Under the pieces are notes generated by a model that was not told the origin of the DNA, made no database searches, and saw nothing but the letters and a program-made list of their open reading frames with translations. A stretch of 64,000 nucleotides of DNA. Source: Pleurocapsa minor GSE-CHR-MK 17-07R. GTDB lineage: Bacteria; Chloroflexota; Anaerolineae; Aggregatilineales; Phototrophicaceae. The stretch's first letter is position 1; the number at the start of each line of letters is the position of its first letter. Location: assembly GCA_019359125.1 (NCBI GenBank), contig JAHHHY010000013.1, forward strand, positions 124,001 to 188,000, given 5' to 3'. The translations under genes were made by a program, and so were the position numbers. This document shows, one piece after another, positions 1-64,000 of the stretch.

Positions 1-145
1 ACAGCCCTCGTTCGCGACTGGCTCAGCATCAGCGTGTGAGGACGCACCGCTCAAAACATCTTCCCTGCCAGCCACATGATCGCAGTGCGTCGGGAAGCTT
101 TAACCGCCTGCGACCAGTGACGAAAAGCGCGCGTATGGGGCAATC

Positions 146-505
146 TTATGCTTCTGCTGGACGGTTGTTCTTTTGCAGCATGATCAGCAGCATAACGAGC
201 GGGGTTTTTGCGACCACGCTGTGCGGCAAACGCGCCTGCATATGAATCCACGTGCCGGCATGGGCTTCACAGGAATCTTCGCCTAGCCCGATCACGGCTT
301 CGCCCGACAAAATCTGAATGATGGCAGACGATGCAGCGGTGTGTTCGGAAAGGGCCTGCCCAGGGGCAAAAGCAAACAGCACGACATTGCTGTTTTCGTC
401 CTTATGGATCGTGCGGCTGATAATGCTGTCGGCTGGCGCATCTTCCAGCAGAGCCGCAATGTCGTCGATCAACAGATACGGGTGGTTATTCGGCTGAGGG
501 TTCAT
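146..505 (-). CDS. Cupin-domain protein
   Basis: A 119-residue protein with a single small beta-barrel cupin core. The segment FAPGQALSEHTAASSAIIQI resembles cupin motif 1 and GTWIHMQARLPHSVVA resembles motif 2 with its conserved Pro-His. Motif 1 has only one clear His (SEHT), so metal binding is uncertain. I chose the ATG at 505 because the longer reading frame to 547 adds a non-cupin leader. No signal peptide is visible, so it is probably cytoplasmic. Proteins of this size bind small molecules or protect against electrophiles, and the substrate cannot be read from sequence. It stands alone: the next gene is on the opposite strand. Confidence 0.8.
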   Translation of the reverse strand: MNPQPNNHPYLLIDDIAALLEDAPADSIISRTIHKDENSNVVLFAFAPGQALSEHTAASSAIIQILSGEAVIGLGEDSCEAHAGTWIHMQARLPHSVVAKTPLVMLLIMLQKNNRPAEA

Positions 506-768
506 GATACGTTTCGTCCCATTGATTCGGCCTGTGGTGGTAACCATTGGCCTGATACTACGGCGGAATCGATCGGGTGTACTTCAGCCAGATGAAGTCG
601 GGCGTGCCGAAGATCGGGTCAATACCGCATGCAGCAGTCTGGGAAAGCGTGCTTCCAGATCATCATCGAGCGGAGTTGTCCCTGTGCAGAAAATGCAGTA
701 CCCTGTCAGGCAGCGTGAGTGATGCATCACGCGCAAGACCTGCCCTTTCATAACCCTGAGATGACATC

Positions 769-1653
769 ATGACCCACACACGCCCGCTGCGCTTCGCCGC
801 TCTGCTTGCCCTGTTGTGCGCTGTCCTGCTGACTGGCATGAGACTGCTGGCATCAGACACCGTGCAGCAGACAGTCGTGACGCGCACCCCCACCGCGCAG
901 CTCACGCTCACCCCGCGCGCCACGCAGCAGGCGGGCCTTCAGGCGACCATGCAGGCAGATCCAGACAGCGCCGTTGTGCAGGAGTTCGAGGGTGTGCCCA
1001 TGGTGCTGGTGCCCGCGGGCTGTTTCATGATGGGGACAGAAGACGACACTGTAGTGTCGAACGAAGGGCCACGCCACGAGGTGTGCTTCGATGAGCCGTT
1101 CTGGATCGACCAGACAGAAGTGACGCAGGCGCAGTTCGCTTCTTTCGGCGGCATCGCGATGCGCGCGCCTTCATTCAGCGGCGCCGACCGCCCGGTTGAA
1201 AATATCACCTGGTTTGAAGCTCGTGACTTCTGCCTGCTGCGCGGCGCACGGCTGCCCACAGAAGCCGAATGGGAATATGCCGCGCGCGGCCCGGAATCCT
1301 GGGTCTATCCGTGGGGCAACGAATGGGACGAGAGCAAGACAATCTGGCTACGCGACATGGCGCTGGGGACCGCAAGCGTGGGCAGTATTCCTGAGGGCGC
1401 CTCCTGGGTGGGGGCACTGGACATGAGCGGCAATGTCTGGGAATGGACGAGCACCGCCAGTTCGGCGTATCCCTATGACATGAACGACGGACGGGAATCG
1501 TCTGAGGGCAGCAACGCCGAGGCGTGGCGCGTGCTGCGGGGCGGCTCATGGTTTGACAACAGTCCGTTCGTCCTGCGTACCGCGGTTCGCTACGATTTCT
1601 TCCCTACCGCCGCAAACTGGGATTATGGCTTTCGCTGTCTCCGCTCAGAGTAA
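769..1653 (+). CDS. Membrane-anchored FGE/sulfatase-modifying-factor fold protein (probably non-catalytic)
   Basis: 294 residues. Residues 8-28 are hydrophobic and form a signal anchor. A Thr/Pro-rich linker follows (about 30-65), then an FGE-sulfatase domain from FEGVPMVLVPAGCFMMGT to the terminal GFRC motif. The family hallmarks are present: LPTEAEWEYAAR, PWGNEW, GNVWEWTS and RVLRGGSW. True formylglycine-generating enzymes use a C-terminal Cys pair (Cys-x4-Cys) before GFRC. Here that stretch is NSPFVLRTAVRYDF with no Cys, so formylglycine synthesis is unlikely. Many bacterial proteins with this fold are surface binding domains. No sulfatase gene is nearby. The linker is typical of exported Chloroflexota proteins. 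Confidence 0.85.
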   Translation: MTHTRPLRFAALLALLCAVLLTGMRLLASDTVQQTVVTRTPTAQLTLTPRATQQAGLQATMQADPDSAVVQEFEGVPMVLVPAGCFMMGTEDDTVVSNEGPRHEVCFDEPFWIDQTEVTQAQFASFGGIAMRAPSFSGADRPVENITWFEARDFCLLRGARLPTEAEWEYAARGPESWVYPWGNEWDESKTIWLRDMALGTASVGSIPEGASWVGALDMSGNVWEWTSTASSAYPYDMNDGRESSEGSNAEAWRVLRGGSWFDNSPFVLRTAVRYDFFPTAANWDYGFRCLRSE

Positions 1654-1720
1654 GCCGGGGCCAGCACTGTGAGCGCGGAATGCAGGGTCGGGCAGGGTTG
1701 ATGACAGCACGCGCCCGACT

Positions 1721-2590
1721 TCACATTACGCGAATATCCAGGCGTTCGAGCAATCTGCGCGACAGCTCAGCGCGATATTTGACAGGTGGCTGATCTGGCC
1801 TGTGCGAGTCTGAGCCTGAGCTTACAAACCATCCAACCTGGTCGGCATAGGCCTGATACAAAGCGGTCTGTTCGGGCGTGTGCCGCGGATAATATACCTC
1901 GATACCATCGATGGGTATTTCTGCACGGAACTGGTCGAGCAAATCCGCGTCGAATGTGGCATAGCCGTCGGTTCGCCCCGGATGCGCGATCAGCGCCACC
2001 CCACCGCAGCGATGCACGGCTTCAACAACTGCATCCGTCGGATTGGTGCACAACTGGTATCCCGCTGCTTTCATCACCTCGAAATCGTTTTCGAGACCTG
2101 GATTGTGAGCGACAAACAGGTCAAACAGCAGATGCGGCTGTCGGCATGTCGTTGCGGCGACAATGGATGCCAGGTCTGATTCATCGCTGCGCGGCAGGTA
2201 TCCACCCTGCACAAGATGGTGATAGACCCGCCTGGAAGTATCGGTTTGAGCCTGAAGGATGGCATCGCAAAGCGCCTGTAGTGGCCCCGGATTGTTTTCG
2301 AAGCCGAAGCACAGAATATCGACGATGCTGTTACGCCAGCGGGTCGTCATTTCTGCGGCGACGAGCAGCGGAAACGCACGCTCACGCGCCATCTGCTGAA
2401 TGACATCGAGCGTGTCTGCGCGGTCATGATCCGTGATCGCCGCGGTTGCAAAGCCGGACTGCACAAAGTGGTCGAGAAGCGCCTCCGGTGTCCACGCCCC
2501 ATCACTGAGCTGCGTATGGGTTTGTAAATCGACAGAAGCATGTGCGGCAATGGTGATGCCGGAATCATACGAGCGGGTCATACACATCAT
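1721..2590 (-). CDS. PHP-domain metal-dependent phosphoesterase
   Basis: 289 residues with a PHP fold throughout. Metal-ligand motifs are DLQTHTQLSDG near residue 21, ITDHD near 52, ALIAHPGR near 193, and SSGSDSHRPD near the C-terminus. This layout matches the YciV/RNase AM and nucleoside 3',5'-bisphosphate phosphatase group (COG0613), which hydrolyses pAp or short RNA 5' ends using three metal ions. No polymerase or nuclease domain is attached. The start lies in an MMCM cluster, so the exact Met is uncertain by up to three codons. It is convergent with the FGE-like gene and not obviously in an operon. Confidence 0.85.
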   Translation of the reverse strand: MMCMTRSYDSGITIAAHASVDLQTHTQLSDGAWTPEALLDHFVQSGFATAAITDHDRADTLDVIQQMARERAFPLLVAAEMTTRWRNSIVDILCFGFENNPGPLQALCDAILQAQTDTSRRVYHHLVQGGYLPRSDESDLASIVAATTCRQPHLLFDLFVAHNPGLENDFEVMKAAGYQLCTNPTDAVVEAVHRCGGVALIAHPGRTDGYATFDADLLDQFRAEIPIDGIEVYYPRHTPEQTALYQAYADQVGWFVSSGSDSHRPDQPPVKYRAELSRRLLERLDIRVM

Positions 2591-2669
2591 CCTCAGGCGT
2601 CCACCATGACTGAGGTGGCGTCAGTGCTGATTATAGTGCCAGTCTGTTTTTACCGGGCACAAAACATAG

Positions 2670-2705
2670 CAGCGCCCCATCAATGACATCATGGACGGGG
2701 TGCTG
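2670..2705 (-). terminator. Inverted repeat, weak terminator candidate downstream of the SDR gene
   Basis: CAGCGCCCC (2670-2678) pairs with GGGGTGCTG (2697-2705) as a nine-base stem with one G-T pair, around an 18-nt loop. Reading leftward from the SDR gene, the hairpin is followed by a short T-rich stretch (TATGTTTTG). It could end SDR transcription, but the T-tract is poor. Confidence 0.35.
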
Positions 2706-2745
2706 ATGTGATAACTGGCTCTCTATGCGATCGTCTGGTGACTGG

Positions 2746-3519
2746 CTAGACCTGCGTTAGCCCGCCATCGACCGAGAATGCCGCCGCCACCACGTTCGAG
2801 GCTGCATCTGAGGACAGGAAGCAAATGACTGCGGCCTGCTCTTCAGGCTGCGCCGAGCGCCCCAGCGGGTGCTGGTCTGGCACTTCCTGCGCGGCCTTGC
2901 GGGCCTCCTCGCTCATGCTGGCGAAGATGGCCGTCGTCATCGGCGTGATGACGCCGCCCGGATGCACCGAGTTGATACGGATGCCCTTTGCGGCATACTC
3001 GACGCCCGCCGTGCGCGTCAGCCCGAGCACGCCATGCTTGCTGGCCGAATAAGCGGCCAGGTTCGGCTGTGCGTGCAGGCCGGCAGCCGAGGACACGTTC
3101 ACAATGGTGCCGCCGCCGTGTTCCAGCATGTGCGCGATCTGATACTTCATGCCCAGGAACACGCCGCGCAGGTTGACCGCGATGATCTGGTCGAACTTTG
3201 AGGTCTCGATCATGTGCAGCGGCATGAACTGGCCCAGGATGCCGGCATTGTTGACCGCATGGTTCAGGCCGCCGTAGGTCGCGACGGTCTTCTCGACCAT
3301 CGCCCGGACGGCCGCTTCGTCAGAGACATCCACGCGCATGTAGAAAGCCTCGCCGCCTGCCCGCCTGATCAGGTCAACGGTCTCGGCACCTTCCGCATCC
3401 TTCACATCCACCACAGCGACCTTCGCGCCGCGCGCCGCAAACATCTGCGCCGTCGCCCGCCCGATGCCACCACTCGCTCCGGTGACCAGCGCCACACGCC
3501 CCGCAAAGTCACGCTCCAT
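2746..3519 (-). CDS. Short-chain dehydrogenase/reductase (SDR), classical type
   Basis: 257 residues from the ATG at 3519, which has GGAGG six bases upstream; an in-frame ATG at 3531 lacks this. The Rossmann cofactor motif TGASGGIG lies near residue 14, NNAG near 87 and the catalytic YSASK near 157, with a Ser (VSSAAG) about 13 residues before. The acidic residue after beta-2 (VVDVKD) suggests NAD(H) preference. The C-terminal SSDAASNVVAAAFSVDGGLTQV is typical of the glucose 1-dehydrogenase/FabG-like group. The substrate is probably a sugar or secondary alcohol but cannot be fixed. It is monocistronic. Confidence 0.9.
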   Translation of the reverse strand: MERDFAGRVALVTGASGGIGRATAQMFAARGAKVAVVDVKDAEGAETVDLIRRAGGEAFYMRVDVSDEAAVRAMVEKTVATYGGLNHAVNNAGILGQFMPLHMIETSKFDQIIAVNLRGVFLGMKYQIAHMLEHGGGTIVNVSSAAGLHAQPNLAAYSASKHGVLGLTRTAGVEYAAKGIRINSVHPGGVITPMTTAIFASMSEEARKAAQEVPDQHPLGRSAQPEEQAAVICFLSSDAASNVVAAAFSVDGGLTQV

Positions 3520-3629
3520 GTCAGCCTCCATGAGATATTGAGAAATATTTCACAAGTTACTTTCAGTATAACGGGTTTGTGTGCAATTCTCAATAAAGAT
3601 TCAACGGGGGCTGGCCTGGATGCGTTCAC

Positions 3630-4517
3630 TTAATCGTCCGCGTCTGGCACCCACGCAATTACGCGATTAGCCGCCAGATCCAGCCGATATGCGGCCCAGT
3701 CTTGCAGGTCAATCACGTACACGAAGCCATCGCGGTCGCCCAAACTGACTGCAACCTGCATTCCGCTGGGCGATACAGCCCAGCTTTCGGCATCAATGCA
3801 GGTATCGTATACGACCTCATCATCTCGTATGTACAGACGTGCCGGTCTTGACTGCGAGGATGGGATAATTGTTCGCGTTTCATTGATTGCTGCACCGGCA
3901 GAATAGGCGGGAATACCGATGAAATAGGTTCTCCCCACTGCCACGTAAGATTCAGGGGCTGGTGGATCTGTTACGGGGAGCGATGTTCCCTCAAAGGGAT
4001 CCACAATGTGCCACGCCGCGTTCCAGGACCTGTAATCATAGGCTGCCAATTCCGTGTTGCTCACCCAGTAGATGGGCGTAAATCGCGCGTCCTGTGAATA
4101 ATCATAGGCTTCAAAGGGAACAAGGTACGTTTCCCGATCAGGCTGCGTAGACACAACCCGAACGTGAGTGACGAAAAATTCTGAGCTGAAACTTAGCGAA
4201 TAGACGCTTTCCCTTGTTCCTATAAACGACGCGAACCATTGGCCATCCGGCGAGACTGCGCCAAATCTGCCGAATTCGGTGTCATTATCGAACGCGATGT
4301 AATAGCGCGATGGCGTGTCGGACCGAAAGCCGTGGATGCCGTCTGATCTGCGGAACGTCATGATCGTGCCTTCAAAAATCCACGACGCATCCGGTTCGGT
4401 CGGCGCCGAGATGCAGCGTTCAACAATCTGTTCAGGCACAGGGGTTTGAAACGAGGACATCGGCTCAAAACGAAGCATAAAACCGATGAACAGCAGCAGG
4501 AATACGCGCATCTGCAT
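3630..4517 (-). CDS. Predicted secreted protein of unknown function
   Basis: 295 residues. The N-terminus MRVFLLLFIGFML followed by Ser/Pro residues is a signal peptide. The ATG at 4517 has AGGAGG five to six bases upstream, which supports the start. The mature part is rich in short beta-strand-like segments with recurring phrases such as AVSPDGQWFASF and AVSPSGMQVAVSL, which resemble blades of a TolB/WD40-like beta-propeller. I cannot assign a named family. It would act outside the membrane. It stands alone between an SDR and a DUF2262 gene on the same strand. Confidence 0.7.
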   Translation of the reverse strand: MQMRVFLLLFIGFMLRFEPMSSFQTPVPEQIVERCISAPTEPDASWIFEGTIMTFRRSDGIHGFRSDTPSRYYIAFDNDTEFGRFGAVSPDGQWFASFIGTRESVYSLSFSSEFFVTHVRVVSTQPDRETYLVPFEAYDYSQDARFTPIYWVSNTELAAYDYRSWNAAWHIVDPFEGTSLPVTDPPAPESYVAVGRTYFIGIPAYSAGAAINETRTIIPSSQSRPARLYIRDDEVVYDTCIDAESWAVSPSGMQVAVSLGDRDGFVYVIDLQDWAAYRLDLAANRVIAWVPDADD

Positions 4518-4674
4518 GACAGCCTCCTGAACAGCTTATCTGTTCAGTATATGCAGTTTGAGCAGTGTTGATTGTTAAATGCAGGCAGGAAGTACAGACT
4601 GTTGCAGCAATTAAGTCAGGGATGCAGATAACGAACAGTGCACCCTGTAATCTGTAAGCAACAGGTCAATTCAT

Positions 4675-5442
4675 CTAACCTGCAATTTCTGCGTCGGTAG
4701 GTCCATCATGCAGGCTACCCGAAATCAGGATTGTATGGCCCCAAAACAGATCACCATCATCGTGCCAGAACCCAAGACTGTCACCACCATCGATGGAAAT
4801 TGTTACAAGTTTCATCCGTGCGACAAAGTCCTGCGGAGTTAAAGGCGCTTCATCCTCATCCAGCCAAACGTTGTTCTTCAGCTGCAGCAGTTCTTGAACC
4901 GCATACTCTGAGACGCGCTGGCTCCAAACAGCCTGCTGGTCAAACAGGGTCATAGCGGTCTGAAGCAATTCCGTGTCGGGAACTGGTGTTTCGTCTCCAT
5001 TTAGGCTAAAGGTTACTGCGCTACCTGCCCAGTCCAGACTATTCTCCCAGCAATAACTATCACGATTGAAGGTGAAGACGCCAAGCTGTGGATGTTCGTA
5101 CGTCCGCGGCTTTAGCATGTCGGCCGCTACTTGCTGCAACTCATCATCTGCGTTGGACCTATCGCCAATCAGTTCAAGAAATACTGCCGAACCATCTTCC
5201 TGAAGGACGACACTCACCGCGATAATGTTATAGGACCGAATTTGATTCATGTGCTGTTGAAGAGCTTCTTCTATCATGTCACCGTGCACCAGAAGCGAAT
5301 CCCGCCTCAACACACCATCTGGACCACGCCAGGCATAGAATTTGAATTTAAGTGTCCATATATCCGACGTGCGTCTGACCGCGCCACAGCTAAACGGAGA
5401 TACAAGCCCGACCACAATGATGGGTAAATTTTGGACAGACAA
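4675..5442 (-). CDS. DUF2262-domain protein
   Basis: About 255 residues. The C-terminal 130 residues match DUF2262: LGVFTFNRDSYCWENSLDW, then NVWLDEDE, then DDGDLFWGHTILISGSL ending in TDAEIAG. The family is often found near immunity or polymorphic-toxin genes, but its role is unknown. The N-terminal 100 residues are not recognised. No ATG exists in the first 65 codons. A TTG at 5442 has AAAGGG six bases upstream and is the likeliest start, with a TTG at 5478 as the alternative. Base composition is lower in GC than its neighbours, which hints at acquisition. Confidence 0.75.
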   Translation of the reverse strand: MSVQNLPIIVVGLVSPFSCGAVRRTSDIWTLKFKFYAWRGPDGVLRRDSLLVHGDMIEEALQQHMNQIRSYNIIAVSVVLQEDGSAVFLELIGDRSNADDELQQVAADMLKPRTYEHPQLGVFTFNRDSYCWENSLDWAGSAVTFSLNGDETPVPDTELLQTAMTLFDQQAVWSQRVSEYAVQELLQLKNNVWLDEDEAPLTPQDFVARMKLVTISIDGGDSLGFWHDDGDLFWGHTILISGSLHDGPTDAEIAG

Positions 5443-5674
5443 ATCATTCCCTTTCAACTTGAGGCAACACGCAAGCAAAGAATATGCTTCAGTTACAGTT
5501 GTACCCCGCGTACGGACTGAATATCAACCCGGGCGCAGTCCCCAAAAATCAAACAAGCCTACACGCATGCCCCCCAACCGGCTTAACTGAATATCCATCC
5601 CCTTCCCCTCAGCATAGCGGCCAACTCCTGTCATACTGCCTGTAAGGTTTTGTATTGAAACAAGGAGTAACCCC

Positions 5675-5839
5675 ATGGTTGGGTTGGCAGTTCTGTTCCT
5701 CATTATCGCTGTTGTTGCGGCTGTGCTGGGCTTTGGTGGTATCGCCGGTGCCGCAGCAGGTCTCGTCCAGATCATCTTCCTGGTGATGCTGGTCCTGTTC
5801 ATCGGCACGCTGCTTTTCGGCCGCTCACTCACTCGCTAA
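5675..5839 (+). CDS. DUF1328 small membrane protein (YtjA-like)
   Basis: A 54-residue protein. The sequence has two hydrophobic helices with the family core [19 protein letters not shown] between them, matching DUF1328 proteins, which are usually 50-60 residues. AAGGAG lies seven bases before the ATG. DUF1328 proteins are inner-membrane peptides often induced by envelope or general stress; their biochemical role is unknown. The next gene starts 13 bases downstream, so the two are probably cotranscribed and end at the terminator at 6904. Confidence 0.85.
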
Positions 5840-5852
5840 GGGAGATTTAAAC

Positions 5853-6872
5853 ATGGCTACAATCAATTACGAACGCGACTACCGCGCTGAGAATGCGCGT
5901 GCGGTCGATGTGGTTACGACAGAAGTGAAGCCAGCAGTCCAGCGCCGCGTTTCCTGGGGCGCCATTCTGGCCGGCGTGGCGGTTTCACTGGTTTCGATGA
6001 TCGGGCTGAACATGCTCGGCCTGGCCATCGGCGCCGGCACCATCAACCCGTCCACGCAGAGCAACCCGATTGCATCCGAGCTGGGCACCAGCGCGGCCGT
6101 GTGGATTCTGGGCGCAAACATTCTGTCGCTGTTTTTCGGTGGTCTGGTCGCGGGACGCCTGTCCGGTTTCTCGGACAACCTCGACGGCATGCTGAATGGG
6201 CTGGTGCAGTGGGCAGTCGCCTTCCTGATCACCGTCGTGCTGCTGACCACCTCTATTGGTAACCTGGTGGGCGCAGCGACGGGCGCAGTCTCGTCCGGCA
6301 TCAGCGCCATTGGGCAGGGCCTGACGGCCATCAGCCCGGCAGTGGCTGAGGCAGTCGATCTGGAAACCAGCTCACTGCAGGGCGTGGGCGTTGAAGTGAC
6401 CGCGCTGCTGCGCCGTGCCGCCTCCGCCGCCGGTGTGGACACGACAACCGATGCAGAGGGCAACGAAGTCGCCAGCGGTACGCTTGCTGCCGAGACGGGG
6501 CCGACCCTGAATGAAATCGAAGTGACGCGCGCTGTGGCTGGCTTCCTGGCCAACACAGAACCGACCGATGAAGAGCGCCAGAGTGTGATCACACTGCTGA
6601 CCGAGCGCACGGGCATCTCCCAGGTCGAAGCGACCGAGACCGTGAATCGCTGGGAGACGACGATCGCCCAGTTCCGCACAGAAGCCGAAGCGACTGCGCG
6701 TGAAGTTGGCCAGCAGGCCGCCGATACGATCTCTGCTTTGGCCGGTGTGGTGTTCGCCTCGATGCTGGTGGCGGCTTTCGCCAGCGCGGCCGGTGGCATC
6801 ATTGGCTCGCCTGACCCGCGTGAAGTGGTGACAAGCGTCCGCAGGGACATCACCAACACCACCACCAACTAA
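5853..6872 (+). CDS. Multi-pass membrane protein with VSWGAILAG motif
   Basis: 339 residues. There are transmembrane segments near 35-55, 82-105 and 123-150, then a long hydrophilic alpha-helical segment (about 170-290) and a last hydrophobic segment near 295-315. The N-terminal RRVSWGAILAGVAVSL followed by a Gly/Ala-rich helix is typical of uncharacterised bacterial membrane proteins sometimes labelled PhnA-like. The central part is acidic with Thr/Glu-rich helices and could form a coiled coil. It follows the DUF1328 gene closely, suggesting a shared envelope-stress role. The function is not known. Confidence 0.75.
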   Translation: MATINYERDYRAENARAVDVVTTEVKPAVQRRVSWGAILAGVAVSLVSMIGLNMLGLAIGAGTINPSTQSNPIASELGTSAAVWILGANILSLFFGGLVAGRLSGFSDNLDGMLNGLVQWAVAFLITVVLLTTSIGNLVGAATGAVSSGISAIGQGLTAISPAVAEAVDLETSSLQGVGVEVTALLRRAASAAGVDTTTDAEGNEVASGTLAAETGPTLNEIEVTRAVAGFLANTEPTDEERQSVITLLTERTGISQVEATETVNRWETTIAQFRTEAEATAREVGQQAADTISALAGVVFASMLVAAFASAAGGIIGSPDPREVVTSVRRDITNTTTN

Positions 6873-6903
6873 AACGCACGTTCAGGTTTCAAGTGCACCA
6901 CTT

Positions 6904-6936
6904 CTCCCCTGGCAGATGTGCCAGGGGAGTTTTTGT
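6904..6936 (+). terminator. Rho-independent terminator after the DUF1328 operon
   Basis: CTCCCCTGGCA (6904-6914), a four-base loop GATG, and TGCCAGGGGAG (6919-6929) form a perfect 11-bp stem. A T-run follows at 6930-6934. Confidence 0.93.
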
Positions 6937-7134
6937 TGTCTGCCCCCAGCCTGATGGCGCAGCCCAGGAGACGGTATCCCCTCGTCACAGGCAGGCCATG
7001 GGTGGCGTCACCCATACGGTGAAAGCGCCCGACCGCCAGACCCACACAACCGCGACACGTCGTACACATCACTTCTACACATCTCCACGCTATCCTGAAG
7101 ACAGTTTGACAGGTAATGCGAGACAGGATCCTAA

Positions 7135-7767
7135 ATGAACACAAAGCGAAGCTTCATCGCCCTATTCGCGCTGGTCGTCATCTTTGCCCTCGGTATCTCG
7201 GTGGCAGCGGCACAAAACGGCTGCGGGAATAACTGCGGGAATGGCGGCAACGGCAACGGACAGGGTAATAATGGCTATCAGGGTGGGCGAAATGACGACG
7301 CTCAGCGTGGAAACGCCAACAGCCGTATGAATGGCGGCTACATGATGAGTTTGCCATCCGCAGCGGTCGATGAGCTGCCTGAAGCGGTCGTTGCCCTGAT
7401 GGTCGACGGGTGGACGGATGAGCAGCACGCCTATGCAGTTTACAGCGCAGTGATTGACCAGTTTGGCACAGTGCGCCCGTTCACAAATATCCAGCGCAGC
7501 GAACTTCGGCATATCACCGCATGGGAGACGCTGTTCGATCGCTATGGCATCGTCGTGCCGGAAGTCCCCACCTTCGATCTGCCCACGTTTGCCACTGTAA
7601 ACGACGCCTGTACAGTTGGTGTGGCGGCGGAAATCACCAATTTCGATCTGTACGACGCGATGCTGGCAGCCTTTGAACCGTACCCCGATCTGACGTATGT
7701 AGCGCAGAATCTGCGCGCTGCATCAGAGTTCAACCATCTGCGCGCCTTCGAGAACTGCGCAGGCTAA
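7135..7767 (+). CDS. Secreted DUF2202 ferritin-like protein
   Basis: 210 residues. Residues 1-26 form a signal peptide ending AAAQ. A low-complexity Asn/Gly stretch with two Cys (about 28-55) follows, then a DUF2202 domain from about residue 75. The four-helix ferritin-like signature is visible as two Glu...ExxH sets: DEQHAYAVY with SELRH, and AEITNFDLY with SEFNH. These could bind a di-metal site. The phrase GTVRPFTNIQRSE is characteristic of the family. It is exported, and its role is probably metal binding or oxidative-stress related, inferred from the fold. A weak TTGACA lies about 30 bases upstream of the ATG. Confidence 0.85.
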   Translation: MNTKRSFIALFALVVIFALGISVAAAQNGCGNNCGNGGNGNGQGNNGYQGGRNDDAQRGNANSRMNGGYMMSLPSAAVDELPEAVVALMVDGWTDEQHAYAVYSAVIDQFGTVRPFTNIQRSELRHITAWETLFDRYGIVVPEVPTFDLPTFATVNDACTVGVAAEITNFDLYDAMLAAFEPYPDLTYVAQNLRAASEFNHLRAFENCAG

Positions 7768-7864
7768 CAGATAACGGTACCCAACGCAGAGAGCGCAGAG
7801 GAGAAATCAGTTTCCTCTGCGTTCTTCGCGTCCTCGACTATAATCGCGTGAAAAAGGGGTGCGT

Positions 7865-8551
7865 ATGACGCACAGGATTTTAGTCGCAGACGACGAACAG
7901 GCGATCCTCGACACGGTGCGCGCATATTTGATCGAAGCGGGGATGCAGGTGGTGACGGCAAAGAATGGGCGCGAGGCGGTCTACGCTTTCCGTCACGAAC
8001 AGCCCGCGCTCGTCATCCTTGATGTGATGATGCCGGAGATGGATGGCTGGGAAGCAGCGCGCCTGATTCGCAAAGAGAGTCAAATTCCGCTGCTGTTCCT
8101 CACCGCCCGCGTCGATGACATCGATCATGTGACCGGGTTAGAGATCGGCGCGGACGAATACCTCCCCAAGCCGTTCAGCCCGCGCGTGCTGGTCGCCCAT
8201 GTGCGCGCTTTGCTGCGCCGCGTGTATGGCGATCTAGGCGCGGTCGCACCCGTGTGGCGCGCTGGCGAGCTGGAAGTCAACAGCGAGACGCACACCGTCA
8301 CCCGCGCCGGGCAACGCATCGAACTCACGCCGACCGAATTCGACCTGCTGGCCACGCTGATCGCCCGCCCGGGGCGCGTTTTCACCCGCGCCGAACTGCT
8401 CGACCGCCTGCAGGGGCAGAGCTTCGCCGCCTTTGAGCGCGCGATTGATGTGCATATCAAGAACCTGCGCGCCAAAATCGAACCCGATCCGCACGATCCG
8501 CAGTATATCGAAACAGTGTTTGGCGTCGGCTATCGCATCAGAGAAGCCTGA
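7865..8551 (+). CDS. OmpR/PhoB-family response regulator
   Basis: 228 residues. The receiver domain (about 4-118) has the phospho-acceptor Asp at residue 53 (VILDVMMPEMDGW), the acidic pair ADDE, a Thr in FLTAR and the Lys in LPKPF. The C-terminal winged-helix domain (about 130-228) contains ELTPTEFDLLATL and ends in VFGVGYRI, as in PhoB. I chose the ATG at 7865 because AGGGG precedes it by about five bases; an in-frame GTG lies six bases earlier. One base separates it from the downstream histidine kinase gene, so the two are a cognate pair in one operon. Confidence 0.95.
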   Translation: MTHRILVADDEQAILDTVRAYLIEAGMQVVTAKNGREAVYAFRHEQPALVILDVMMPEMDGWEAARLIRKESQIPLLFLTARVDDIDHVTGLEIGADEYLPKPFSPRVLVAHVRALLRRVYGDLGAVAPVWRAGELEVNSETHTVTRAGQRIELTPTEFDLLATLIARPGRVFTRAELLDRLQGQSFAAFERAIDVHIKNLRAKIEPDPHDPQYIETVFGVGYRIREA

Positions 8552-8552
8552 C

Positions 8553-9935
8553 ATGTTCAATCGACTTTCCGTCCGGCTTTCGCTGGCATTTCTGCTGTCT
8601 GCGTGGATTGGCGTGGGCGCCATGATGTTGGTGGTGCAGCGCACGCTCGACGCAGGTTTTCGCCAGTATGTGATCAGCCGTGAGAGCGAAATCAACCCGG
8701 AGCAAATCACGCAGTTAGAGGCATATTATGCTGCTAACGGCACATGGGCAGGCGCGGAAACACAGGTAAGCGGGCGCGGCTTGTCGGGGAGCGGCGGTAA
8801 TGGCGCGGGTGCCGGTGAAGGCGGACGCGGCGCAACCTACTCCATTGTCGATCTGGATGGCGTGATCGTCTCCTCCACTGACGCCACACTTGAAGGCACG
8901 CTGATTAATCCGGCGCTCGTGGAGATAGCGCACCCACTCGCAGTGGACGGCGTTCAGGTCGGGTGGCTGTACCGCGCGTCGCCGGGGATACAGGCGCTCG
9001 GCGCGGCAGAAATGGCATTCCTTGACGAATCCAACCGCTGGCTGCTGTTCGCTGGGCTTGGTGCGACGGTGCTGGCGCTGCTCGTCGGGGTGATCCTTGC
9101 CTACTCACTGGCGCGCCCGCTGCGTGAACTCACCACAGCGGTGCGTGACCTCTCTGTTGGACAGTGGGGGCGACAGGTGGACGTGCGCGGCACAGTCGAA
9201 GTCAATGCGCTGACGACGGAGTTTAACACGATGTCGCAGGCATTAGCCGAAGCGGAAACGCTTCGCCAGCGTATGGCGGCGGACGTGGCCCATGAACTTC
9301 GCACTCCTGTGACGGTGCTTCGCGGACACCTGGAAGCGATGCTCGACGGCGTGTATCCGCTGGACAGCGCGCATGTCGCGGTGGCCCATGATCAAACCCT
9401 CCATTTAGCCCGCCTGGTCGAAGACCTGCGTGTGCTGACGCTGGCAGAGGCGAAGCGTCTGCCACTTGAACGAACGGTGATACACCCGGCAGAGCTGATA
9501 AACCAGTTTCTCGAAGCCTTTGAACCCCTGATGATCGATGGTAATATCCGCCTGATCCGTGAGATTGCGCCCGATCTGCCTGCCGTCACTGCCGATGTAA
9601 CGCGCATCCGTCAGGTGATCTCGAATCTGCTCACGAATGCGCTGCGGCATACGCCCACCGGCGGTGAAATCGCCGTGCGCGTGAGCCGTCTCCATGCGTC
9701 GGTGCGTTTTAGTGTGTCGAATACGGGCAGTCATTTGAGCGATACCGATGCGGCACACGTGTTTCAACCGTTCTGGCGGGCAGACACCGCCCGCGAACAG
9801 GGCAGCGGCAGCGGACTCGGCCTGGCGATCAGTCGGGAGATCATTGCCCTGCATGACGGGACGCTGACGGTTGAGAGCAGCGACAACCGCGTGACCTTCG
9901 CCTTCACACTGCCTATTGGCGCATTTAAGTCATAG
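8553..9935 (+). CDS. BaeS-like sensor histidine kinase
   Basis: 460 residues. TM1 is near 10-30 and TM2 near 163-190. The extracytoplasmic part contains an unusual Gly-rich linker (GRGLSGSGGNGAGAGEGG) before a PAS-like strand set. HAMP is about 190-240. The HisKA phospho-His is at residue 247 (VAHELRTPV), and the ATPase domain shows NLLTNALRHTPTGG and GSGSGLGLAIS. The start is the ATG one base after the regulator's stop; the longer frame to 8433 is only overlap. It would autophosphorylate and pass phosphate to the upstream regulator. The signal is unknown, but the fold suggests envelope stress. Confidence 0.94.
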   Translation: MFNRLSVRLSLAFLLSAWIGVGAMMLVVQRTLDAGFRQYVISRESEINPEQITQLEAYYAANGTWAGAETQVSGRGLSGSGGNGAGAGEGGRGATYSIVDLDGVIVSSTDATLEGTLINPALVEIAHPLAVDGVQVGWLYRASPGIQALGAAEMAFLDESNRWLLFAGLGATVLALLVGVILAYSLARPLRELTTAVRDLSVGQWGRQVDVRGTVEVNALTTEFNTMSQALAEAETLRQRMAADVAHELRTPVTVLRGHLEAMLDGVYPLDSAHVAVAHDQTLHLARLVEDLRVLTLAEAKRLPLERTVIHPAELINQFLEAFEPLMIDGNIRLIREIAPDLPAVTADVTRIRQVISNLLTNALRHTPTGGEIAVRVSRLHASVRFSVSNTGSHLSDTDAAHVFQPFWRADTAREQGSGSGLGLAISREIIALHDGTLTVESSDNRVTFAFTLPIGAFKS

Positions 9936-10027
9936 ATGCAGCGGCACACACACCGTGCCGGTTGTGAACCTAATGACGGTGCTGTCGCGCTGGACCTGTC
10001 TGTGGTCGGTCATACTCCCTGAGCAGG

Positions 10028-10072
10028 GTCAGCACGAGCAGGGCGCACTTGGCTCTGCTCGTGCTGACTTTT
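10028..10072 (+). terminator. Terminator after the two-component operon
   Basis: GTCAGCACGAGCAG (10028-10041) pairs perfectly with CTGCTCGTGCTGAC (10055-10068). The 14-bp stem is followed by TTTT. It sits between the convergent kinase and GH3 genes and is oriented for rightward transcription. Confidence 0.9.
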
Positions 10073-10093
10073 CTATCTACCAGCGTGGCCCAA

Positions 10094-12193
10094 TCAGGCC
10101 TGAATGTGCACACTGCCCGCGAGGCCGTCGGCATGACCCGGCTGGCCTCCCCCCACCCATACAGAAAAGTCCCCGCTTTCCAGCACAGACGCACCGTCAT
10201 CGGTCACGCGCTGGAACTGCGCCGCGGCAAGCTGGAATGAGATGTCACGCGCCTGCCCGGGCGCCACATGCACACGTGCAAAAGCGGCGAGCTGGCGCAG
10301 CGGATAGCCATCGCGCCCGGCGCTGATATAGGCCTGCACCACCTCATCCCCGGCGACATCGCCCGTATTGCGCACGGTCGCGCTGACCTGCACGCGGGTG
10401 TCGCCGCCGGTTCCGGCCGACTCAACATGCAGGCCGCTGTAGTCAAACGTTGTGTAGCTCAGGCCGTGGCCGAAGGGGTACAGCGCCTCGCCCGCAAAAT
10501 AGCGGTAGGTGCGCCCGTGCATGTGATAGTCTTCAAAGTCGGGCAGGTCGGCTGTCGCTCTATAGAACGTGACCGGCAGGCGCCCGGCCGGGTTGTACGC
10601 GCCAAATAACACCTCGCCAATCGCGGTGCCGCCTTCCTCGCCTGGATACCATGCCTCAAGGATGGCGGGCAGGTGCGCATCCGCCCATGTGACGGCCAGC
10701 GCGCTGCCATTCAGCAGCACCAGCACGACAGGTATGCCGGTCGCGTGGACGGCGTGCAGCAGGCGTTCCTGAATGTCGGGCAGCTCGATGCGCAGGCGGT
10801 CGCCCTGGCTCTTCAGCCCTTCCGGCAGGCCTTCCACCTGGCCTTCTTCGCCCTCCAGCGCCTGCGCCAGCCCGGCGACAAAAATCACCACATCGGCCTG
10901 TTGTGCGGCCTCGACCGCAGCCGCAAATTCGCGCTCATCTTCGGCGAACAGCCCGCATCCGCGCACATAATTCACCTCAGCCCCTACCGGCGCAAGCGCA
11001 CGAATCCCCGCTAAAGGCGTCACGCTGGACGAGGGCGTGCCGTTATAGTTACCCAGCAGCACCTCCGGCTCATCGGCATTCGGCCCGATGACGGCGATCC
11101 GTCTCACCTGCGGCGACAGCGGCAGGGTTCTGGCCTGATTTTTCAGCAGCACCATCGACTCGCGGGCGGCACGCAGCGCCAGCGCCCGATGCTCTGGCGC
11201 ATCGTTCACACTGAAGGGAATCCCGGCGTAAGGCACCTGCTCCGGCGGGTCAAACATGCCCAGGCGCATCCGCCCGACCAGCAGCCGCACCAGCGATGTG
11301 TCGATCGTCTCCTCAGTAATCAGCCCCAGCGCGACGGCCTCCGGCAGCGCCGCATACACATGCGACCACTGACATTCGAGGTCGCAACCGGCATTGACCG
11401 CCAGCGCGGCGGCCTCGGCTGGCGTATCTACCACTTTATGGAACATATAGATGTTGTAGATTGCGCCGCAGTCCGAGGCGACAAAGCCCTCGAATCCCCA
11501 CCTGTCACGCAGGATGTCCTGCAGCAGGAACGGGCTGGCGCAGCACGGCTCGCCAAACAGCCTGTTATACGCGCCCATAATGGATGCGGCCTGACCTTCA
11601 CGCACGGTCGCTTCAAACGCGGGCAGATAGGTCTCCCACAGGTCGCGGCGGGTGGGCGAGACATCGAAGCTGGCGCGCGTGCCCTCCGGCCCGCTGTGCA
11701 CCGCATAATGCTTGGGCGTCGCCACCGCTTTCAGGTATTTGGGATGATCGCCTTGCAGCGCACGCACATAGGCCACGCCCATCCGCGCCGTCAGGTACGG
11801 GTCTTCGCCATAAGTTTCCTGGCCACGGCCCCAGCGCGGGTCGCGGAAGATATTGATATTAGGCGACCACAGCGTCAGGCCGGTGTAGATGCTGGTATTC
11901 CCCTGGCGGACGGCCTCATGATGTTTGGCGCGCGCCTCATCGCCGATGACGGACGCGACCTCGTGCATCAGCGGGACATTCCATGCCGCGGCCATGCCGA
12001 TCGCCTGCGGAAAGACCGTGGCAATGCCAGCGCGGGCGACCCCGTGCAGGGCCTCATTCCACCAGTTATAGGCAGGGATGCCCAGCCGCTCGATGGCGGG
12101 CGCGCCATGCATCATCTGGCTCGCTTTTTCTTCCAGCGTCATCTGGCCGACGAGCGCCCGTGCGCGTGCTTCAAATTCAGGAAAAGGGGTCAT
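10094..12193 (-). CDS. Glycoside hydrolase family 3 (beta-glucosidase/beta-xylosidase type)
   Basis: 699 residues with the usual GH3 order: N-terminal TIM-barrel-like domain (about 1-330), alpha/beta sandwich domain (about 345-560) and C-terminal fibronectin-III-like domain (about 610-690). The catalytic nucleophile is the Asp in GFVASDCGAI. The N-terminal YNWWNEALHGVAR motif is typical of the xylosidase/alpha-arabinosidase branch, so a xylo- or gluco-oligosaccharide is likely. No signal peptide is visible, so it acts in the cytoplasm. GGAGGG precedes the ATG. It is the last gene of a leftward operon with permeases, binding protein and regulator, two bases after the upstream hydrolase stop. 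Confidence 0.93.
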   Translation of the reverse strand: MTPFPEFEARARALVGQMTLEEKASQMMHGAPAIERLGIPAYNWWNEALHGVARAGIATVFPQAIGMAAAWNVPLMHEVASVIGDEARAKHHEAVRQGNTSIYTGLTLWSPNINIFRDPRWGRGQETYGEDPYLTARMGVAYVRALQGDHPKYLKAVATPKHYAVHSGPEGTRASFDVSPTRRDLWETYLPAFEATVREGQAASIMGAYNRLFGEPCCASPFLLQDILRDRWGFEGFVASDCGAIYNIYMFHKVVDTPAEAAALAVNAGCDLECQWSHVYAALPEAVALGLITEETIDTSLVRLLVGRMRLGMFDPPEQVPYAGIPFSVNDAPEHRALALRAARESMVLLKNQARTLPLSPQVRRIAVIGPNADEPEVLLGNYNGTPSSSVTPLAGIRALAPVGAEVNYVRGCGLFAEDEREFAAAVEAAQQADVVIFVAGLAQALEGEEGQVEGLPEGLKSQGDRLRIELPDIQERLLHAVHATGIPVVLVLLNGSALAVTWADAHLPAILEAWYPGEEGGTAIGEVLFGAYNPAGRLPVTFYRATADLPDFEDYHMHGRTYRYFAGEALYPFGHGLSYTTFDYSGLHVESAGTGGDTRVQVSATVRNTGDVAGDEVVQAYISAGRDGYPLRQLAAFARVHVAPGQARDISFQLAAAQFQRVTDDGASVLESGDFSVWVGGGQPGHADGLAGSVHIQA

Positions 12194-12195
12194 GT

Positions 12196-14094
12196 TCAGC
12201 CCTCCGTGATGTCATTCGGTTTTGGGACCGGGTGTTTCAGGACAAGCTCGTGCGTGCCGGGTGCGAGGCGATACGGAATGTCACGCGCCTCCCAGTGAAG
12301 CACGAGGGTGATTTGGGTGGTCGTGGTAATCCGCACGCCTGGCGGCTTCGCCGGGCTGTGGCGCGCCTCGCACACCGCATCGACATAGCCGCCCTCCGCC
12401 AGCGGGAAACGCAGCACGCCGTGGCGTTCGGTCAGGCGGATATCCCACGTCAGCGTAGTAGCATCGTCGCGGCGCAGGCCGATGGCGAACTCAATCGGCA
12501 CAGCGATGGCGCTCAGGCCCGTCCAGCCGACGAAATCTTTGCCGGATGGCGCCCCTCGTGCGGGAACTTCCGGGGCATAGTTCTCATACAGAGTGCCCGT
12601 TTCAGCAAACACCTGCGCCAGCATATCGAGGTGGCGCACGGCCAGCGTGTGTGCCAGCACCGTATGGCCATGTGCATGCAGCCCGTGCAGCACCATATAA
12701 TTGGTGGGCGACCACACGCCGCCCTGCCAGTAGCCGCCGTGCGGGTTGTAGTCCGGGCTGTCGTGCGCGATCGTCGGCACCGGATGCGGCCGCCCAAACG
12801 TGTCGGGATTCGACAGGTGCGCGATCATGCGCGCCGCCCGCTCCGGCGGGATCACCTCGCCCAGCAGCCCCCAGTACGCGCCGATGCTTTTGGTGGTGCT
12901 CAGCGTCCCGTCGGGCGCGCGGTCGTAATAGAAGCCGGAGGCCTCGTCCCACAGGCGCTCATTGATCAGCGCGCACAGGCGCCCGTATTCGGCCTCGAGC
13001 TCGTCGCGGAATTCGTCGCGTCCGATGCGGTCCCCGATGCGCAGCAGGTGATAACAGCTCAGCGCCTGCTGCATGCTGGCATCGACCCAGGTATAGCCCC
13101 GGTGATGGTATTCCGAAGCGGGCACGCGCGTCTGGTTGTCCATGCCGCTGCCCCAGCCGCTCGTCCACATGCCGCCGTCAGGATGCATCCGCCACAGCGA
13201 CCACCAGCGGTGATAGGCCACCAGCGCTGGATACACCTCTCGCCAGCGCTCAGGTTCGCTGTCAGAAAGCGCCAGCAGCGATTCCGTCCACGCCAGGATA
13301 TTCGGGCCGGTGCTGCGCGGATCCTGCGGGGCGAACATATCGCGCCCGCTGTACGTGCTGATCTCGCGGCAGATGAAGCCGTCGTCGTGCTGCTTGGCAT
13401 AGAAATTGTCCAGCGAGCCGATCGCGATGCCGGTGTGCGGGGCATAGCGCATGAACAGCGCCATAAAGCAGGTGTCCCACAAAAAGGTGTTGGCATTGAA
13501 GGCCGGATCGATGAAATTGGCGATGAAGCCGCTGCCCGGCTCCGGCTGGCGCAGGTTGGCGAATGCGCGCTTCCACGCCCACTCGTACATCGCGGCCCAT
13601 CCCGGATGCCCGTCAGCGATCAGCGCGGGCAGCGCAGCGGGGTCGTATGCGGGAAGCGGCGTCGGCTGATATAGGCGCGTCCGAAAGATGTTCTCGGGCG
13701 CAGGCCAGCGCGGCGGAAACGGGAACGGTCCATCATAGCGGCGCGCCTTATGCCCCAGCCCGTCGATGCCCAGGTCGAGCGCGTTCAGCAGGATGGAGAG
13801 TAAAAAGTCGTTGAAGGGATAGTCTGGCCGCATCGTAAGGCGCGAGACTGCCTCGGCGCGTCCGGATGCATCTGGCGTGAACAGGCAGATCAGCGCATCG
13901 GCCTCGCCCTGAATCAGATACTCCGCATCGCGCACGCCGTCGGCCAGATGCGCCCCTTCGCGCCCCACCGACAGCGAAAACGACGGCTCATCTGGCGTGA
14001 TGATGCCGAACACGAAAGTGTTTGCCGGTGCCGATGCATGGCCCGGCCTGAATCGTGGCAGCGCCTGCCCGATGATGTCTCGCAGTAATGTCAC
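12196..14094 (-). CDS. (alpha/alpha)6 glycosidase, trehalase/GH63-like
   Basis: 632 residues. The C-terminal two thirds show the trehalase/MGH1/GH63 catalytic fold: NANTFLWDTCFMALF near 203, SAYWGLLGE-like loop IGAYWGLLGEV, and the family signature GGYWQGGVWSPTNYMVLHGL. The Asp of FLWDT and a Glu in the C-terminal part probably act as acid and base. The N-terminal 170 residues form a beta-rich domain seen in GH63 enzymes. A second, shorter relative lies at 25440. It starts at GTG 14094 and lacks a signal peptide. It is 18 bases after the regulator gene, in the same leftward operon. It may cleave alpha-linked glucose or another hexose; linkage is not deducible. Confidence 0.85.
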   Translation of the reverse strand: MTLLRDIIGQALPRFRPGHASAPANTFVFGIITPDEPSFSLSVGREGAHLADGVRDAEYLIQGEADALICLFTPDASGRAEAVSRLTMRPDYPFNDFLLSILLNALDLGIDGLGHKARRYDGPFPFPPRWPAPENIFRTRLYQPTPLPAYDPAALPALIADGHPGWAAMYEWAWKRAFANLRQPEPGSGFIANFIDPAFNANTFLWDTCFMALFMRYAPHTGIAIGSLDNFYAKQHDDGFICREISTYSGRDMFAPQDPRSTGPNILAWTESLLALSDSEPERWREVYPALVAYHRWWSLWRMHPDGGMWTSGWGSGMDNQTRVPASEYHHRGYTWVDASMQQALSCYHLLRIGDRIGRDEFRDELEAEYGRLCALINERLWDEASGFYYDRAPDGTLSTTKSIGAYWGLLGEVIPPERAARMIAHLSNPDTFGRPHPVPTIAHDSPDYNPHGGYWQGGVWSPTNYMVLHGLHAHGHTVLAHTLAVRHLDMLAQVFAETGTLYENYAPEVPARGAPSGKDFVGWTGLSAIAVPIEFAIGLRRDDATTLTWDIRLTERHGVLRFPLAEGGYVDAVCEARHSPAKPPGVRITTTTQITLVLHWEARDIPYRLAPGTHELVLKHPVPKPNDITEG

Positions 14095-14112
14095 GATCCC
14101 GCCTTTTTGCGC

Positions 14113-14865
14113 TTATGACTCGTCGATGAACAGGCCGCGCAGGGTGTATTCCACCTGCTGCAGATGCTCAAGCATGCGCCCGCGCGCCAGTTCGCCATCG
14201 CGTGATGCAAGCGCCTCATAGATGCCCTGATGCATGCGGATGGCGCGCTCGACGCGCTGCGGGCTAACGCTGCCGCGTTCGCCTGCCGTGCGCTGGCTAC
14301 CGGCGATGCTCATTTGAGAGATGCCCTGCATGATGCGTGTGAGCAGCGCATTGCCCGACAGTGAGACGATCAGGTTGTGAAATTCGATATCGAGCTGGGG
14401 AAAGCCGGCCGGATTGCTGGCCAGGCACTCCCACGAGCGGGCCAGCACATCCTGAATCGCGGCCATTTCGGCATCGGTGACGCGCTGCGCCGCCAGCACA
14501 ATCGCGCCCGGCTCGATCACCTTGCGCGCCTCGATCAGCTCCAGAAACGAACTGTCGTTCAGCGAGAACACCAGGTCGAAATTCTGCACCAGCAGCTGCG
14601 GCTCGAGCGAGGTCACGTAGGTGCCAGACCCGTGGCGCAGCTCGATCACGTTCATCATCGACAGCGAACGCAGCGCCTCGCGCACAGTGGCGCGGCTGAC
14701 CTGCATCAGCACAGCCAGCTCACGCTCTGGCGGCAGGCGGTCACCAGGACGAAGCTGCTGCTCCCGAATCATCGAGAGGATGCGATCGGTAATCTGGTCT
14801 GAAATCGCCTCGCGGTGTACCGCGCCGCGGAAGCCAGCATTGGAAGCCGGGGATCGAAGGGGCAT
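14113..14865 (-). CDS. GntR/FadR-family transcriptional regulator (FCD domain)
   Basis: 250 residues. The winged-helix domain (about 20-88) contains the family signature RPGDRLPPERELA and SRATVREALRSLSMMNVIELRHGSG. The FCD ligand domain (about 100-230) has a possible metal-binding arrangement in LDIEFHNLIVSLSGN. Such proteins usually repress sugar-acid or hexuronate genes and are released by a pathway intermediate. It lies inside the ABC transporter/glycosidase operon. GntR-like inverted repeats at 18554-18583 between the two divergent operons are the natural target, which would make it the regulator of both. Confidence 0.92.
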   Translation of the reverse strand: MPLRSPASNAGFRGAVHREAISDQITDRILSMIREQQLRPGDRLPPERELAVLMQVSRATVREALRSLSMMNVIELRHGSGTYVTSLEPQLLVQNFDLVFSLNDSSFLELIEARKVIEPGAIVLAAQRVTDAEMAAIQDVLARSWECLASNPAGFPQLDIEFHNLIVSLSGNALLTRIMQGISQMSIAGSQRTAGERGSVSPQRVERAIRMHQGIYEALASRDGELARGRMLEHLQQVEYTLRGLFIDES

Positions 14866-14925
14866 GATGGAAGTCCAGGTGACCTAGCCAATTGAGGTCT
14901 TATGATACGCGATTTTCCTTGAAAC

Positions 14926-14970
14926 GGGTACGTGCCCCATTGCGCCTGCTGGCGCGAAAGGCACGTACCC
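14926..14970 (-). terminator. Long nested hairpin between binding-protein and regulator genes
   Basis: GGGTACGTGCC (14926-14936) pairs perfectly with GGCACGTACCC (14960-14970). Inside, GCGCC (14942-14946) pairs with GGCGC (14951-14955). It lies just after the stop of the solute-binding protein gene in a leftward operon. There is no strong T-run, so it may stabilise the upstream mRNA or partially terminate, allowing high binding protein and low regulator output. Confidence 0.75.
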
Positions 14971-14988
14971 AAATGGGTTAAGCCCGGC

Positions 14989-16512
14989 CTACGCGCGCGA
15001 CGCCTTCCAGGCATCCACCTGGGACTGAATTTCGTCGCGTACGCGCTCGATGCCAGCATCCAGCATTGCCTGATTCAGCGTCGCCAGGCCAGCCGCCACG
15101 TCTTCGACGACACCGCTGCCCAGCGGGTCGGCGTATTCACGCGACACTGCGGAAATCGAGGCGAGTTCTGTCTGCACGTTGCTGCCGTCAAAGGTGAAGC
15201 CCAGCACCGGCGATGAACGCGCGTTGCGGTTGAGCTCGGCGGTTTCCGGCCATGCACCTACCTGCGAAGGATCGGTGTAGTAGGCATTGAAGACGTTGCC
15301 AAACATCCAGTCGGTATTCGGGTTATAGCCGGTATCTGCGAAACTGGCAGCGCCGCCAGCCGGACGAATCAGGCCCTGCGCTTCATCTTCCCAATCCCAG
15401 TGCACGCCCTGGATACCCTTGCACAGCGTGTTATAGAACAGTGGATCGGTGTTGACCAGTTCCAGATAGCGCACAGCCAGCTCAGGATTCGCGCTGACCG
15501 AACCGACGCCGTTCAGTGTGGCGATCACGCCGCCGGTTGTGAGCATCGGCTCCACCAGCGCCCTGCTGGTCACGTCCCAGCCCCACCGAGCCGCGACTTC
15601 AGCATTGCCGCCGGGCTTGACGATATCGGCCACGCGCACGGCGATCTGTCCGGCCTGCCATGCCGCGTCCATCTCGGTCCACTGCTGCACATCAGACGGC
15701 GCATAGCCGGCCAGGTACCAGCGGCGGATGGTCTCGACTGCCTGTGCGAATTCATCGGTCTGGGTATAGATCTGCACCTGCGCCGATTCGTCCGTGCCCT
15801 TTACAACCAGGTATTGCAGGATGGGGTCAAAGCCCCAGTTTTCGGCGATGCTCAGCGGCGCCAGGTTGGACGTGGCATGTGTGAGCGTGTCGTCGCTGTC
15901 GGCAAATTCCTTCACAGCGGCCAGGATCGGCTCCAGGTCGGCATAGCTGGTCATGCTGTTGAAGGCATCGGCCAGGCCAATCGCCTCCAGCACATCACTG
16001 CGGATATACGGGCCAAACGGCTTGACGAAAATCTGCTGGTTGATGCCGCCGTAGATGTCGCCACCCACGCGCGCCGCGTTCCAGGTATCCTGGGTCATGC
16101 TGGCGTAGTAATTGGGCGCCAGCTCGGGCAGCAGGTCGCCGATGCCCGCCAGATATTCCTGGCCGATATTGGTGTAGTAGTTGTTGATCCAGGGCGCGGT
16201 GAAGGCGAGGTCATAGGCCTCGCCAGACGCATTTATCAGGCTGATCTGGGTGTCATAAGCGCCCCAGTCCACGGCACGCAGCTCGATCGTGGCGCCGATG
16301 CGTTCCGCGGCAATGGCATTCAGCGCGTCCTGCACACGGGCCACGTCTGCCTGCACGCCGCCGGGGAACATGTAGACCAGCGTGGGCAGGCCCTGATAAC
16401 GCCGCGCGGGCGCCGCTGCCAGTTTGGCCAGACCACTGAAACTCATGCCGCCAGCAGCAGCCGCTGCCCCGATACCCTTCAGAAAACCGCGCCTTGTAAG
16501 CCCATTCTTCAT
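14989..16512 (-). CDS. Tat-exported sugar ABC transporter substrate-binding protein
   Basis: 507 residues. The N-terminus has a twin-arginine signal, LTRRGFLKGIGAAAAAGG, followed by a mature extracellular solute-binding protein of the LplA/YtcQ type (family 1 carbohydrate). The length and the pairing with LplB/YtcP-like permeases suggest oligosaccharide import, for example of plant-polymer fragments. No lipobox is seen, so how it is held at the membrane is unclear. It is the third gene of the leftward operon and is followed by a hairpin. No ATPase gene is present in the locus. Confidence 0.93.
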   Translation of the reverse strand: MKNGLTRRGFLKGIGAAAAAGGMSFSGLAKLAAAPARRYQGLPTLVYMFPGGVQADVARVQDALNAIAAERIGATIELRAVDWGAYDTQISLINASGEAYDLAFTAPWINNYYTNIGQEYLAGIGDLLPELAPNYYASMTQDTWNAARVGGDIYGGINQQIFVKPFGPYIRSDVLEAIGLADAFNSMTSYADLEPILAAVKEFADSDDTLTHATSNLAPLSIAENWGFDPILQYLVVKGTDESAQVQIYTQTDEFAQAVETIRRWYLAGYAPSDVQQWTEMDAAWQAGQIAVRVADIVKPGGNAEVAARWGWDVTSRALVEPMLTTGGVIATLNGVGSVSANPELAVRYLELVNTDPLFYNTLCKGIQGVHWDWEDEAQGLIRPAGGAASFADTGYNPNTDWMFGNVFNAYYTDPSQVGAWPETAELNRNARSSPVLGFTFDGSNVQTELASISAVSREYADPLGSGVVEDVAAGLATLNQAMLDAGIERVRDEIQSQVDAWKASRA

Positions 16513-16590
16513 GACAAAACTCCCTTTTATTCATGACCGGTTTTGAAAAACCTGCATGCATTTCCACCGGCGACCAGCGCCGTCTCATGC

Positions 16591-17511
16591 CTATTTGAAC
16601 GCGCCCAGCGTAACCCCACGCACCAGATAGCGCTGAAAGAACAGAAAGATCAGCGCGGCCGGGCCGGTGGCCAGCACGGCCATCGCCATGCGCGCCGTCT
16701 GCGTGGGCACCTCGCCCATGTTGATCGTGCCGACGGTGGCCTGAAGCTGCATCGCCTGCGCATTGCTCTGGATGATGTAGAGCAGATACTGGAGCGGGTA
16801 CAGGTTGGCGTCGCGGATGAAATACAGGGATGTCGTCCAGTCGTTCCAGTAACTCAGCGCCGTGAACAGGCCGATGGTGGCCAGGGCTGGCTTGGCCAGC
16901 GGCAGCGCGATCGACCAGAAGATGCGCAGCTCACTGGCGCCATCCATGCGTGCTGCTTCGATCAGCTCGGCAGGCAGGGCGGCAAAGTACGTGCGCAGGA
17001 TGAGGACGTAGTAGGCAACCACGAAGTACGGCAGCAGCAGCGCAAACAACGTGTCCTGCACGCGCAGATACTGCGTCATCAGGATGTAGTAAGGCACGAT
17101 GCCGCCGTTGAACAGCATGGTGAAGAAGACAATCAGCGAGATCGGCTTGCGCAGCACGAAATCGGGCCGCGACAGCGCGTAGGCCAGCAGCGACATGATG
17201 GTGAGCGAGATAATAGTGCCGAAGCCGGTCACGAAAATGGTGACCATATAGGCCCGCACGATCGTGCCCGGATTGCGGAAAATGAGCGCATAGGCTTCTG
17301 TGCTGAACTGCGACGGCACCAGCTGATAGCCGTTGCGCGTCAGGGCAATCTCGTCCGTAAACGAGGCCGACACGATCAGCAGCAGGGGTATCAGGCACAG
17401 CACAGCCAGGATGATAATCACCAGGTGCAGGCTGAAACGGCTGATCCAGTTGAGCAGCAGGTCGGTGTCGCGTTGTCTGCGTGCGAGCAGTTGCTGATGT
17501 GGCGTCGTCAT
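16591..17511 (-). CDS. Carbohydrate ABC transporter permease (YtcP/LplC-like)
   Basis: 306 residues with six predicted membrane helices. The conserved EAA loop reads ELIEAARMDGASELRIFWSIALPLAKPALATI, which contacts the ATPase. The C-terminus LVRGVTLGAFK is typical of YtcP/LplC permeases. It pairs with the permease at 17520, eight bases upstream, and the binding protein at 14989. Together they form an importer for an oligosaccharide that lacks a locus-encoded ATPase and probably shares an MsiK/UgpC-like protein. Confidence 0.94.
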   Translation of the reverse strand: MTTPHQQLLARRQRDTDLLLNWISRFSLHLVIIILAVLCLIPLLLIVSASFTDEIALTRNGYQLVPSQFSTEAYALIFRNPGTIVRAYMVTIFVTGFGTIISLTIMSLLAYALSRPDFVLRKPISLIVFFTMLFNGGIVPYYILMTQYLRVQDTLFALLLPYFVVAYYVLILRTYFAALPAELIEAARMDGASELRIFWSIALPLAKPALATIGLFTALSYWNDWTTSLYFIRDANLYPLQYLLYIIQSNAQAMQLQATVGTINMGEVPTQTARMAMAVLATGPAALIFLFFQRYLVRGVTLGAFK

Positions 17512-17519
17512 GATATCCC

Positions 17520-18527
17520 CTAGAACAGCGACATCGGTTCGTCGGCGCGTTCGATGCGGCGTACCACCCAGTTGAAGGTGATCACCAGAGCGAAGCCGAT
17601 GATGGACTGATAGAACTGGGCGGCCGCCGCCATGCTGACGTTATTGGTCACGATCAGCGAGCGGTAGATGTAGGTATCCAGCACATCGGTGGCCGGATAC
17701 AGTAGCGGTTGGTTGCGCGTCACCTGGAAAAACAGGCCGAAATCCGCATTCATGATGTAGGCCATCGACAGCAGCAGATTGATGACCACCAGCGGCAGAA
17801 TCATCGGAAAGATGATGTCTTTGAACTGGTGCCACTTGTTGGCCCCGTCGATGCGCGCGGCCTCGAATAACTGGGTGTCGATCGCCAGCATGCCCGACAG
17901 GTAAATCAGGCTGCCGACGCCCACGCCGCTCCACAGGCTGACGAGCAGCAGGATGATGGGCCAGTACTGCGGCGATGTGTACCAGCTCACCGGGTCCAGC
18001 CCTGCCGAGCGCAGCGTGGTGTTGATCAGGCCGTTGTCGGTGGCCAGCAGGGCATATACGAAGTAGCCCACGACTACCCACGAAATAAAGCGCGGCAGCA
18101 GCAGCAGCGTCTGGTAATACTTCGTCAGGCGGCTGGTGTAGACCTCGTACAGCAGCCAGGCCAGAAAGAGCGCGCCCAGCGTGCCGCCCACGATGAACAG
18201 CACATTCAGCACGATCGTGTTGACGGTGGCGCGGATGGCTGTATCGGTGGCGAACAGGAACTCAAAATTCTTCAGCCACACAAAGTCGCTGCCGAAAATG
18301 CCGCGGCGAACGCGATAATCGGTAAACGCGACCCACACCCCCACCAGCGTGAAATACTTGAAGATCAGGATCCAGGCCAGCGCCGGCAGCGACATCAGGA
18401 ACCAGGTGAGGTTGCGGCGAAACACATGCCCGCGCAGCCGGTTCCAGCGCGAAGCTGGGATCGCAGTCATAGGGACCTGGGGCGATTCTGGTGAACTGCT
18501 CACAACTGCGTCCATCTCATTAGGCAC
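17520..18527 (-). CDS. Carbohydrate ABC transporter permease (LplB-like)
   Basis: 335 residues with a cytosolic N-terminal tail of about 40 residues and six membrane helices. The EAA loop is in LFEAARIDGANKWHQFKDIIFPMILP. DTYIYRSLI and the C-terminal NWVVRRI match LplB-family permeases. It is the first gene of the leftward operon. Its upstream region holds GntR-like operators shared with the divergent 18636 operon. Confidence 0.94.
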   Translation of the reverse strand: MPNEMDAVVSSSPESPQVPMTAIPASRWNRLRGHVFRRNLTWFLMSLPALAWILIFKYFTLVGVWVAFTDYRVRRGIFGSDFVWLKNFEFLFATDTAIRATVNTIVLNVLFIVGGTLGALFLAWLLYEVYTSRLTKYYQTLLLLPRFISWVVVGYFVYALLATDNGLINTTLRSAGLDPVSWYTSPQYWPIILLLVSLWSGVGVGSLIYLSGMLAIDTQLFEAARIDGANKWHQFKDIIFPMILPLVVINLLLSMAYIMNADFGLFFQVTRNQPLLYPATDVLDTYIYRSLIVTNNVSMAAAAQFYQSIIGFALVITFNWVVRRIERADEPMSLF

Positions 18528-18553
18528 TCAAGAACTCTATTTCGAAAGGTGTT

Positions 18554-18583
18554 TGGTCTATTGACTAAGTGGCCTGACCACTT
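18554..18583. promoter_or_regulatory. Tandem GntR/FadR-type operator candidates in the divergent promoter region
   Basis: AAGTGG (18567-18572) and CCACTT (18578-18583) form an inverted repeat around CCTGA, so the core reads TGGCCTGACCA. This fits the TGGTnnnACCA-type operators of FadR-subfamily repressors. An overlapping imperfect repeat, TTGGTC...GACTAA (18554-18569), lies just upstream. The site is about 30-50 bases from both divergent start codons, where a repressor could block both operons. Confidence 0.7.
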
Positions 18584-18635
18584 TACAATTTCAGTGTAAA
18601 ATGTTTTTTGGGGTTTGTCAAACACACAGGTTGAT

Positions 18636-20606
18636 ATGTCTGATTTGCGGAAAATTATTGCCATCACAGCCAGCATTCCTCTCGCGCAGCCGCCCTCGTG
18701 GGCCGTCTGGGAGCGCGCGCTCATCGCGGCGATGAACGACGCCGCCCTCCCGTTTGCGGCAAAATACACCCGTCCCGATGGTTCGCTGATCTGGCGCGAC
18801 GACAACGACGACTCGTTTCAGTCACGCGATGGCGCAGACGACTTCTACGAGAGCTTTTACAACTGGCCGCTGCTCTATCTGATGGGGGGCGGTGCGCATC
18901 TGCTCGACAGGGCGCATCATCACTGGGACGGTATTACGGCTCAGCTTACACGCCTGGGGCTGGTGCGCAAAGAGTACGAACGCGGCTACGATCAGTTTCA
19001 CCAGGGCGAAAGCTACATCTATTTCTATTTCCTGTGCCTGGCCGACCCGCAGCACCCAAAGCTGCGCGAACGCGCCCGGCGTTTCGCCGGTTTCTACCTG
19101 AATGAAGACCCGACCGCCCTGAATTATGACCCGCAGCAGCGCATCATCCGTGCGCCGCATAACGGCAGCGACGGCCCGCGCTGGGGCTATTTCGATGACG
19201 GCGCGGAGATTGGCTATGGCTGGTATCCGTACATGGCGCCCTACGGCCTGCCCTATGAGGATGTCGAAGGCGTGTCCGACTATGAAGACCTGAAAGATCC
19301 TGTGCTGGCCCGGCGCATGGGCGAAGTCATGCAGCATCGCATGGGCCGCGGGGATGTCGCCACCAACCTGATCGTCACCAGCCTGGTGACCAATGCCTAC
19401 CTGATGACCGGCGATGAAAAGTACCGGGCATGGGTGACAGAATACGTGGGCGCATGGCAGGAACGTGCTGCGCGTAATGGCGGCCTGCTGCCGGACAACG
19501 TGGGCCTGTCTGGCGCGGTGGGCGAAAACATGGGCGGCAAATGGTACGGCGGGCTGTATGGCTGGAGCTGGCCGCATGGCTACTACAACATCGGCATGGC
19601 GGCCCTGGTGGGCGGGGCGAACGCCTTCCTGCTCACGCGTGACGCGGCCTGGCTTGACCTGCCGCGCCGCCAGATAGAGGCGATTCACGCGCTGGGGCAG
19701 ACGCGCATGCTGGGTGAGCTGGCCATGAGCCTGGGACATCACTGGGTGGGCATGCTGAATGATCATCCGCCGGAACTGCCGCTGTTTGTGGTGCCCTATC
19801 GCCATGCCGATTCCGGCTGGTTTGATTATCAGGTACCCACGCCAATCTATCCGATCGCCCTGTGGAACCTGACGCACGCACCGGAAGACTGGGCGCGCGT
19901 GCAGCACCTGCGCGAGACCAGCCACATCGACTGGCGAACGGTGATTCCCTTCCGCAGCAAGGAAGATGCCGGCCACGAGCCGCCCTGGCTGTGTTACCTG
20001 CGCGGCGAAAATCCGGACTATCCGGAGCAGATTCTCGCCGAGAGTTATGGCCAGGTCGCCCGGCGCATGGAGAAAATCCGCCACGACGATGCCGACCTGC
20101 GCGAGGTGAGCATCCATCACTGGCAGGAACACAACCCTGTGATTACCGAGGCGCTGGTGCAGCTGACGTTGGGCGCGCCGCAGATCATCTACAACGGCGG
20201 ACTGCTGCTGTGTCAGGTGCGCTATTACGATGCCGACGCGCAGCGCCCCGGCCTGCCGGAAGATGTGGCCGCGCTGGTCGAAAAGATCGAGGCGGACCAT
20301 ATCGTGCTGCATCTGGTCAATCTGAACCTGCTGGAGTCGCGCACGCTGGTCGTGCAGGCCGGGGCGTTTGGCGAGCATCGCTTTTTACGCGCCCATTATG
20401 CCGAGCGCACCAGCCCGTATCCCGGGCCGGTCGGCCCTGCCGGATACGCCGCGCCACCGCTGGAGACGCGGACTGTCTCGCTTGACATTGAAGATCGCTG
20501 GCTGGAAATCGTGCTGCCTGCCGGGACTGAGATCACGCTGCGGCTGGACATGGCGCGTTTCGTCCATGACCCGTCGTATACCCAGCCGTGGGAGGTGACG
20601 CCATGA
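18636..20606 (+). CDS. Predicted (alpha/alpha)6-type carbohydrate-active protein, family not identified
   Basis: About 656 residues from the ATG at 18636; a TTG at 18615 is possible. The first 430 residues are helix-rich with repeated aromatic phrases such as DDFYESFYNWPLLYLMGGG, HQGESYIYFYFLC and WPHGYYNIGMAALVGGANAF, resembling alpha-toroid glycosidases or lyases. The last 120 residues are beta-rich (LNLLESRTLVVQAGAFGEHRF). No signal peptide is visible. It heads the rightward operon and overlaps the aldo/keto reductase start by four bases. I do not recognise a named CAZy family; GH105/GH88-like or lyase-associated roles are possible. Confidence 0.75.
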   Translation: MSDLRKIIAITASIPLAQPPSWAVWERALIAAMNDAALPFAAKYTRPDGSLIWRDDNDDSFQSRDGADDFYESFYNWPLLYLMGGGAHLLDRAHHHWDGITAQLTRLGLVRKEYERGYDQFHQGESYIYFYFLCLADPQHPKLRERARRFAGFYLNEDPTALNYDPQQRIIRAPHNGSDGPRWGYFDDGAEIGYGWYPYMAPYGLPYEDVEGVSDYEDLKDPVLARRMGEVMQHRMGRGDVATNLIVTSLVTNAYLMTGDEKYRAWVTEYVGAWQERAARNGGLLPDNVGLSGAVGENMGGKWYGGLYGWSWPHGYYNIGMAALVGGANAFLLTRDAAWLDLPRRQIEAIHALGQTRMLGELAMSLGHHWVGMLNDHPPELPLFVVPYRHADSGWFDYQVPTPIYPIALWNLTHAPEDWARVQHLRETSHIDWRTVIPFRSKEDAGHEPPWLCYLRGENPDYPEQILAESYGQVARRMEKIRHDDADLREVSIHHWQEHNPVITEALVQLTLGAPQIIYNGGLLLCQVRYYDADAQRPGLPEDVAALVEKIEADHIVLHLVNLNLLESRTLVVQAGAFGEHRFLRAHYAERTSPYPGPVGPAGYAAPPLETRTVSLDIEDRWLEIVLPAGTEITLRLDMARFVHDPSYTQPWEVTP

Positions 20607-21571
20607 CCAGCAGGCTGGTCGGCAAACACGGCCTGTACGTCCCTCGGGTTGGCTTCGGCACTGCGCCGCTGGCGACCGCGCCCGCCTGGGGGCCAGGCGC
20701 GCCCATTCCAGAGTCGCAGGCACTGGACGCCCTGACATATGCCTGGGCGGCGGGCATCCGCTTCTATGACACGGCGCCAAATTACGTGCTTGGCCTCGCG
20801 GAACAGCGTCTCGGGCTGCTGCTGGCTGCCGTGCCGCGCGACGAACTGATCCTCACCACCAAAGTCGGATTCGATGTCTCCGGCGGGCAGTCGCGGCGCG
20901 ATTACTCGCGGGATGGCGTGCTGCGCAGCCTGGAAGGCAGCCTGAAACGCCTGAAGGTGGACCGCGTGGATATCGTGCATGTGCACGACCCCGACGACAC
21001 TCTGCGCGATGTGCTGGATGTGACCTTCCCGGCGCTGAACGAACTGCGCGAACAGGGCGTCATCAGGGCGATCGGCGCTGGCATGAATCAGTGGCAGGTG
21101 CCGCTGGAGCTGGCGCGCCATGCCGATTTCGACTGCTTCATGCTCGCCAGTCGCTACACCCTGCTGGAGCAGGGCGCGCTGCCGTTTCTGGACTACTGCG
21201 CCGCGAAAGGCATCGCGGTTTTCGCGGGCAGCATCTACAACAGCGGCATCCTGGCGACTGGCGGGGATGCCCCACAGGCACGCTATAACCACGCGCCCGC
21301 GCCGCCCGATATCCGCGACCAGGTGCGCCGCATCGCGCAGGTGTGCCACTCGTATGACGTGCCGCTGCACAGCGCGGCCACTCAATTCCCCCTGCTGCAT
21401 CCGGCGGTGGCGTCCATCGTGGTCGGCTTTCAGACGCCCGCCGAAGTGCGCGCCTGTCTGGACGCCCTGCAGCATGAAATTCCCCCTGCGCTGTGGGATG
21501 CCCTGCAGCGCGAAGGCCTGCTTTTTTCCGGTGTCTCTACCCCTTCGATGAAGGCCAATCATGGACCCTAA
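20603..21571 (+). CDS. Aldo/keto reductase, L-fucose (D-threo-aldose) dehydrogenase-like
   Basis: 322 residues in the aldo/keto reductase TIM barrel. The catalytic tetrad is visible: Asp and Tyr in FYDTAPNYVLGLAE, Lys in LTTKVGFD, and His in VHVHDPDD. The N-terminal VPRVGFGTAPLA and the absence of an HxxD loop insertion resemble NAD(P)-linked D-threo-aldose 1-dehydrogenases, which oxidise L-fucose, D-arabinose or L-galactose at C1. I chose the ATG at 20603, with GGGAGG seven bases upstream and a four-base overlap with the previous gene. The lactonase two genes downstream fits the next step. Confidence 0.88.
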   Translation: MTSRLVGKHGLYVPRVGFGTAPLATAPAWGPGAPIPESQALDALTYAWAAGIRFYDTAPNYVLGLAEQRLGLLLAAVPRDELILTTKVGFDVSGGQSRRDYSRDGVLRSLEGSLKRLKVDRVDIVHVHDPDDTLRDVLDVTFPALNELREQGVIRAIGAGMNQWQVPLELARHADFDCFMLASRYTLLEQGALPFLDYCAAKGIAVFAGSIYNSGILATGGDAPQARYNHAPAPPDIRDQVRRIAQVCHSYDVPLHSAATQFPLLHPAVASIVVGFQTPAEVRACLDALQHEIPPALWDALQREGLLFSGVSTPSMKANHGP

Positions 21572-22370
21572 CATGCCCACGCCCGTTTCCCCTAATGGCA
21601 GTCTGCCACGCCCTGACATCGCCCTTCCGATCCATGGCGGCGAGGTTGTCCGCGCCGACGATGCGCTGATAGAGCGGCTTCAGGGCGTCAGCAGCGCGAC
21701 CGCCAGCGCCATGCTGCACAAAATGGGCATCCGCCAGACATATATCCAGGGGCCTGTTCCGGCGACCGGCGGCAGCAAAATCGTCGGCAGCATCCTCACG
21801 CTGCAATTTATGCCGCAGCGTGAAGACATCGCCTCTGGCATCGCCCAGGAATACAGCGAGAAATACAGCGCGCTGTGGGCCGTGTTTGAAACCACGCGTC
21901 CGGGCGACGTGCTGGCGATTCAGGCCTTTGGCGACCCGTTCACCGGCGTGCTGGGCGAAATGCTGATCACGTATTTTCAGGCGAAGGGTGGCATCGGCGT
22001 GGTGGCCGACGGGTATATCCGCGACTGGCCACGGGTGCAGAAACTCGGCCTGCCGGTCTGGACGCGCGGCTTCACCCCGAATTATGCATCGCAGGCGGGC
22101 TTGTTCCCGTGGGCGTATAACGTGCCGATCGCGTGCAGCCGCGTGCTGGTGCTGCCGGGCGATATCATGATTGCCGACGACGATGGGGCCGTGGTGATTC
22201 CCCGGCTGGTGGCGCCGCTGCTGGCGCAGCACGTCGTCGATCATGAAGACTGGGAGGCGTTCAGCCGCATCCGCATGGCGCAGGGGGGCGACCTGAAGAA
22301 GTATTATCCGCTGAGCGATGAGGGGCGTCAGGAGTATGAGGCATGGCGCGCAGCCAACGGCTCGACCTGA
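21561..22370 (+). CDS. RraA-like family protein (aldolase/demethylase fold)
   Basis: 269 residues. The RraA/HMG-aldolase fold is marked by SATASAMLHKMGIRQTYI, GVLGEMLITYFQAKGG and the active-site motif VVADGYIRDWPRVQKLGLPVWTRG, where the Arg-Asp pair binds substrate and divalent metal. The C-terminal IMIADDDGAVVIPR is also conserved. The family includes 4-hydroxy-4-methyl-2-oxoglutarate aldolases and sugar-acid aldolases. The context with dehydrogenase and lactonase suggests cleavage of a keto-deoxy sugar acid. The start at 21561 overlaps the previous gene by 11 bases. Confidence 0.88.
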   Translation: MDPNMPTPVSPNGSLPRPDIALPIHGGEVVRADDALIERLQGVSSATASAMLHKMGIRQTYIQGPVPATGGSKIVGSILTLQFMPQREDIASGIAQEYSEKYSALWAVFETTRPGDVLAIQAFGDPFTGVLGEMLITYFQAKGGIGVVADGYIRDWPRVQKLGLPVWTRGFTPNYASQAGLFPWAYNVPIACSRVLVLPGDIMIADDDGAVVIPRLVAPLLAQHVVDHEDWEAFSRIRMAQGGDLKKYYPLSDEGRQEYEAWRAANGST

Positions 22371-23143
22371 TCGATGCCCACCTGCATGTGTGGGATCCCG
22401 TGCTGTTCAGCTATGCGTGGATGACGCCGGGATCGCCGTTATTTCGGCAGCACGCGCTGGATGACATCGCCGAGTCGATGCAGGCGCTGCATATCACCGG
22501 CGGCCTGCTGGTGGAAGCAGCCAATTCAGCCGATGAAATCCCGTGGCTGCTGGGCTGCGCGAAGGCCGCCGGGCCGCGCTGGGGCGTCATCGGGTCGCTG
22601 CCGCTGGAGGCAGCCGATGCGCCTGAACGTATCGCCCATCTGGCCGGCAATCCCGCATTCAGGGGCATCCGCCTGAACTGGCTGTCCCCGCGCCTCATGG
22701 GCGATACCCTGGCCAGAGCGCTGCATGCGATGGCAGACCATCGGCTTGTGCTGGATATCCTGCCCGCGTTTGACTGCCTGGTCGAGATTATTGCGTGCGC
22801 GGCGGCGTTTCCCGCGCTCACCGTTGTGCTGGAACACATGGGCGGCGGGGACTTTTCCGCTGCTGCACTGGCACACTGGCGCAGCGCGATTGCCCCGGCC
22901 GGGGACCTGCCCAATATCGCCGTGAAGTTTTCCGGCTGGGGCACGACTGACTTTTTGCCCGATTATCTGGCCGCTGCTGACGCACTGTTTGGCGCGGACC
23001 GGCTGATGCACGGCAGCAACTGGCCGGTTTGCGGGGATATCGCGCTGGTGACGCGGGCACATCTGGCCCTGACTGAGCAGTATTCGCACGGCTGGCGGGC
23101 CCGCTTTTTCCACGATACCGCAGCGCGCATATATGGCATTTAA
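22343..23143 (+). CDS. Amidohydrolase_2 family lactonase (L-fuconolactonase-like)
   Basis: 266 residues with a COG3618 amidohydrolase barrel. The motifs are DAHLHVWDP near residue 10 (HxH metal ligands), VLEHMGGG mid-protein and RLMHGSNWPVC near the C-terminus. The last motif usually reads GSDWP or GSNFP, so the Asn here is a known kind of variation but may change catalysis. Related enzymes hydrolyse L-fucono- or L-rhamnono-lactones. AGGAG lies eight bases before the ATG. It overlaps the RraA-like gene by 28 bases, showing tight coupling. Confidence 0.9.
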   Translation: MARSQRLDLIDAHLHVWDPVLFSYAWMTPGSPLFRQHALDDIAESMQALHITGGLLVEAANSADEIPWLLGCAKAAGPRWGVIGSLPLEAADAPERIAHLAGNPAFRGIRLNWLSPRLMGDTLARALHAMADHRLVLDILPAFDCLVEIIACAAAFPALTVVLEHMGGGDFSAAALAHWRSAIAPAGDLPNIAVKFSGWGTTDFLPDYLAAADALFGADRLMHGSNWPVCGDIALVTRAHLALTEQYSHGWRARFFHDTAARIYGI

Positions 23144-23198
23144 CCTGTCTGGTATCGGCTCATAACGCTGTAAAAGCTTTCATGAAGGGGCATTTCAC

Positions 23199-25430
23199 AT
23201 GACCAGTTTTCACTGGGAACAGGCAAAAATGAACGGCGGCGGCTTCATCGCCGGGCTGCTGCAGGATCCGCGGCGGCCAAATATCGTGTATGCGCGCTCG
23301 GACGTCGCTGGCGTCTTCAAAAGCGTGGACGGGGGCCGCTCGTGGGCGACGAAAAACAACGGCATCACCGGTTACCACCAGCACGACATTCAGACCTTTG
23401 CCATCAGCCCGCACGATCCTGACATCCTGTTTCGCTGTTCCGGCTCGGTGCGCGGTGGTAGCTTCTTCGGGGCGATTCACAAGAGCGACGATGCGGGCGA
23501 ATCGTGGCGCATCGTCTGCCGCGATGCCACCTTTTATGGCAATGGCGAGGGGCGCAATTTTGGCGAGATGATCCAGGTCGATCCGCACGACCCGGCCCGC
23601 GTGGTTGTCGGCTCTTACAGCACAGGTATATGGGTCAGCACGGATACCGGCGAAAGCTGGACCTATGCCGGCCTAAAGGACGAGCGTTTCGGCTGCGTCT
23701 TCTTTCATCCCGCGCAGCCTGGCGTGGTGTATGCGGGCACGCTGGGTCACTTCGACCGCAACCCGGAGTTCGTGGCCCAGCAGTACGACTATGTGCGGCC
23801 GCATGCAGGGCGGCTGTATCGCTCTGCGGATGGCGGGATGTCGTGGGACGTGATGCATGAGGGGCTGGACTTTGCCGCGCTGGCCGCCGATCCGCGCTCG
23901 CCGGACGTGCTGCACGCCGCGTGCGTGTGGAACGGCATCCAGAAGTCAGTCGATGGCGGACGCACCTGGACCTGTCACGCGCCCGGCCTGTCGAAGTATG
24001 AGATTGGCTCGCTGACCATCGACCCGCGCGACCCCGACCATCTGTACTGCGCGGCGGTCACCTTTCCCAATCATGATGGAGAAGTCCCGCCCATCGGGCT
24101 GTACGAGACCATCGATGGCGGCGACTCGTGGTCTCTGGTGCGCTGGCACACGGGGGCGGACCTGCACAATTATCCCTCGTATATGTCGCTGCCCTATGCG
24201 GGCTGGGCTGTCTCGAAAGTGCGCGTGGATGCGCAGGACAGCCTGAAACTGCTGATGAGCAACTGGTACGGCGTGAGCATCAGTCTGGACGGCGGGCACA
24301 CCTGGGATGCCAATGGGTTTGCGGGCATGGAAAACGTGTGCATCGAGAATATGACGGTCCATCCTGCCCGCCCGGACACCGTGTTCATGGTGATGGCAGA
24401 CCATGTGCCCAAGCTGAGCACCGACGGCGGGCGCACATTCTCGGCCATGCCCCGGCCCGCTGTCGAAAAGACGCAACCCGACAGCACCGCGGTGGTGGCG
24501 TCGCGCTGGCGGCCGGACTTCGTGCTGTATGCGATCAAGGGCTATGGCGCATGCTCGATTGTGCGCTGCGGCCTGGACGGTCGCGATCCGCAGGTGGTAT
24601 TCGAGCGCCATGCCCAGCCCGATACGGCGGAGTCGCTGCTTCAGCTTCAGTCGCGGGCGGCGGGCGTCAGCGTGCATGCGCTGGTCGAAGACCCGTTCCA
24701 GCCGGGCCGCTTTTACGCCTATCTGGATGGCATCATGGCGGCCGGTGCTGGCGTGATCCAGACCAGCGACTGGGGCGACACATGGGAAGATCTGCCGTTT
24801 CGCCTGCCCGGATACATCACGCGTATCCCGCACGAGCGTTTCTGGATCGAAAACGAGCTGCTCTCGGTGGTGATCGCGCAGACCAAGAACGTGTGCGGCA
24901 CCAACCAGTTGTTTGTCGCCGACCCGCACCGGCAGGGCACGCTGTATGCGGGCGAATGGACGGAAGGCGTGTGGCGGTCGTGCGATGGCGGCCAGACCTG
25001 GCAGTCAATCGGCCGCATGCTGCCGTTCAAGCAGGAGCGCGCGTCCGTGCTGAATGTGCTGCGGGCCGACCCCAAACGTCCCGGCACCCTGTATGCAGGC
25101 TTCATCCGTGAGGGGCTGTGGCGCAGCACCGATTATGGCGACACCTGGCACAAACTATTTCCGGCTGACGAACGCATCTTCAATGCGACCACGGTGGCCG
25201 TGGGCGGCGCTTATGGCGACCTGCTGGTCGTCGCCTGTGAGCCGCTCTACTGGTCATCGTGCCGCAGCGCGGTCATGGTCAGCCGGGATGCCGGGGCCAC
25301 CTGGACCGATGTGTATGATACACGGTTGGGGGCGGTGCGCTGGAAGACGGTCGCGCTGGAACCGAACGCCAATACGCTGTACGCCGGCTCGTGTGGCAAT
25401 TCCGCCTTTCGCCTGTCACTGGATGGATAA
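23199..25430 (+). CDS. GH74/VPS10-like beta-propeller glycosidase
   Basis: 743 residues made of two seven-bladed-type propellers. Asp-box (BNR) motifs recur: SVDGGRSW, STDTGESW, SADGGMSW, TIDGGDSW, SLDGGHTW, TSDWGDTW, SCDGGQTW, STDYGDTW and SRDAGATW. The N-terminus FHWEQAKMNGGGFIAGLL followed by YARSDVAGVFKS aligns with the GH74 xyloglucanase start, including the region of the catalytic Asp. Known GH74 enzymes are secreted, but no signal peptide is seen here. It would act on imported oligosaccharides or be a non-catalytic relative. AAGGGG precedes the ATG. It is the fifth gene in the rightward operon. Confidence 0.83.
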   Translation: MTSFHWEQAKMNGGGFIAGLLQDPRRPNIVYARSDVAGVFKSVDGGRSWATKNNGITGYHQHDIQTFAISPHDPDILFRCSGSVRGGSFFGAIHKSDDAGESWRIVCRDATFYGNGEGRNFGEMIQVDPHDPARVVVGSYSTGIWVSTDTGESWTYAGLKDERFGCVFFHPAQPGVVYAGTLGHFDRNPEFVAQQYDYVRPHAGRLYRSADGGMSWDVMHEGLDFAALAADPRSPDVLHAACVWNGIQKSVDGGRTWTCHAPGLSKYEIGSLTIDPRDPDHLYCAAVTFPNHDGEVPPIGLYETIDGGDSWSLVRWHTGADLHNYPSYMSLPYAGWAVSKVRVDAQDSLKLLMSNWYGVSISLDGGHTWDANGFAGMENVCIENMTVHPARPDTVFMVMADHVPKLSTDGGRTFSAMPRPAVEKTQPDSTAVVASRWRPDFVLYAIKGYGACSIVRCGLDGRDPQVVFERHAQPDTAESLLQLQSRAAGVSVHALVEDPFQPGRFYAYLDGIMAAGAGVIQTSDWGDTWEDLPFRLPGYITRIPHERFWIENELLSVVIAQTKNVCGTNQLFVADPHRQGTLYAGEWTEGVWRSCDGGQTWQSIGRMLPFKQERASVLNVLRADPKRPGTLYAGFIREGLWRSTDYGDTWHKLFPADERIFNATTVAVGGAYGDLLVVACEPLYWSSCRSAVMVSRDAGATWTDVYDTRLGAVRWKTVALEPNANTLYAGSCGNSAFRLSLDG

Positions 25431-25439
25431 CCCGTCACT

Positions 25440-26699
25440 ATGAGCGAACTATCACGCTACAGCGCGCTCATCCGCGCCAATCTGCTCGACAATTATCAGG
25501 GGATGTTTCGCCAGGCCGGCGGAAACATGCCGTATCCGTTCATCACGCCGGGCAGCCAGCAGTACGCCGATGTGCTGTGGGACTGGGACTCGTGGCTGAG
25601 CAATATCGCCCTGCGCCAGATTTTGCTGGAGGCAGGCGACAGCGCAGGACTGGACGAGGCGGTGCGCTGCGAACAGGGCTGCATCCTGAATTTTCTGCAC
25701 CGCGGCGGCATGGACGGCTGGATTCCGATCGTGATCAACCGCGACGGCGAGGTGTATCGCGCAAAAGGCCCGTATGGCGAGAACATGCACAAGCCGGTGC
25801 TGGCCCAGCATGCCGCCTTCATCACGCGCACGAACGGCGGCGACGCAGAATGGCTGCGCGACCGCTTCTACTATCTGCTGACCTTCCTGAACAACTACCG
25901 CAATCATCATCGCCACGCCAACGGGATTTATTTCTGGCAAAGCGACCTGATGATCGGCGGGGATAACGACCCGTGCACATACTTTCGGCCACCGCGCAGC
26001 TCCGGCTCGATTTACCTCAACTGCCTGATGGTGAAAGAGCTGGAAGCGGCGGTCTATCTGGCTGAACAGCTCAATCTGGATGAAGTGGCGCTGGAGCTGC
26101 GGCGCGACGCGGATGATGTGCGCCGCGCTGTGCTTGAGCACTGCTGGGACGAGCGCGACGGATTTTTCTACAGCGTCGATCTGAACCTGCTGCCGCCCTA
26201 CGCGACCGGTCTGCATGCCGGCCAGCCGCGCCACTGGGACTGCCTGATCCAGCGCATTGGCGTGTGGTCTGGCTTTATGGCGCTGTGGGCGGGCATCGCC
26301 ACGCCTGAGCAGGCCGAGCGCGTGGTCACGGAACACTTCCGCAATAGGCGCACTTTCAATGCCCCGTTCGGCGTGCGCACGCTGTCGAAGATGGAGAAAA
26401 TGTACAGCATCCGGGCATCGGGCAACCCATCGTGCTGGCTGGGGCCGGTATGGGGCGTGTCGAACTACATGACCTTTCGCGGGCTGCTTCGCTATGGCTT
26501 CACCGATGACGCCCGCGCGCTGGCCGAGGCGACCGTGCGCCTGTTTGGCCGCGATGTCGAGCGTTTTGGCGCGATGCACGAGTATTATCAGCCGGAAAAT
26601 GGTGAGCCGATCCTGAATCGCGGCTTCCAGAACTGGAATTATCTGGTGTTGAACATGATCGCGTGGCTGGAAGGCGGCCAGATTGTCAGCGAGTTCTGA
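25440..26699 (+). CDS. Trehalase/GH63-like (alpha/alpha)6 glycosidase, short form
   Basis: 419 residues, catalytic fold only. The signatures are YADVLWDWDSWLSNIALRQ near residue 41, SGSIYLNCLMVKELEAAVYL mid-protein, and NPSCWLGPVWGVSNYMTFRGL near 330, which parallels the QGGVWSPTNYMVLHGL of the 632-residue gene at 12196. The two are probably homologues with different specificities in the same regulon. No signal peptide is present. It starts ten bases after the GH74-like stop and ends the rightward operon. A 290-bp stretch without a recognised gene follows. Confidence 0.83.
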   Translation: MSELSRYSALIRANLLDNYQGMFRQAGGNMPYPFITPGSQQYADVLWDWDSWLSNIALRQILLEAGDSAGLDEAVRCEQGCILNFLHRGGMDGWIPIVINRDGEVYRAKGPYGENMHKPVLAQHAAFITRTNGGDAEWLRDRFYYLLTFLNNYRNHHRHANGIYFWQSDLMIGGDNDPCTYFRPPRSSGSIYLNCLMVKELEAAVYLAEQLNLDEVALELRRDADDVRRAVLEHCWDERDGFFYSVDLNLLPPYATGLHAGQPRHWDCLIQRIGVWSGFMALWAGIATPEQAERVVTEHFRNRRTFNAPFGVRTLSKMEKMYSIRASGNPSCWLGPVWGVSNYMTFRGLLRYGFTDDARALAEATVRLFGRDVERFGAMHEYYQPENGEPILNRGFQNWNYLVLNMIAWLEGGQIVSEF

Positions 26700-26988
26700 A
26701 GCCTGGGCGGATGCAACAAGCGAAATTAGAGGGCGTGTAAACAGAATCAGGGCCCGCCTGACCCCCTGTTACTCCATTCAACCGGGCTCAGCCCACCACA
26801 TGGCTTGGCCCGTTTCACCTATTCGGCATGGTTCACATGCACCTCTTGCATCGGTGTTCCGAATGGTATGGTGAGGTTACGCCTGCACAGCTTGCTTTTG
26901 ATTCCAAAGCAGCTCTGTCTGAACCAAAGCAGGCGTGGGCTACCAGAAAATGCCCTGGAGCAGAAACCGAGCAGAGCACAAACCCCAC

Positions 26989-28116
26989 ATGTTCCAAAGC
27001 TTTCTCATGGGCGGATTTGAGTGTTCCACACACAAGCTGCCCGACGGCAGACGCCTCGATCTGGTCGGCGCCACACTGCATGACCGCCACGCGTATGCCG
27101 ATTATCTGCGCCTGCAAATGCAGGGGATCTTCACCGTGCGTGAGGGCATCCGCTGGCATCTGATCGAGAAGCGCGCCGGAGAATTTGACTTTTCCGGCGT
27201 TCTGCCGATCATTCAGGCGGGTCGCGCCCTGAATATGCAGGTCATCTGGGACGTGTTGCATTACGGCTATCCGGATGATGTGGATATTTTCTCGCCCGCC
27301 TTTGTAAACCGCTATGAACGCTTTGCGGCCGCATTTGCTCGTCTGCTGCGCGACGAGACAGATGAAGATGCTTTCGTCTGCCCGATCAATGAGATTTCTT
27401 TCTTCTCGTGGGCGGGCGGCGACAGCGGCCATCTGAATCCATACGCCGCCGGGCGCGGGTCCGAGCTGAAACGCCAGCTTGTGCGCGCAGCCATCGGGGG
27501 CATTGAGGCCTTGTGGGCAGTACGACCGCGCACGCGCATCGTGCACTGTGACCCGCTCGTGCACATTGTCCCCAACCCGGACCGGCCCGACGAAGCGCAT
27601 CATGCGCACGGGTATCGAAACGCGCAGTTTGAATCGTGGGACATGCTCTCTGGTTTATTACAGCCGGAACTGGGCGGACATCCGCGCTATCTGGACATTA
27701 TGGGCCTGAACTATTACCCGTATAACCAGTGGGAATACAACGGCCGCACGCTGGCTGTGACCGATCATCGCTACATCCCGCTGCATCGCCTGCTTCAGGA
27801 AATGTATGATCGCTATGGGCGCCCGCTGCTGATTGCCGAGACCAGCGTGGAGGATGATCTGCGTGCGCCTTGGCTCGCCTACATCATGGGCGAAGTCGCG
27901 ATAGCCCGGTCTGCCCAGATTCCGGTCTATGGCGTGTGCTGGTATCCCATCCTCAATCATCCGGGATGGGTGGATGACAGGCACTGCCATAACGGGCTTT
28001 GGGACTACGTGGATGCGGCCGCCCTCGACCGCCCGATTTACCCACCGCTTGCCCGCGAATGGGTCAGGCAGCAGCATCTTTCCACCATTCAGCCTATCCC
28101 CGCTAACCCCATCTGA
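26989..28116 (+). CDS. GH1-like TIM-barrel protein in a glycosyltransferase cluster
   Basis: About 375 residues. It resembles the GH1/beta-glucosidase clan: GIFTVREGIRWHLIEKRAGEFDF at the N-terminus, CPINEISFFSW (acid/base Glu candidate) near residue 130, DIMGLNYYPYNQW, and LIAETSVEDD (nucleophile Glu candidate) near 285. The barrel is shorter than in true GH1 enzymes. It is the first of three genes with a glycosyltransferase and a UDP-galactopyranose-mutase-like flavoprotein. I have seen this trio in other bacteria, and its substrate is unknown. The start could be the ATG at 26989, 27007 or the upstream 26935. Confidence 0.72.
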   Translation: MFQSFLMGGFECSTHKLPDGRRLDLVGATLHDRHAYADYLRLQMQGIFTVREGIRWHLIEKRAGEFDFSGVLPIIQAGRALNMQVIWDVLHYGYPDDVDIFSPAFVNRYERFAAAFARLLRDETDEDAFVCPINEISFFSWAGGDSGHLNPYAAGRGSELKRQLVRAAIGGIEALWAVRPRTRIVHCDPLVHIVPNPDRPDEAHHAHGYRNAQFESWDMLSGLLQPELGGHPRYLDIMGLNYYPYNQWEYNGRTLAVTDHRYIPLHRLLQEMYDRYGRPLLIAETSVEDDLRAPWLAYIMGEVAIARSAQIPVYGVCWYPILNHPGWVDDRHCHNGLWDYVDAAALDRPIYPPLAREWVRQQHLSTIQPIPANPI

Positions 28117-28220
28117 ACCAACTATTTCTGAATCAGATGCCGCTTATGGCTGTCCCTCGCATCGTGTTTACTGATGTCTAGGTAACGCTCAAAAAATTAA
28201 CGAATCGAAAGGATACCCTC

Positions 28221-29429
28221 ATGCAGGATCTCATCTGCATCAGCCATCTGCGCTGGAACTTTGTCTGGCAGCGCCCGCAGCATCTGTTGTCGCGTATGTC
28301 CCGGCACTTCCGCGTCTTCTTTGTCGAGGAACCGGTGGCATCCGCGGAAGCCAGTGCACCGTACCTGGAGCATGATCTGTGGGAAGGCGATCATGGCGAA
28401 AAGGTGCATGTCATCCGCATGATCTACCCGATGGCAGCGCCCCGCTGGATCGGCCATGGCGAGCCCCAGACGCAGCCCGTATACGCGGCGCTGCTGAACA
28501 AGTATCTGGCGGCACAGCGGGTGCGCAATCCACATGTCTGGCTGTATACGCCTATGGCCTCTGACTTCCTGTCGGCGCTGAAACCCAAATCCGTGATTTA
28601 TGACGTGATGGATCAGTTATCTGCGTTTAAGGGCGCCCCGGCGCAATTGAGCGCGCTCGACCGCGAGCTGCTGAAGCGCGCCGATATTGTCTTTACCGGC
28701 GGGGTCAGCCTGTACTACGACAAAGCGCCCTATGCGCGAAACATCCACGCGTTTCCCAGTGGCGTCGATTCAGCCCATTTCAGCCAGGCGGCTGACGGTG
28801 GCCTGGCCAGGCCAGCGGACATGCCGTCCGGCAAACTGCCGGTGGTCGGCTACTACGGCGTGATCGATGAACGCATGGACTTTGACCTGCTGGAACAGAT
28901 GGCAAGTCTGCATCCGGAATGGCAGATTGTGCTGGTTGGGCCTGTCGTCAAGATCGACCCTGCCGACACCCCCCAGGCCGCAAACATTCATTACCCGGGC
29001 ATGCGCTCGTATGACGAGTTGCCGGCCTATCTGTCCTGCTTTGATGCGGCGCTGATCCCGTTTGCACTGACTGATGCGACGCGCTTCCTCAGCCCCACCA
29101 AAACGCTGGAGTATCTGGCGGCGCGCAAGCCCGTCGTTTCTACCCCCATTCACGATGTCATCGAGCTGTACAAATCGGTGGTGCGCATCGGGCATACCCA
29201 CACGCATTTCATCAACCAGGTTGAGATGGCCCTGACGCACAAGCCGGATATCAGGCAGCGCCGCCTTGAGGACAGCCTGCTGTATCAGCATTCGTGGGAT
29301 GTGATCGCGGACCGCATGCTCAGGCTGATGGGCCATCGGGTGCAGCCCTCCAGAAAGGCGCTTATGGAACAGGCAACCTCAACGCTTAGGTCCGCTGATT
29401 TGCGTGAAGAAGCCCAGGGAGGCTACTAA
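28221..29429 (+). CDS. Glycosyltransferase (GT4/GT1-like)
   Basis: 402 residues. The N-terminal Rossmann domain begins LICISHLRWNFVWQRPQHLLSRMS, a phrase common in the teichuronic-acid/exopolysaccharide transferases of this branch. The C-terminal domain contains YYGVIDERMDFDLLEQMA, LVGPVVKI and the donor-binding region LIPFALTDATRFLSPTKTLEYLAARKPVVST, with the terminal helix LEYLAARKP as in GT4 enzymes. A retaining mechanism and a cytoplasmic location are expected. Stop and next start are separated by one base, so it is translationally coupled to the flavoprotein gene. Confidence 0.88.
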   Translation: MQDLICISHLRWNFVWQRPQHLLSRMSRHFRVFFVEEPVASAEASAPYLEHDLWEGDHGEKVHVIRMIYPMAAPRWIGHGEPQTQPVYAALLNKYLAAQRVRNPHVWLYTPMASDFLSALKPKSVIYDVMDQLSAFKGAPAQLSALDRELLKRADIVFTGGVSLYYDKAPYARNIHAFPSGVDSAHFSQAADGGLARPADMPSGKLPVVGYYGVIDERMDFDLLEQMASLHPEWQIVLVGPVVKIDPADTPQAANIHYPGMRSYDELPAYLSCFDAALIPFALTDATRFLSPTKTLEYLAARKPVVSTPIHDVIELYKSVVRIGHTHTHFINQVEMALTHKPDIRQRRLEDSLLYQHSWDVIADRMLRLMGHRVQPSRKALMEQATSTLRSADLREEAQGGY

Positions 29430-29430
29430 A

Positions 29431-30927
29431 ATGCCCTACGATGAACTGGAGAAGAAGATTGTCATCCTGGGCGCGGGCCCAACCGGACTGGGAGCGGCAT
29501 ACAGGCTGCAGGAACTGGGATATCGCAACTGGGTCATCTACGAACGGAACCCGTACGTAGGCGGGCTGGCGACCAGCTTCAGCGATTCGGCTGGCTTCAC
29601 CTACGATATCGGCGGCCACGTCATGTTCTCGCACTATAAGTATTTTGACGACCTGGTGGACAAGCTGCTGGGCGACAACTACACCGAGATCATGCGCGAA
29701 GCCTGGGTATGGATGATGGACCGGTTTGTGCCCTATCCATTTCAGAACAATGTCGGCTATTTGCCGCGCGAAGTCGCGCTGGAATGCATCCTCGGGCTGA
29801 TCGACGCGCAGAAAACACCGGAACGCGTGCGCGAGGCGCAAACCTTCGGCGATCTGATCGACGCGCAGTTTGGCGAAGCCATCTCCAGGTACTTCATGAA
29901 GCCCTACAATTTCAAGGTGTGGGCGCATCCGGTCGATCATATGAGCCGCGACTGGCTGGGCGAGCGCGTCGCCATTCCCGACCTGGAACGCATCCTCAGA
30001 AACACCATTTTGGAACAGCCGGACAAGGGCTGGGGGCCAAACAACAAGTTCAAGTACCCGCTGTATGGTGGCACGGGCGGCCTGTATACCCCCTTCGTCA
30101 AATACATTCACGACCACCTGGAACTGAACAAGACCGTGATCAGCATCAACGAAGATGAACAGGCAGTCTATTTCTCCGATGGTGAAATGGTCGAATACGA
30201 CCTGCTGCTTTCCACCATGCCGCTCGATCTGCTGGTGGGTCGGCTGCATCATGCGCCTGACCAGGTGCGCACTGCGGTGGAAGGGCTTCATCACTCCAGC
30301 GGCTATATCGTTGGTGTAGGCATCGCCCGGCCGACACCCAGCGAAAAGTGCTGGCTGTACTTCCCGGAGACCAGCAGCCCGTTCTACAGGGTCACCTACC
30401 TGTCCAACTATTCGCCTCACCTGGTGCCAGACCCGGATCACTTCCTGCTGCTCACCGAAACCAGCTACAGCCCGCATAAGCCGGAAGACAAAAACACGAT
30501 TGTCGATCGTGTGATTGAGGGAATGTTGAATACGAAGCTGATCGAGCCGGCAGACCTGGACCGGATCGCCAGCACCTATATGATCGATGTCGATTACAGC
30601 TATCCTGTGCCCACGGTCGACCGCAACAAAGCACTGGGCCAGATCCAGCCGTATCTGATGGGCCGGAATATCTTCAGCCGTGGTCGTTTTGGCGGCTGGA
30701 AATACGAAATCGGCAATATGGACCATTCGGTCATGCAGGGTGTGGAACTGGTCAATCACTGGCTGCTCAACGAGCCGGAAGTGACGTGGACACCGAGCGC
30801 GGAGAATGCACCCATCCTGCTCGACTCGACCCATACACGAGCAAATGACACCTATCGCGCCCGGTCTGGCCACGGCAAAGTCCTAGCCGGAGAAGTTGTC
30901 CGCTCGACGAATGGCACGCACGCATAA
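29431..30927 (+). CDS. FAD-dependent amine oxidase/UDP-galactopyranose mutase-like protein
   Basis: 498 residues. The dinucleotide motif GAGPTGLGAAYRLQELG is near residue 15, followed by the FAD-binding ERNPYVGGLATSF and DIGGHVMFSHY, a layout shared by UDP-galactopyranose mutase and protoporphyrinogen-oxidase-like proteins. The C-terminal GRFGGWKYEIGNMDHSVMQG is the second FAD-contact region. It probably acts on a nucleotide sugar or glycan made by the adjacent transferase; the reaction is inferred. I chose the ATG at 29431, after GGGAGG; a GTG at 29404 lies inside the transferase gene. A strong terminator follows at 30961. Confidence 0.86.
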   Translation: MPYDELEKKIVILGAGPTGLGAAYRLQELGYRNWVIYERNPYVGGLATSFSDSAGFTYDIGGHVMFSHYKYFDDLVDKLLGDNYTEIMREAWVWMMDRFVPYPFQNNVGYLPREVALECILGLIDAQKTPERVREAQTFGDLIDAQFGEAISRYFMKPYNFKVWAHPVDHMSRDWLGERVAIPDLERILRNTILEQPDKGWGPNNKFKYPLYGGTGGLYTPFVKYIHDHLELNKTVISINEDEQAVYFSDGEMVEYDLLLSTMPLDLLVGRLHHAPDQVRTAVEGLHHSSGYIVGVGIARPTPSEKCWLYFPETSSPFYRVTYLSNYSPHLVPDPDHFLLLTETSYSPHKPEDKNTIVDRVIEGMLNTKLIEPADLDRIASTYMIDVDYSYPVPTVDRNKALGQIQPYLMGRNIFSRGRFGGWKYEIGNMDHSVMQGVELVNHWLLNEPEVTWTPSAENAPILLDSTHTRANDTYRARSGHGKVLAGEVVRSTNGTHA

Positions 30928-30960
30928 GCAGTACTACGCCCCACGATTATTCCCTATACA

Positions 30961-31003
30961 ACAGGAAAGCCGCGTTTCCCCCGACGCGGCTTTCCTGTTT
31001 TGT
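30961..31003 (+). terminator. Strong intrinsic terminator, 15-bp stem
   Basis: ACAGGAAAGCCGCGT (30961-30975) pairs perfectly with ACGCGGCTTTCCTGT (30984-30998), followed by TTTTG. It ends the GH1-like/glycosyltransferase/flavoprotein operon and stands between convergent genes. Confidence 0.94.
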
Positions 31004-31096
31004 TCTCAGATGGAATTGCTGCCGGGTCGCAGGCAGTTTGTGTATGCGCGGTTATATCCCCTGATCACCGGATAAAGACCTGGCGCATGGATCGCC

Positions 31097-32953
31097 TCAC
31101 ACCGGATCGCCGCTGTTGGCATTGGCTGTCATGATTTCGGCAGCCTGCTGAATATGCACCAGCACCTCTCCCGGCAGAGACTTCGCCGGGCGGCGGTTGA
31201 TGGCATACACGGCGTTTATATCCAGCTTGGACGTGCGGTCTGCATTCAGCAGGCCATTGGCTTCCTGCTGCACATCGGTGAGCTGCGTATAGCAGAACCC
31301 GGCCAGGGACGGACTGTCGAGAATCGCATCAATAAGTTCTTTATAGCGTTCCAGCAGCGCGGCGCTGTCCGCAACCGTGCCGTAGCCGAACCAGGGTTTA
31401 CCCGGGTCAGGCCGATACGCCAGGCCGCCGCATTCGGTCAGCATGACCGGCGCGCCCTGCGATACATTCTGGCGGAGTACAATTGCCCTGAACTGGGGTC
31501 GGCGTGCGGTCAGGGTGTGAGCCACGGCTTCCGGCGTGCCGTAGCGTTCACGCAGCGGTTCCGATTCGGTAGCATAGTCATGAATGCCCAGCACGTCGGT
31601 CACGATATGCTCCCACCCGTCATTGCCAATCACCGGGCGGGTGGCATCCAGCGCATGGGTGAGATGATAAAGCGCCTGCACATAATGCCCCTGCGATGCA
31701 TCGGTGGCCAGATTGGGGACGCCCCAGCTTTCGTTAAAGGGCACCCAGCAGATGATCGAGGGATGGTTGTAATCACGTTCGACCACCTCCATCCACTCTC
31801 GCGTATAACGGTTGACGGCCTCGTTGTTAAAGCTGAAGGCGCTGGCCATTTCGCCCCAGACCATGACACCCATTCGGTCGCACCAGTACAGAAAACGCGG
31901 ATCTTCCACTTTCTGATGCACGCGCACGCCGTTGAAACCCAGGGCCTTGATCAGCCGGACTTCCTCGCGAAGCGCGTCCGGTGAGGGCGGCGTCAGGTTG
32001 GTATCCGGCCAGTATCCCTGCCCCAGCACGAGGCGCAGGTAAACAGGCGAGCCATTCAGCATGAAAAAGCCGCTGTCTGTGCCCACAGAACGCAGGCCGG
32101 CATAGCTTTTTACTGCATCGAGCACGGTGTCCCCGTCGTACAGCGTGATCTCTGCGTCAATCAGATTGGGATAATCAGGCGACCAGGTGACATGGCGCCA
32201 GTTCATCGTGCCCAGCCCTTCCAGGCCGACGTCACGGCGCAGCTCATCGCGCAGGAACAGATACGAATCTTCCGCCAGGGTCACGCCGTGCAGCGTCAGC
32301 TTCAGATGCAGGCGCAGCGGGTGCGTTGGCAAATGATTCAGGTGCACGCTCAGGCCCAGTTGATGGCGTTCCGGCATAGGTGTCCAGCGCAGGCGCGCAA
32401 TGTACGTGTGTGGCACCGGCTCCAGCCACACGGATCCCCAGATGCCCGTCGTACGGGTATAAAAGATATCGCGTGGTTTCAGCTCCCAGAACTGCTTGCC
32501 GCGCGGCTGAGACGTATCTTCCGGCTGATCTTCAGCCCGCACCACGATCGTCTGTTCGGGCCCATCATCCAGCACATCGGTAATATCTGCATGAAAGGGC
32601 GTGTGCCCACCTTCATGTGTGGCGACAAGCTGCCCATTGACCCACACCCGCGCCCGATAATCGACGGCACCGAAGTGCAGCAGCAGTCGGCCCGAACGCA
32701 GGCTGTCGTCCACCGTGATGACGCGCCGATACCACACCACCGGATGCATGCCGTTGTCACCGATGCCGCTGGCCTGCGATTCTGGCGGAAATGGCACAGT
32801 AATTTCTGCGGCAAATACTTCCGCACGCTCGACCCAGCGATCCGTCAGCCCTCGATCATCATCATCGAAAGCAAATCCCCAGATTCCATTCAGATCGATC
32901 CATCGCTCACGTGTGAGCTGTGGACGGGGGTGAATAATTTCAGTTTCGGACAT
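31097..32953 (-). CDS. Glycoside hydrolase family 2 (beta-galactosidase/glucuronidase-like)
   Basis: 618 residues. Domain order is jelly-roll sugar-binding domain (about 8-175), Ig-like domain (about 180-285) and TIM barrel (about 290-590). The catalytic acid/base is the Glu in CWVPFNESWG and the nucleophile is the Glu in MLTECGG. No signal peptide is present, so it is cytoplasmic. AGGAG lies eight bases before the ATG. It diverges from an ArsR-like regulator gene, with a 111-bp shared promoter region that is AT-rich, and is probably under its control. Substrate is not readable; a beta-galactoside or beta-mannoside is possible. Confidence 0.92.
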   Translation of the reverse strand: MSETEIIHPRPQLTRERWIDLNGIWGFAFDDDDRGLTDRWVERAEVFAAEITVPFPPESQASGIGDNGMHPVVWYRRVITVDDSLRSGRLLLHFGAVDYRARVWVNGQLVATHEGGHTPFHADITDVLDDGPEQTIVVRAEDQPEDTSQPRGKQFWELKPRDIFYTRTTGIWGSVWLEPVPHTYIARLRWTPMPERHQLGLSVHLNHLPTHPLRLHLKLTLHGVTLAEDSYLFLRDELRRDVGLEGLGTMNWRHVTWSPDYPNLIDAEITLYDGDTVLDAVKSYAGLRSVGTDSGFFMLNGSPVYLRLVLGQGYWPDTNLTPPSPDALREEVRLIKALGFNGVRVHQKVEDPRFLYWCDRMGVMVWGEMASAFSFNNEAVNRYTREWMEVVERDYNHPSIICWVPFNESWGVPNLATDASQGHYVQALYHLTHALDATRPVIGNDGWEHIVTDVLGIHDYATESEPLRERYGTPEAVAHTLTARRPQFRAIVLRQNVSQGAPVMLTECGGLAYRPDPGKPWFGYGTVADSAALLERYKELIDAILDSPSLAGFCYTQLTDVQQEANGLLNADRTSKLDINAVYAINRRPAKSLPGEVLVHIQQAAEIMTANANSGDPV

Positions 32954-33064
32954 GATAAAACTCCTGAAATGGTCCAGATGATTGACAGACGGCCATCTTC
33001 ATTCTATCATATTTTTATCAATCAAAGTATGTATTTATGTTTCATTCAACAGGTACCTTTATTC

Positions 33065-34054
33065 ATGACAACCGATACCGATTCATCGCAGCAACCCATC
33101 AAGCCACCGCGTATCCTCAATCTGGATATTCATACTGCTAACGGCCGCCTGGAGCAAATCCTGAAGGCGCTGGCCTCGGATAAACGCATCGCCATTCTGG
33201 CCTATCTGAGCAACCGCATCAGCAGCCTGAATGAAATCGCCGAGGCGACCAATATGCCTGCTTCGACCGCCACCATGCATGTCAACATCCTGGAAGAAGC
33301 CGGGCTGGTGCGCACCGAACTGCGCCCCGCCAATCGCGGCCTGCAAAAAATCTGCTCGCGCACCTATGACCAGCTTTCCATCCAGCTTCCCAGTCCACAG
33401 GCAAAATCCGAGGATCGCGTCATCGACATCGCCATGCCGATTGGCGCCTTTGTCGACTGTCAGGTCGAGCCGACCTGCGGGCTGGTGGGCGAAATAGGCA
33501 TTATCGGCCAGCTGGACGACCCCACCAGTTTTTATCATCCCGACCGCATGCATGCCCAGCTGCTGTGGTTCCGCCACGGCTATGTGGAATACCGTTTCCC
33601 AAACCGTTTTCCGGCGCGCATGACGCTGGACAGCCTGCAGATCAGCGCGGAGCTATGCTCTGAAGCGCCCCATTTCAACCCCGACTGGCCGTCAGACATC
33701 GTGATGTGGGTCAACGGCGTCGAGATTGGCACGTGGACGTCGCCAGGGGATTTTGGCGGGCAGCGCGGCGCCCTCACCCCTGAGTGGTGGGACGAGTGGA
33801 ACACCCAGTATGGCCTGCTGAAAATCTGGCGCGTGACGCAGGATGGCACCTATATCGACGGCGTGCGCGTCTCGAATGTCTCGGTCAACGACTTTGACCT
33901 GACCTCGGCCCCGTATATCACGCTGCGCATCGGCGTGAAGAACGTCAATGTGCCGGGCGGCATCAACATTTTCGGCGCGAAGTTTGGCAACTATCCCCAG
34001 GATATCCTGATGCGGCTGCGACTGCGCGAGAAAAACGCCGGGTCAGCCGAGTGA
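33065..34054 (+). CDS. ArsR-like winged-helix regulator with a C-terminal sugar-locus domain
   Basis: 329 residues. The N-terminal winged helix (about 20-100) contains ILKALASDKRIAILAYL and ATNMPASTATMHVNILEEAGLV, as in ArsR-type regulators. The C-terminal 200 residues are beta-rich (HAQLLWFRHGYVEYRFPNRFPARM and WPSDIVMWVNGVEIGTWTSPGDFGG) and resemble a jelly-roll effector domain; I do not know a name for it. It may sense a glycan product. I chose the ATG at 33065 where the HTH-containing protein begins; the longer frame upstream runs over the GH2 gene. The ABC transporter genes follow 84 bases later. Confidence 0.85.
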   Translation: MTTDTDSSQQPIKPPRILNLDIHTANGRLEQILKALASDKRIAILAYLSNRISSLNEIAEATNMPASTATMHVNILEEAGLVRTELRPANRGLQKICSRTYDQLSIQLPSPQAKSEDRVIDIAMPIGAFVDCQVEPTCGLVGEIGIIGQLDDPTSFYHPDRMHAQLLWFRHGYVEYRFPNRFPARMTLDSLQISAELCSEAPHFNPDWPSDIVMWVNGVEIGTWTSPGDFGGQRGALTPEWWDEWNTQYGLLKIWRVTQDGTYIDGVRVSNVSVNDFDLTSAPYITLRIGVKNVNVPGGINIFGAKFGNYPQDILMRLRLREKNAGSAE

Positions 34055-34138
34055 AAATCCAAATGAGGTCCTGAACAGGGCGCTTCCGGGGCGCCCTGAG
34101 CAACGACATGTGTTGGGTAACAAAAAAAGGAGTTTGTC

Positions 34139-35533
34139 ATGAACCGTTTTGCCCGCCTGCTGGTGCCACTTGCCCTGGTGGCAGTGCCTTTGCTCAGTGC
34201 CGGGGCACAGGACCCGGTACAACTGACGTTTGTGGGCTGGGGTGGCCCCGAAGAAATCGAAGTCTTTACTCAGCTCACAAATACATTCAATGCCAACAAC
34301 GATGATGTCGAAATTATTTATGAGCACATCCCCGGCGACTATGTGGCTGCGCTGAATACGCGCATCGCCGCTGGCACGCCCCCAGATATCGCCTACATCC
34401 CGGACGGCAATTTCTACAGCTTCGTCACGCGCGACCAGCTTGTCAGCCTGGATGCGCTGATTGAAGGCAGCACGACCATCACCGAAGAAGCCCTGTGGCC
34501 ATCTGCGCTGGGACGCTATCGTTACGATGCCGCGACCGGCACCAGCGGTGAAGGCGAACAGTACGCCCTGCCCAAGGACATCGGCCCGACACTGGTCTTC
34601 ATCAATACAGACCTGTTTGAAGCCGCGGGCGTCGCCCTGCCCGATCCGAATACCCCGCTCACCTGGGACCAGGTCGTCGAGATTGGCACCCAGCTCACGC
34701 TGGACAGCCAGGGACTGCACCCGAACGAAGACGGCTTTAACCCCAATGACATCGTGCAGTGGGGCATCGGCGATGTGTTCTTCGAGAATATCGTCTATGG
34801 CAACGGCGGGCGCATCGTCAGCGAGGACGGGCGCACCTTCGTGGCCGCTGACGACCCGAACACGATTGAAGCCATCCAGTGGGTCGCCGACCTCGATCAT
34901 ATCTACAACATCCGCCCGACCGCCGAAACAGCCACATCGATTGGCTGGGGCGCGCTGTTTGAGCAGGGTCGCGTGGCCATGACCACGGCCGGCCGCTGGG
35001 CCACGACCAATTTCCGCAATGTGCTGCCCTTCACCTGGGATGTGATTCCCAATTTCGTCGGCCCGTCCGGCGAACTGACCACCTATCCGGGCGAAGAAGG
35101 CTGCGCTTTCTCCGGCTGGTCCGGCTCGGTTGGGCTGGCCATCATCAGCGGCAGCGCGGGCGAAGCCAACGCTCCGCTGGCGTTCCGCTTCATCGAATTC
35201 CTGGCTGGCGCTGAAGGACAGACGGAACAGGCCGCGCTCGGCTTCCAGATTCCCAACCAGCGCGATCTGGCTGCGACCGATGTCTTCCTGCAGCCCGACC
35301 AAATGCCCGCCAATGCCCAGGTCTTCCTGGAAGCGGCCCGCTGCCAGCGCCCCGGCCCGTGGACGGAAACCCCGCTGTACGGCCAGTGGTTTGATGACAA
35401 CTGGTGGAACGGCGTATGGCCGGCAGTCGTGAACGACGGCACCGTGCTGGCCGAAGACGAACTGGCTGACCGCGCCGATGCATTCCAGGCCGGGCTGGAT
35501 GAAGCCTGGGAAAGCATCGCCATGGACAGCTAG
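34139..35533 (+). CDS. Sugar ABC transporter substrate-binding protein (UgpB/MalE class)
   Basis: 464 residues with an N-terminal Sec signal (RLLVPLALVAVPLLSAGAQ). The mature part is a family 1 extracellular sugar-binding protein: VQLTFVGWGGPEEIEVFTQL, DIAYIPDGNF and the C-terminal hinge region with RWATTNFRNV. No lipobox Cys is present. AAGGAG precedes the ATG by about eight bases. Two permease genes follow, so the three form an importer. It is probably regulated by the ArsR-like gene just upstream. Confidence 0.92.
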   Translation: MNRFARLLVPLALVAVPLLSAGAQDPVQLTFVGWGGPEEIEVFTQLTNTFNANNDDVEIIYEHIPGDYVAALNTRIAAGTPPDIAYIPDGNFYSFVTRDQLVSLDALIEGSTTITEEALWPSALGRYRYDAATGTSGEGEQYALPKDIGPTLVFINTDLFEAAGVALPDPNTPLTWDQVVEIGTQLTLDSQGLHPNEDGFNPNDIVQWGIGDVFFENIVYGNGGRIVSEDGRTFVAADDPNTIEAIQWVADLDHIYNIRPTAETATSIGWGALFEQGRVAMTTAGRWATTNFRNVLPFTWDVIPNFVGPSGELTTYPGEEGCAFSGWSGSVGLAIISGSAGEANAPLAFRFIEFLAGAEGQTEQAALGFQIPNQRDLAATDVFLQPDQMPANAQVFLEAARCQRPGPWTETPLYGQWFDDNWWNGVWPAVVNDGTVLAEDELADRADAFQAGLDEAWESIAMDS

Positions 35534-35646
35534 GCTTTTGCCTGACTGTTAAAGCCTCTCAAAACTATGGGGAAGCACGTGCACACAGCCTGTGCTTCCC
35601 CACAAGCCAGGACAGCCTCTTCCTAATACGAAAGAAGGATTAGCTG

Positions 35647-36798
35647 ATGGCCGCATCATCACGACGCCGTGGCCCAGGCAAACTGCAGCGCAGTGAGATG
35701 ATCTGGGGCTACATCTTTGTAGCCGCCCCCATTATCGGATTTCTGCTGTTTGGCGCCATTCCGCTCATGGGCTCGCTGCTGCTTGGATTCACACGCTGGG
35801 ATATGACCGGAGACCCCACCTGGGTGGGCACGACGAATTATGCGCGCCTGCTGACGCTGTCTGTCAACGAACTTCAGCGGGAAATCGATGTTGAAACCGG
35901 GGAGCAGATGTTCCGTTGCGGGCGTGAGCGTGTGCCGGAATCGCAGGTGGCCGGGCTGCTGGAACAGGTCGACCCGATCACACGGGCGACCTATGTGTGC
36001 GAGGCGCGTTTTCAGCGCGCAGGACTTGCCCTGCCCGAAGGCTATCAGGAGTGGTTCCAGACCAACCTGTTTGGGCGACAAATCATCGTCGGCGCTATTG
36101 ATCCCGTTTTCTGGAAATCTATTTTTAACTCTTTCTTCCTGCTGCTGGCGATTCCCATCTCGCTGGTAATTGCCATTATTTTTGCGGTATCGCTCAATCA
36201 GGGCCTGCGTGGATCGCGCATTTTGCGCACGGTTTTCTATACCCCCGTCATCCTGCCGATTGCCGCGCTCGCGCTGATCTGGCTGTGGATCTTCAACCCC
36301 GATTACGGCTTGCTCAATTATTTCCTGGGGCTGCTGGGCTTCGAATCGCGCATCAACTGGCTGGGCGATCCGGTGCTGGTCAAGCCTGCGCTGATCATCA
36401 TGCTGATCTGGCGCGGCCTGGGCTACCAGATCCTCATCTATCTGGCTGGCCTGCAGAATGTGCCCCGGCAGCAGCTTGAAGCCGCGCAGATTGATGGCGC
36501 CAATTTATGGCAGCGATTTCGCTACGTCACCTGGCCGGCCCTCACGCCGACGACGTTCTTCCTGGTCATCACTTCGATGATCGGCACCTTCCAGATATTT
36601 CAGGAGCCTTTCCTGATGACGGAAGGCGGCCCCTATTTCGAATCTACGACGCCCGTGATGGTGATTCAGCAGAATGCTTTCCGCGATACGCAGATGGGCT
36701 ATGCCTCTGCCCAGGCGTGGATTCTCGGTCTGATTATCATCGCCTTCACCGCGCTCAATTTCTATTTCAGCCGTCGCTGGGTTAATTACGAAAGCTGA
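35647..36798 (+). CDS. Sugar ABC transporter permease (MalF/UgpA class) with large external loop
   Basis: 383 residues, about 80 longer than a minimal permease. After TM1 there is a hydrophilic loop (about 65-150) with two Cys (FRCGRE and YVCEAR) that could form a disulphide, as in MalF P2-type loops that contact the binding protein. The later helices and the EAA loop QLEAAQIDGANLWQRFRYVTWP are standard. It sits between the binding protein and the second permease. Confidence 0.92.
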   Translation: MAASSRRRGPGKLQRSEMIWGYIFVAAPIIGFLLFGAIPLMGSLLLGFTRWDMTGDPTWVGTTNYARLLTLSVNELQREIDVETGEQMFRCGRERVPESQVAGLLEQVDPITRATYVCEARFQRAGLALPEGYQEWFQTNLFGRQIIVGAIDPVFWKSIFNSFFLLLAIPISLVIAIIFAVSLNQGLRGSRILRTVFYTPVILPIAALALIWLWIFNPDYGLLNYFLGLLGFESRINWLGDPVLVKPALIIMLIWRGLGYQILIYLAGLQNVPRQQLEAAQIDGANLWQRFRYVTWPALTPTTFFLVITSMIGTFQIFQEPFLMTEGGPYFESTTPVMVIQQNAFRDTQMGYASAQAWILGLIIIAFTALNFYFSRRWVNYES

Positions 36799-36802
36799 TA
36801 CC

Positions 36803-37693
36803 ATGACCGATGTACAGCACTTTACAGGCAAACAGCGCGAACGCCGGTCGTTTACCTTAAACACGCGCCAGAGCACGCTGCTGATGAAGACGCTGGCGGC
36901 CATCATCCTGCTGTTCGGGCTGGTGGTGATGATGCTGCCATTCCTGTGGATGGTGTCGACGGCGTTCAAGCAGCCCACCAGCATTTTTGTGCTGCCGCCA
37001 GAATGGATCCCGGCCAATCCCACGCTGGAAAATTTCACGCGTGCCTGGGAGATTGCCCAGCTTCCGCGCGGCTTTCTGAACTCGGCCTTCATCGCAATCG
37101 TCTCGACCGTCGGTGAGGTGTTTTTCGCAACACTGGCCGGATTTGCCTTCTCGCGCATGCGGTTTCCCGGGCGCGACAAGCTGTTTGGGCTGCTGCTGGC
37201 CACGCTGACCATCCCCGGTGTGGTGATGCTGGTGCCCGCCTTCATCCTGTTCTCGCGTGTGGGCTGGGTAAATACCTGGAATCCGCTCATCATTCCGGTG
37301 ATGTTTGGCACGCCGTTCGCCATCTTCCTCAGCCGACAGTTCTTCGCCACATTGCCAGACGACCTGTCTGACGCGGCGAAAGTCGATGGCGCCAACTGGT
37401 TCCAGACGTATTTCTTCATCTTTATGCCGCTGGCACGGCCGATCATCGCCACGCTGTTCGTGCTGGGATTCATCGCACGCTGGAACGATTTCCTCAATCC
37501 GCTGATTTACCTCAGGTCGGTCGAGTTGTTCCCGGTGCCGCTGCTGCTGGCGCGGCTGGACTCGATGTATGAGCAGAACTGGACCCTGCTGATGGCCGGT
37601 GCCACCCTCGCGCTGCTGCCCATTCTGGCACTGTTTTTCGCCTTGCAGCGCTATTTCGTGGAGTCGGTCGCGCTGACCGGCTCAAAAGGCTGA
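36803..37693 (+). CDS. Sugar ABC transporter permease (MalG/UgpE class)
   Basis: 296 residues with six predicted helices. The EAA loop is DLSDAAKVDGANWFQTYFFIFMPLARP and the C-terminus RYFVESVALTGSKG is typical of MalG-like proteins. The gene starts four bases after the preceding permease. No ATPase gene follows, so an ATPase encoded elsewhere must energise the importer. Confidence 0.94.
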   Translation: MTDVQHFTGKQRERRSFTLNTRQSTLLMKTLAAIILLFGLVVMMLPFLWMVSTAFKQPTSIFVLPPEWIPANPTLENFTRAWEIAQLPRGFLNSAFIAIVSTVGEVFFATLAGFAFSRMRFPGRDKLFGLLLATLTIPGVVMLVPAFILFSRVGWVNTWNPLIIPVMFGTPFAIFLSRQFFATLPDDLSDAAKVDGANWFQTYFFIFMPLARPIIATLFVLGFIARWNDFLNPLIYLRSVELFPVPLLLARLDSMYEQNWTLLMAGATLALLPILALFFALQRYFVESVALTGSKG

Positions 37694-37737
37694 CCCGGCA
37701 GATATGAATGCAACCTGCCTGTCTGAAAGGTAAACGC

Positions 37738-39231
37738 ATGAAACGCGCACCAGGATTTACACTTGGTTTATGTCTCACACTACTCCTGTTCCCTAGTTTA
37801 CTTCTGGCGAATCCCGTGCGCGCACAGCAGACCAGCACCCCCCCTGTGATTGCCCTTCCTGCCTATGAGGGGATGATTTCCGTAGCCCCAGGCGGACGCT
37901 ACTTTATGGATGAGGCCGGACAGGGCTTCATCGTGATCGGGCAAAACGATGCTATTTCCTGGCCTGGACTGAATACGCTGTTCGACGGCAGCTCGACCGA
38001 ACAGACAGAAGCCTATGTGCGCGATCTGCGCGCACATGGTGTCACCGTCAGCCGCATCATGATCGAGTATGCCCAGCAGCCTGAAACCATTCTGGAAAAT
38101 CCGGTCGGGCAGTTCAATGAGCAGGTGGTGGCCTTCTGGGACGCCTTCATTCCGATGGCCGAGGCCCATGGGCTGTATCTGCTGCTGACGCCTTATGACA
38201 CCTTTTGGCAGTCAGACCGCTGGGAGAGCTATCCCTACAACAGCACCATGGGCGGCCCATGCGCCACCCGCAGCGAGTGGCTGACCGGACGCGCCTGTAT
38301 CGAGGCGCAGAAGAATCGCTGGCGCTTCATGATTGACCGCTGGGGCGATTCTCCAAACATCTTCGCCTGGGACATCATGAACGAGGTCGAGCTGTGGTGG
38401 GGGAATTCCAACGACGAAATCGCAGCGTATGTGGATGAAATGGCCGCTTTTGTGCGCGACTATGAGATGGAACGCTGGGGACGGTCGCATATGCTGACTG
38501 TGTCCTCGGCCGCGCCCACGCCCGAAGGCGCGCTGGGCCGAATCATCTACAACCATCCGGCGCTTGATTTTGCCAACACCCACCTGTATATCGGCGATAT
38601 CATGGACCCATCGGACCCGTATCTGCCCGGTGCGATGATGTCTGGCGGGGTGGCCCTGTCGCTGGAAAGTATCCGCCAGCCGCGCCCGTATTTCGACAGC
38701 GAGAGCGGCCCCATCAGCGACTGGATCGTCAATCCGCAGTTCGACCAGGAATACCATAACAACATGAGCTGGGCGCATCTGGCCGCCTGTGGCGCCGGAA
38801 CCGGCATGCGCTGGCCGTATACATCGCCCCACTTCATCCTGCCGGAGCTGCGCGATAACCTGCTGGCCGTCGCCCGTTTTGCCACAGCCATCGACTGGGC
38901 CAATTTTGCCAGCGAGAATATCACCCGCAGCGTGACGGTCAGCGACCGGCAGATTCTGCGTGCAGGCTGTTCTGATGTTGAAACAGGCATCGTCTGGCTG
39001 GCGGCTGATCGGCGCACCCGTGAGGTTCAGCTTCCGGGAAACACCGTCACCATCAGCGCAATCTTCCCGGCGGGCGAGTATGAACTGACATACTGGGACA
39101 CCTATCGCGGTGAGGTGCTTGTGTCCGAGGTGGCAACAGCCACCGATGGCGAGTTGACATTTGTCATACCTGCTCTGGGGGGAGATGTGCGGTCTGTGGC
39201 ACTGCTCATCCGGCGAGTCGGTGATTCGTAG
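37738..39231 (+). CDS. Secreted GH5/GH-A clan glycosidase-like protein
   Basis: 497 residues. The signal peptide is GLCLTLLLFPSLLLANPVRAQ. The mature protein has a TIM barrel with WDIMNEVELWWGN (acid/base Glu, strand 4) near residue 220 and YFDSESGPISDW (nucleophile Glu candidate, strand 7) near 320, matching clan GH-A mannanase/cellulase proteins. The last 80 residues are a beta-sandwich domain (FPAGEYELTYWDTYRGEV). It is one of the few exported hydrolases in the window and may release oligosaccharides for the adjacent importer. AAAGG precedes the ATG by seven bases; an ATG at 37708 is weaker. Confidence 0.85.
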   Translation: MKRAPGFTLGLCLTLLLFPSLLLANPVRAQQTSTPPVIALPAYEGMISVAPGGRYFMDEAGQGFIVIGQNDAISWPGLNTLFDGSSTEQTEAYVRDLRAHGVTVSRIMIEYAQQPETILENPVGQFNEQVVAFWDAFIPMAEAHGLYLLLTPYDTFWQSDRWESYPYNSTMGGPCATRSEWLTGRACIEAQKNRWRFMIDRWGDSPNIFAWDIMNEVELWWGNSNDEIAAYVDEMAAFVRDYEMERWGRSHMLTVSSAAPTPEGALGRIIYNHPALDFANTHLYIGDIMDPSDPYLPGAMMSGGVALSLESIRQPRPYFDSESGPISDWIVNPQFDQEYHNNMSWAHLAACGAGTGMRWPYTSPHFILPELRDNLLAVARFATAIDWANFASENITRSVTVSDRQILRAGCSDVETGIVWLAADRRTREVQLPGNTVTISAIFPAGEYELTYWDTYRGEVLVSEVATATDGELTFVIPALGGDVRSVALLIRRVGDS

Positions 39232-39781
39232 ATGTGAACAAGGTTTCCTGCCCGGCAAATCGTCGAAGCATGGCACGAGGAGTAAAATCTCCACTGGACG
39301 CATAGCTCGCTCGGACTTCTGTCCCCAGCAGACTATGCACGTTCACGTTCGACTCTCGCTCTTACTGGTACATAGTCGGGGGCAGGTCACTGTATTTTTC
39401 GATCTTACACCTTTTAATGTCCTCTAGCATATCCGTGCAGGTTTCAGTCTCGTGTTGTGGGAATTTCCAGATTGAGCACATGACATTCAGATGTTGGAAC
39501 ACAACGCACCAATACTTCTCAGCCGATGTGCTCGACCTGATGCGCCGCTACGACGCTGCAATTGTCGCTTCAATCGGCTGAAAACCGTTCATAACTGGTC
39601 AACCCGTTCATGCTGAGGGAAAAAGCATGAACGGGTTGATGGGTTTTGCCTACGCCTCGTCACCCTGTTTCGATTTTCTTTTCGGTGCAGCGAGGGTGTC
39701 TTATCCGCGCATCCAGGCTTCATGATGCTGACTACGGTGGGCGAGTCTCATGGTCTTATCGATGACCAGGCGCAAACATCA
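39232..39781. other. Intergenic stretch of 550 bp
   Basis: This lies between convergent genes. It holds a 16-bp inverted repeat at 39599-39639 and a 33-codon ATG frame at 39480-39581 with no ribosome-binding site. I see no RNA gene, promoter pair or recognised protein. Confidence 0.6.
39599..39647. terminator. 16-bp inverted repeat between convergent genes
   Basis: TCAACCCGTTCATGCT (39599-39614) pairs perfectly with AGCATGAACGGGTTGA (39624-39639) across a nine-base loop. TGGGTTTT follows on the right. It is a likely terminator for the flanking genes, though the T-run is displaced by four bases. Confidence 0.7.
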
Positions 39782-40912
39782 TCAGGATGCTGGATTTTCC
39801 ATCAGAAAGCTGCTCGTGATTTCCAGGGACAGGTCTTCCACAGCGATGGAATCCCCCCCGCTGAGGATGATGACGATCATGTCTGCTTCCGGCAAATACA
39901 CGCTGATACCGAGGAAACCGAGGACACCGCCTGCATGGCCCCATGCGACACCCGAAGGGGTGTTCCATTCATTCAATCCCAGGCTGTAGCCGAAAAAGTC
40001 ATCCACTGTCTCGAAACTCAGCAGTTCCTCCATCATTGCCGGGCTCAAAAGCGTCTGCCTTTGCAGTAGGGCCTGGTAGAAGGTATGCAGGTCATTGACA
40101 TTCGAGACCAGTCCCCCGTCGCCTAATCCTGCGCCGTCGTTGATCTCGCTGAAATTCACCAGCAGGGTATCGTCATACAGATCCCCATAGGCATCGACGA
40201 AACCACCGGGTAAAAATTCGCTCACCTGGGTATAGGTGTCTGCCATGTTCAGGGGTTCAAGGATGCGCTCGCGGATGAGGCTGTGCAGCCCCATGGATGA
40301 TGCTTCTTCCAGGATGATCTGCAACAGCAGATAGTTGGAGTTAGAGTACGCAAATTCCGCGCCAGGGGCGAACAGTGCGGGCCGATTATACGAGTAAGCC
40401 AGCGCGTCCTGCGCTGTCCACTCACGCTGTGGATCCGCCTCCACTGCCGCCCAGAAATCTTCCGTCCCCAGATAATCGTCAATACCGCTCCGCATGGTCA
40501 GCAGCTGCCGAATGGTCACAGACTGCGTGTTCGCGATGTTTTGCAGGATATCCTCTGGCAACCATGCGCTGGCAGCGTCATCAAGGCCAAACACACCCTC
40601 TTCGACCAGCATCAGCGTAACCACCGCGACGAACGTCTTGGACATACTGCCGATGCGGAAGCGGTCGTTCACGGTTGTTGGCTCATTTTCCCGTGCCACC
40701 CCTGAAGCGGCGCTCCATGTCCCCTGCGGCGTGGATACATAGACCACCAGGGGATCGTCAGCCTGGGCATACTGACTCACAATCTCGTCCAGCAGGTTTT
40801 GTCTGTCGTCTGCGAGGGCCGTGCCCACACCCAACAGCACGACCAAAAGCACACATTGTATGAAACGCACCACGGTTTTGCTCCCATTGTCTGATTGATC
40901 TTTCAGACTCAT
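39782..40912 (-). CDS. Serine hydrolase, class C beta-lactamase/PBP4-like
   Basis: 376 residues from the ATG at 40912; the longer frame adds a non-hydrophobic leader. The N-terminus (VVRFIQCVLLVVLLGVGTALA) is a signal peptide. The SxxK motif is in GSMSKTF, the YxN motif in FAYSNSNYLLL, and the HxG-type third motif in WGHAGGVLGF. The family includes beta-lactamases, esterases and D-Ala-D-Ala peptidases, so antibiotic resistance is not implied. It diverges from a two-component system, which might control it through the 186-bp region between the two genes. Confidence 0.87.
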   Translation of the reverse strand: MSLKDQSDNGSKTVVRFIQCVLLVVLLGVGTALADDRQNLLDEIVSQYAQADDPLVVYVSTPQGTWSAASGVARENEPTTVNDRFRIGSMSKTFVAVVTLMLVEEGVFGLDDAASAWLPEDILQNIANTQSVTIRQLLTMRSGIDDYLGTEDFWAAVEADPQREWTAQDALAYSYNRPALFAPGAEFAYSNSNYLLLQIILEEASSMGLHSLIRERILEPLNMADTYTQVSEFLPGGFVDAYGDLYDDTLLVNFSEINDGAGLGDGGLVSNVNDLHTFYQALLQRQTLLSPAMMEELLSFETVDDFFGYSLGLNEWNTPSGVAWGHAGGVLGFLGISVYLPEADMIVIILSGGDSIAVEDLSLEITSSFLMENPAS

Positions 40913-41098
40913 GGTTGCGGCAAAAAATAAATACCGGATGAGTAATATGGGCTCAGGCACGAAATCTCTGCAAATAGCAGCAGCACCCTCTGCGCTGTGC
41001 AGACATCCCATGCGTAAATTCTCTGTAGAATAAAAATTACCCGTGAACGCAGGGTGGCTTACGCCCAATAACGTTTTAGCTGACTTAAGGGACTGACC

Positions 41099-41743
41099 AT
41101 GTCGCCGACCACCACCCTGATCGTGGATGACCACGCCATTGTGCGCCAGGGCCTGCGTTTATTGCTGGAAGCGCATCCTGGTATTCAAATCGTTGGGGAA
41201 GCCAAAGATGCCGAATCAGCGGTCATTCTGGCGAAATCCAGACAGCCGATGCTGATTCTGATGGACCTGATCATGCCGGGTATGGGCGGTTTGGAGGGCA
41301 TCAGGCAGATACTGGCGCTGGGCTTTAATCCACGCATTCTGGTGTTGACTTCATCGGTGGAGGAGCACCTGGTCAAAAAAGCGTTACTGGCCGGTGCCCA
41401 TGGCTACATCCTCAAAGCCAGCCGTCCAGCCGAACTCATTCAATCCATCGAGAAAGTCATTGGCGGCGAACTGGCACTTGATCAGGGAACCAGCGATATT
41501 CTGGTGCGCAGCGTTATCAAGCATGATGAGATGGATCGATTGACTGAACGCGAACGCGAGATCTTCGACGTGATGGCGCGCGGATTCACGAATCTGCAAA
41601 TTGCGGAGCAGTTCACCATCAGCGAAGGGACCGTGAGGACGCATGTGGCCAATATTCTGGGAAAGCTTGCCATTCGTGATCGCACCCAACTGACGATTTA
41701 CGCACTCAAACGCGGATTAATCCAACTGGACGACCTGCCATGA
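41099..41743 (+). CDS. NarL/LuxR-family response regulator
   Basis: 214 residues. The receiver domain has the acidic pair VDDH near residue 10, the phospho-acceptor Asp56 (ILMDLIMPGM), a Thr/Ser (VLTSS) and the Lys of ILKAS. The LuxR-type helix-turn-helix spans LTEREREIFDVMARGFTN to ISEGTVRTHVANILGKL. AAGGGA precedes the ATG. It overlaps the kinase gene by four bases (ATGA), so the pair is translationally coupled. Confidence 0.95.
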   Translation: MSPTTTLIVDDHAIVRQGLRLLLEAHPGIQIVGEAKDAESAVILAKSRQPMLILMDLIMPGMGGLEGIRQILALGFNPRILVLTSSVEEHLVKKALLAGAHGYILKASRPAELIQSIEKVIGGELALDQGTSDILVRSVIKHDEMDRLTEREREIFDVMARGFTNLQIAEQFTISEGTVRTHVANILGKLAIRDRTQLTIYALKRGLIQLDDLP

Positions 41744-43185
41744 GTACTCCCCTGCGATTACCAATGAATATGTCATCTATAGCAGCACGACTGTTCATCA
41801 GCCATGTGATCGTTGGTGCTTTAACGACGTTATTGTTGGCAGCTGTTTTCACGCTGGGAATTGCAGTCTCGACCGTACTGCTGAATCCGGCGGATTACGT
41901 GAATTTTGCTGAAGATGTCGCTCTTTCCTGGCTGATGCCTGACAGCCATTATGTGTCTGCCGCGGCCCAGAACGACACCCTGAATTTCACGCCTCCCGGT
42001 TACGCGATGGTGATGGATGCCAGCCACCAGGTTGTGTTTACCCAGAGTACTGCCATGTGTGCTGTGGGCGATAATCTTTCGGCGTGCGCGCCTCACCTGG
42101 TCGGTTTATCAGCGGGCGAAAACGTCGTCGAGATGAATGGGGATACCTGGATTGAAGTCGTCTTGCCGATCGCGACAGGTCATTATGTTATTGGCTACTT
42201 CGTCAGCCCGACACAAGGGAACATCCTGGACTGGCTGTCTGATTTAGTGCAAAAACTGCCTGGCTTATTGTTGACGATCACGTTCTTCATCATGTTGGCT
42301 TCCATACCTGCCAGTGCATTGTTAAGCTGGCTGTTTGCCCGCCCGCTCCTTAATCGTATTTCACGCATTGCGACCACCAGCCAGCGGTTCGCCGATGGCG
42401 ATCTGCAGATACGGGTACGAGATTTCCGGCGGGACGAAGTCGGCATATTGGCGCAGCAATTTAACAGCATGGCCGATAGTCTTCAACAGAATATTTATGC
42501 CCTGCGGCACTTGCTCAAATTGAATGGTGAACTGACGATACAGGCTGAACTGGATGCTGCACAGCGAGAGCGGCTCAAATTATCGCGGCATCTCCATGAC
42601 GATTTAGCACAACAGTTGTTCAGCATCGCTATTTCCAGCGCCGCCCTGCCAGATCTGATTCAACGCAATCCATCAGACAGCGTCCGACAAGCACAAAATA
42701 TTTCCCGGATGACGGAAGACGCGCTGATTGAACTGAGAACCCTGCTGGTCGATTTGCGTCCAGGTGGCCTGCTGGAATCAGGATTGGCACGCGGACTGAA
42801 AGCCTTATGTGAAAAATGGCAGGAAACCCATCACATCACCGTTGAACTGTCATTGATGCTTCGGCAGGAGGACTTTTCTTCGGCGTTACAGGTCGCCATT
42901 TTTAGAATTGTGCAGGAAAGCCTGAACAATATCGTCAAACATGCTCATGCAAAGCACGTAGTCGTATCTCTTGTGGAGGGACGAGAGCGTCTGACAGTGA
43001 GCATCAGTGATGATGGCGTCGGATTTCAGCCCCCTTCAACACCCCGTAATGGACAATTAGGGTTACTGACCTTACGCGAAAGGGCGGAGGCATTTGGCGG
43101 CCAGCTTATCGTCGAAAGCGATATAGGTCAGGGAACAACCGTCCGTGTCGAGCTGCCATCTTCTGCGCAGGAACGCCTGATCTAG
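41740..43185 (+). CDS. NarX/DesK-type sensor histidine kinase (HisKA_3)
   Basis: 481 residues. TM1 is near 22-50 and TM2 near 185-208, flanking an external sensor of about 130 residues with two Cys (TAMCAVGDNLSACAP). HAMP follows (about 200-260). The HisKA_3 phospho-His is in RHLHDDLAQQLFS near residue 286. The HATPase domain has IVQESLNNIVKHA and ISDDGVGFQPP, ending in LLTLRERAEAFGG. The two Cys suggest a disulphide in the sensor. It pairs with the upstream LuxR regulator. Confidence 0.94.
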   Translation: MSTPLRLPMNMSSIAARLFISHVIVGALTTLLLAAVFTLGIAVSTVLLNPADYVNFAEDVALSWLMPDSHYVSAAAQNDTLNFTPPGYAMVMDASHQVVFTQSTAMCAVGDNLSACAPHLVGLSAGENVVEMNGDTWIEVVLPIATGHYVIGYFVSPTQGNILDWLSDLVQKLPGLLLTITFFIMLASIPASALLSWLFARPLLNRISRIATTSQRFADGDLQIRVRDFRRDEVGILAQQFNSMADSLQQNIYALRHLLKLNGELTIQAELDAAQRERLKLSRHLHDDLAQQLFSIAISSAALPDLIQRNPSDSVRQAQNISRMTEDALIELRTLLVDLRPGGLLESGLARGLKALCEKWQETHHITVELSLMLRQEDFSSALQVAIFRIVQESLNNIVKHAHAKHVVVSLVEGRERLTVSISDDGVGFQPPSTPRNGQLGLLTLRERAEAFGGQLIVESDIGQGTTVRVELPSSAQERLI

Positions 43186-43309
43186 CGTCAACGCTTTGAC
43201 CATGATATCTCTGCAAATTGCAGAGAGTAAATCTCCAGCGCGACGGAGGTATTCGCCCTGGCCCTGGGCGACACTGTCGGCATCACAAGCACACGGGACA
43301 GAAATCGTG

Positions 43310-43594
43310 ATGACGATTGTTAAACAGGGCAGTTATCACTTGCTGATGACTCTTGCAGCGATCATTGGCCTCATAGGCACCGCGGCGTTTTTCTTCTTTG
43401 GCGTTGGCTACATCAACCTCGCATTGTTGTTTCTGGCCATGTTCATCTCATATATCGCCATCACGTTGACCCTGGGCTACGCGCTCAGTCACTTCTATCA
43501 GCCAACGCGTCGCCAGGTATTGATCACAAACATCGTCATGTCGGTGTTTGCAGTCATTGGGGGCTTCGTGTTCGGGAAATTACTCGTAGGCTAG
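43310..43594 (+). CDS. Small two-to-three-helix membrane protein
   Basis: About 94 residues from the ATG at 43310. Hydrophobic helices lie near 10-30, 33-55 and 70-92, separated by short polar turns (SHFYQPTRRQ). The family is not recognised. It follows the kinase gene by 124 bases and its stop overlaps the upstream GTG of the S41 gene, so it may be a membrane partner of that peptidase or of the sensor. A GTG at 43307 is equally possible. Confidence 0.6.
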   Translation: MTIVKQGSYHLLMTLAAIIGLIGTAAFFFFGVGYINLALLFLAMFISYIAITLTLGYALSHFYQPTRRQVLITNIVMSVFAVIGGFVFGKLLVG

Positions 43595-43611
43595 TGTTAA
43601 AGGGAATCTTC

Positions 43612-44919
43612 GTGGCCGTGTCCAATGTACTCAAAGCACTTGCCCTTTTACCCGGTTTTCTGCTCTTTCCACTGCTGATTTCCGGGGGCATCATCGGCTA
43701 TATGGCTTCTCGTTCGCTGCCATCCGATGCTATCGTGGTCGCGCCTGACAGCACTCGCGAGGGCCGATGGGCACAAGACCTTGATTATGTGGTGCAGGTT
43801 CTGACATCCCGACATGCGGATGCTTTTTATGTGGCTGACGAAGCGGATTGGCTGGCATTCGCAGCTGATATCCGTGAGAACATCGCCACACTGACTGACG
43901 AGGAAATCACGTTCCGCCTGATGCAGCTCGTCGGCAGAGTGCGTGATGGACACACGGGCATCGCATTGACCGGCATGTGGGCTGATTTGCTGGAAAACTA
44001 CAACTATCCCCTCAAACTTGCCTACTTTGATGACGGTTTGTTTGTCGTTCAGGCGGCCTATGAAGCGCAACCTGCCATTGGCGCAGCGCTGATCGCTGTG
44101 AATGGGGTATCCGTAGATGAGATTGTCACACAGCTGGACGATACGCTCTACTACGACGAAGGCAATCCATACGGACGTCAGACTTCCATCGAGGCGCTTT
44201 TCGCCCGACCTGCGCGGCTGTACCTGGGTGGCATCGTCACCGATCTTGCCCAGGCGACCTTCACTTTCCTGCCGGATGACGGCGAAACATTTGATCTGAA
44301 CCTGAATACCTATGACACCATTCCTGGCAGCGATTTCAGGGGCTATGACCGTTTCCCCGTGCCTGTTTACCGTACCTATGAAAGCGAAGATCGAGCCGTC
44401 TGGTTTGTGCATCTTCCGGATAGTGATGCCGTCTATTTGCAGTATAACGATGCTCAGGTGGACTTCTTCGAGTTTGTCACCACGGCCACACAGGCCCTGC
44501 AAACGGCCAGCCAGGAAAGTGCCGATAAATTCATCATTGATGTTCGCAATAACCGTGGAGGAAGCGATCTGCCTTTCCTGCTGTTTCACTACCGTCTCCA
44601 GCAGACTTCGCTGTATGTCTATGGCATCATGAGCCGATACACATTTTCGTCAGGGTTCAGCGTCATCGCCGATCTGACCTTGAGTGGCGCAACGATTGTC
44701 GGACAACCAGCAGGCACACGCCCGAATTTTTTCGGCAATGTCCTTACTTCGGCCTTACCAAACTCGGGGCTGACGCTCGTGTATCCGACCACCGCCGGGA
44801 TGAAGCTGGAAGACTATGGCGATGCACCGCTGTTTTCCCCTGACATTTCAGTCCCCTTCACGTCGACGGATTTCTTCGCCGGGCGCGACCCTTATCTTGA
44901 GGCAATTCTCAATCCGTGA
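43612..44919 (+). CDS. S41-family peptidase
   Basis: 435 residues from GTG 43612, which has AAAGGG a few bases upstream; a GTG at 43594 overlaps the preceding stop and is an alternative. Residues 1-35 form a membrane anchor. The TSP-like S41 domain shows RVRDGHTGI, FIIDVRNNRGGSDLPFL and SRYTFSSGFSVI, where a Ser of FSSG is the likely nucleophile; the Lys normally seen about 25 residues later is not clear. A small PDZ-like region (VNGVSVDEIVTQLDD) is present. It would act outside the membrane. It is cotranscribed with the two-component system. Confidence 0.8.
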   Translation: MAVSNVLKALALLPGFLLFPLLISGGIIGYMASRSLPSDAIVVAPDSTREGRWAQDLDYVVQVLTSRHADAFYVADEADWLAFAADIRENIATLTDEEITFRLMQLVGRVRDGHTGIALTGMWADLLENYNYPLKLAYFDDGLFVVQAAYEAQPAIGAALIAVNGVSVDEIVTQLDDTLYYDEGNPYGRQTSIEALFARPARLYLGGIVTDLAQATFTFLPDDGETFDLNLNTYDTIPGSDFRGYDRFPVPVYRTYESEDRAVWFVHLPDSDAVYLQYNDAQVDFFEFVTTATQALQTASQESADKFIIDVRNNRGGSDLPFLLFHYRLQQTSLYVYGIMSRYTFSSGFSVIADLTLSGATIVGQPAGTRPNFFGNVLTSALPNSGLTLVYPTTAGMKLEDYGDAPLFSPDISVPFTSTDFFAGRDPYLEAILNP

Positions 44920-45113
44920 AGTGATTCCTTATCCATCGTGCTGACGCCAGAGTACGGCGCATGGACCGTCAGCAGACCTGGCCTGCCTGGCTGACGCGCA
45001 CGATGAAATCGGACAGAAACGAATTCCCTCCAAACAATGCGGGATCAAGAGAATGTTAGCCGAGTGTCAGGTGATACAATCAGCCCGCAAAAAGGACTCG
45101 GAGGAGTTTTGTC

Positions 45114-45563
45114 ATGACAACGTGGCCAGATCATCTGCCCGTGCGCAGCGTCCGCATGGCCCGTCACACCAATCAGCTTGAAGCGATTATCACCTTCTAT
45201 CGGGACATCATCGGCCTGCCGGAAATTGGGGGCTTCAGGGGTCACGATGGCTACGATGGTGTAATGCTTGGCCTGCCAGGGGAAGATTACTACCTGGAAT
45301 TCACCGCGCACCCGGGTGGCCCGTCTGTCGCACCGCCATCACGCGATAACCTGCTGGTGTTCTACATCGACGATCAGGATGCCATCGCGGCCATCGTGGA
45401 GCGTCTGCGCCAACACGGATACAGCCCGGTTGAACCGGAGAATCCCTACTGGTCGAAAGGGGGTGTCACCTTCGAGGACCCTGAAGGCTGGCATATTGTC
45501 TTCATGAATATGCGCGAGCGCCAGCGCATCCTGGACGCAGAAGCAGCAGACGCTTCAACGTGA
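45114..45563 (+). CDS. VOC-superfamily (glyoxalase/bleomycin-resistance fold) protein
   Basis: 149 residues with two beta-alpha-beta-beta-beta repeats. Metal-ligand positions include His in MARHTNQLEAIITFY, Glu in YYLEFTAHPGG, and Glu in FEDPEGWHIVFMN. The family covers glyoxalases, dioxygenases and antibiotic-binding proteins, so substrate is unknown. GGAGGAG precedes the ATG. It is monocistronic. Confidence 0.88.
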   Translation: MTTWPDHLPVRSVRMARHTNQLEAIITFYRDIIGLPEIGGFRGHDGYDGVMLGLPGEDYYLEFTAHPGGPSVAPPSRDNLLVFYIDDQDAIAAIVERLRQHGYSPVEPENPYWSKGGVTFEDPEGWHIVFMNMRERQRILDAEAADAST

Positions 45564-45650
45564 CCGTATGCCTCATGAGTTGGATAGACAGGCGTCTCCC
45601 CTCGCTGACCGGCAGGGGTTATTCAATTGCCATAAAGGACATGTTGCTGC

Positions 45651-45681
45651 TTGACTTTCAGGCTACCTGAGACTGTATGCT
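45651..45681 (+). promoter_or_regulatory. MerR-type promoter with 19-bp spacer and central palindrome
   Basis: A -35 box TTGACT (45651-45656) and a -10 box TATGCT (45676-45681) are separated by 19 bases, longer than the usual 17 and typical of MerR-activated promoters. The spacer holds the perfect palindrome TCAGG-CTA-CCTGA (45658-45670), the likely binding site. It lies 30 bases before the MerR-family gene, indicating autoregulation. Confidence 0.9.
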
Positions 45682-45711
45682 GTCATCAACTTCGCGCGGA
45701 GGTGTAACACT

Positions 45712-46530
45712 ATGATCAGAATCGGCGACTTTGCACGGCTCGGACAGGTATCGGTCGTCACGCTGCGTCACTATGACGACATCGGCTTGCTGAAACCGAG
45801 CAATATCGATCGTGCTTCAGGCTACCGTTACTACTCGGTTGCACAACTGCCGCGACTCAATCGCATTCTGGCACTAAAGGACCTGGGCTTTTCACTCGAG
45901 CAGATCGGGAATGTGCTGAATGACCGTTTATCGGTCGATCAGCTGAAAGGAATGCTCATGCTGAAACATGCCGAGACCGAACATCTGGTGATTGAGGAGC
46001 AGGCACGATTGGCGCGAATAGCCGCTCGTCTCAGACAAATTGAACTGGAGGACAGCATGTCACAGTACGATGTGGTTCTTAAAACTGTTCCGGCGATGAA
46101 TGTGGTATCACGCCGTATCACCATCCCGACCAACGACCAGGTTCCTGAATATCTCAATCCTGCTTTCATGGAAGTCTTTACCTATGTCAAAGAGGCAAAA
46201 TGCACCATCGCCGGTTCCCACTTTGCAATCTGGCATCAGGCGGCTGAAGTGGTCACCGGTGAAGTCGCAGAAGCCATCGTTCCGGTGAACTCTCTGACGA
46301 TCGGCACAGAGCGCATTCAGGTGTACGAACTGCCGGAAACACAGGTCGCGTCTGCGGTGCACCACGGCAACTTCGAGGATTTCACACAGCTTCACACGGC
46401 AATCCTGCAATGGATTGAGGCGAACCACTATCAGGTCAATGGCGCGTACCGTGAGGTCTACATCAGGCATAATCCGGACGATTACAGCGATTCGACGACC
46501 GAGGTTCAGTATCCGGTGAAACCCGCGTAA
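45712..46530 (+). CDS. MerR-family regulator with GyrI-like effector domain (BmrR/BltR type)
   Basis: 272 residues. The N-terminal MerR winged helix has MIRIGDFARLGQVSVVTLRHYDDIGLLKP and the coiled-coil dimerisation helix (about 80-115). The C-terminal GyrI-like domain (about 120-270) contains the substrate-pocket phrases YEVYTYVKEAKC-like FTYVKEAKCTI and the terminal REVYIRHNPDD. Such proteins sense cationic drugs and twist promoters with long spacers. The preceding promoter has exactly that geometry. It is followed by a strong terminator. Confidence 0.93.
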   Translation: MIRIGDFARLGQVSVVTLRHYDDIGLLKPSNIDRASGYRYYSVAQLPRLNRILALKDLGFSLEQIGNVLNDRLSVDQLKGMLMLKHAETEHLVIEEQARLARIAARLRQIELEDSMSQYDVVLKTVPAMNVVSRRITIPTNDQVPEYLNPAFMEVFTYVKEAKCTIAGSHFAIWHQAAEVVTGEVAEAIVPVNSLTIGTERIQVYELPETQVASAVHHGNFEDFTQLHTAILQWIEANHYQVNGAYREVYIRHNPDDYSDSTTEVQYPVKPA

Positions 46531-46588
46531 TACCGATACAAAGAACGCGCTGCCAGAACGCTGAACCATCTTATCGATAACTGACCGC

Positions 46589-46624
46589 AAAGCATCTGAG
46601 GCAGGAAACTCAGATGCTTTTTCT
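46589..46624 (+). terminator. Intrinsic terminator after the MerR gene
   Basis: AAAGCATCTGAG (46589-46600), an eight-base loop, and CTCAGATGCTTT (46609-46620) form a perfect 12-bp stem whose right arm runs into TTTTTC. It marks the right edge of the ordinary chromosome before the mosaic region. Confidence 0.92.
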
Positions 46625-46641
46625 ATTGCACGAGAAAGCTC

Positions 46642-47019
46642 ATGGCCCGCGCAGAGTCGAAAATGATCATGGGCTATCTGCCCATCGAACCCAAACACCA
46701 CGCGGCGATCCTGTCGCTCGGCGCATCCGCCACGCCCGCCGTGCGCCTGCTCGACCCGTTCGCCGGGCAAGGCATGTTCCTGGAAGCCGCCGCCAAAGCC
46801 TGGAACGTCACCCCGTACGCCAACGAACTCGAAGGGGAACGGGCGGCAGCCTGCATCACCCGCTTCGGCGCGACGCAGGCTGTCCGCTGCGACGTGGAAC
46901 GCCTGGTCGCCAGCAACAACGCTTTCGGTGCGGCCTGGCTCAATCCACCGTTCCCAGCCACTGTTTTGTCTCAGGATCCTCAGACCACTGTTCGTACAGC
47001 GCAATGTGGTCACGGCTGA
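46642..47019 (+). pseudogene. Truncated DUF6094-type SAM-dependent DNA methylase gene
   Basis: The frame gives 125 residues. The first 104 match the start of DUF6094 methylases: MARAESKMIMGYLPIEPKHH, the SAM site LLDPFAGQGMFLEAAA near 34, and the catalytic WLNPPF near 98. The sequence then departs into unrelated residues (PATVLSQDPQTT) and stops, so about two thirds of the protein is missing. The break, near 46945-46955, coincides with an inverted GNAT-gene fragment. DUF6094 proteins normally lie in plasmids and integrative elements beside PRTRC genes, and a PRTRC C gene follows here. Confidence 0.8.
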
Positions 47020-47044
47020 ACGTGACGAACTGTAGGTCACCCAT
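46940..47044 (-). pseudogene. Inverted 5' fragment of a GNAT acetyltransferase gene
   Basis: Read on the minus strand from the ATG at 47044, 34 codons encode a typical GNAT start: MGDLQFVTFSRDHIALYEQW followed by SEDPETKQWLGT, then a stop at 46940. The phrase EDPETxxWLG is characteristic of RimJ/RimL-like acetyltransferases. The rest of the gene is absent. The fragment is fused head-on to the truncated DUF6094 gene, which shows a rearrangement. Confidence 0.65.
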
Positions 47045-47093
47045 TCTGGTACCCGTATTTGCTTTTTCACGTCAATTCTAAAGGAGAAATCCC

Positions 47094-47312
47094 ATGACCG
47101 ACCACAACCCCACTCAGCCGACCCGCGTGTTCAAGATCGGCGCGACGCGCATTGTCGAAGACGCCGCCACCATGTCCGCACTCGACAACGACGCGATTCG
47201 TGACCTGCTCAAGACCAGCTATCCCGAAGTGGCCAATGCGACCATCCGCGAACGCGATGAGAACGGCCTGCGCGTGGTCGAATTCCTGCCGCAGCCCGGC
47301 CGAAAAGGGTAG
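47094..47312 (+). CDS. PRTRC system protein C
   Basis: 72 residues. It matches the short PRTRC C protein: PTRVFKIGATRIVEDAATMS, then NDAIRDLLKTSYPEVANATI and a closing strand LRVVEFLPQPGRKG. The family has a ubiquitin-like beta-grasp fold and normally sits in an operon with PRTRC A-F, including a ThiF/E1-like protein. None of the partners is present in this window. AAAGGAG precedes the ATG by seven bases. It is therefore an orphan member of a plasmid-associated system of unknown function. Confidence 0.88.
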   Translation: MTDHNPTQPTRVFKIGATRIVEDAATMSALDNDAIRDLLKTSYPEVANATIRERDENGLRVVEFLPQPGRKG

Positions 47313-47326
47313 TGTAAAGGGTCAAT

Positions 47327-47371
47327 GCAGACGACGCGAATCCTGAAGCACAAATTGTCCACGTCGTCTGC
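47327..47371. repeat. 10-bp inverted repeat between convergent genes
   Basis: GCAGACGACG (47327-47336) pairs with CGTCGTCTGC (47362-47371) across 25 bases. No T-run follows. It may be a weak bidirectional terminator between the PRTRC C and monooxygenase-fold genes. Confidence 0.5.
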
Positions 47372-47380
47372 CGGTTTCGA

Positions 47381-47695
47381 CTATGTGCGCACGCCTGAAC
47401 CGATCAGTTGTGGCTGGACATGGTGCATCGCCATCGTGTCAGGATCGATGAACCCCACAAATGCCTGACCCGTCGCGGCGCTCATCAACTGGTCTGCGGC
47501 GCGTAGCGCAGTCGGCATGTCGGCCCAGTGAACGACGTCAATCCACTGCCCGTCATCCGAAACGCTCAGTTCGCGGTTGATATAGCCTTCATAAGAGGAG
47601 ATCAGGTCAAAAGTGGCCTGCGCAGCCTGCAGAAATTCGGTGGTGTCGCTCCCTGCTTTAAGACGAAACAGTACGATTTCAACGACGGATGACAT
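47381..47695 (-). CDS. Antibiotic-biosynthesis-monooxygenase-fold (dimeric alpha/beta barrel) protein
   Basis: 104 residues forming one ferredoxin-like unit: VVEIVLFRLKAGSDTTEFLQA, a central GYINRELSVSDDGQWIDVVHW, and a C-terminal helix with ALRAADQLM. ABM/Dabb proteins dimerise and degrade haem or oxidise small aromatics, but no haem-ligand residue is obvious here. It lies 61 bases downstream of the broken WYL regulator gene, and such regulators are commonly paired with small enzymes of this fold. Confidence 0.7.
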   Translation of the reverse strand: MSSVVEIVLFRLKAGSDTTEFLQAAQATFDLISSYEGYINRELSVSDDGQWIDVVHWADMPTALRAADQLMSAATGQAFVGFIDPDTMAMHHVQPQLIGSGVRT

Positions 47696-47756
47696 GATGC
47701 TGTCCTTTCAGATATACAAACGAATACTGAAAGGATAGCGGACGCACCTGACACCC

Positions 47757-48659
47757 TTATGTCAGGAGGGAAATGAGTCTTTGTGCCTCTGCACGCAGCC
47801 ACGCGCGCAGCGCTTCCGGCGCGATCACATCGGCGTCTGCGCCGAAACCAAGGATCCAGTTCTGGATTTCGGTCAGCGACTCGACACTATAGACCATCAT
47901 ATCTTCTTCCTCGCGGACGAAAGCGTAGTGCTGGCGTTCGCGCACATGCGGCAGCACATGGGCAGCAAAATGCACACATACCTCCATGCGTTGACTCGCA
48001 GCAGCGATGATGGTGCGAGGGATAAAGGTCTCCTCCCGAAGTTCCATCTTCACTACCCGGCTGAGCCGAAAACTGCGCTGATCCCGGCGCAGGCGGCAGA
48101 AGGCTTCGACATACCACGCGCCCTGCGAAAATGTCAGCTGCATCGGCTCGATGTCCCGGCTGCTTAGGCTGTCCGACTGATAACTTCGGTACGCGATGTG
48201 CAGCACCCGCCGCTGCTGCACCGCCTGCATGACAAGGCGCAGCGCAGGCTCTTCCCAGTCAACAGGCGGGTCGGTCGGGTAATGATTGATAAGCAGCGCG
48301 AACTGCTCCACCTGTTCACGCTGCGCAGGGGTGAGGATGGCGTGCAGTTTATGCAGGCTCGACAGCGTTTCGCGCTGCAGCGACCCGCTGCTGTTCCTGA
48401 CGAATCAGCGTGCTGCCATCGTGATCGCCTTGGCTTCGCCCTCGGTAAAGGCCACTGGCGGCAGCGAGAATGTCTCCAGCAGGTGATAGCCCTCGCCCGC
48501 CTGTGCAGCGACTGGAATACCCATCTCGCTGAGCGCTTTCATATCACGATAGACGGTGCGCTCGGTAATCTCAAAATGAGCGGCGATCTCGCGTGCCGTG
48601 AGACGGCGCTTCACCTGAAGCAGCAGCAGAAGCGCGAAGAGGCGATCAATCCGGTTCAT
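47757..48659 (-). pseudogene. YafY-type HTH/WYL regulator interrupted by an in-frame TGA
   Basis: Read leftward from 48659 the gene encodes an HTH_11 domain (RLFALLLLLQVKRRLTAREI, ERTVYRDMKALSEMGIPV) and then hits TGA at 48405-48407 after AITMAAR. Reading straight on in the same frame gives FVRNSSGSLQRETLSSLHKL and then a complete WYL domain (VLHIAYRSYQ, REETFIPR) to 47757. No frameshift is needed, so a single nonsense codon splits a normal 300-residue protein. It may be a pseudogene, a recoded codon or a sequencing error. Confidence 0.82.
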
Positions 48660-48722
48660 AAAGGTTCCAATGGGAGAGCTTTCACGTCGATTATTGCCCT
48701 AAAGTCCAAATCGAAAGGAGTC

Positions 48723-48908
48723 ATGTTGAATGCCTTGAGTCTCAGGGACATTTTCGAGCAGCTTGAACCGCTCGAACTGAAGGGGATAGGGCTGCTGCGC
48801 GGGCAGCCGCATCTCATCAACTGTGCTTTAATAAGCAACTATACAAGAAGAAGGCCGGGGGTTTATGATGACATCACGCCTTCACCGACCCTTACGCCGT
48901 CATCTTAA
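48723..48908 (+). CDS. Possible small protein, unrecognised
   Basis: A 61-codon frame begins ATG at 48723, only two bases after AAAGGAG, which is closer than ideal; a TTG at 48726 would be better spaced. The peptide starts MLNALSLRDIFEQLEPLELK and has no membrane segment. It diverges from the broken WYL gene. It has no recognised family and may be the remnant of a longer gene. Confidence 0.35.
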   Translation: MLNALSLRDIFEQLEPLELKGIGLLRGQPHLINCALISNYTRRRPGVYDDITPSPTLTPSS

Positions 48909-49342
48909 AGCCTCAACTCTGGGAATGCAGAGAATTGACGTACTAACTGCGGCAAAGACGACGGATCAAAGTCAAAAGCGAAAATCAGCTTTTGAATGCA
49001 CAGCCTCTCTCCAACGTAGGTGTAATGCCCAAGTTGCCCTTCAAGCATGAAGTGCCCTGATCGATCCAGACTTTGAAACGTGAGTTGCAGATCTTCGGGA
49101 CTGGCGCTCGTCAGCGATGCGGTTCCCTGGCGAACCTGCTCAAGGGTGATCAATTCCTGCAAAAAGCGTTTGTAGTCTGTCGGCATGATGTAGATCTCAT
49201 CATGTTGACCGCTTAGATTCTCTGTGCGAACAGCTACCTTCCACAGCATCGCCCCAAATTCAGACGACGGTTCCACCTGAACGCGCAATACCTCTATGTT
49301 GATTTGCCCTGAAACGCTGTGAATCTCAATCATGACATCCAT
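48905..49342 (-). CDS. Hypothetical protein resembling WapI-type immunity proteins
   Basis: About 145 residues. The pattern is beta-strands (IEIHSVSGQINIEVLRVQVE), a middle DEIYIMPTDYKRFLQELITLEQ helix, a strand GHFMLEGQLGHYT, and a final FDFDPSSLPQLVRQFSAF. This resembles small immunity proteins of the WapI family that protect against contact-dependent toxins, but I am not certain. No toxin gene is adjacent. The start could be 49342 or 49333, and neither has a good ribosome-binding site. Base composition is lower in GC than the flanks. Confidence 0.5.
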   Translation of the reverse strand: MDVMIEIHSVSGQINIEVLRVQVEPSSEFGAMLWKVAVRTENLSGQHDEIYIMPTDYKRFLQELITLEQVRQGTASLTSASPEDLQLTFQSLDRSGHFMLEGQLGHYTYVGERLCIQKLIFAFDFDPSSLPQLVRQFSAFPELRL

Positions 49343-49369
49343 CTGAAGACTACTGGAGGAGAACACCGT

Positions 49370-49609
49370 ATGCTGCATTATAAGCTGCAGAACACGCACC
49401 GTTCCAAATTGCCTAAGCCGGGCGCCGTCGGGCACATCGTCGGACTATCCACCGTCAACCCGCGCCGCAAATGCATCGTCAGTCACTATCCCCTGTGCGA
49501 CAGCGCCGACTATCGTTACAGCATTGGCATCCATACGATCTATGTCCGCTTTCTGGATACCCGTGAAATCGCTCGTTTCAGCGGCATCTGGTTCGAGGAG
49601 GCGCCATGA
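49370..49609 (+). CDS. Small unrecognised protein (mobile-region cluster, first gene)
   Basis: 79 residues from the ATG at 49370, which has GGAGGAG nine bases upstream. It is basic at the N-terminus (MLHYKLQNTHRSKL) and contains NPRRKCIVSHYPLC with two Cys. It overlaps the next gene's ATG by four bases, so the genes are coupled. No family is recognised. Its position between PRTRC C and SSB suggests element cargo or plasmid maintenance. Confidence 0.6.
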   Translation: MLHYKLQNTHRSKLPKPGAVGHIVGLSTVNPRRKCIVSHYPLCDSADYRYSIGIHTIYVRFLDTREIARFSGIWFEEAP

Positions 49610-50013
49610 CTATGCTCACCCATCTCGACTGGCGACCGGTCATCCTGCTCAAGATCGTGCGCTCGCCCTTCGGCGGGTGGGGCGGGCTGTCGGTCAAGCG
49701 GGCCTATCTGGCGGTCGCCGACGGTCAGCTGCTGCTGGCCGACTGGACGCTGGAGGCAGCCGAACGCGCGCGTAACCTGGTCTGCCCGACCGGCTGGGCG
49801 CTGCATGAACTGCCCAAAAGTTCGTTTCGCCTGACCGGTCGCGGGCGGACCGTGCTCCCGTCCGGCACCTGGATCGTCTCGTATACCGATGCCGTCTTCA
49901 CGCTGTATCAGGACGCAGGCGCTGCCTTCGCCCGCCTGACCGCCGAAATCGACCGACGCCCAACGAACCCCGCGCTGCTGTCCGCCCTGCAGCACCTCAT
50001 CCAACTGCTCTAG
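49606..50013 (+). CDS. Unrecognised protein (mobile-region cluster, second gene)
   Basis: 135 residues. It begins MTMLTHLDWRPVILLKIVRS and has alternating hydrophobic strands (RAYLAVADGQLLLADW and GTWIVSYTDAVFTLYQ), then a C-terminal helix rich in Leu. No catalytic motif is evident. It is coupled to the previous gene and 20 bases from the next. Confidence 0.6.
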   Translation: MTMLTHLDWRPVILLKIVRSPFGGWGGLSVKRAYLAVADGQLLLADWTLEAAERARNLVCPTGWALHELPKSSFRLTGRGRTVLPSGTWIVSYTDAVFTLYQDAGAAFARLTAEIDRRPTNPALLSALQHLIQLL

Positions 50014-50033
50014 CTTACACAAAGGACAACCTC

Positions 50034-50651
50034 ATGACGCTTGATCCGAATGCCGCTGCCAGCCAGCGGTATCATGACCGCTTTGATGTCAGCCTGTACA
50101 ACCCGATTGGCGAGTTTGTCGCCTCCAACCTGAATGCCAACCGCGACGATGCGCGCGTGGTCGACCTGATGGTCGCGGTGCAGAACGCTGCCCTGGAGCT
50201 GTGCGGGGATGAGCGTCACGCCGGCGCGTGGCACCGACTGGCCGTCTGCTGTGGCCGCAGCTTCCTGAGCACGCACACCATTGATGCGATCTGGCGCTTC
50301 CTGCGCGCCTTCAGCGACAACGACACGCGGCTGGATGACTTCGAGGCGACCGCCAAAGGCATGCTGCTGGCATATCGCGCACTCGACGAGTTGAAGGCGG
50401 CGACCGCCCATGCCAACGGCGTGCATGGCTGGCACGGACGCATGGCCTACGACCTGCTCGCCGCGGTCGAGCTGTTCACGGGCGCTGCGAACGCGCTGCT
50501 GGCTCATGAGGACGAGACTTACATCCGCGAGAAGCTTCAATCGGCGCTGCATCGGGTCACCGGCGCGCTGTACGAGGGCATTCGTCACAGCGACCAGCCC
50601 GCGTTGTTCGACTTCCGGAGCACCTACTTCCCCAGTGTGCGTGACCGCTGA
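50034..50651 (+). CDS. Unrecognised helical protein (mobile-region cluster, third gene)
   Basis: 205 residues, almost entirely predicted helix: YNPIGEFVASNLNANRDDARVVDLM and later blocks with regular Ala/Leu spacing. AAAGGA precedes the ATG. No known domain is seen. Together with the two preceding genes it forms a three-gene operon that could encode element-specific functions; a DNA-binding or regulatory role cannot be shown. Confidence 0.65.
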   Translation: MTLDPNAAASQRYHDRFDVSLYNPIGEFVASNLNANRDDARVVDLMVAVQNAALELCGDERHAGAWHRLAVCCGRSFLSTHTIDAIWRFLRAFSDNDTRLDDFEATAKGMLLAYRALDELKAATAHANGVHGWHGRMAYDLLAAVELFTGAANALLAHEDETYIREKLQSALHRVTGALYEGIRHSDQPALFDFRSTYFPSVRDR

Positions 50652-51170
50652 GGGGATCAATCTCAACGCATACCCTTTGTTCAGTCTCCGGGCGAGCCAC
50701 CATCCTCATGCTGACGGGGGTATCGGGCTGTCACGCTCAGTGTGCCTTGCTCATGCCGATCGTCTCGACCCGCATGGCGTGCTTCCCCCACAAGGGAGCT
50801 TGTCCCGCTCCGTGCAGGCTGCCTGCCGATGACGCGCTGGTCTTCCCCCTGAGCGCAAGCTGTGAGCTGTCTTGACGAATCCCCTGAATGGACTGCGTAC
50901 GCCAGTGATCCTCCGGCGCGGGCTTCACATCCAGCGGGCCAGACAGGTGCCGATTTGATTCTGACCACGCTAAGCAGGCGCAGCAGCAGGTCAACCCCGC
51001 GGGCGGGGTCGCTTTCGGCGTTTTCTCCGGGCTTGTGCCGCTTCGCTCACCGAAAACGCCGAGCGCCTTTCAGGTGACCAGCCGCTTCGACGCGCCTGCT
51101 TTTGAGTGGGTCAGAAATCGGCACCGGGCCGATGGATAGCGAAAGCGCGTCAGCGCGAAGGAGTAACATC
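50652..51170 (+). other. Gene-free stretch of 519 bp with hairpins before ssb
   Basis: No recognised gene lies here. Near its right end, ACCCCG (50994-50999) pairs with CGGGGT (51004-51009). TCGGCGTTTTC (51015-51025) pairs perfectly with GAAAACGCCGA (51052-51062). It could be a structured leader for ssb or part of an element boundary. The motif TGCGTACGCCA near 50893 recurs near 60368. Confidence 0.55.
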
Positions 51171-51560
51171 ATGGGTACGAGCCTCAACATGCAGGTGACG
51201 GGTTTCGTGGGCAGTGATCCGCAGGTGCGTCAGGTGGGTGAGCAGACCGTCGCGTCGTTTTCGGTGGCCGTCAGCCGCAAGAACCGCAGCGGCGACAAGC
51301 ACACGGTGTGGGTGCGCGTGAATGCCTGGAACAAGCTGGCCGAGATCGCCGGGCAGTACGTGCGCAAGGGGTCGCTGGTGCAGGTGACGGCCGAGTGGCT
51401 GCGTCCGTCGGCGTGGATGGACCAGAGCGGCACGCCTCAGCCGAGCCTGGACATCGACGCCAACCGTCTGGTGCTGCTGGACCGCCTCGACAGCGCCGAT
51501 GCATCCGAGGAAGATGCTGCCGCGCCCGCCGAAGCCGAGTTCCGTAACATTCCGTTCTAA
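51171..51560 (+). CDS. ssb: Single-stranded DNA-binding protein
   Basis: 129 residues with one OB fold: MQVTGFVGSDPQVRQVGEQTVASFSVAVS, then a lysine/arginine-rich loop, then VWVRVNAWNKLAEIAGQYVRKGSLVQVTAEW. The C-terminus is acidic and ends FRNIPF, like the DxPF tip that recruits partner proteins, but less acidic. I chose the ATG at 51171, preceded by AAGGAG; upstream in-frame ATGs lack support. It is shorter than chromosomal SSB, in keeping with plasmid or element versions. A GC-rich terminator follows. Confidence 0.9.
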   Translation: MGTSLNMQVTGFVGSDPQVRQVGEQTVASFSVAVSRKNRSGDKHTVWVRVNAWNKLAEIAGQYVRKGSLVQVTAEWLRPSAWMDQSGTPQPSLDIDANRLVLLDRLDSADASEEDAAAPAEAEFRNIPF

Positions 51561-51573
51561 GGCGCAGGTCACG

Positions 51574-51605
51574 GGGCGGTGCAGCGATGCGCCGCCCTGT
51601 TTTTT
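51574..51605 (+). terminator. Intrinsic terminator after ssb
   Basis: GGGCGGTGC (51574-51582) and GCGCCGCCC (51589-51597) form a nine-base stem with one G-T pair and a six-base loop. The run TGTTTTTT follows. Confidence 0.88.
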
Positions 51606-51747
51606 CGCGGTTATGGATTGGGCTTAGGGCATGTAGCCGGCAGCGCGCTTAAGGACTGGTGCGCCGCTTGGTGAAGCACAGGGCACCAGCGCGAGGTCGT
51701 CGCACCACGCGGGATACTGATATTCTGCATGTGCGTAAAATGAGGAG

Positions 51748-51784
51748 AAAGCCCCGGCCGGAGAGGTCGGGGCTTTTTTTGTTT
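51748..51784 (+). terminator. Second intrinsic terminator between ssb and the tRNA
   Basis: AAAGCCCCG (51748-51756) pairs with CGGGGCTTT (51768-51776), followed by a seven-T run. No open reading frame precedes it directly, so it may back up the ssb terminator or end a short RNA. Confidence 0.9.
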
Positions 51785-51871
51785 GAGAGTGGAATCAAAA
51801 TTCAGTTGCAAAAACTTTCGTGAAAATTGCCAATATATAATAAGCATTTTTGCAGTAGAATTGATAGAAAT

Positions 51872-51944
51872 GGGCCCGGGCGGGATTCGAACCCGCGATT
51901 TCACTCTTAGCAGGAGGGCGCCTTATCCACTAGGCTACCGGGCC
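51872..51944 (-). tRNA. Class I tRNA with GCU anticodon (Ser codons) on an Arg-like body
   Basis: Read on the minus strand the RNA folds perfectly in acceptor (GGCCCGG/CCGGGCC), D-arm (GCCT/AGGC), and T-arm (GCGGG/CCCGC with TTCGAAT loop). The anticodon stem CCCTC/GAGTG has one C-U mismatch. The loop is CTGCTAA, so the anticodon is GCU, which reads AGC/AGU serine codons. But the variable loop is five bases, not the long arm of serine tRNAs. A20, C35 and U36, the main arginyl-tRNA-synthetase identity bases, are present. The discriminator base is C and no CCA is encoded. It may be functional, mis-specifying, or a decayed tRNA-Arg(CCU) with a C34 to G change. Confidence 0.75.
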
Positions 51945-51955
51945 TTTTTCTTCAG

Positions 51956-51990
51956 CGAGGAAGATGTATCAGCATCTTCCTCGTTTTTTA
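51956..51990 (+). terminator. Intrinsic terminator oriented rightward beside the tRNA
   Basis: CGAGGAAGATG (51956-51966), loop TATCAG, and CATCTTCCTCG (51973-51983) form a perfect 11-bp stem followed by TTTTTTA. It faces away from the tRNA's direction of transcription. Confidence 0.88.
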
Positions 51991-52499
51991 TATTACCAGA
52001 AGTGTGTGCATCTGTCATGACGGGCATCTTGGGTGTGATTCCGAAGAGCAAATTCTCCTCATGACGATGTTTTTCCACGGTATCGCATGTTACCCACATG
52101 CCCCAGATGATTGCGCAAATGTTCGGTTTTTTCTGTTCTAATCTCATGGTTTTGGCATCAATTGCTGAATTGCAGCCAGTCCATAGCGATAGAAGGTCTT
52201 GTCACCAAAGCGCGTCACGTCTTCCTGCACATAACGATCAAGAAGTATTCTGTGGTTTCCTCTACGACCGGTGGTTTCGAATCGCAGGATTGAGTTTCGG
52301 CTCCTTTTCGGTTTTGGAATGTTATGAATGGCGAGGTCGCCCTTAGGCACGAAATAGCCAGAAGACGCTACAGCAGGATTCTCAGGATAAAGGTGCCTCA
52401 CCTGTCAGTGTGAATGCGCAAAAAACTTCTTCACATTTGTGGCGCTAAAAGCTGGGTAATATAGCGATCAAGGTATTCATCACAAGAAAGAGCGTCACC
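51991..52499. other. Gene-poor, AT-rich stretch of 509 bp
   Basis: No recognised gene is seen. A minus-strand frame (52144-52401, GTG start, 85 codons) contains PKPKRSRNSILRFETTGRRG and could be a small basic protein, but it has no known family and no convincing ribosome-binding site. Confidence 0.5.
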
Positions 52500-53294
52500 T
52501 TGATCAAGTTGCTGATAGCCAATATTTTCGTATTTGCTTTAGTCGGCTGTGGACAGTCCATGCAGTCCGCGGAGCTCCCTACCCTGATGGTGCTTCCGAC
52601 TGACGCACCATCATCGACACCCTCGAATACGCCGACCCCGGTTCCACCCAGTGCAACGCCCACCTCAGGTCTTTTTGAACTTCAGGGAACACTAGGGGCC
52701 TCAGATCCTCCAATGCAAACCGCGCTAGCTCCGCTCCTTAATCCGACGCTGACGCAACTCGCACCAATCATCAATCCCACACTGACCGCAATGGCGCCGA
52801 CACTGACGCCCAGCGATACCGGAGAGCCGACGGCCTCGCGTACGCCATGGCCAACCCGGACCAGCAGGCCGACAAGAACCATCACGCCGTCGAGGACCAT
52901 TACGCCGTCCAGGACGATCACGCCGACAAGGACCATCACGCAGACGCGCACGACAGCCCCGACGAGAACGGTAAATCCTCAGGATGAATTGACGAGGACG
53001 GCAAACAGGGCCTTCGAGCGATTGATCGCGTCTGTGCCGGGCGTGTGGAGACTGGAGCGGGCGATAGTGAATGGAACAATCATTTCGGTTGGCGGATGTG
53101 TGAATAACGGGCTGGTGACGCAGGCATTTGCAGAGCAACTGCGGAACCTGTCCTTAGGCTTTGTCGGCAACAGGCCGATCATTGAGTTTTCGGCGATTCT
53201 GGACGAGGGTGTGCAGGCGGTTGAGTATCTGTGGCGTCCAAATGAGGGATGGAGCCGAGTGGTGCTGACGAGCCTCGGGACGGTGTGCGCGTAG
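52500..53294 (+). CDS. Lipoprotein with Thr/Pro/Arg repeat stalk
   Basis: 264 residues from a TTG start at 52500. The lipobox FALVGC lies at about residues 12-17. A Thr/Pro/Ser-rich stalk (about 27-165) follows, including seven-residue repeats of the type TRTITPS. The C-terminal 90 residues form a small globular domain (LERAIVNGTIISVGGCVNNG, WRPNEGWSRVVLTSLGTVCA) with two Cys that may form a disulphide. Such stalks occur in exported Chloroflexota proteins. It is surface-anchored; the function is unknown. Convergent with the AlbA_2 gene, with a 12-bp inverted repeat between. Confidence 0.75.
   Translation: MIKLLIANIFVFALVGCGQSMQSAELPTLMVLPTDAPSSTPSNTPTPVPPSATPTSGLFELQGTLGASDPPMQTALAPLLNPTLTQLAPIINPTLTAMAPTLTPSDTGEPTASRTPWPTRTSRPTRTITPSRTITPSRTITPTRTITQTRTTAPTRTVNPQDELTRTANRAFERLIASVPGVWRLERAIVNGTIISVGGCVNNGLVTQAFAEQLRNLSLGFVGNRPIIEFSAILDEGVQAVEYLWRPNEGWSRVVLTSLGTVCA
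52863..52970 (+). repeat. 21-bp tandem repeats encoding TRTITPS units
   Basis: About five degenerate 21-bp units with the pattern ACCATCACGCCGTCGAGGAC code for the lipoprotein stalk. Units differ by a few bases (GTCCAGGACGATC and ACAAGGACCATC variants), which suggests growth by slippage. Confidence 0.8.
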
Positions 53295-53354
53295 GGGTGG
53301 GGGAAGCCCGGTGATTCGTTAGGTCCTTGATGTGAATAGCATCGATCACTGACT

Positions 53355-53398
53355 AAAGGATCCATCACGCTAACAGACTTCGACGCGATGGATCCTTT
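53355..53398. terminator. 12-bp inverted repeat between convergent genes
   Basis: AAAGGATCCATC (53355-53366) pairs perfectly with GATGGATCCTTT (53387-53398) across a 20-base loop. It could act as a bidirectional terminator for the lipoprotein and AlbA_2 genes. Confidence 0.7.
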
Positions 53399-53416
53399 GG
53401 AGCCTATGCGGATTGC

Positions 53417-54619
53417 TTAATCAAATGTTTCTCTGCTTCCTCGATATCTAAAGGCCCCATTTTCATCGAAGTCAGATGACTTGGACACTCCGACGGCATT
53501 GAACATCAGATCGCAAACTAGACGTAACGATCCGTGGCTCTCCAAGTCAGCCACGCTTTCTAGTGTCACATCTGGAAACATGTATATCTGCCGGCCGTCA
53601 ATTGCGACTTGCGGATGTGGCTGATAGCTACGATGGTAGTGCGCTAATTTGCTTTCGCCCATGTTCGACATGGAAGCCATAACGTTGACTGAAGAATCTA
53701 TCCGCAAAACAGAGTAGATCAGCTTTGCGAACCAACTATAGCGGATTAACCAGTCCTGTAACCAGTAGAGCAGCACACAGAAGTGGCTTTCAATAAAATC
53801 TGGTCTCATGTAGTGGACGGCTTCGATGGTTCCGTTTCGAAATACTTGAACGTAACCAGAAAATCTCTCGGTTGATGTGGTGATTTCAGGGAAGATGACC
53901 CCATCAAGATTGTAGCGTTTAGCATGATTCGAAAACTCGAACGGACCTCTATCGACATCAATTTCAGCGACTGGCTCAAGATCAAGGCGAGCATTCTGAG
54001 CCACTGTGTTGAGTGGGTTGAAATGCACGATAAACCTTGGCCCTGCTGAAAGGTTCAATGGGATTTCGCCAGTGCGGTCTGTGGCAATGGCATCAACACG
54101 CCGTTGCCGATAGGTATGAAGTGTTTCGGCCAATGTCAGTGCCTGATTGAACATCATGCGAAGTTCCTGATAAGTCATGGGATCGTTGCCGGCTGGATAT
54201 CGTTTGTGGAACAGTCTTGAATTCTTTTCCTGGTGCGGTGCAAGCAGCGTAGGCGCTGGAATCGAAATTACGATCACGGATTTTTCGCCGCCCTCCAGTG
54301 ACACCGGGTGAATGTCGAGATTTGGGATCCTGGGGTCAATGAGGGCATTACACCAGTTTCTCAGGCGCGACCGGACGTTTTCCAGTTGCTCATTGGGGAT
54401 GCCGATGATTTCCGATGCCAAGGTGCCATCTTCGTCTATGCCAACGATAATCCGTCCACCCTGCGTATTAGCCATAGCAGTGATGCACTTCAGGATTGAA
54501 CTGGAATTTTGATCGTCCAACTGCCTCTTGAAATCGAGGGTTATGGTCTCTGGTAATCCGATCAGCTCAGTAATGTCGTTGTGGTCAAGGTCGGCGGGGC
54601 GTTTGTCGAAGAAGGGCAT
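53417..54619 (-). CDS. AlbA_2/Schlafen-like DNA/ATP-binding protein
   Basis: 400 residues. The N-terminal AlbA_2 domain (about 10-150) shows ITLDFKRQLDDQNSSSILKCITAMANTQGGRIIVGIDEDG, with the usual ExKR-type replaced by DFKRQ, and MTYQELRMMFNQ near its end. The remaining 250 residues are not recognised and contain beta-strands and aromatic-rich helices (FCVLLYWLQDWLIRYSWF). The family includes Schlafen tRNA nucleases and phage-defence proteins. It is next to the mutasome operon on the same strand, but an 86-bp gap separates it. Confidence 0.85.
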   Translation of the reverse strand: MPFFDKRPADLDHNDITELIGLPETITLDFKRQLDDQNSSSILKCITAMANTQGGRIIVGIDEDGTLASEIIGIPNEQLENVRSRLRNWCNALIDPRIPNLDIHPVSLEGGEKSVIVISIPAPTLLAPHQEKNSRLFHKRYPAGNDPMTYQELRMMFNQALTLAETLHTYRQRRVDAIATDRTGEIPLNLSAGPRFIVHFNPLNTVAQNARLDLEPVAEIDVDRGPFEFSNHAKRYNLDGVIFPEITTSTERFSGYVQVFRNGTIEAVHYMRPDFIESHFCVLLYWLQDWLIRYSWFAKLIYSVLRIDSSVNVMASMSNMGESKLAHYHRSYQPHPQVAIDGRQIYMFPDVTLESVADLESHGSLRLVCDLMFNAVGVSKSSDFDENGAFRYRGSRETFD

Positions 54620-54705
54620 CTCAGTATTCCTTCTGCAATCTAGGTTCTGAAAAGTGTTACAGACAAATCATAAGTTTTATGTTGGAATGGATGAGCCGTT
54701 TTGCT

Positions 54706-57700
54706 TCACAATCGACCTTTCCACGCGGCGAAATGCTCGGCCAGGATGTTGGTGACCGCATTCTCATGCTGGATGCGCCCGGTGAGGATGACGACCGGCG
54801 CGTGGCGGATGACGGCCCGGAACCGGGCATAGATTTTTGGGCGGACGATGACGCTGATCATGCCCGCCTCGTCTTCCAGCGTGAGGAAATGAAAGCCCTT
54901 GGCGGTGGGCGGGGCCTGATGCATCACCAGCAGGCCGACCACCTGCGCCCACGCGCCATCTTTCAACCCCGCCAGGCGGTCGCTGAAGACGATGCGCTGT
55001 TCCTCCAGCGCGGCCCGGTGGCGCGCCAGCGGATGCTGACCGTGGGCGAAACCCACCGCGCCCGCCTCCATGTATTGGGCTTCGTCGGCGCTGACGCCGG
55101 GCAGTGCAACCGGTTCATTGTGGGCGGCCAGCGGCAGGGGCGTGCGCTGCCAGGCTTCGATTTCCCCAAGCTGCCACAACAGGGCGCGACGCTCGCCCCA
55201 GGCATCCATCGCCCCGGCCAGGATGAGCGCCTCGACCAGTCCGCGCGCCAAGCGCACGCGGGCGCAGAAATCGCGCAGGTCCGCAAACGGGCGACTGCCC
55301 CGCGCCGTCACAATCGCGTCGGCCTGCTCGCCCAGGCCCTTCACCAGCGACAGCCCCAGATGGATATGGGGACCGTCGGTCGTCGACCGCGCCGCGCTGC
55401 GGTTGATATCGACGCCGTGCACAGTCAGGCCGTGCCGCTTGGCATCGTTGACGATGATGCTTTCCGACCAGAAGCCCATCGGCTGATTGTTGAGCAGCGC
55501 CGCGGCAAACTCAGCCGGATGGTACAGCTTCAGCCAGGCAGAGCGGTAGACGATGACGGCGAAGCTGGCCGCGTGGCTTTTGGCAAACGAGTAGCCGGCG
55601 AACGCGCGCAGCTTGTCGAAAATCAGCTCGGCCGTCTCAGGCGCGATGCCGCGCTCAACCGCGCCGGTCAGGAAAGCCGGACGGAAGGTTTGCAGCGCGG
55701 TTTCCGGGTCTTTCGAGCCCAGCGCGCGGCGCAACAGCTCGCCCTGGCCGGGCGTGAATCCGGCGGCATCGCGGGCGACCTTGAGCACCTGCTCCTGAAA
55801 CAGGATCACGCCGAGCGTTTCGCCCAGCGCCGGTTCCAGCAGCGGATGGAAACAGTCGACCGCCTCGACGCCATCGCGGCGGCGCAGGTACGGATGGACC
55901 ATATTGCCCTGCACCGGGCCCGGGCGAATCAATGAAATGCTGATGACCAGATCGTTGAAAGCGCGCGGCTTCAGGCGCGGCAGCACCTGCATCTGCGCGT
56001 GCGACTCGACCTGAAAGACGCCGACCGTATCGGCGCGGCAAATCATCTCGTACACGGCCGGGTCGTCGCAGGTCAGGCCGTCGAACGTGAAGGCGGGGTC
56101 GTGCGCCCGGATGAGCGCGGCGCAGTCGGCCAGCACCGAGAGCATGCGCAGGCCGAGAATGTCGATCTTGATCAGGCCCATATCTTCCAGCCCGTCCTTG
56201 TCCCACTGCACGACGTAACGGTCGGGCATGGTGGCCGGTTCAGTGGGGACACGCTGCGACAGCGGGGCAGCGCTGATGACCATGCCTCCGTTGTGGATGC
56301 CCAGGTGGCGCGGCAGCCGGTCGATCTGGCCGGTCAGGTCGGTGATCTGCCGCCAGATCGGATTGTCGAGCTGAGTGCCCAGCACCTCGCGCAGGGCGGC
56401 GGAATGCGAGACGTCGCGCGCCTGGTAGGTGTCGAGCGCCGATGCCACGTGTTCGAGGATTTCCAGCGGCAGGCCAAGCGCCTTGCCCACATCGCGGACG
56501 GCGCTGCGGGCGCGAAACGTGCTGAAGGTGCAGGCCATGGCCGCGCTGGCATGCCCGTATTTGCGATACACGTACTGGATGACTTCTTCCCTGCGCGCCG
56601 CATCGAAGTCGATATCGATGTCGGGCACGACGCGGCGTTCGGCGGACAGGAAGCGCTCGAAGACCAGTCCGTGATCGAAAGGATGAATAGGCGAGATGCC
56701 CAGCCGCCAGGCGACCAGCGAATTGGCCGCGCTGCCGCGTCCCTGACACAGGATGCCCTGCTCACGGGCATAGCGCACGATGTCCCACACGACCAGGAAG
56801 TAATTCGACAGCCCGGCGGCGCGGATGACAGCCAGCTCGTGCGCCAGCTGGGCCTGCTCACGCTCGGTCAGGCCGCCCGCGCTGCACAGGTGGCGCAGGT
56901 AGGCGTCGGCGTCCATGCCCGGCGGCGTGGGAATGAGCGGCAGGGTTTGCAGCGCGTCACCGAGCACGAAGGTACAGCGCGCCGCAATCTCGCCCGTCCG
57001 CTCCAGCGCGCCGGGAAAGTCGCGGAACAGCGGCGCCAGCTCGGCGGCTGATTTCAGGGAGCGCTCGCTGTTCGGATACAGCGTGCCGGCATGGTCGAGC
57101 GGCGTTTTTTCGCGGATGGCCAGCAGCACATCATGCAGCCGGTGCCCTGCCTGTTCGGCATAGTGGACATTGTTGGTCGCTACGACTGGCAGGCGCAGCG
57201 CCCGCGCCAAGTCAGCACGGCGGAGATTCAGCGCATGGTCGTCCGGCCGCCGATGGTGCTGCATCTCGATGTAGAGATTATCTGCGCCGAACAGGTCGCG
57301 CAGGTGCGCCCCGTGGCGCTGCGCGCCGCTCATGTCACCGCGCATGATGGCATCGGTCACGCGGCCGCGACGGCAGCCGGACAGCGCGATCAGCCCGGCG
57401 GCGTGCCCCACCAGCAGGTCGTCATCCGACAGGCAGGCTTCCCCCTTGGGCGCATGGTGGCGGGCGGCGCTGATGAGCGCGCACAGATTGGCCCAGCCGC
57501 GCGCATCCTGAACCAGCAGCGTCAGGTGGCTGTGGTCGTGCAGGGTGAGTTCGGCGCCAAAGATGGCATGGATGCCAGCGGCGCGGGCGGCACGGACGAG
57601 TTCCGGCGCGGAATAGAGCGCGTCATGCTCGGTCAGGGAGAGGGCGGGCATGTCGAGCGCCGCCGCACGCTGGACGAGCGCCTCGGGCGTGGAGGCCCCA

Positions 57701-57747
57701 TCGAGCAGGCTGTAGCACGAGTGCGCGTGCAGTTCGACGTAGGCCAT
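54706..57747 (-). CDS. dnaE2: Error-prone DNA polymerase DnaE2 (ImuC)
   Basis: 1013 residues. The PHP domain starts YVELHAHSCYSLLDGASTPE. The polymerase core has the catalytic PDIDIDFDAARREEVIQYV near residue 375 and IKIDILGLRMLSVL with the third acidic residue. YSFAKSHAASFAVIVYRSAWLK follows, and an OB fold (VVGLLVMHQAPPTAKGFHFLTLEDEAGMISV) lies near the C-terminus. DnaE2 copies damaged DNA with ImuB as clamp-binding partner. It is the last gene of the imuA-imuB-DUF6504-dnaE2 operon, starting three bases after the DUF6504 stop. Location on a mobilizable region is unusual and likely transferred. Confidence 0.96.
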   Translation of the reverse strand: MAYVELHAHSCYSLLDGASTPEALVQRAAALDMPALSLTEHDALYSAPELVRAARAAGIHAIFGAELTLHDHSHLTLLVQDARGWANLCALISAARHHAPKGEACLSDDDLLVGHAAGLIALSGCRRGRVTDAIMRGDMSGAQRHGAHLRDLFGADNLYIEMQHHRRPDDHALNLRRADLARALRLPVVATNNVHYAEQAGHRLHDVLLAIREKTPLDHAGTLYPNSERSLKSAAELAPLFRDFPGALERTGEIAARCTFVLGDALQTLPLIPTPPGMDADAYLRHLCSAGGLTEREQAQLAHELAVIRAAGLSNYFLVVWDIVRYAREQGILCQGRGSAANSLVAWRLGISPIHPFDHGLVFERFLSAERRVVPDIDIDFDAARREEVIQYVYRKYGHASAAMACTFSTFRARSAVRDVGKALGLPLEILEHVASALDTYQARDVSHSAALREVLGTQLDNPIWRQITDLTGQIDRLPRHLGIHNGGMVISAAPLSQRVPTEPATMPDRYVVQWDKDGLEDMGLIKIDILGLRMLSVLADCAALIRAHDPAFTFDGLTCDDPAVYEMICRADTVGVFQVESHAQMQVLPRLKPRAFNDLVISISLIRPGPVQGNMVHPYLRRRDGVEAVDCFHPLLEPALGETLGVILFQEQVLKVARDAAGFTPGQGELLRRALGSKDPETALQTFRPAFLTGAVERGIAPETAELIFDKLRAFAGYSFAKSHAASFAVIVYRSAWLKLYHPAEFAAALLNNQPMGFWSESIIVNDAKRHGLTVHGVDINRSAARSTTDGPHIHLGLSLVKGLGEQADAIVTARGSRPFADLRDFCARVRLARGLVEALILAGAMDAWGERRALLWQLGEIEAWQRTPLPLAAHNEPVALPGVSADEAQYMEAGAVGFAHGQHPLARHRAALEEQRIVFSDRLAGLKDGAWAQVVGLLVMHQAPPTAKGFHFLTLEDEAGMISVIVRPKIYARFRAVIRHAPVVILTGRIQHENAVTNILAEHFAAWKGRL

Positions 57748-57749
57748 GG

Positions 57750-58001
57750 TCAGTCGTACACCTGGCTGAGCTGCCAGGTATCAGCGATCAGGTCATGATA
57801 GATCAGCGCGGCCAGTCCGGTGTCGGTGACGACGCGGTAGTAGTCGCGGCGGATGTGCCCTTTCCACCAGTGCATGTCGACCCGCCACTGATTGCTGATC
57901 TGCACGACCGTGTGCCGCTGCCCGCCCCAGGCGAACGCATGCGGGGCGTCGGCCTGCAGGGTGACGCGCAGGGAGACCGCCTCGCGCCACAGCCGCGTCA
58001 T
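57750..58001 (-). CDS. DUF6504-like small protein of the mutasome operon
   Basis: 83 residues: DAPHAFAWGGQRHTVVQISNQWRV, then WWKGHIRRDYYRVVTD, ending DTWQLSQVYD. It matches the DUF6504 layout of beta-strands with Trp-containing turns. Family members are found next to imuB/dnaE2 in several phyla and are sometimes fused to them. The function is unknown; an accessory of the mutasome is likely. It overlaps imuB by four bases and is three bases before dnaE2. Confidence 0.85.
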   Translation of the reverse strand: MTRLWREAVSLRVTLQADAPHAFAWGGQRHTVVQISNQWRVDMHWWKGHIRRDYYRVVTDTGLAALIYHDLIADTWQLSQVYD

Positions 58002-59170
58002 GCTGCTTCGATGGTTTCGAGCGTGAAGCTCAGGTCGGGCACGGTGGCCGGCTGGCGCACCACGGTGGAGAAGTACGACTCGCCATAGCGGGCGCTCACC
58101 CGCAGCAGCAGATCGGCCATATTTTCGGACGGGTCATCGCCAAACAGCGAGAGCTGCTGCGGCTTGACGGCCGCGAAAGCGCCTGCCTGCACGCTGATGG
58201 CCTGCACCGGCGCGTACACGATCATTTTGTCGAACAGGCCCAGCAGGCCGCGTCCGCAGGCCGCCGCTGAAGCATACGGCTCGTGCGGGTGGGCGATACG
58301 TTCCAGTTCGCCGCCGCCGTCCAGGCGCAGGGTGAGCACGAGTTCGCCGCATGAGCGCCCGGAGGCGGCCAGCGGCCCCATCAGCATGGCGGCGGCCGCA
58401 TGCAGGATGGAGCGGACGAGCTGCCCGTCCTCCAGCGGCGTGTCAAACGAGCGTTCAAACAGGGTATGTTCCGGCGGGCTGTAACAGGCGATGCGCGTGC
58501 TGTCCTCGCCGCTGGCCAGCCGGTGCAGGCGCGCGCCTTCGCGGCCAAACTGGGCGACCAGCGCGGCCCGCGACAGGACGGCCACCTGGCCGATGTGCGC
58601 CAGGCCAAACAGCGCCAGCCGCCGGGCGGTTTCCGCGCTGGCGGGCAGCAGCGCCGCGGGCTGCCCCGCGAGGAAGTCGACCGTGCGCGCCGCGTGGATG
58701 AGCCGCACATGGCCTGCTTCGGTTATCATCGCAGCGACCTTCGCCGTGAAGACATTCGCGGCCAGGCCGACTGAGGCGGCATAGCCTATCTGCGCGGCGA
58801 CGCCGATCATCTGGCGCGCCATGCCCTCACCGGCATCGGGACGTAGTCGGCCGAGGTCGAGCGTGATGAGGGCGGACTGCGCATCGCTGCGGACGAGGTG
58901 AAGATACTGGCTGAACTGGCTGAGCGACGCGATCAGCTTCTCGCGGGCGCGGCGCAGGACGCTGGGCTGGGCGAGGATCATGCGTGCCGCAGGACAGAGC
59001 GCGCGGGCACGGCTGGCGCTGACGCCGGGCTGAATCCCGGCCGCCTCGGCAGCAGCATTGACGGCCATTACCTCGCCGCGCGCCTTGCGATAGCGCACGA
59101 CGCAGGCAGGCTCGTCACCGGCGCAGAACACGGCTGTCGCAAAATACGGGATGCAGACGCAGGCAATCAT
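57998..59170 (-). CDS. imuB: ImuB, Y-family polymerase-like non-catalytic protein
   Basis: 390 residues. The fold follows Y-family polymerases: N-terminal MIACVCIPYFATAVFCAGDE, the finger region AAEAAGIQPGVSASRARALCPAA, and a little-finger-like C-terminus. The catalytic DxD near the N-terminus is replaced by CIPYF, and the second acidic pair (usually SIDE) is ITLDLGRL. It is therefore inactive as a polymerase, as expected for ImuB, which links DnaE2 to the sliding clamp. A clamp-binding QLSLF motif (QQLSLFGD) is present near residue 340. It overlaps imuA and DUF6504 genes by four bases each. Confidence 0.92.
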   Translation of the reverse strand: MIACVCIPYFATAVFCAGDEPACVVRYRKARGEVMAVNAAAEAAGIQPGVSASRARALCPAARMILAQPSVLRRAREKLIASLSQFSQYLHLVRSDAQSALITLDLGRLRPDAGEGMARQMIGVAAQIGYAASVGLAANVFTAKVAAMITEAGHVRLIHAARTVDFLAGQPAALLPASAETARRLALFGLAHIGQVAVLSRAALVAQFGREGARLHRLASGEDSTRIACYSPPEHTLFERSFDTPLEDGQLVRSILHAAAAMLMGPLAASGRSCGELVLTLRLDGGGELERIAHPHEPYASAAACGRGLLGLFDKMIVYAPVQAISVQAGAFAAVKPQQLSLFGDDPSENMADLLLRVSARYGESYFSTVVRQPATVPDLSFTLETIEAA

Positions 59171-59892
59171 CGGTCGGCACCTGCTTCCTGTCCCTCGAAG
59201 TACAGGTCGAGCAGCGCGCTGTGTCCCATGCCGTGGCGCCCTTTAAGGACCGAGACCGATGAGCGACAGCCGACCACGTCGCCGAAGCGATACAGCCAGT
59301 CCGCCCGTTTGACCAGCAGGCGCAGCCCGGCGGGGCTGGAGGCGATGGGGAGTGCCGAGGAACCAGTCGGCAGCAGCTCCAGCCGCAGCAGGACGCACTG
59401 GGCGTGCAGCAGAAAGCTGGTCAGGCGATACAGCCGGTCGGCATCGGCGGGCAGCTGGCCGACATCGAGCACGATGATGCCGATCTGCGCGCTGGCCAGC
59501 AGATCACGGGCCAGGTCGAGCGCGCGCGGCTCGTGTTCCGGATGGGCGAGGATGAGCCGATCGAGGGCGACGCCGCCGCGCGCGGCAGGTTCAGGCGCGA
59601 AGGTGCCATCCAGATCGATGTAGATCGCGTAGCGGTTGCTGGCCTGCGCCTGCTGGATGATGCGATAGGCCAGTGAGGTCATGCCTGAGGTCGGCCGCCC
59701 GAACAGCTCGGTCATGACGCCGACCGGGATGAGACCAGGGGCGAGCACGGCATCCAGATGAGGGAAACCGGTGGAGATGCCGCCTGGCCGCGCAGCGCGC
59801 AGCTCGGTCAGCGGACGCACGACGTCTCCCCCGAATTTCTGTTGCAGCGCATGAATGGCAGCTTCGAGGTGATGGGATTTTGTGTGGGTCAC
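59167..59892 (-). CDS. imuA: ImuA, RecA-fold mutasome protein
   Basis: 241 residues with a RecA-like core: ISTGFPHLDAVLAPGLIPVGVMTELFGRP, then a degenerate Walker A GRPTSGMTSL lacking the Lys, and a Walker B-like IGIIVLDVGQLP. The Lys loss suggests no ATP hydrolysis, or an altered one. ImuA is the first gene of the mutasome operon and bridges DnaE2 and ImuB. A candidate SOS-like box lies upstream at 59947-59958. Confidence 0.88.
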   Translation of the reverse strand: MTHTKSHHLEAAIHALQQKFGGDVVRPLTELRAARPGGISTGFPHLDAVLAPGLIPVGVMTELFGRPTSGMTSLAYRIIQQAQASNRYAIYIDLDGTFAPEPAARGGVALDRLILAHPEHEPRALDLARDLLASAQIGIIVLDVGQLPADADRLYRLTSFLLHAQCVLLRLELLPTGSSALPIASSPAGLRLLVKRADWLYRFGDVVGCRSSVSVLKGRHGMGHSALLDLYFEGQEAGADR

Positions 59893-59946
59893 GGGTCACC
59901 TGAGCCTGAGATTATAAACTCGTTTAACTTGTTACGGAAAATTAAC

Positions 59947-59958
59947 GCTCAAATGTTC
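59947..59958 (-). promoter_or_regulatory. Candidate damage-inducible box facing imuA
   Basis: The minus strand reads GAACATTTGAGC, 55 bases upstream of the imuA start. A near-identical copy (GAACGTTTGAGC) lies in the opposite orientation at 60036-60047. The GAAC-N4-GAGC layout resembles a degenerate LexA box of the GAAC-N4-GTTC type. A LexA role is inferred. Confidence 0.5.
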
Positions 59959-60035
59959 TACCTCACAGCATACGACAAAAGGGCTGGGGAATGGAAGGGG
60001 GCTGCGGTTCGAAGTTGGTTATAAATCTCGTCTTA

Positions 60036-60047
60036 GAACGTTTGAGC
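60036..60047 (+). promoter_or_regulatory. Second GAACRTTTGAGC box, facing the stem-loop array
   Basis: GAACGTTTGAGC, preceded by TA like its partner at 59947, is oriented rightward about 100 bases before the first stem-loop. Shared motif positions suggest coordinated control of the imu operon and a rightward transcript. No -10/-35 pair is convincing. Confidence 0.45.
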
Positions 60048-60146
60048 TGATTTTAGGTGAGGGATGTGCCTCTGAGCCTTTAGGACATAGCGGATGCCTA
60101 GGTGCGTTCGATGTCAGACATTTCTGCCCCGTTTTGCAGGGCGTCC

Positions 60147-60473
60147 GACCGGGTGTTCCGGTCAATGACTCATCCGCATCAGGCCCCGTGGCGCTGCCTT
60201 GCAGCAGCGCCGCATCGCGTAAGCGATGCCGAACCCACCCCGCCGTAATGCAGCCGTCGCAGACGGGCGCATTGGAGGCCTGCCGATCGCATGTTCAGTC
60301 CCACTGAATCATCGGCGGGGTGGGGTAGCCAGGTAAAACCTGGTCACCTCAGACGCCGGTGAGGGCTTGCGTACGCCACTCCGTGGCGCACCCACGCCGC
60401 ACCATGCGGTGCAGCGTGGCACGTGAGCGGCCCTGTCCCCGCTCACCGGACGCACCCCTTCGGCGTACGTCCG
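60147..60473 (+). ncRNA. Dense array of stem-loops; candidate structured RNA or oriT region
   Basis: At least nine perfect or near-perfect stems occur in 327 bases. GACCGG/CCGGTC (60147-60163). GGCGCTGC/GCAGCGCC (60190-60211). GCATCGC-GTAA-GCGATGC (60212-60229), a seven-pair stem closed by a GNRA tetraloop. CCCACCCCGCCG/CGGCGGGGTGGG (60234-60324), which encloses AATGC..GCATT with CCGTC/GACGG (60247-60273) and TTCAGT/ACTGAA (60294-60308). CCAGGT-AAA-ACCTGG (60329-60343). CGTACGCC/GGCGTACG (60370-60469), enclosing CCACGC..GCGTGG (60392-60419) and GTGAGCGG/CCGCTCAC (60423-60446). No protein frame explains it. It lies between imuA and the mobilisation genes. Confidence 0.55.
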
Positions 60474-60528
60474 AAAAGCATAATCCCATGAATTTCACAA
60501 TCCGGTCGGCAGGGCAGCCCCGCTGCTC

Positions 60529-60582
60529 TGAAATATTGCGCGGCAGCCATGAAATATTTCAGCCGTGGACTGCAATATTTCA
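60529..60582 (+). promoter_or_regulatory. Three evenly spaced GAAATATT operator sites before the RHH gene
   Basis: TGAAATATTGC (60529-60539), the palindrome TGAAATATTTCA (60550-60561) and GCAATATTTCA (60572-60582, inverted) have centres 22 bases apart, about two helical turns. The outer sites mirror each other around the central palindrome. This is the expected operator layout for the RHH protein encoded just downstream, and it may also serve the relaxosome. Confidence 0.8.
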
Positions 60583-60639
60583 TGGGTCGGCCATCTGCAC
60601 TCAGGCAAAATAATGCCAGTGCAGAATGTGGAATCGTCT

Positions 60640-61008
60640 ATGGCCACCAAAACCATCCGCCGCAGCATCAGCATGACCCCCGAAATGCACGACCTGCTGG
60701 CGCAGATTGCCGCCCGGCAGGGGCGCGACGTCAACCAGAATGACCTCATCCGCGAGGCGATTCGCCACTACCTGGACGCGCAGGCCGACATTATCGGCAG
60801 CCGACGCCACTTTCAGAAATCGCTTCAGGCGCGCATCGATACGTTGGAACACGCCCTCACCTTTCAGACGACCATCATCATCTGCCTGCTGGCCGAGATT
60901 CTGGCCGACGACACCGCCATCGACGAAGCCATCATCGCTGCCCGCCGCGATGGGCCGTCTCTGCTGGCCCGCATTGCCGCTGTACGCGACCTGAAGCCAG
61001 ATGCATGA
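60640..61008 (+). CDS. Ribbon-helix-helix (RHH/CopG-like) DNA-binding protein
   Basis: About 122 residues from the ATG at 60640. The RHH core is TIRRSISMTPEMHDLLAQIAARQG followed by NQNDLIREAIRHYLDAQ (ribbon, helix A, helix B). The C-terminal 65 residues are helical (HALTFQTTIIICLLAEIL) and may oligomerise. It overlaps the relaxase ATG by four bases, which suggests a relaxosome accessory protein (MobC/TraY-like) and autorepressor acting at the triple GAAATATT site. Upstream in-frame ATGs at 60613 and 60565 are possible starts. Confidence 0.87.
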   Translation: MATKTIRRSISMTPEMHDLLAQIAARQGRDVNQNDLIREAIRHYLDAQADIIGSRRHFQKSLQARIDTLEHALTFQTTIIICLLAEILADDTAIDEAIIAARRDGPSLLARIAAVRDLKPDA

Positions 61009-61643
61009 ATAAACCGATCATCATCCCGGACTGGGCCTACAAAAGCCCGAAACACAGCGGGCGCGGCAGCGGCAGGCAGGGCCTGAAAGCCACCCTCAAA
61101 TACCTCCAGTATCGCGACAAACGCAATAACCATCTGGCGCAGAACCCGGACTACGAGCGCTGGCACGACCGCGGCCTGGGCAAGTCGTATGGCGAAATCC
61201 TGAAGCAGTGCGACGCGCTGCAAAGCCAGCACGTGCTCGCCTGGACCTGGGTCGTCTCGCCCGCGCCGGATCTGATGGACCTGGTGCTGCCGCATGAGCG
61301 CCGCGAGCTGCTGTGCGAACTGACAGAGCGCGTTGTCGAGGATTACTACATGGAGCGCGGCCTCGACCTGCCCGAATACAGCTATGTCGTGCACACGGCA
61401 AAGACCAAAAGCAAAGACGGCCAGCCGCCGCAGGAACACCTGCACACGCACGTGGTGCTGCCCGGCACCGCGCCGTCGACCGCCGACCGACTGCCGGTTT
61501 ACAACAATGCGACCAAGGGGCACGACCGCCTGTTTCGCGAGATTGCCACGCAGCACTTCGCCGACCTGCTCGACGCGCGCGGCATCGACTGGCGGTCGCT
61601 GCGCGAAGAACCCGAACACGAACAGTCCCGTGATATTTCGTAG
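61005..61643 (+). CDS. Short HUH-type relaxase/mobilisation protein
   Basis: 212 residues. The three-His metal motif is HLHTHVVLPG near residue 148, the signature of MobA/MOBP-like nicking enzymes. An upstream YLQYRDKRN and a conserved Tyr candidate near the N-terminus (YKSPKH or YLQY) could form the DNA phosphotyrosine. It lacks the long C-terminal helicase or primase part of large relaxases, so it is either a minimal version or a truncated one. It is cotranscribed with the RHH protein and followed 29 bases later by the coupling protein. Confidence 0.82.
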   Translation: MNKPIIIPDWAYKSPKHSGRGSGRQGLKATLKYLQYRDKRNNHLAQNPDYERWHDRGLGKSYGEILKQCDALQSQHVLAWTWVVSPAPDLMDLVLPHERRELLCELTERVVEDYYMERGLDLPEYSYVVHTAKTKSKDGQPPQEHLHTHVVLPGTAPSTADRLPVYNNATKGHDRLFREIATQHFADLLDARGIDWRSLREEPEHEQSRDIS

Positions 61644-61672
61644 CCATCCGAACCGGACAAGAGATCAACGCG

Positions 61673-63664
61673 ATGATGTACTGGTTGTTCACGGACGGGC
61701 GCGAGCTGCTGACGCCGCTGCTGGTTCCGCTGCTGTGCGGCGCGCCCGTCCTGCTGCTGCTGACCGCGCTCGTGTCCGGGGTGGGCATCCGCCGCACCAA
61801 TGATGAACATGCCAAGCCCGGGCTGCTTCAGCGGACGATGCTCATCGTCACTTATGCTGTCTCATTGCTGACGATGACAGCGCTTTACATGACGCTCACA
61901 GGTGACATTGCCGTCCAGCGCGGACGCTCAAATACCAGCGACCTGGTCGAGATGATCGTCGGCGCGCCGAACAGCATCAATACGATGCGTCTGTTCATGT
62001 TCGGCATGTTTCTGGCGTTCATCCTCATGCTGACTGCGCTCACGGCCAATCAACTGCTGCGGGACGGTGGCTGGCTGCGCGAGCGCCTCGACCGCCTGCG
62101 CACGCCAGCGGTCAAACGGGGAGCGTTGGGGTCGTCACACTTCTGCACCCTGCGCGAGTATCGCCGCTTCCGCCGAACGGATGCCGAAGGCGTGACCCTG
62201 CTGGGCGCATTCTGGGGCGAGCAGAAGCGCCGTCTCGACGTCGGAACCGGACTGTTCTGCCTGAGCGGTGAAGATGCAGCCCGCGGACTGCTCACGCTCG
62301 GCGGTCCGGGATCGGGCAAGACGCAGGGCATCATCCTGCCCGTCATCGCCGACCGGATGATGTCCGGGCATTCGCTGGTTGTCGCTGACCCGCAGGGCGA
62401 AATCACCGCGCACATCCTCAGATACGCCGCCGTGACCCGCCACCTGGTCGTCGTGCATGATCCGACCAGCCCGGCCGGGCCGCGCTACAACCTGGCCGAA
62501 GGCATCGGCACGGTCTCGGACGCCCGCGCGATTGCTGACGTGCTGGTGCCATCGGCCGCCGGAGATAACCGTTTCTGGACCGACAGCGCCGCCGCGCTGC
62601 TGGCCGCCTGCCTGATCCGCTTCCCCAACCTGGGCGCGATCTACAACGCGATGAACGACACCAAAGGGCTGGCCAGCGCGCTCACGGCGCAGAAAGACGA
62701 TGCTGCGCTGTTGGCGAACAGCTTCGTCGCCTCGGTCGGGTCGGACGGCAAAGTCGCCTCGAACGTGATCGCCACGCTGGCGACCGCGCTGACTGGCTGG
62801 GCATCGACCGACGTGCGCGCCAACACCTGCGCGTCCGACTTCGACGCCGAGCTGATCGTGTCGCAGCCGACAGTCGTGGTGCTGACCTGTCCGGGCAGGA
62901 TGCGCGCCGTATATGCCTCGTACCTGGGGGCGACGCTGCGCAAGCTCATGCTCGACCTCGACACGATCGGCGAGCGTAACAAGGGGCCGCTGCCGACGCC
63001 GGTCGGCATCATCCTCGACGAATTCCCGACGCTGGGCAAATTAGACAGCCTGGTGGCGGATGTCAACCTGGTGCGCAAGCGGCGCATCAGCATCCTGATC
63101 GGCGCGCAGACTAAAGGGCAGTTCGAGATGATCTACGGCCGCGAGGGCACGCAGGCGCTGCTGACCGGTCTGGCGACGCAGGTGATTTACGGCGGCTGCG
63201 ATGCCGACACAGCCGAGTTTTACAGCCGGGCGAGCGGCACGGCGACGACTGATGCCAACACCGACGATCCGAACAGCGCGCTGCGCCAGCGTCCGCTGCT
63301 GACGGTCGATGAGGTGATCACGCCGCAGTCGGGCAACTGCACCATTTTCGCGCGTTATGTGGAAGCGGGCTTCGCGACCCAGGTGATCCTCAATGCCCGG
63401 CTGACGCGCTTCTACGAGCGCATCGACTGGAAGGCGCGGCTGGCGGCGCAGGGAGACGCCGAGCCGCTGCTGCTGGAGCGCGGGATGGAGGCCGACATGG
63501 AGGAACCGGTGGAACCCGCCTCAAGCATCGACCTGGCTGCACGGGCGAAGCTGGAAGACATTCGCCGACGGACGGCGCAGCGGGCGGGCGGGTCGGTGCA
63601 GATGGTCAGCCTGGAGAGTATGCGGGCAAAGGACGGCAATAGAGAGATGGAGCGGGATGAATGA
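61673..63664 (+). CDS. Type IV coupling protein (VirD4/TraG-like)
   Basis: 663 residues. Three hydrophobic segments near 8-35, 50-75 and 100-125 anchor it in the membrane. Walker A is GGPGSGKTQGI near residue 212 and Walker B is VGIILDEFPTLGKLDSL near 447. The TraM-recognition/TraG-C domain (ISILIGAQTKGQFEMIYG) follows. It couples the relaxase-DNA complex to a type IV secretion channel and hydrolyses ATP. No mating-channel genes lie in the window, so the element may be mobilizable rather than self-transmissible. Its stop overlaps the HU-like gene. Confidence 0.94.
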   Translation: MMYWLFTDGRELLTPLLVPLLCGAPVLLLLTALVSGVGIRRTNDEHAKPGLLQRTMLIVTYAVSLLTMTALYMTLTGDIAVQRGRSNTSDLVEMIVGAPNSINTMRLFMFGMFLAFILMLTALTANQLLRDGGWLRERLDRLRTPAVKRGALGSSHFCTLREYRRFRRTDAEGVTLLGAFWGEQKRRLDVGTGLFCLSGEDAARGLLTLGGPGSGKTQGIILPVIADRMMSGHSLVVADPQGEITAHILRYAAVTRHLVVVHDPTSPAGPRYNLAEGIGTVSDARAIADVLVPSAAGDNRFWTDSAAALLAACLIRFPNLGAIYNAMNDTKGLASALTAQKDDAALLANSFVASVGSDGKVASNVIATLATALTGWASTDVRANTCASDFDAELIVSQPTVVVLTCPGRMRAVYASYLGATLRKLMLDLDTIGERNKGPLPTPVGIILDEFPTLGKLDSLVADVNLVRKRRISILIGAQTKGQFEMIYGREGTQALLTGLATQVIYGGCDADTAEFYSRASGTATTDANTDDPNSALRQRPLLTVDEVITPQSGNCTIFARYVEAGFATQVILNARLTRFYERIDWKARLAAQGDAEPLLLERGMEADMEEPVEPASSIDLAARAKLEDIRRRTAQRAGGSVQMVSLESMRAKDGNREMERDE

Positions 63665-63930
63665 GCCTGAACAAAAAGAAGATGGTGCGCGAGATCGGAC
63701 GGCGCACGCGGCTGAGCAACCGCGACGTGGAGCGCGTCATTGAGACGCTGGTCGAAGTGTGGACGGAGGAACTGGTTGCTGGTGGGCGCATCGAGATCGA
63801 GCATTTTCTGGTGCTGGAGACGCAAACAATCGAGCGCGCCGCGAATCGACTGCTGCCCGCGCGTAGGTTTAGGCGGGTGACGGTGCGCGGGAGCAAAAGG
63901 CTGAAAGTCACGCTCAATCCGGGGAAATAG
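63661..63930 (+). CDS. HU/IHF-family DNA-bending protein
   Basis: 89 residues with the HU layout: NKKKMVREIGRRTRLSNRDVERVIETLVEVW, the strand-turn GGRIEIEHFLVLETQ and the basic C-terminal FRRVTVRGSKRLKVTLNPGK in place of the usual RNPxT arm. The Gly-Arg (GGRIEIEHF) and the arm differ from chromosomal HU (usual GFGTF-like), so it is a divergent or element-specific version. It overlaps the coupling protein gene by four bases and would help bend oriT or organise the element. Confidence 0.85.
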   Translation: MSLNKKKMVREIGRRTRLSNRDVERVIETLVEVWTEELVAGGRIEIEHFLVLETQTIERAANRLLPARRFRRVTVRGSKRLKVTLNPGK

Positions 63931-64000
63931 CTGACTTCCGTGTCAGGTTTAAGGTGATCTGTACATGTATCCAGTACACTTCCTTCTTGTCATCATCCTG

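What the first reader, a model, noticed from the sequence alone, without database searches (positions are those of the whole stretch)
60147..60473. Stem-loop array with a GNRA tetraloop between imuA and the mobilisation genes
About nine perfect or near-perfect stems of 6-12 bp lie in 327 bases. One (60212-60229) has a GTAA loop on the plus strand, the GNRA type favoured in folded RNA. Some stems nest (60234-60324 encloses two hairpins; 60370-60469 encloses two more). Two stems compete for CGGCGG at 60313. The stretch has no credible protein frame. It could be a large structured RNA, an oriT or both. GC-rich DNA makes some stems by chance, but this density with short loops is uncommon.
Basis: partly seen in the sequence, partly recalled or inferred. 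Interest (0 to 1): 0.8.

Follow-up and report, generated by a model that had tools for sequence, protein, structure and literature searches.

The report
Folded-strand element beside relaxase genes
A roughly 285-base stretch next to DNA-transfer genes belongs to a family whose core keeps the same set of stems in over a hundred copies although the letters change, and the changes suggest that one particular strand folds, probably while a mobile element is copied or moved as single-stranded DNA.

Summary
The stem array is real; its conserved part is 60190-60473, one copy of an undescribed family. A covariance model of its core finds matches in 45 of 154 genomes of the same order, own genome included. 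Nearly every modelled pair shows compensatory change: 37 of 38 pairs, 495 double-change cells against 129 in shuffles; 38 of 38 in a second alignment. Rfam has no match. The copies are tied to one relaxase family: 43 of the 45 genomes also hold it (50 of 154 do), and all 87 copies whose nearest listed relaxase lies within 12 kb share its orientation. That neighbour has a HUH-relaxase fold. In the core, near-pairs on the plus strand are A-C rather than G-T (63 against 6; 58 against 12 in 60 further copies), which points to the MINUS strand as the one that folds; P1-P3 and a 12-copy full-length alignment do not show this lean. The plus-strand GTAA loop is not conserved. Best reading: a cis-acting folded single-strand DNA signal of a mobilisable element (oriT-linked or a single-strand initiation site). 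A minus-strand RNA remains possible; nicking, priming and transcription are untested.

The parts
60190..60473 (-). whole conserved nine-stem element; the minus strand is inferred to be the folded strand (evidence from the core P4-P8 only)
   Evidence: homology boundaries; covariation; strand, (A1) and 98 not showing it
60190..60211 (-). P1 hairpin, plus-strand loop CTTGCA
60212..60229 (-).
   Evidence: 12 different loops in 12 copies
60234..60324 (-). P3 long closing stem enclosing small hairpins; sequence differs strongly between groups while a stem of this kind stays (read by folding and by eye)
60328..60344 (-). P4 hairpin with near-invariant loop (TAAAA on plus, TTTTA on minus)
60345..60361 (-). 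P5 hairpin CACC/GGTG with conserved loop
   Evidence: pairs never vary in A3 but change on both sides in A4 and A6; loop
60362..60370 (.). linker with invariant G 60364 and near-invariant T 60367
60371..60391 (-). P6 hairpin
   Evidence: covariation
60392..60419 (-). P7 hairpin
   Evidence: covariation
60423..60446 (-). P8 hairpin
   Evidence: covariation
60447..60473 (-). P9 hairpin, right end of the element; not part of the covariance model
60529..60582 (.). three 12-bp repeats at 21-bp spacing beside the RHH gene, probable RHH operator (inferred)
   Evidence: similar AT-rich repeats seen by eye in other loci
60565..61008 (+). ribbon-helix-helix protein (probable relaxosome accessory protein or autoregulator)
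   Evidence: PF01402
61005..61643 (+). HUH relaxase without a Pfam or NCBIfam match
   Evidence: fold; H130, H147, H149 invariant in 17 rows
61673..63664 (+). VirD4/TraG-like coupling protein
   Evidence: PF02534
63661..63930 (+). HU-like DNA-binding protein
   Evidence: PF00216
51102..51560 (+). SSB, 8.6 kb left of the element, relative of the SSBs beside other copies
   Evidence: PF00436

Best explanation
A cis-acting DNA signal of a family of mobilisable or conjugative elements in one Anaerolineae order. When the element becomes single-stranded through its HUH relaxase (conjugative transfer or rolling-circle copying), the minus strand, which is the template strand of the relaxase operon, folds into a nine-stem array. 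Conserved loops of P4 and P5 and the linker are then recognised by protein. Most likely use: it is the oriT-linked or single-strand initiation region (sso/ssi-like) where the transferred strand is processed or its complement is primed, perhaps by the primases that some of these elements encode. Shown: fold, covariation of the core, strand lean of the core, and linkage to and common orientation with the relaxase. Inferred: single-stranded DNA rather than RNA, identity with the transferred strand, protein recognition, and which of priming or nicking it serves.
For: Covariation: 15 of 38 pairs in 18 copies, 37 of 38 in 63 distinct rows, 38 of 38 in 66 distinct rows of A6, a few of them second or opposite-strand matches in the same locus; slid controls pair 30-47% of cells against 91-92%. 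Linkage: element in 45 and relaxase in 50 of 154 genomes, 43 shared, Fisher p 3e-28; of 136 copies 87 have their nearest listed relaxase within 12 kb and all 87 share its strand, 73 with the relaxase to the right (58 of these at 187-760 bp) and 14 to the left. Strand: strict counts on plus G-T 6, A-C 63 (67 rows), 3 and 22 in 30 rows under 75% identity, 12 and 58 in 60 further copies; column shuffles expect near equality, 152 and 165; RNase P control on its true strand 278 and 9. Layout: an SSB gene in 15 of 50 loci examined, left of the element in 14 of them (12 within 1.2 kb) and on plus; RHH, relaxase and coupling protein on plus to the right, as in F (recalled). Twelve copies lie just behind the relaxase gene, as sso1 follows nicK in ICEBs1 (PMC4595007, passages and section 20 read). 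Primases: RepB_primase PF16793 in a cluster found right of 5 copies, Prim-Pol PF09250 behind the copy in L111. No minus-strand promoter enrichment in 50 copies.
Against: No nic site or primase/RNA-polymerase site was identified. The strand lean is absent in the P1-P3 region (G-T 39, A-C 35 in 115 copies) and in the 12 full-length copies of A1 folded with RNAalifold, where both strands give more G-T (plus 61 and 14, minus 58 and 16); in 12 copies that follow their relaxase it is weak (5 and 10). Rows are related, so counts are not independent events. Four-base loops on minus are GNRA in 22 of 142 (5.7 expected by composition), 15 of them the one loop GTGA, which could hint at RNA. The F-like polarity is an analogy, and transferred-strand polarity differs between systems (recalled). 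47 of 136 copies have no listed relaxase on their contig (that list was truncated and many contigs are short).
Confidence: 0.53

Rival explanations
1. A structured non-coding RNA transcribed from the minus strand, leftwards from near P9, that regulates or assists the mobilisation genes.
For: Covariation of the kind seen in RNAs; minus-strand wobble lean of the core in the same direction as RNase P; minus-strand GNRA loops, 22 of 142 four-base loops, mostly GTGA.
Against: No sigma-70-type promoter in 60100-60700 and no enrichment of minus-strand promoter scores right of 50 copies against shuffled sequence; other promoter types were not sought. Lower G-T/A-T ratio on minus than RNase P (0.21 against 0.46). 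In some layouts it would run antisense between plus-strand genes (L107, L111, L112, L113). No Rfam match.
Confidence: 0.28
2. Narrower form of the best explanation: the element is the oriT itself. The relaxase recognises one hairpin and nicks a conserved unpaired base on the minus strand, the rest being relaxosome scaffold.
For: Fixed orientation and usual distance to relaxase; invariant unpaired bases in and beside P4-P5; relaxase fold resembles TraI, TrwC, MobM and MobA.
Against: It can lie 6-10 kb from the relaxase or just behind it; AT-rich repeats stay with the RHH gene in loci where the element is absent nearby or distant (L014, L016, L018, L020, by eye); nine stems are far more than a nic region needs (recalled knowledge of oriT).
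Confidence: 0.27
3. A double-stranded role (cruciform, two-way terminator or recombination site).
For: P1-P3 shows no strand lean; the copy in L104 lies between convergent genes.
Against: The strand lean of the core is not expected if both strands fold alike; the one terminator-like site found in 60100-60700 lies outside the element (60658-60673); no empty site found for two stand-alone copies in 15 genomes.
Confidence: 0.12

Closest known systems
Single-strand origins (sso) such as sso1 of ICEBs1 (PMC4595007, passages and section 20 read)
   Same: About 200 bp, several stem-loops, orientation-specific, next to the relaxase gene, structure matters besides or instead of sequence.
   Different: Here nine stems over about 285 nt, mostly before the relaxase rather than behind it, another phylum; sequence similarity to known sso was not tested; priming activity untested.
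Frpo / ssi single-strand promoters and initiation sites of F-like plasmids (PMC7690428 and PMC11541004, passages read)
   Same: About 330 bp folded transferred-strand element in a region with SSB genes.
   Different: Here the element lies behind (3' of) the SSB gene where the two are close, not upstream of it, and no -35/-10 pair was found in the window copy.
oriT regions of HUH relaxases (TraI, TrwC, MobM; recalled)
   Same: Beside RHH, relaxase and coupling-protein genes; hairpins with conserved unpaired bases.
   Different: Much larger conserved architecture, position not fixed, no nic site known.
Large structured bacterial ncRNAs (Rfam families)
   Same: Extensive covariation, multi-branched.
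   Different: No Rfam match, no promoter signal found, fewer wobble pairs than RNase P in the same order, tied to a relaxase.

Membership tests
single-strand origin / single-strand initiation site (sso/ssi) | secondary structure of one particular strand | tested here: inconclusive
   core wobble asymmetry points to minus; not seen in P1-P3 or in the 12-copy A1 fold
single-strand origin / single-strand initiation site (sso/ssi) | fixed orientation relative to the relaxase | tested here: met
   87 of 87 copies with a listed relaxase within 12 kb, of 136 copies
single-strand origin / single-strand initiation site (sso/ssi) | primes complementary-strand synthesis | not testable with these tools
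   needs plasmid assay
oriT | linked to relaxase, RHH and coupling-protein genes | tested here: met
oriT | nic site cleaved by the relaxase | not testable with these tools
   no nic motif identified; needs nicking assay
Frpo single-strand promoter | lies upstream of the leading gene (here SSB) it transcribes | tested here: not met
   in the 12 loci with SSB within 1.2 kb it lies left of the element and is transcribed towards it; other genes as targets not excluded
Frpo single-strand promoter | -35/-10 boxes in a folded stem | tested here: inconclusive
   consensus scan of the window copy found none
known structured RNA family (Rfam 15) | covariance-model match | tested here: not met
structured ncRNA in general | transcribed | not testable with these tools
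   promoter scans negative; no RNA-seq
HUH relaxase (neighbour protein) | HUH relaxase fold and histidine motif | tested here: met
   VIA Z 13.0 over 158 residues, rmsd 3.1, to pCU1 TraI; best non-relaxase row 7.5; three histidines invariant in 17 rows
HUH relaxase (neighbour protein) | match to a curated relaxase family | tested here: not met
   Pfam and NCBIfam none at E 0.01; no relaxase among PDB sequence hits

The most novel reading that the evidence does not exclude
A DNA counterpart of a large structured RNA: a roughly 285-nt single-stranded DNA architecture, its core kept by compensatory change beside relaxases as little as about 37% identical, that works as a folded scaffold on the transferred strand of a whole family of mobile elements. 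It would be a class of its own rather than an sso, Frpo or oriT already described.
Probability: 0.3. Interest if true: 0.9.

Novelty: new variant of a known kind. Interest (0 to 1): 0.72.

Why it matters
Single-stranded DNA signals of transfer and rolling-circle copying are usually known from single plasmids (recalled). Here over a hundred diverged copies give covariation strong enough to fix the core helices and to suggest which strand folds, so the question of what a folded transferred strand does becomes testable pair by pair. It also marks a relaxase family without a Pfam or NCBIfam model and its mobile elements in Chloroflexota, and a covariance model can find further carriers. If it proves to be RNA, it is a new large RNA class tied to mobilisation.

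Tried and rejected
Rfam at gathering score on the window, at E 10 on 59850-60700 and at E 1 on eight divergent loci: only tRNAs and sub-threshold hits that I take as chance (neisseria_FSE, rox1, ctRNA_p42d, Yar_3). GNRA on the plus strand: loop not conserved. Split copy in L007: I first suspected an intron with an internal ORF; the insert carries an IS110 transposase (PF01548), and the right part is a complete second copy with its own P1-P3. Wobble controls: a greedy stem finder gave plus G-T 38, A-C 75 for 63 elements, but its RNase P control (28 and 30) failed because it found mostly chance stems. I replaced it with alignment-based counts: RNase P true strand 278 and 9, wrong strand 151 and 80; element A3 plus 5 and 17, minus 25 and 4; A4 plus 21 and 76, minus 101 and 18; A1 (12 full-length copies) plus 61 and 14, minus 58 and 16. 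So A1 does not show the lean and A3 and A4 do; RNAalifold itself leans to G-T on whichever strand it is given. Plasmid collection: no match for element or relaxase. Viral contigs: one exact-pattern match. Phylum sample: 1 of 400 genomes, the window's own, with 8 candidates scored in each genome listed, so a weak negative. Empty sites for stand-alone copies L066 and L071: none in 15 genomes of the genus. Promoter enrichment on minus: none. Relaxase by sequence in the PDB: no relaxase hit. Literature: seven searches listed nothing on such an element; the library holds open-licence papers only. PMC9689679 (passages) names an Aggregatilinea strain but concerns other genes.

Rows dropped before counts: two opposite-strand matches overlapping plus-strand copies (G004) were left out of 138 before the 136; the relaxase list was cut off by the tool. 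In one search five second or opposite-strand rows of A6 were left out, and L111 and L113 besides from the 60-copy set. One search counted all 66 distinct rows of A6, those five included. The neighbour survey used 50 loci chosen from those fetched, not all 136 copies. Folds of 34 loci were printed and the output was cut in the middle.

Full report
WHAT IS THERE. On the minus strand the DNA fold is a row of hairpins (P9, P8, P7, P6, P5, P4, then the branched P3, then P2 and P1); on plus, P6-P8 are enclosed by one longer stem.

A FAMILY. A DNA search found a match in 17 of 61 genomes, own included, several with more than one copy. Twelve full copies align with 26 double-change pairs among 85 predicted. 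A hand structure of the core (P4-P8, 38 pairs) on 18 copies gives 91.5% paired cells, 15 pairs with a change on both sides and 73 double-change cells (shuffle mean 21; 0 of 500 reach it), and 32-46% paired cells when the partner is slid. A covariance model from it matches 45 of 154 genomes of the order, up to 11 matches each. On 63 distinct rows 37 of 38 pairs change on both sides; on 66 distinct rows of mostly other copies, 38 of 38. These alignments were fitted to the model, so they lean to it, but the slid and shuffled controls are far below. P1, P2 and a branched P3 are also read in divergent copies although their sequences have little in common; this part was judged by folding and by eye. 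Rfam has no match. In a 400-genome phylum sample only the window's own genome matched, with few candidates scored, and one viral-collection contig carries the core motif.

WHICH STRAND. In a real RNA, G-U pairs outnumber A-C near-pairs on the strand that folds. RNase P from the same order: G-T 278, A-C 9. The element's core, counting only pairs flanked by Watson-Crick pairs, gives on plus G-T 6 and A-C 63 (67 rows), then 4 and 55, 4 and 40, 3 and 22 as similar rows are removed, and 12 and 58 in 60 further copies. Column shuffles predict near equality, 152 and 165. So the core points to the minus strand. By single rows, A-C exceeds G-T in 39, the reverse in 5, 23 ties (A4); 36, 8 and 18 (A6). 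Results against: the 12 full-length copies of A1, folded by RNAalifold, give more G-T on both strands (plus 61 and 14, minus 58 and 16); P1-P3 in 115 copies gives 39 and 35; 12 copies that follow their relaxase give 5 and 10; related copies are not independent. G-T to A-T is 0.21 on minus in A4 against 0.46 in RNase P, which fits DNA or a wobble-poor RNA and does not decide.

NEIGHBOURS. Right of the element in the window are an RHH gene, a small protein, a VirD4-like coupling protein and an HU-like protein. The small protein has no Pfam or NCBIfam match, but its model (pLDDT 83.8) has the relaxase fold: Z 13.0 over 158 residues to pCU1 TraI, with TrwC, F TraI, MobM and R1162 MobA close behind and non-relaxases at 7.5 or less (Foldseek E 7e-5), and three invariant histidines. 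A profile of it matches 50 of 154 genomes, 43 of them among the 45 with the element. Of 136 copies, 89 have a listed relaxase on the same contig, 87 within 12 kb, and all 87 in the same direction: 73 with the relaxase to the right (58 at 187-760 bp, 15 at 1.3-10.5 kb) and 14 to the left, 12 of these at 194-235 bp from the core, so that the element directly follows the relaxase gene. Behind such a copy in L111 a Prim-Pol gene follows. The other 47 have none listed on the contig; that list was truncated and many contigs are short. Among 50 loci surveyed, 15 have an SSB gene within 12 kb: 14 left of the element and transcribed towards it (12 within 1.2 kb, L117 and the window at 8.6 kb) and one, L107, to the right. 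The window has relatives of the same left-hand genes at 49618-49968, 50037-50648 and 51159-51488, and part of another at 46642-46953, with the dnaE2-imuB-imuA cassette lying between them and the element. In L104 the cargo, type I restriction genes (HsdM_N), lies on the other side, between element and relaxase.

HOW IT MAY WORK. The layout SSB - element - RHH - relaxase - coupling protein resembles F (recalled), where the transferred strand is the template of those genes; that is the minus strand here, the strand the core's wobble lean picks independently. I therefore favour a cis-acting signal that folds when the transferred or displaced strand is single. Whether it is nicked (oriT), primes the second strand (sso/ssi) or both is open. 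Its variable place (just before, just behind, or 6-10 kb from the relaxase) but constant direction fits a single-strand origin better than an oriT; sso1 of ICEBs1 likewise lies directly behind its relaxase gene and is orientation-specific, and the authors expect structure to matter besides or instead of sequence (PMC4595007, passages and section 20). An Frpo-type promoter for SSB does not fit, because the element is behind that gene. A minus-strand RNA cannot be excluded: no promoter signal was found, but only the sigma-70 consensus was sought, and GNRA loops on minus (22 of 142 four-base loops, 15 of them GTGA) would suit an RNA.

NOVELTY. No listed paper in seven searches describes it (open-licence library only). 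As a functional kind it is most likely a new variant of single-strand signals; as a structure it matches no family I could test.

Noticed in passing
window 54706-59892 and L036: The translesion cassette (dnaE2, imuB, imuA; minus strand) lies directly left of the element, and relatives of imuA and imuB also lie beside the copy L036 from another family of the order. A figure legend of the leading-region paper mentions umuC/umuD homologues (PMC11541004).
   Followed up: partly
L154 234-267 (IMG/VR contig, 22.6 kb): An exact match to the core motif at the edge of the stretch fetched from a contig of the viral collection; one neighbouring ORF tested has no Pfam match, so its phage nature rests on the collection alone.
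   Followed up: partly
L007 3448-5480: An orphan left half of the element, an IS110 transposase gene (PF01548) and then a complete copy with a different P1-P3 before the same relaxase operon.
   Followed up: partly
L003 2496-2618 (own genome, other contig): A second copy 92% identical over 100 bp (P4-P7) but, by eye, without P8-P9, about 500 bp before a large serine recombinase gene.
   Followed up: partly
window 60355-60366: Near-invariant GCC of the P5 loop could pair with GGC of the linker (a three-pair pseudoknot); it hardly varies, so covariation cannot test it.
   Followed up: no
L113, L168, L173, L174: Weak opposite-strand matches of the core model overlapping or beside the main core match in copies that follow their relaxase.
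   Followed up: no
window 51872-51944: tRNA-Ser gene (minus strand) between the SSB gene and the cassette; not checked as an integration site.
   Followed up: no
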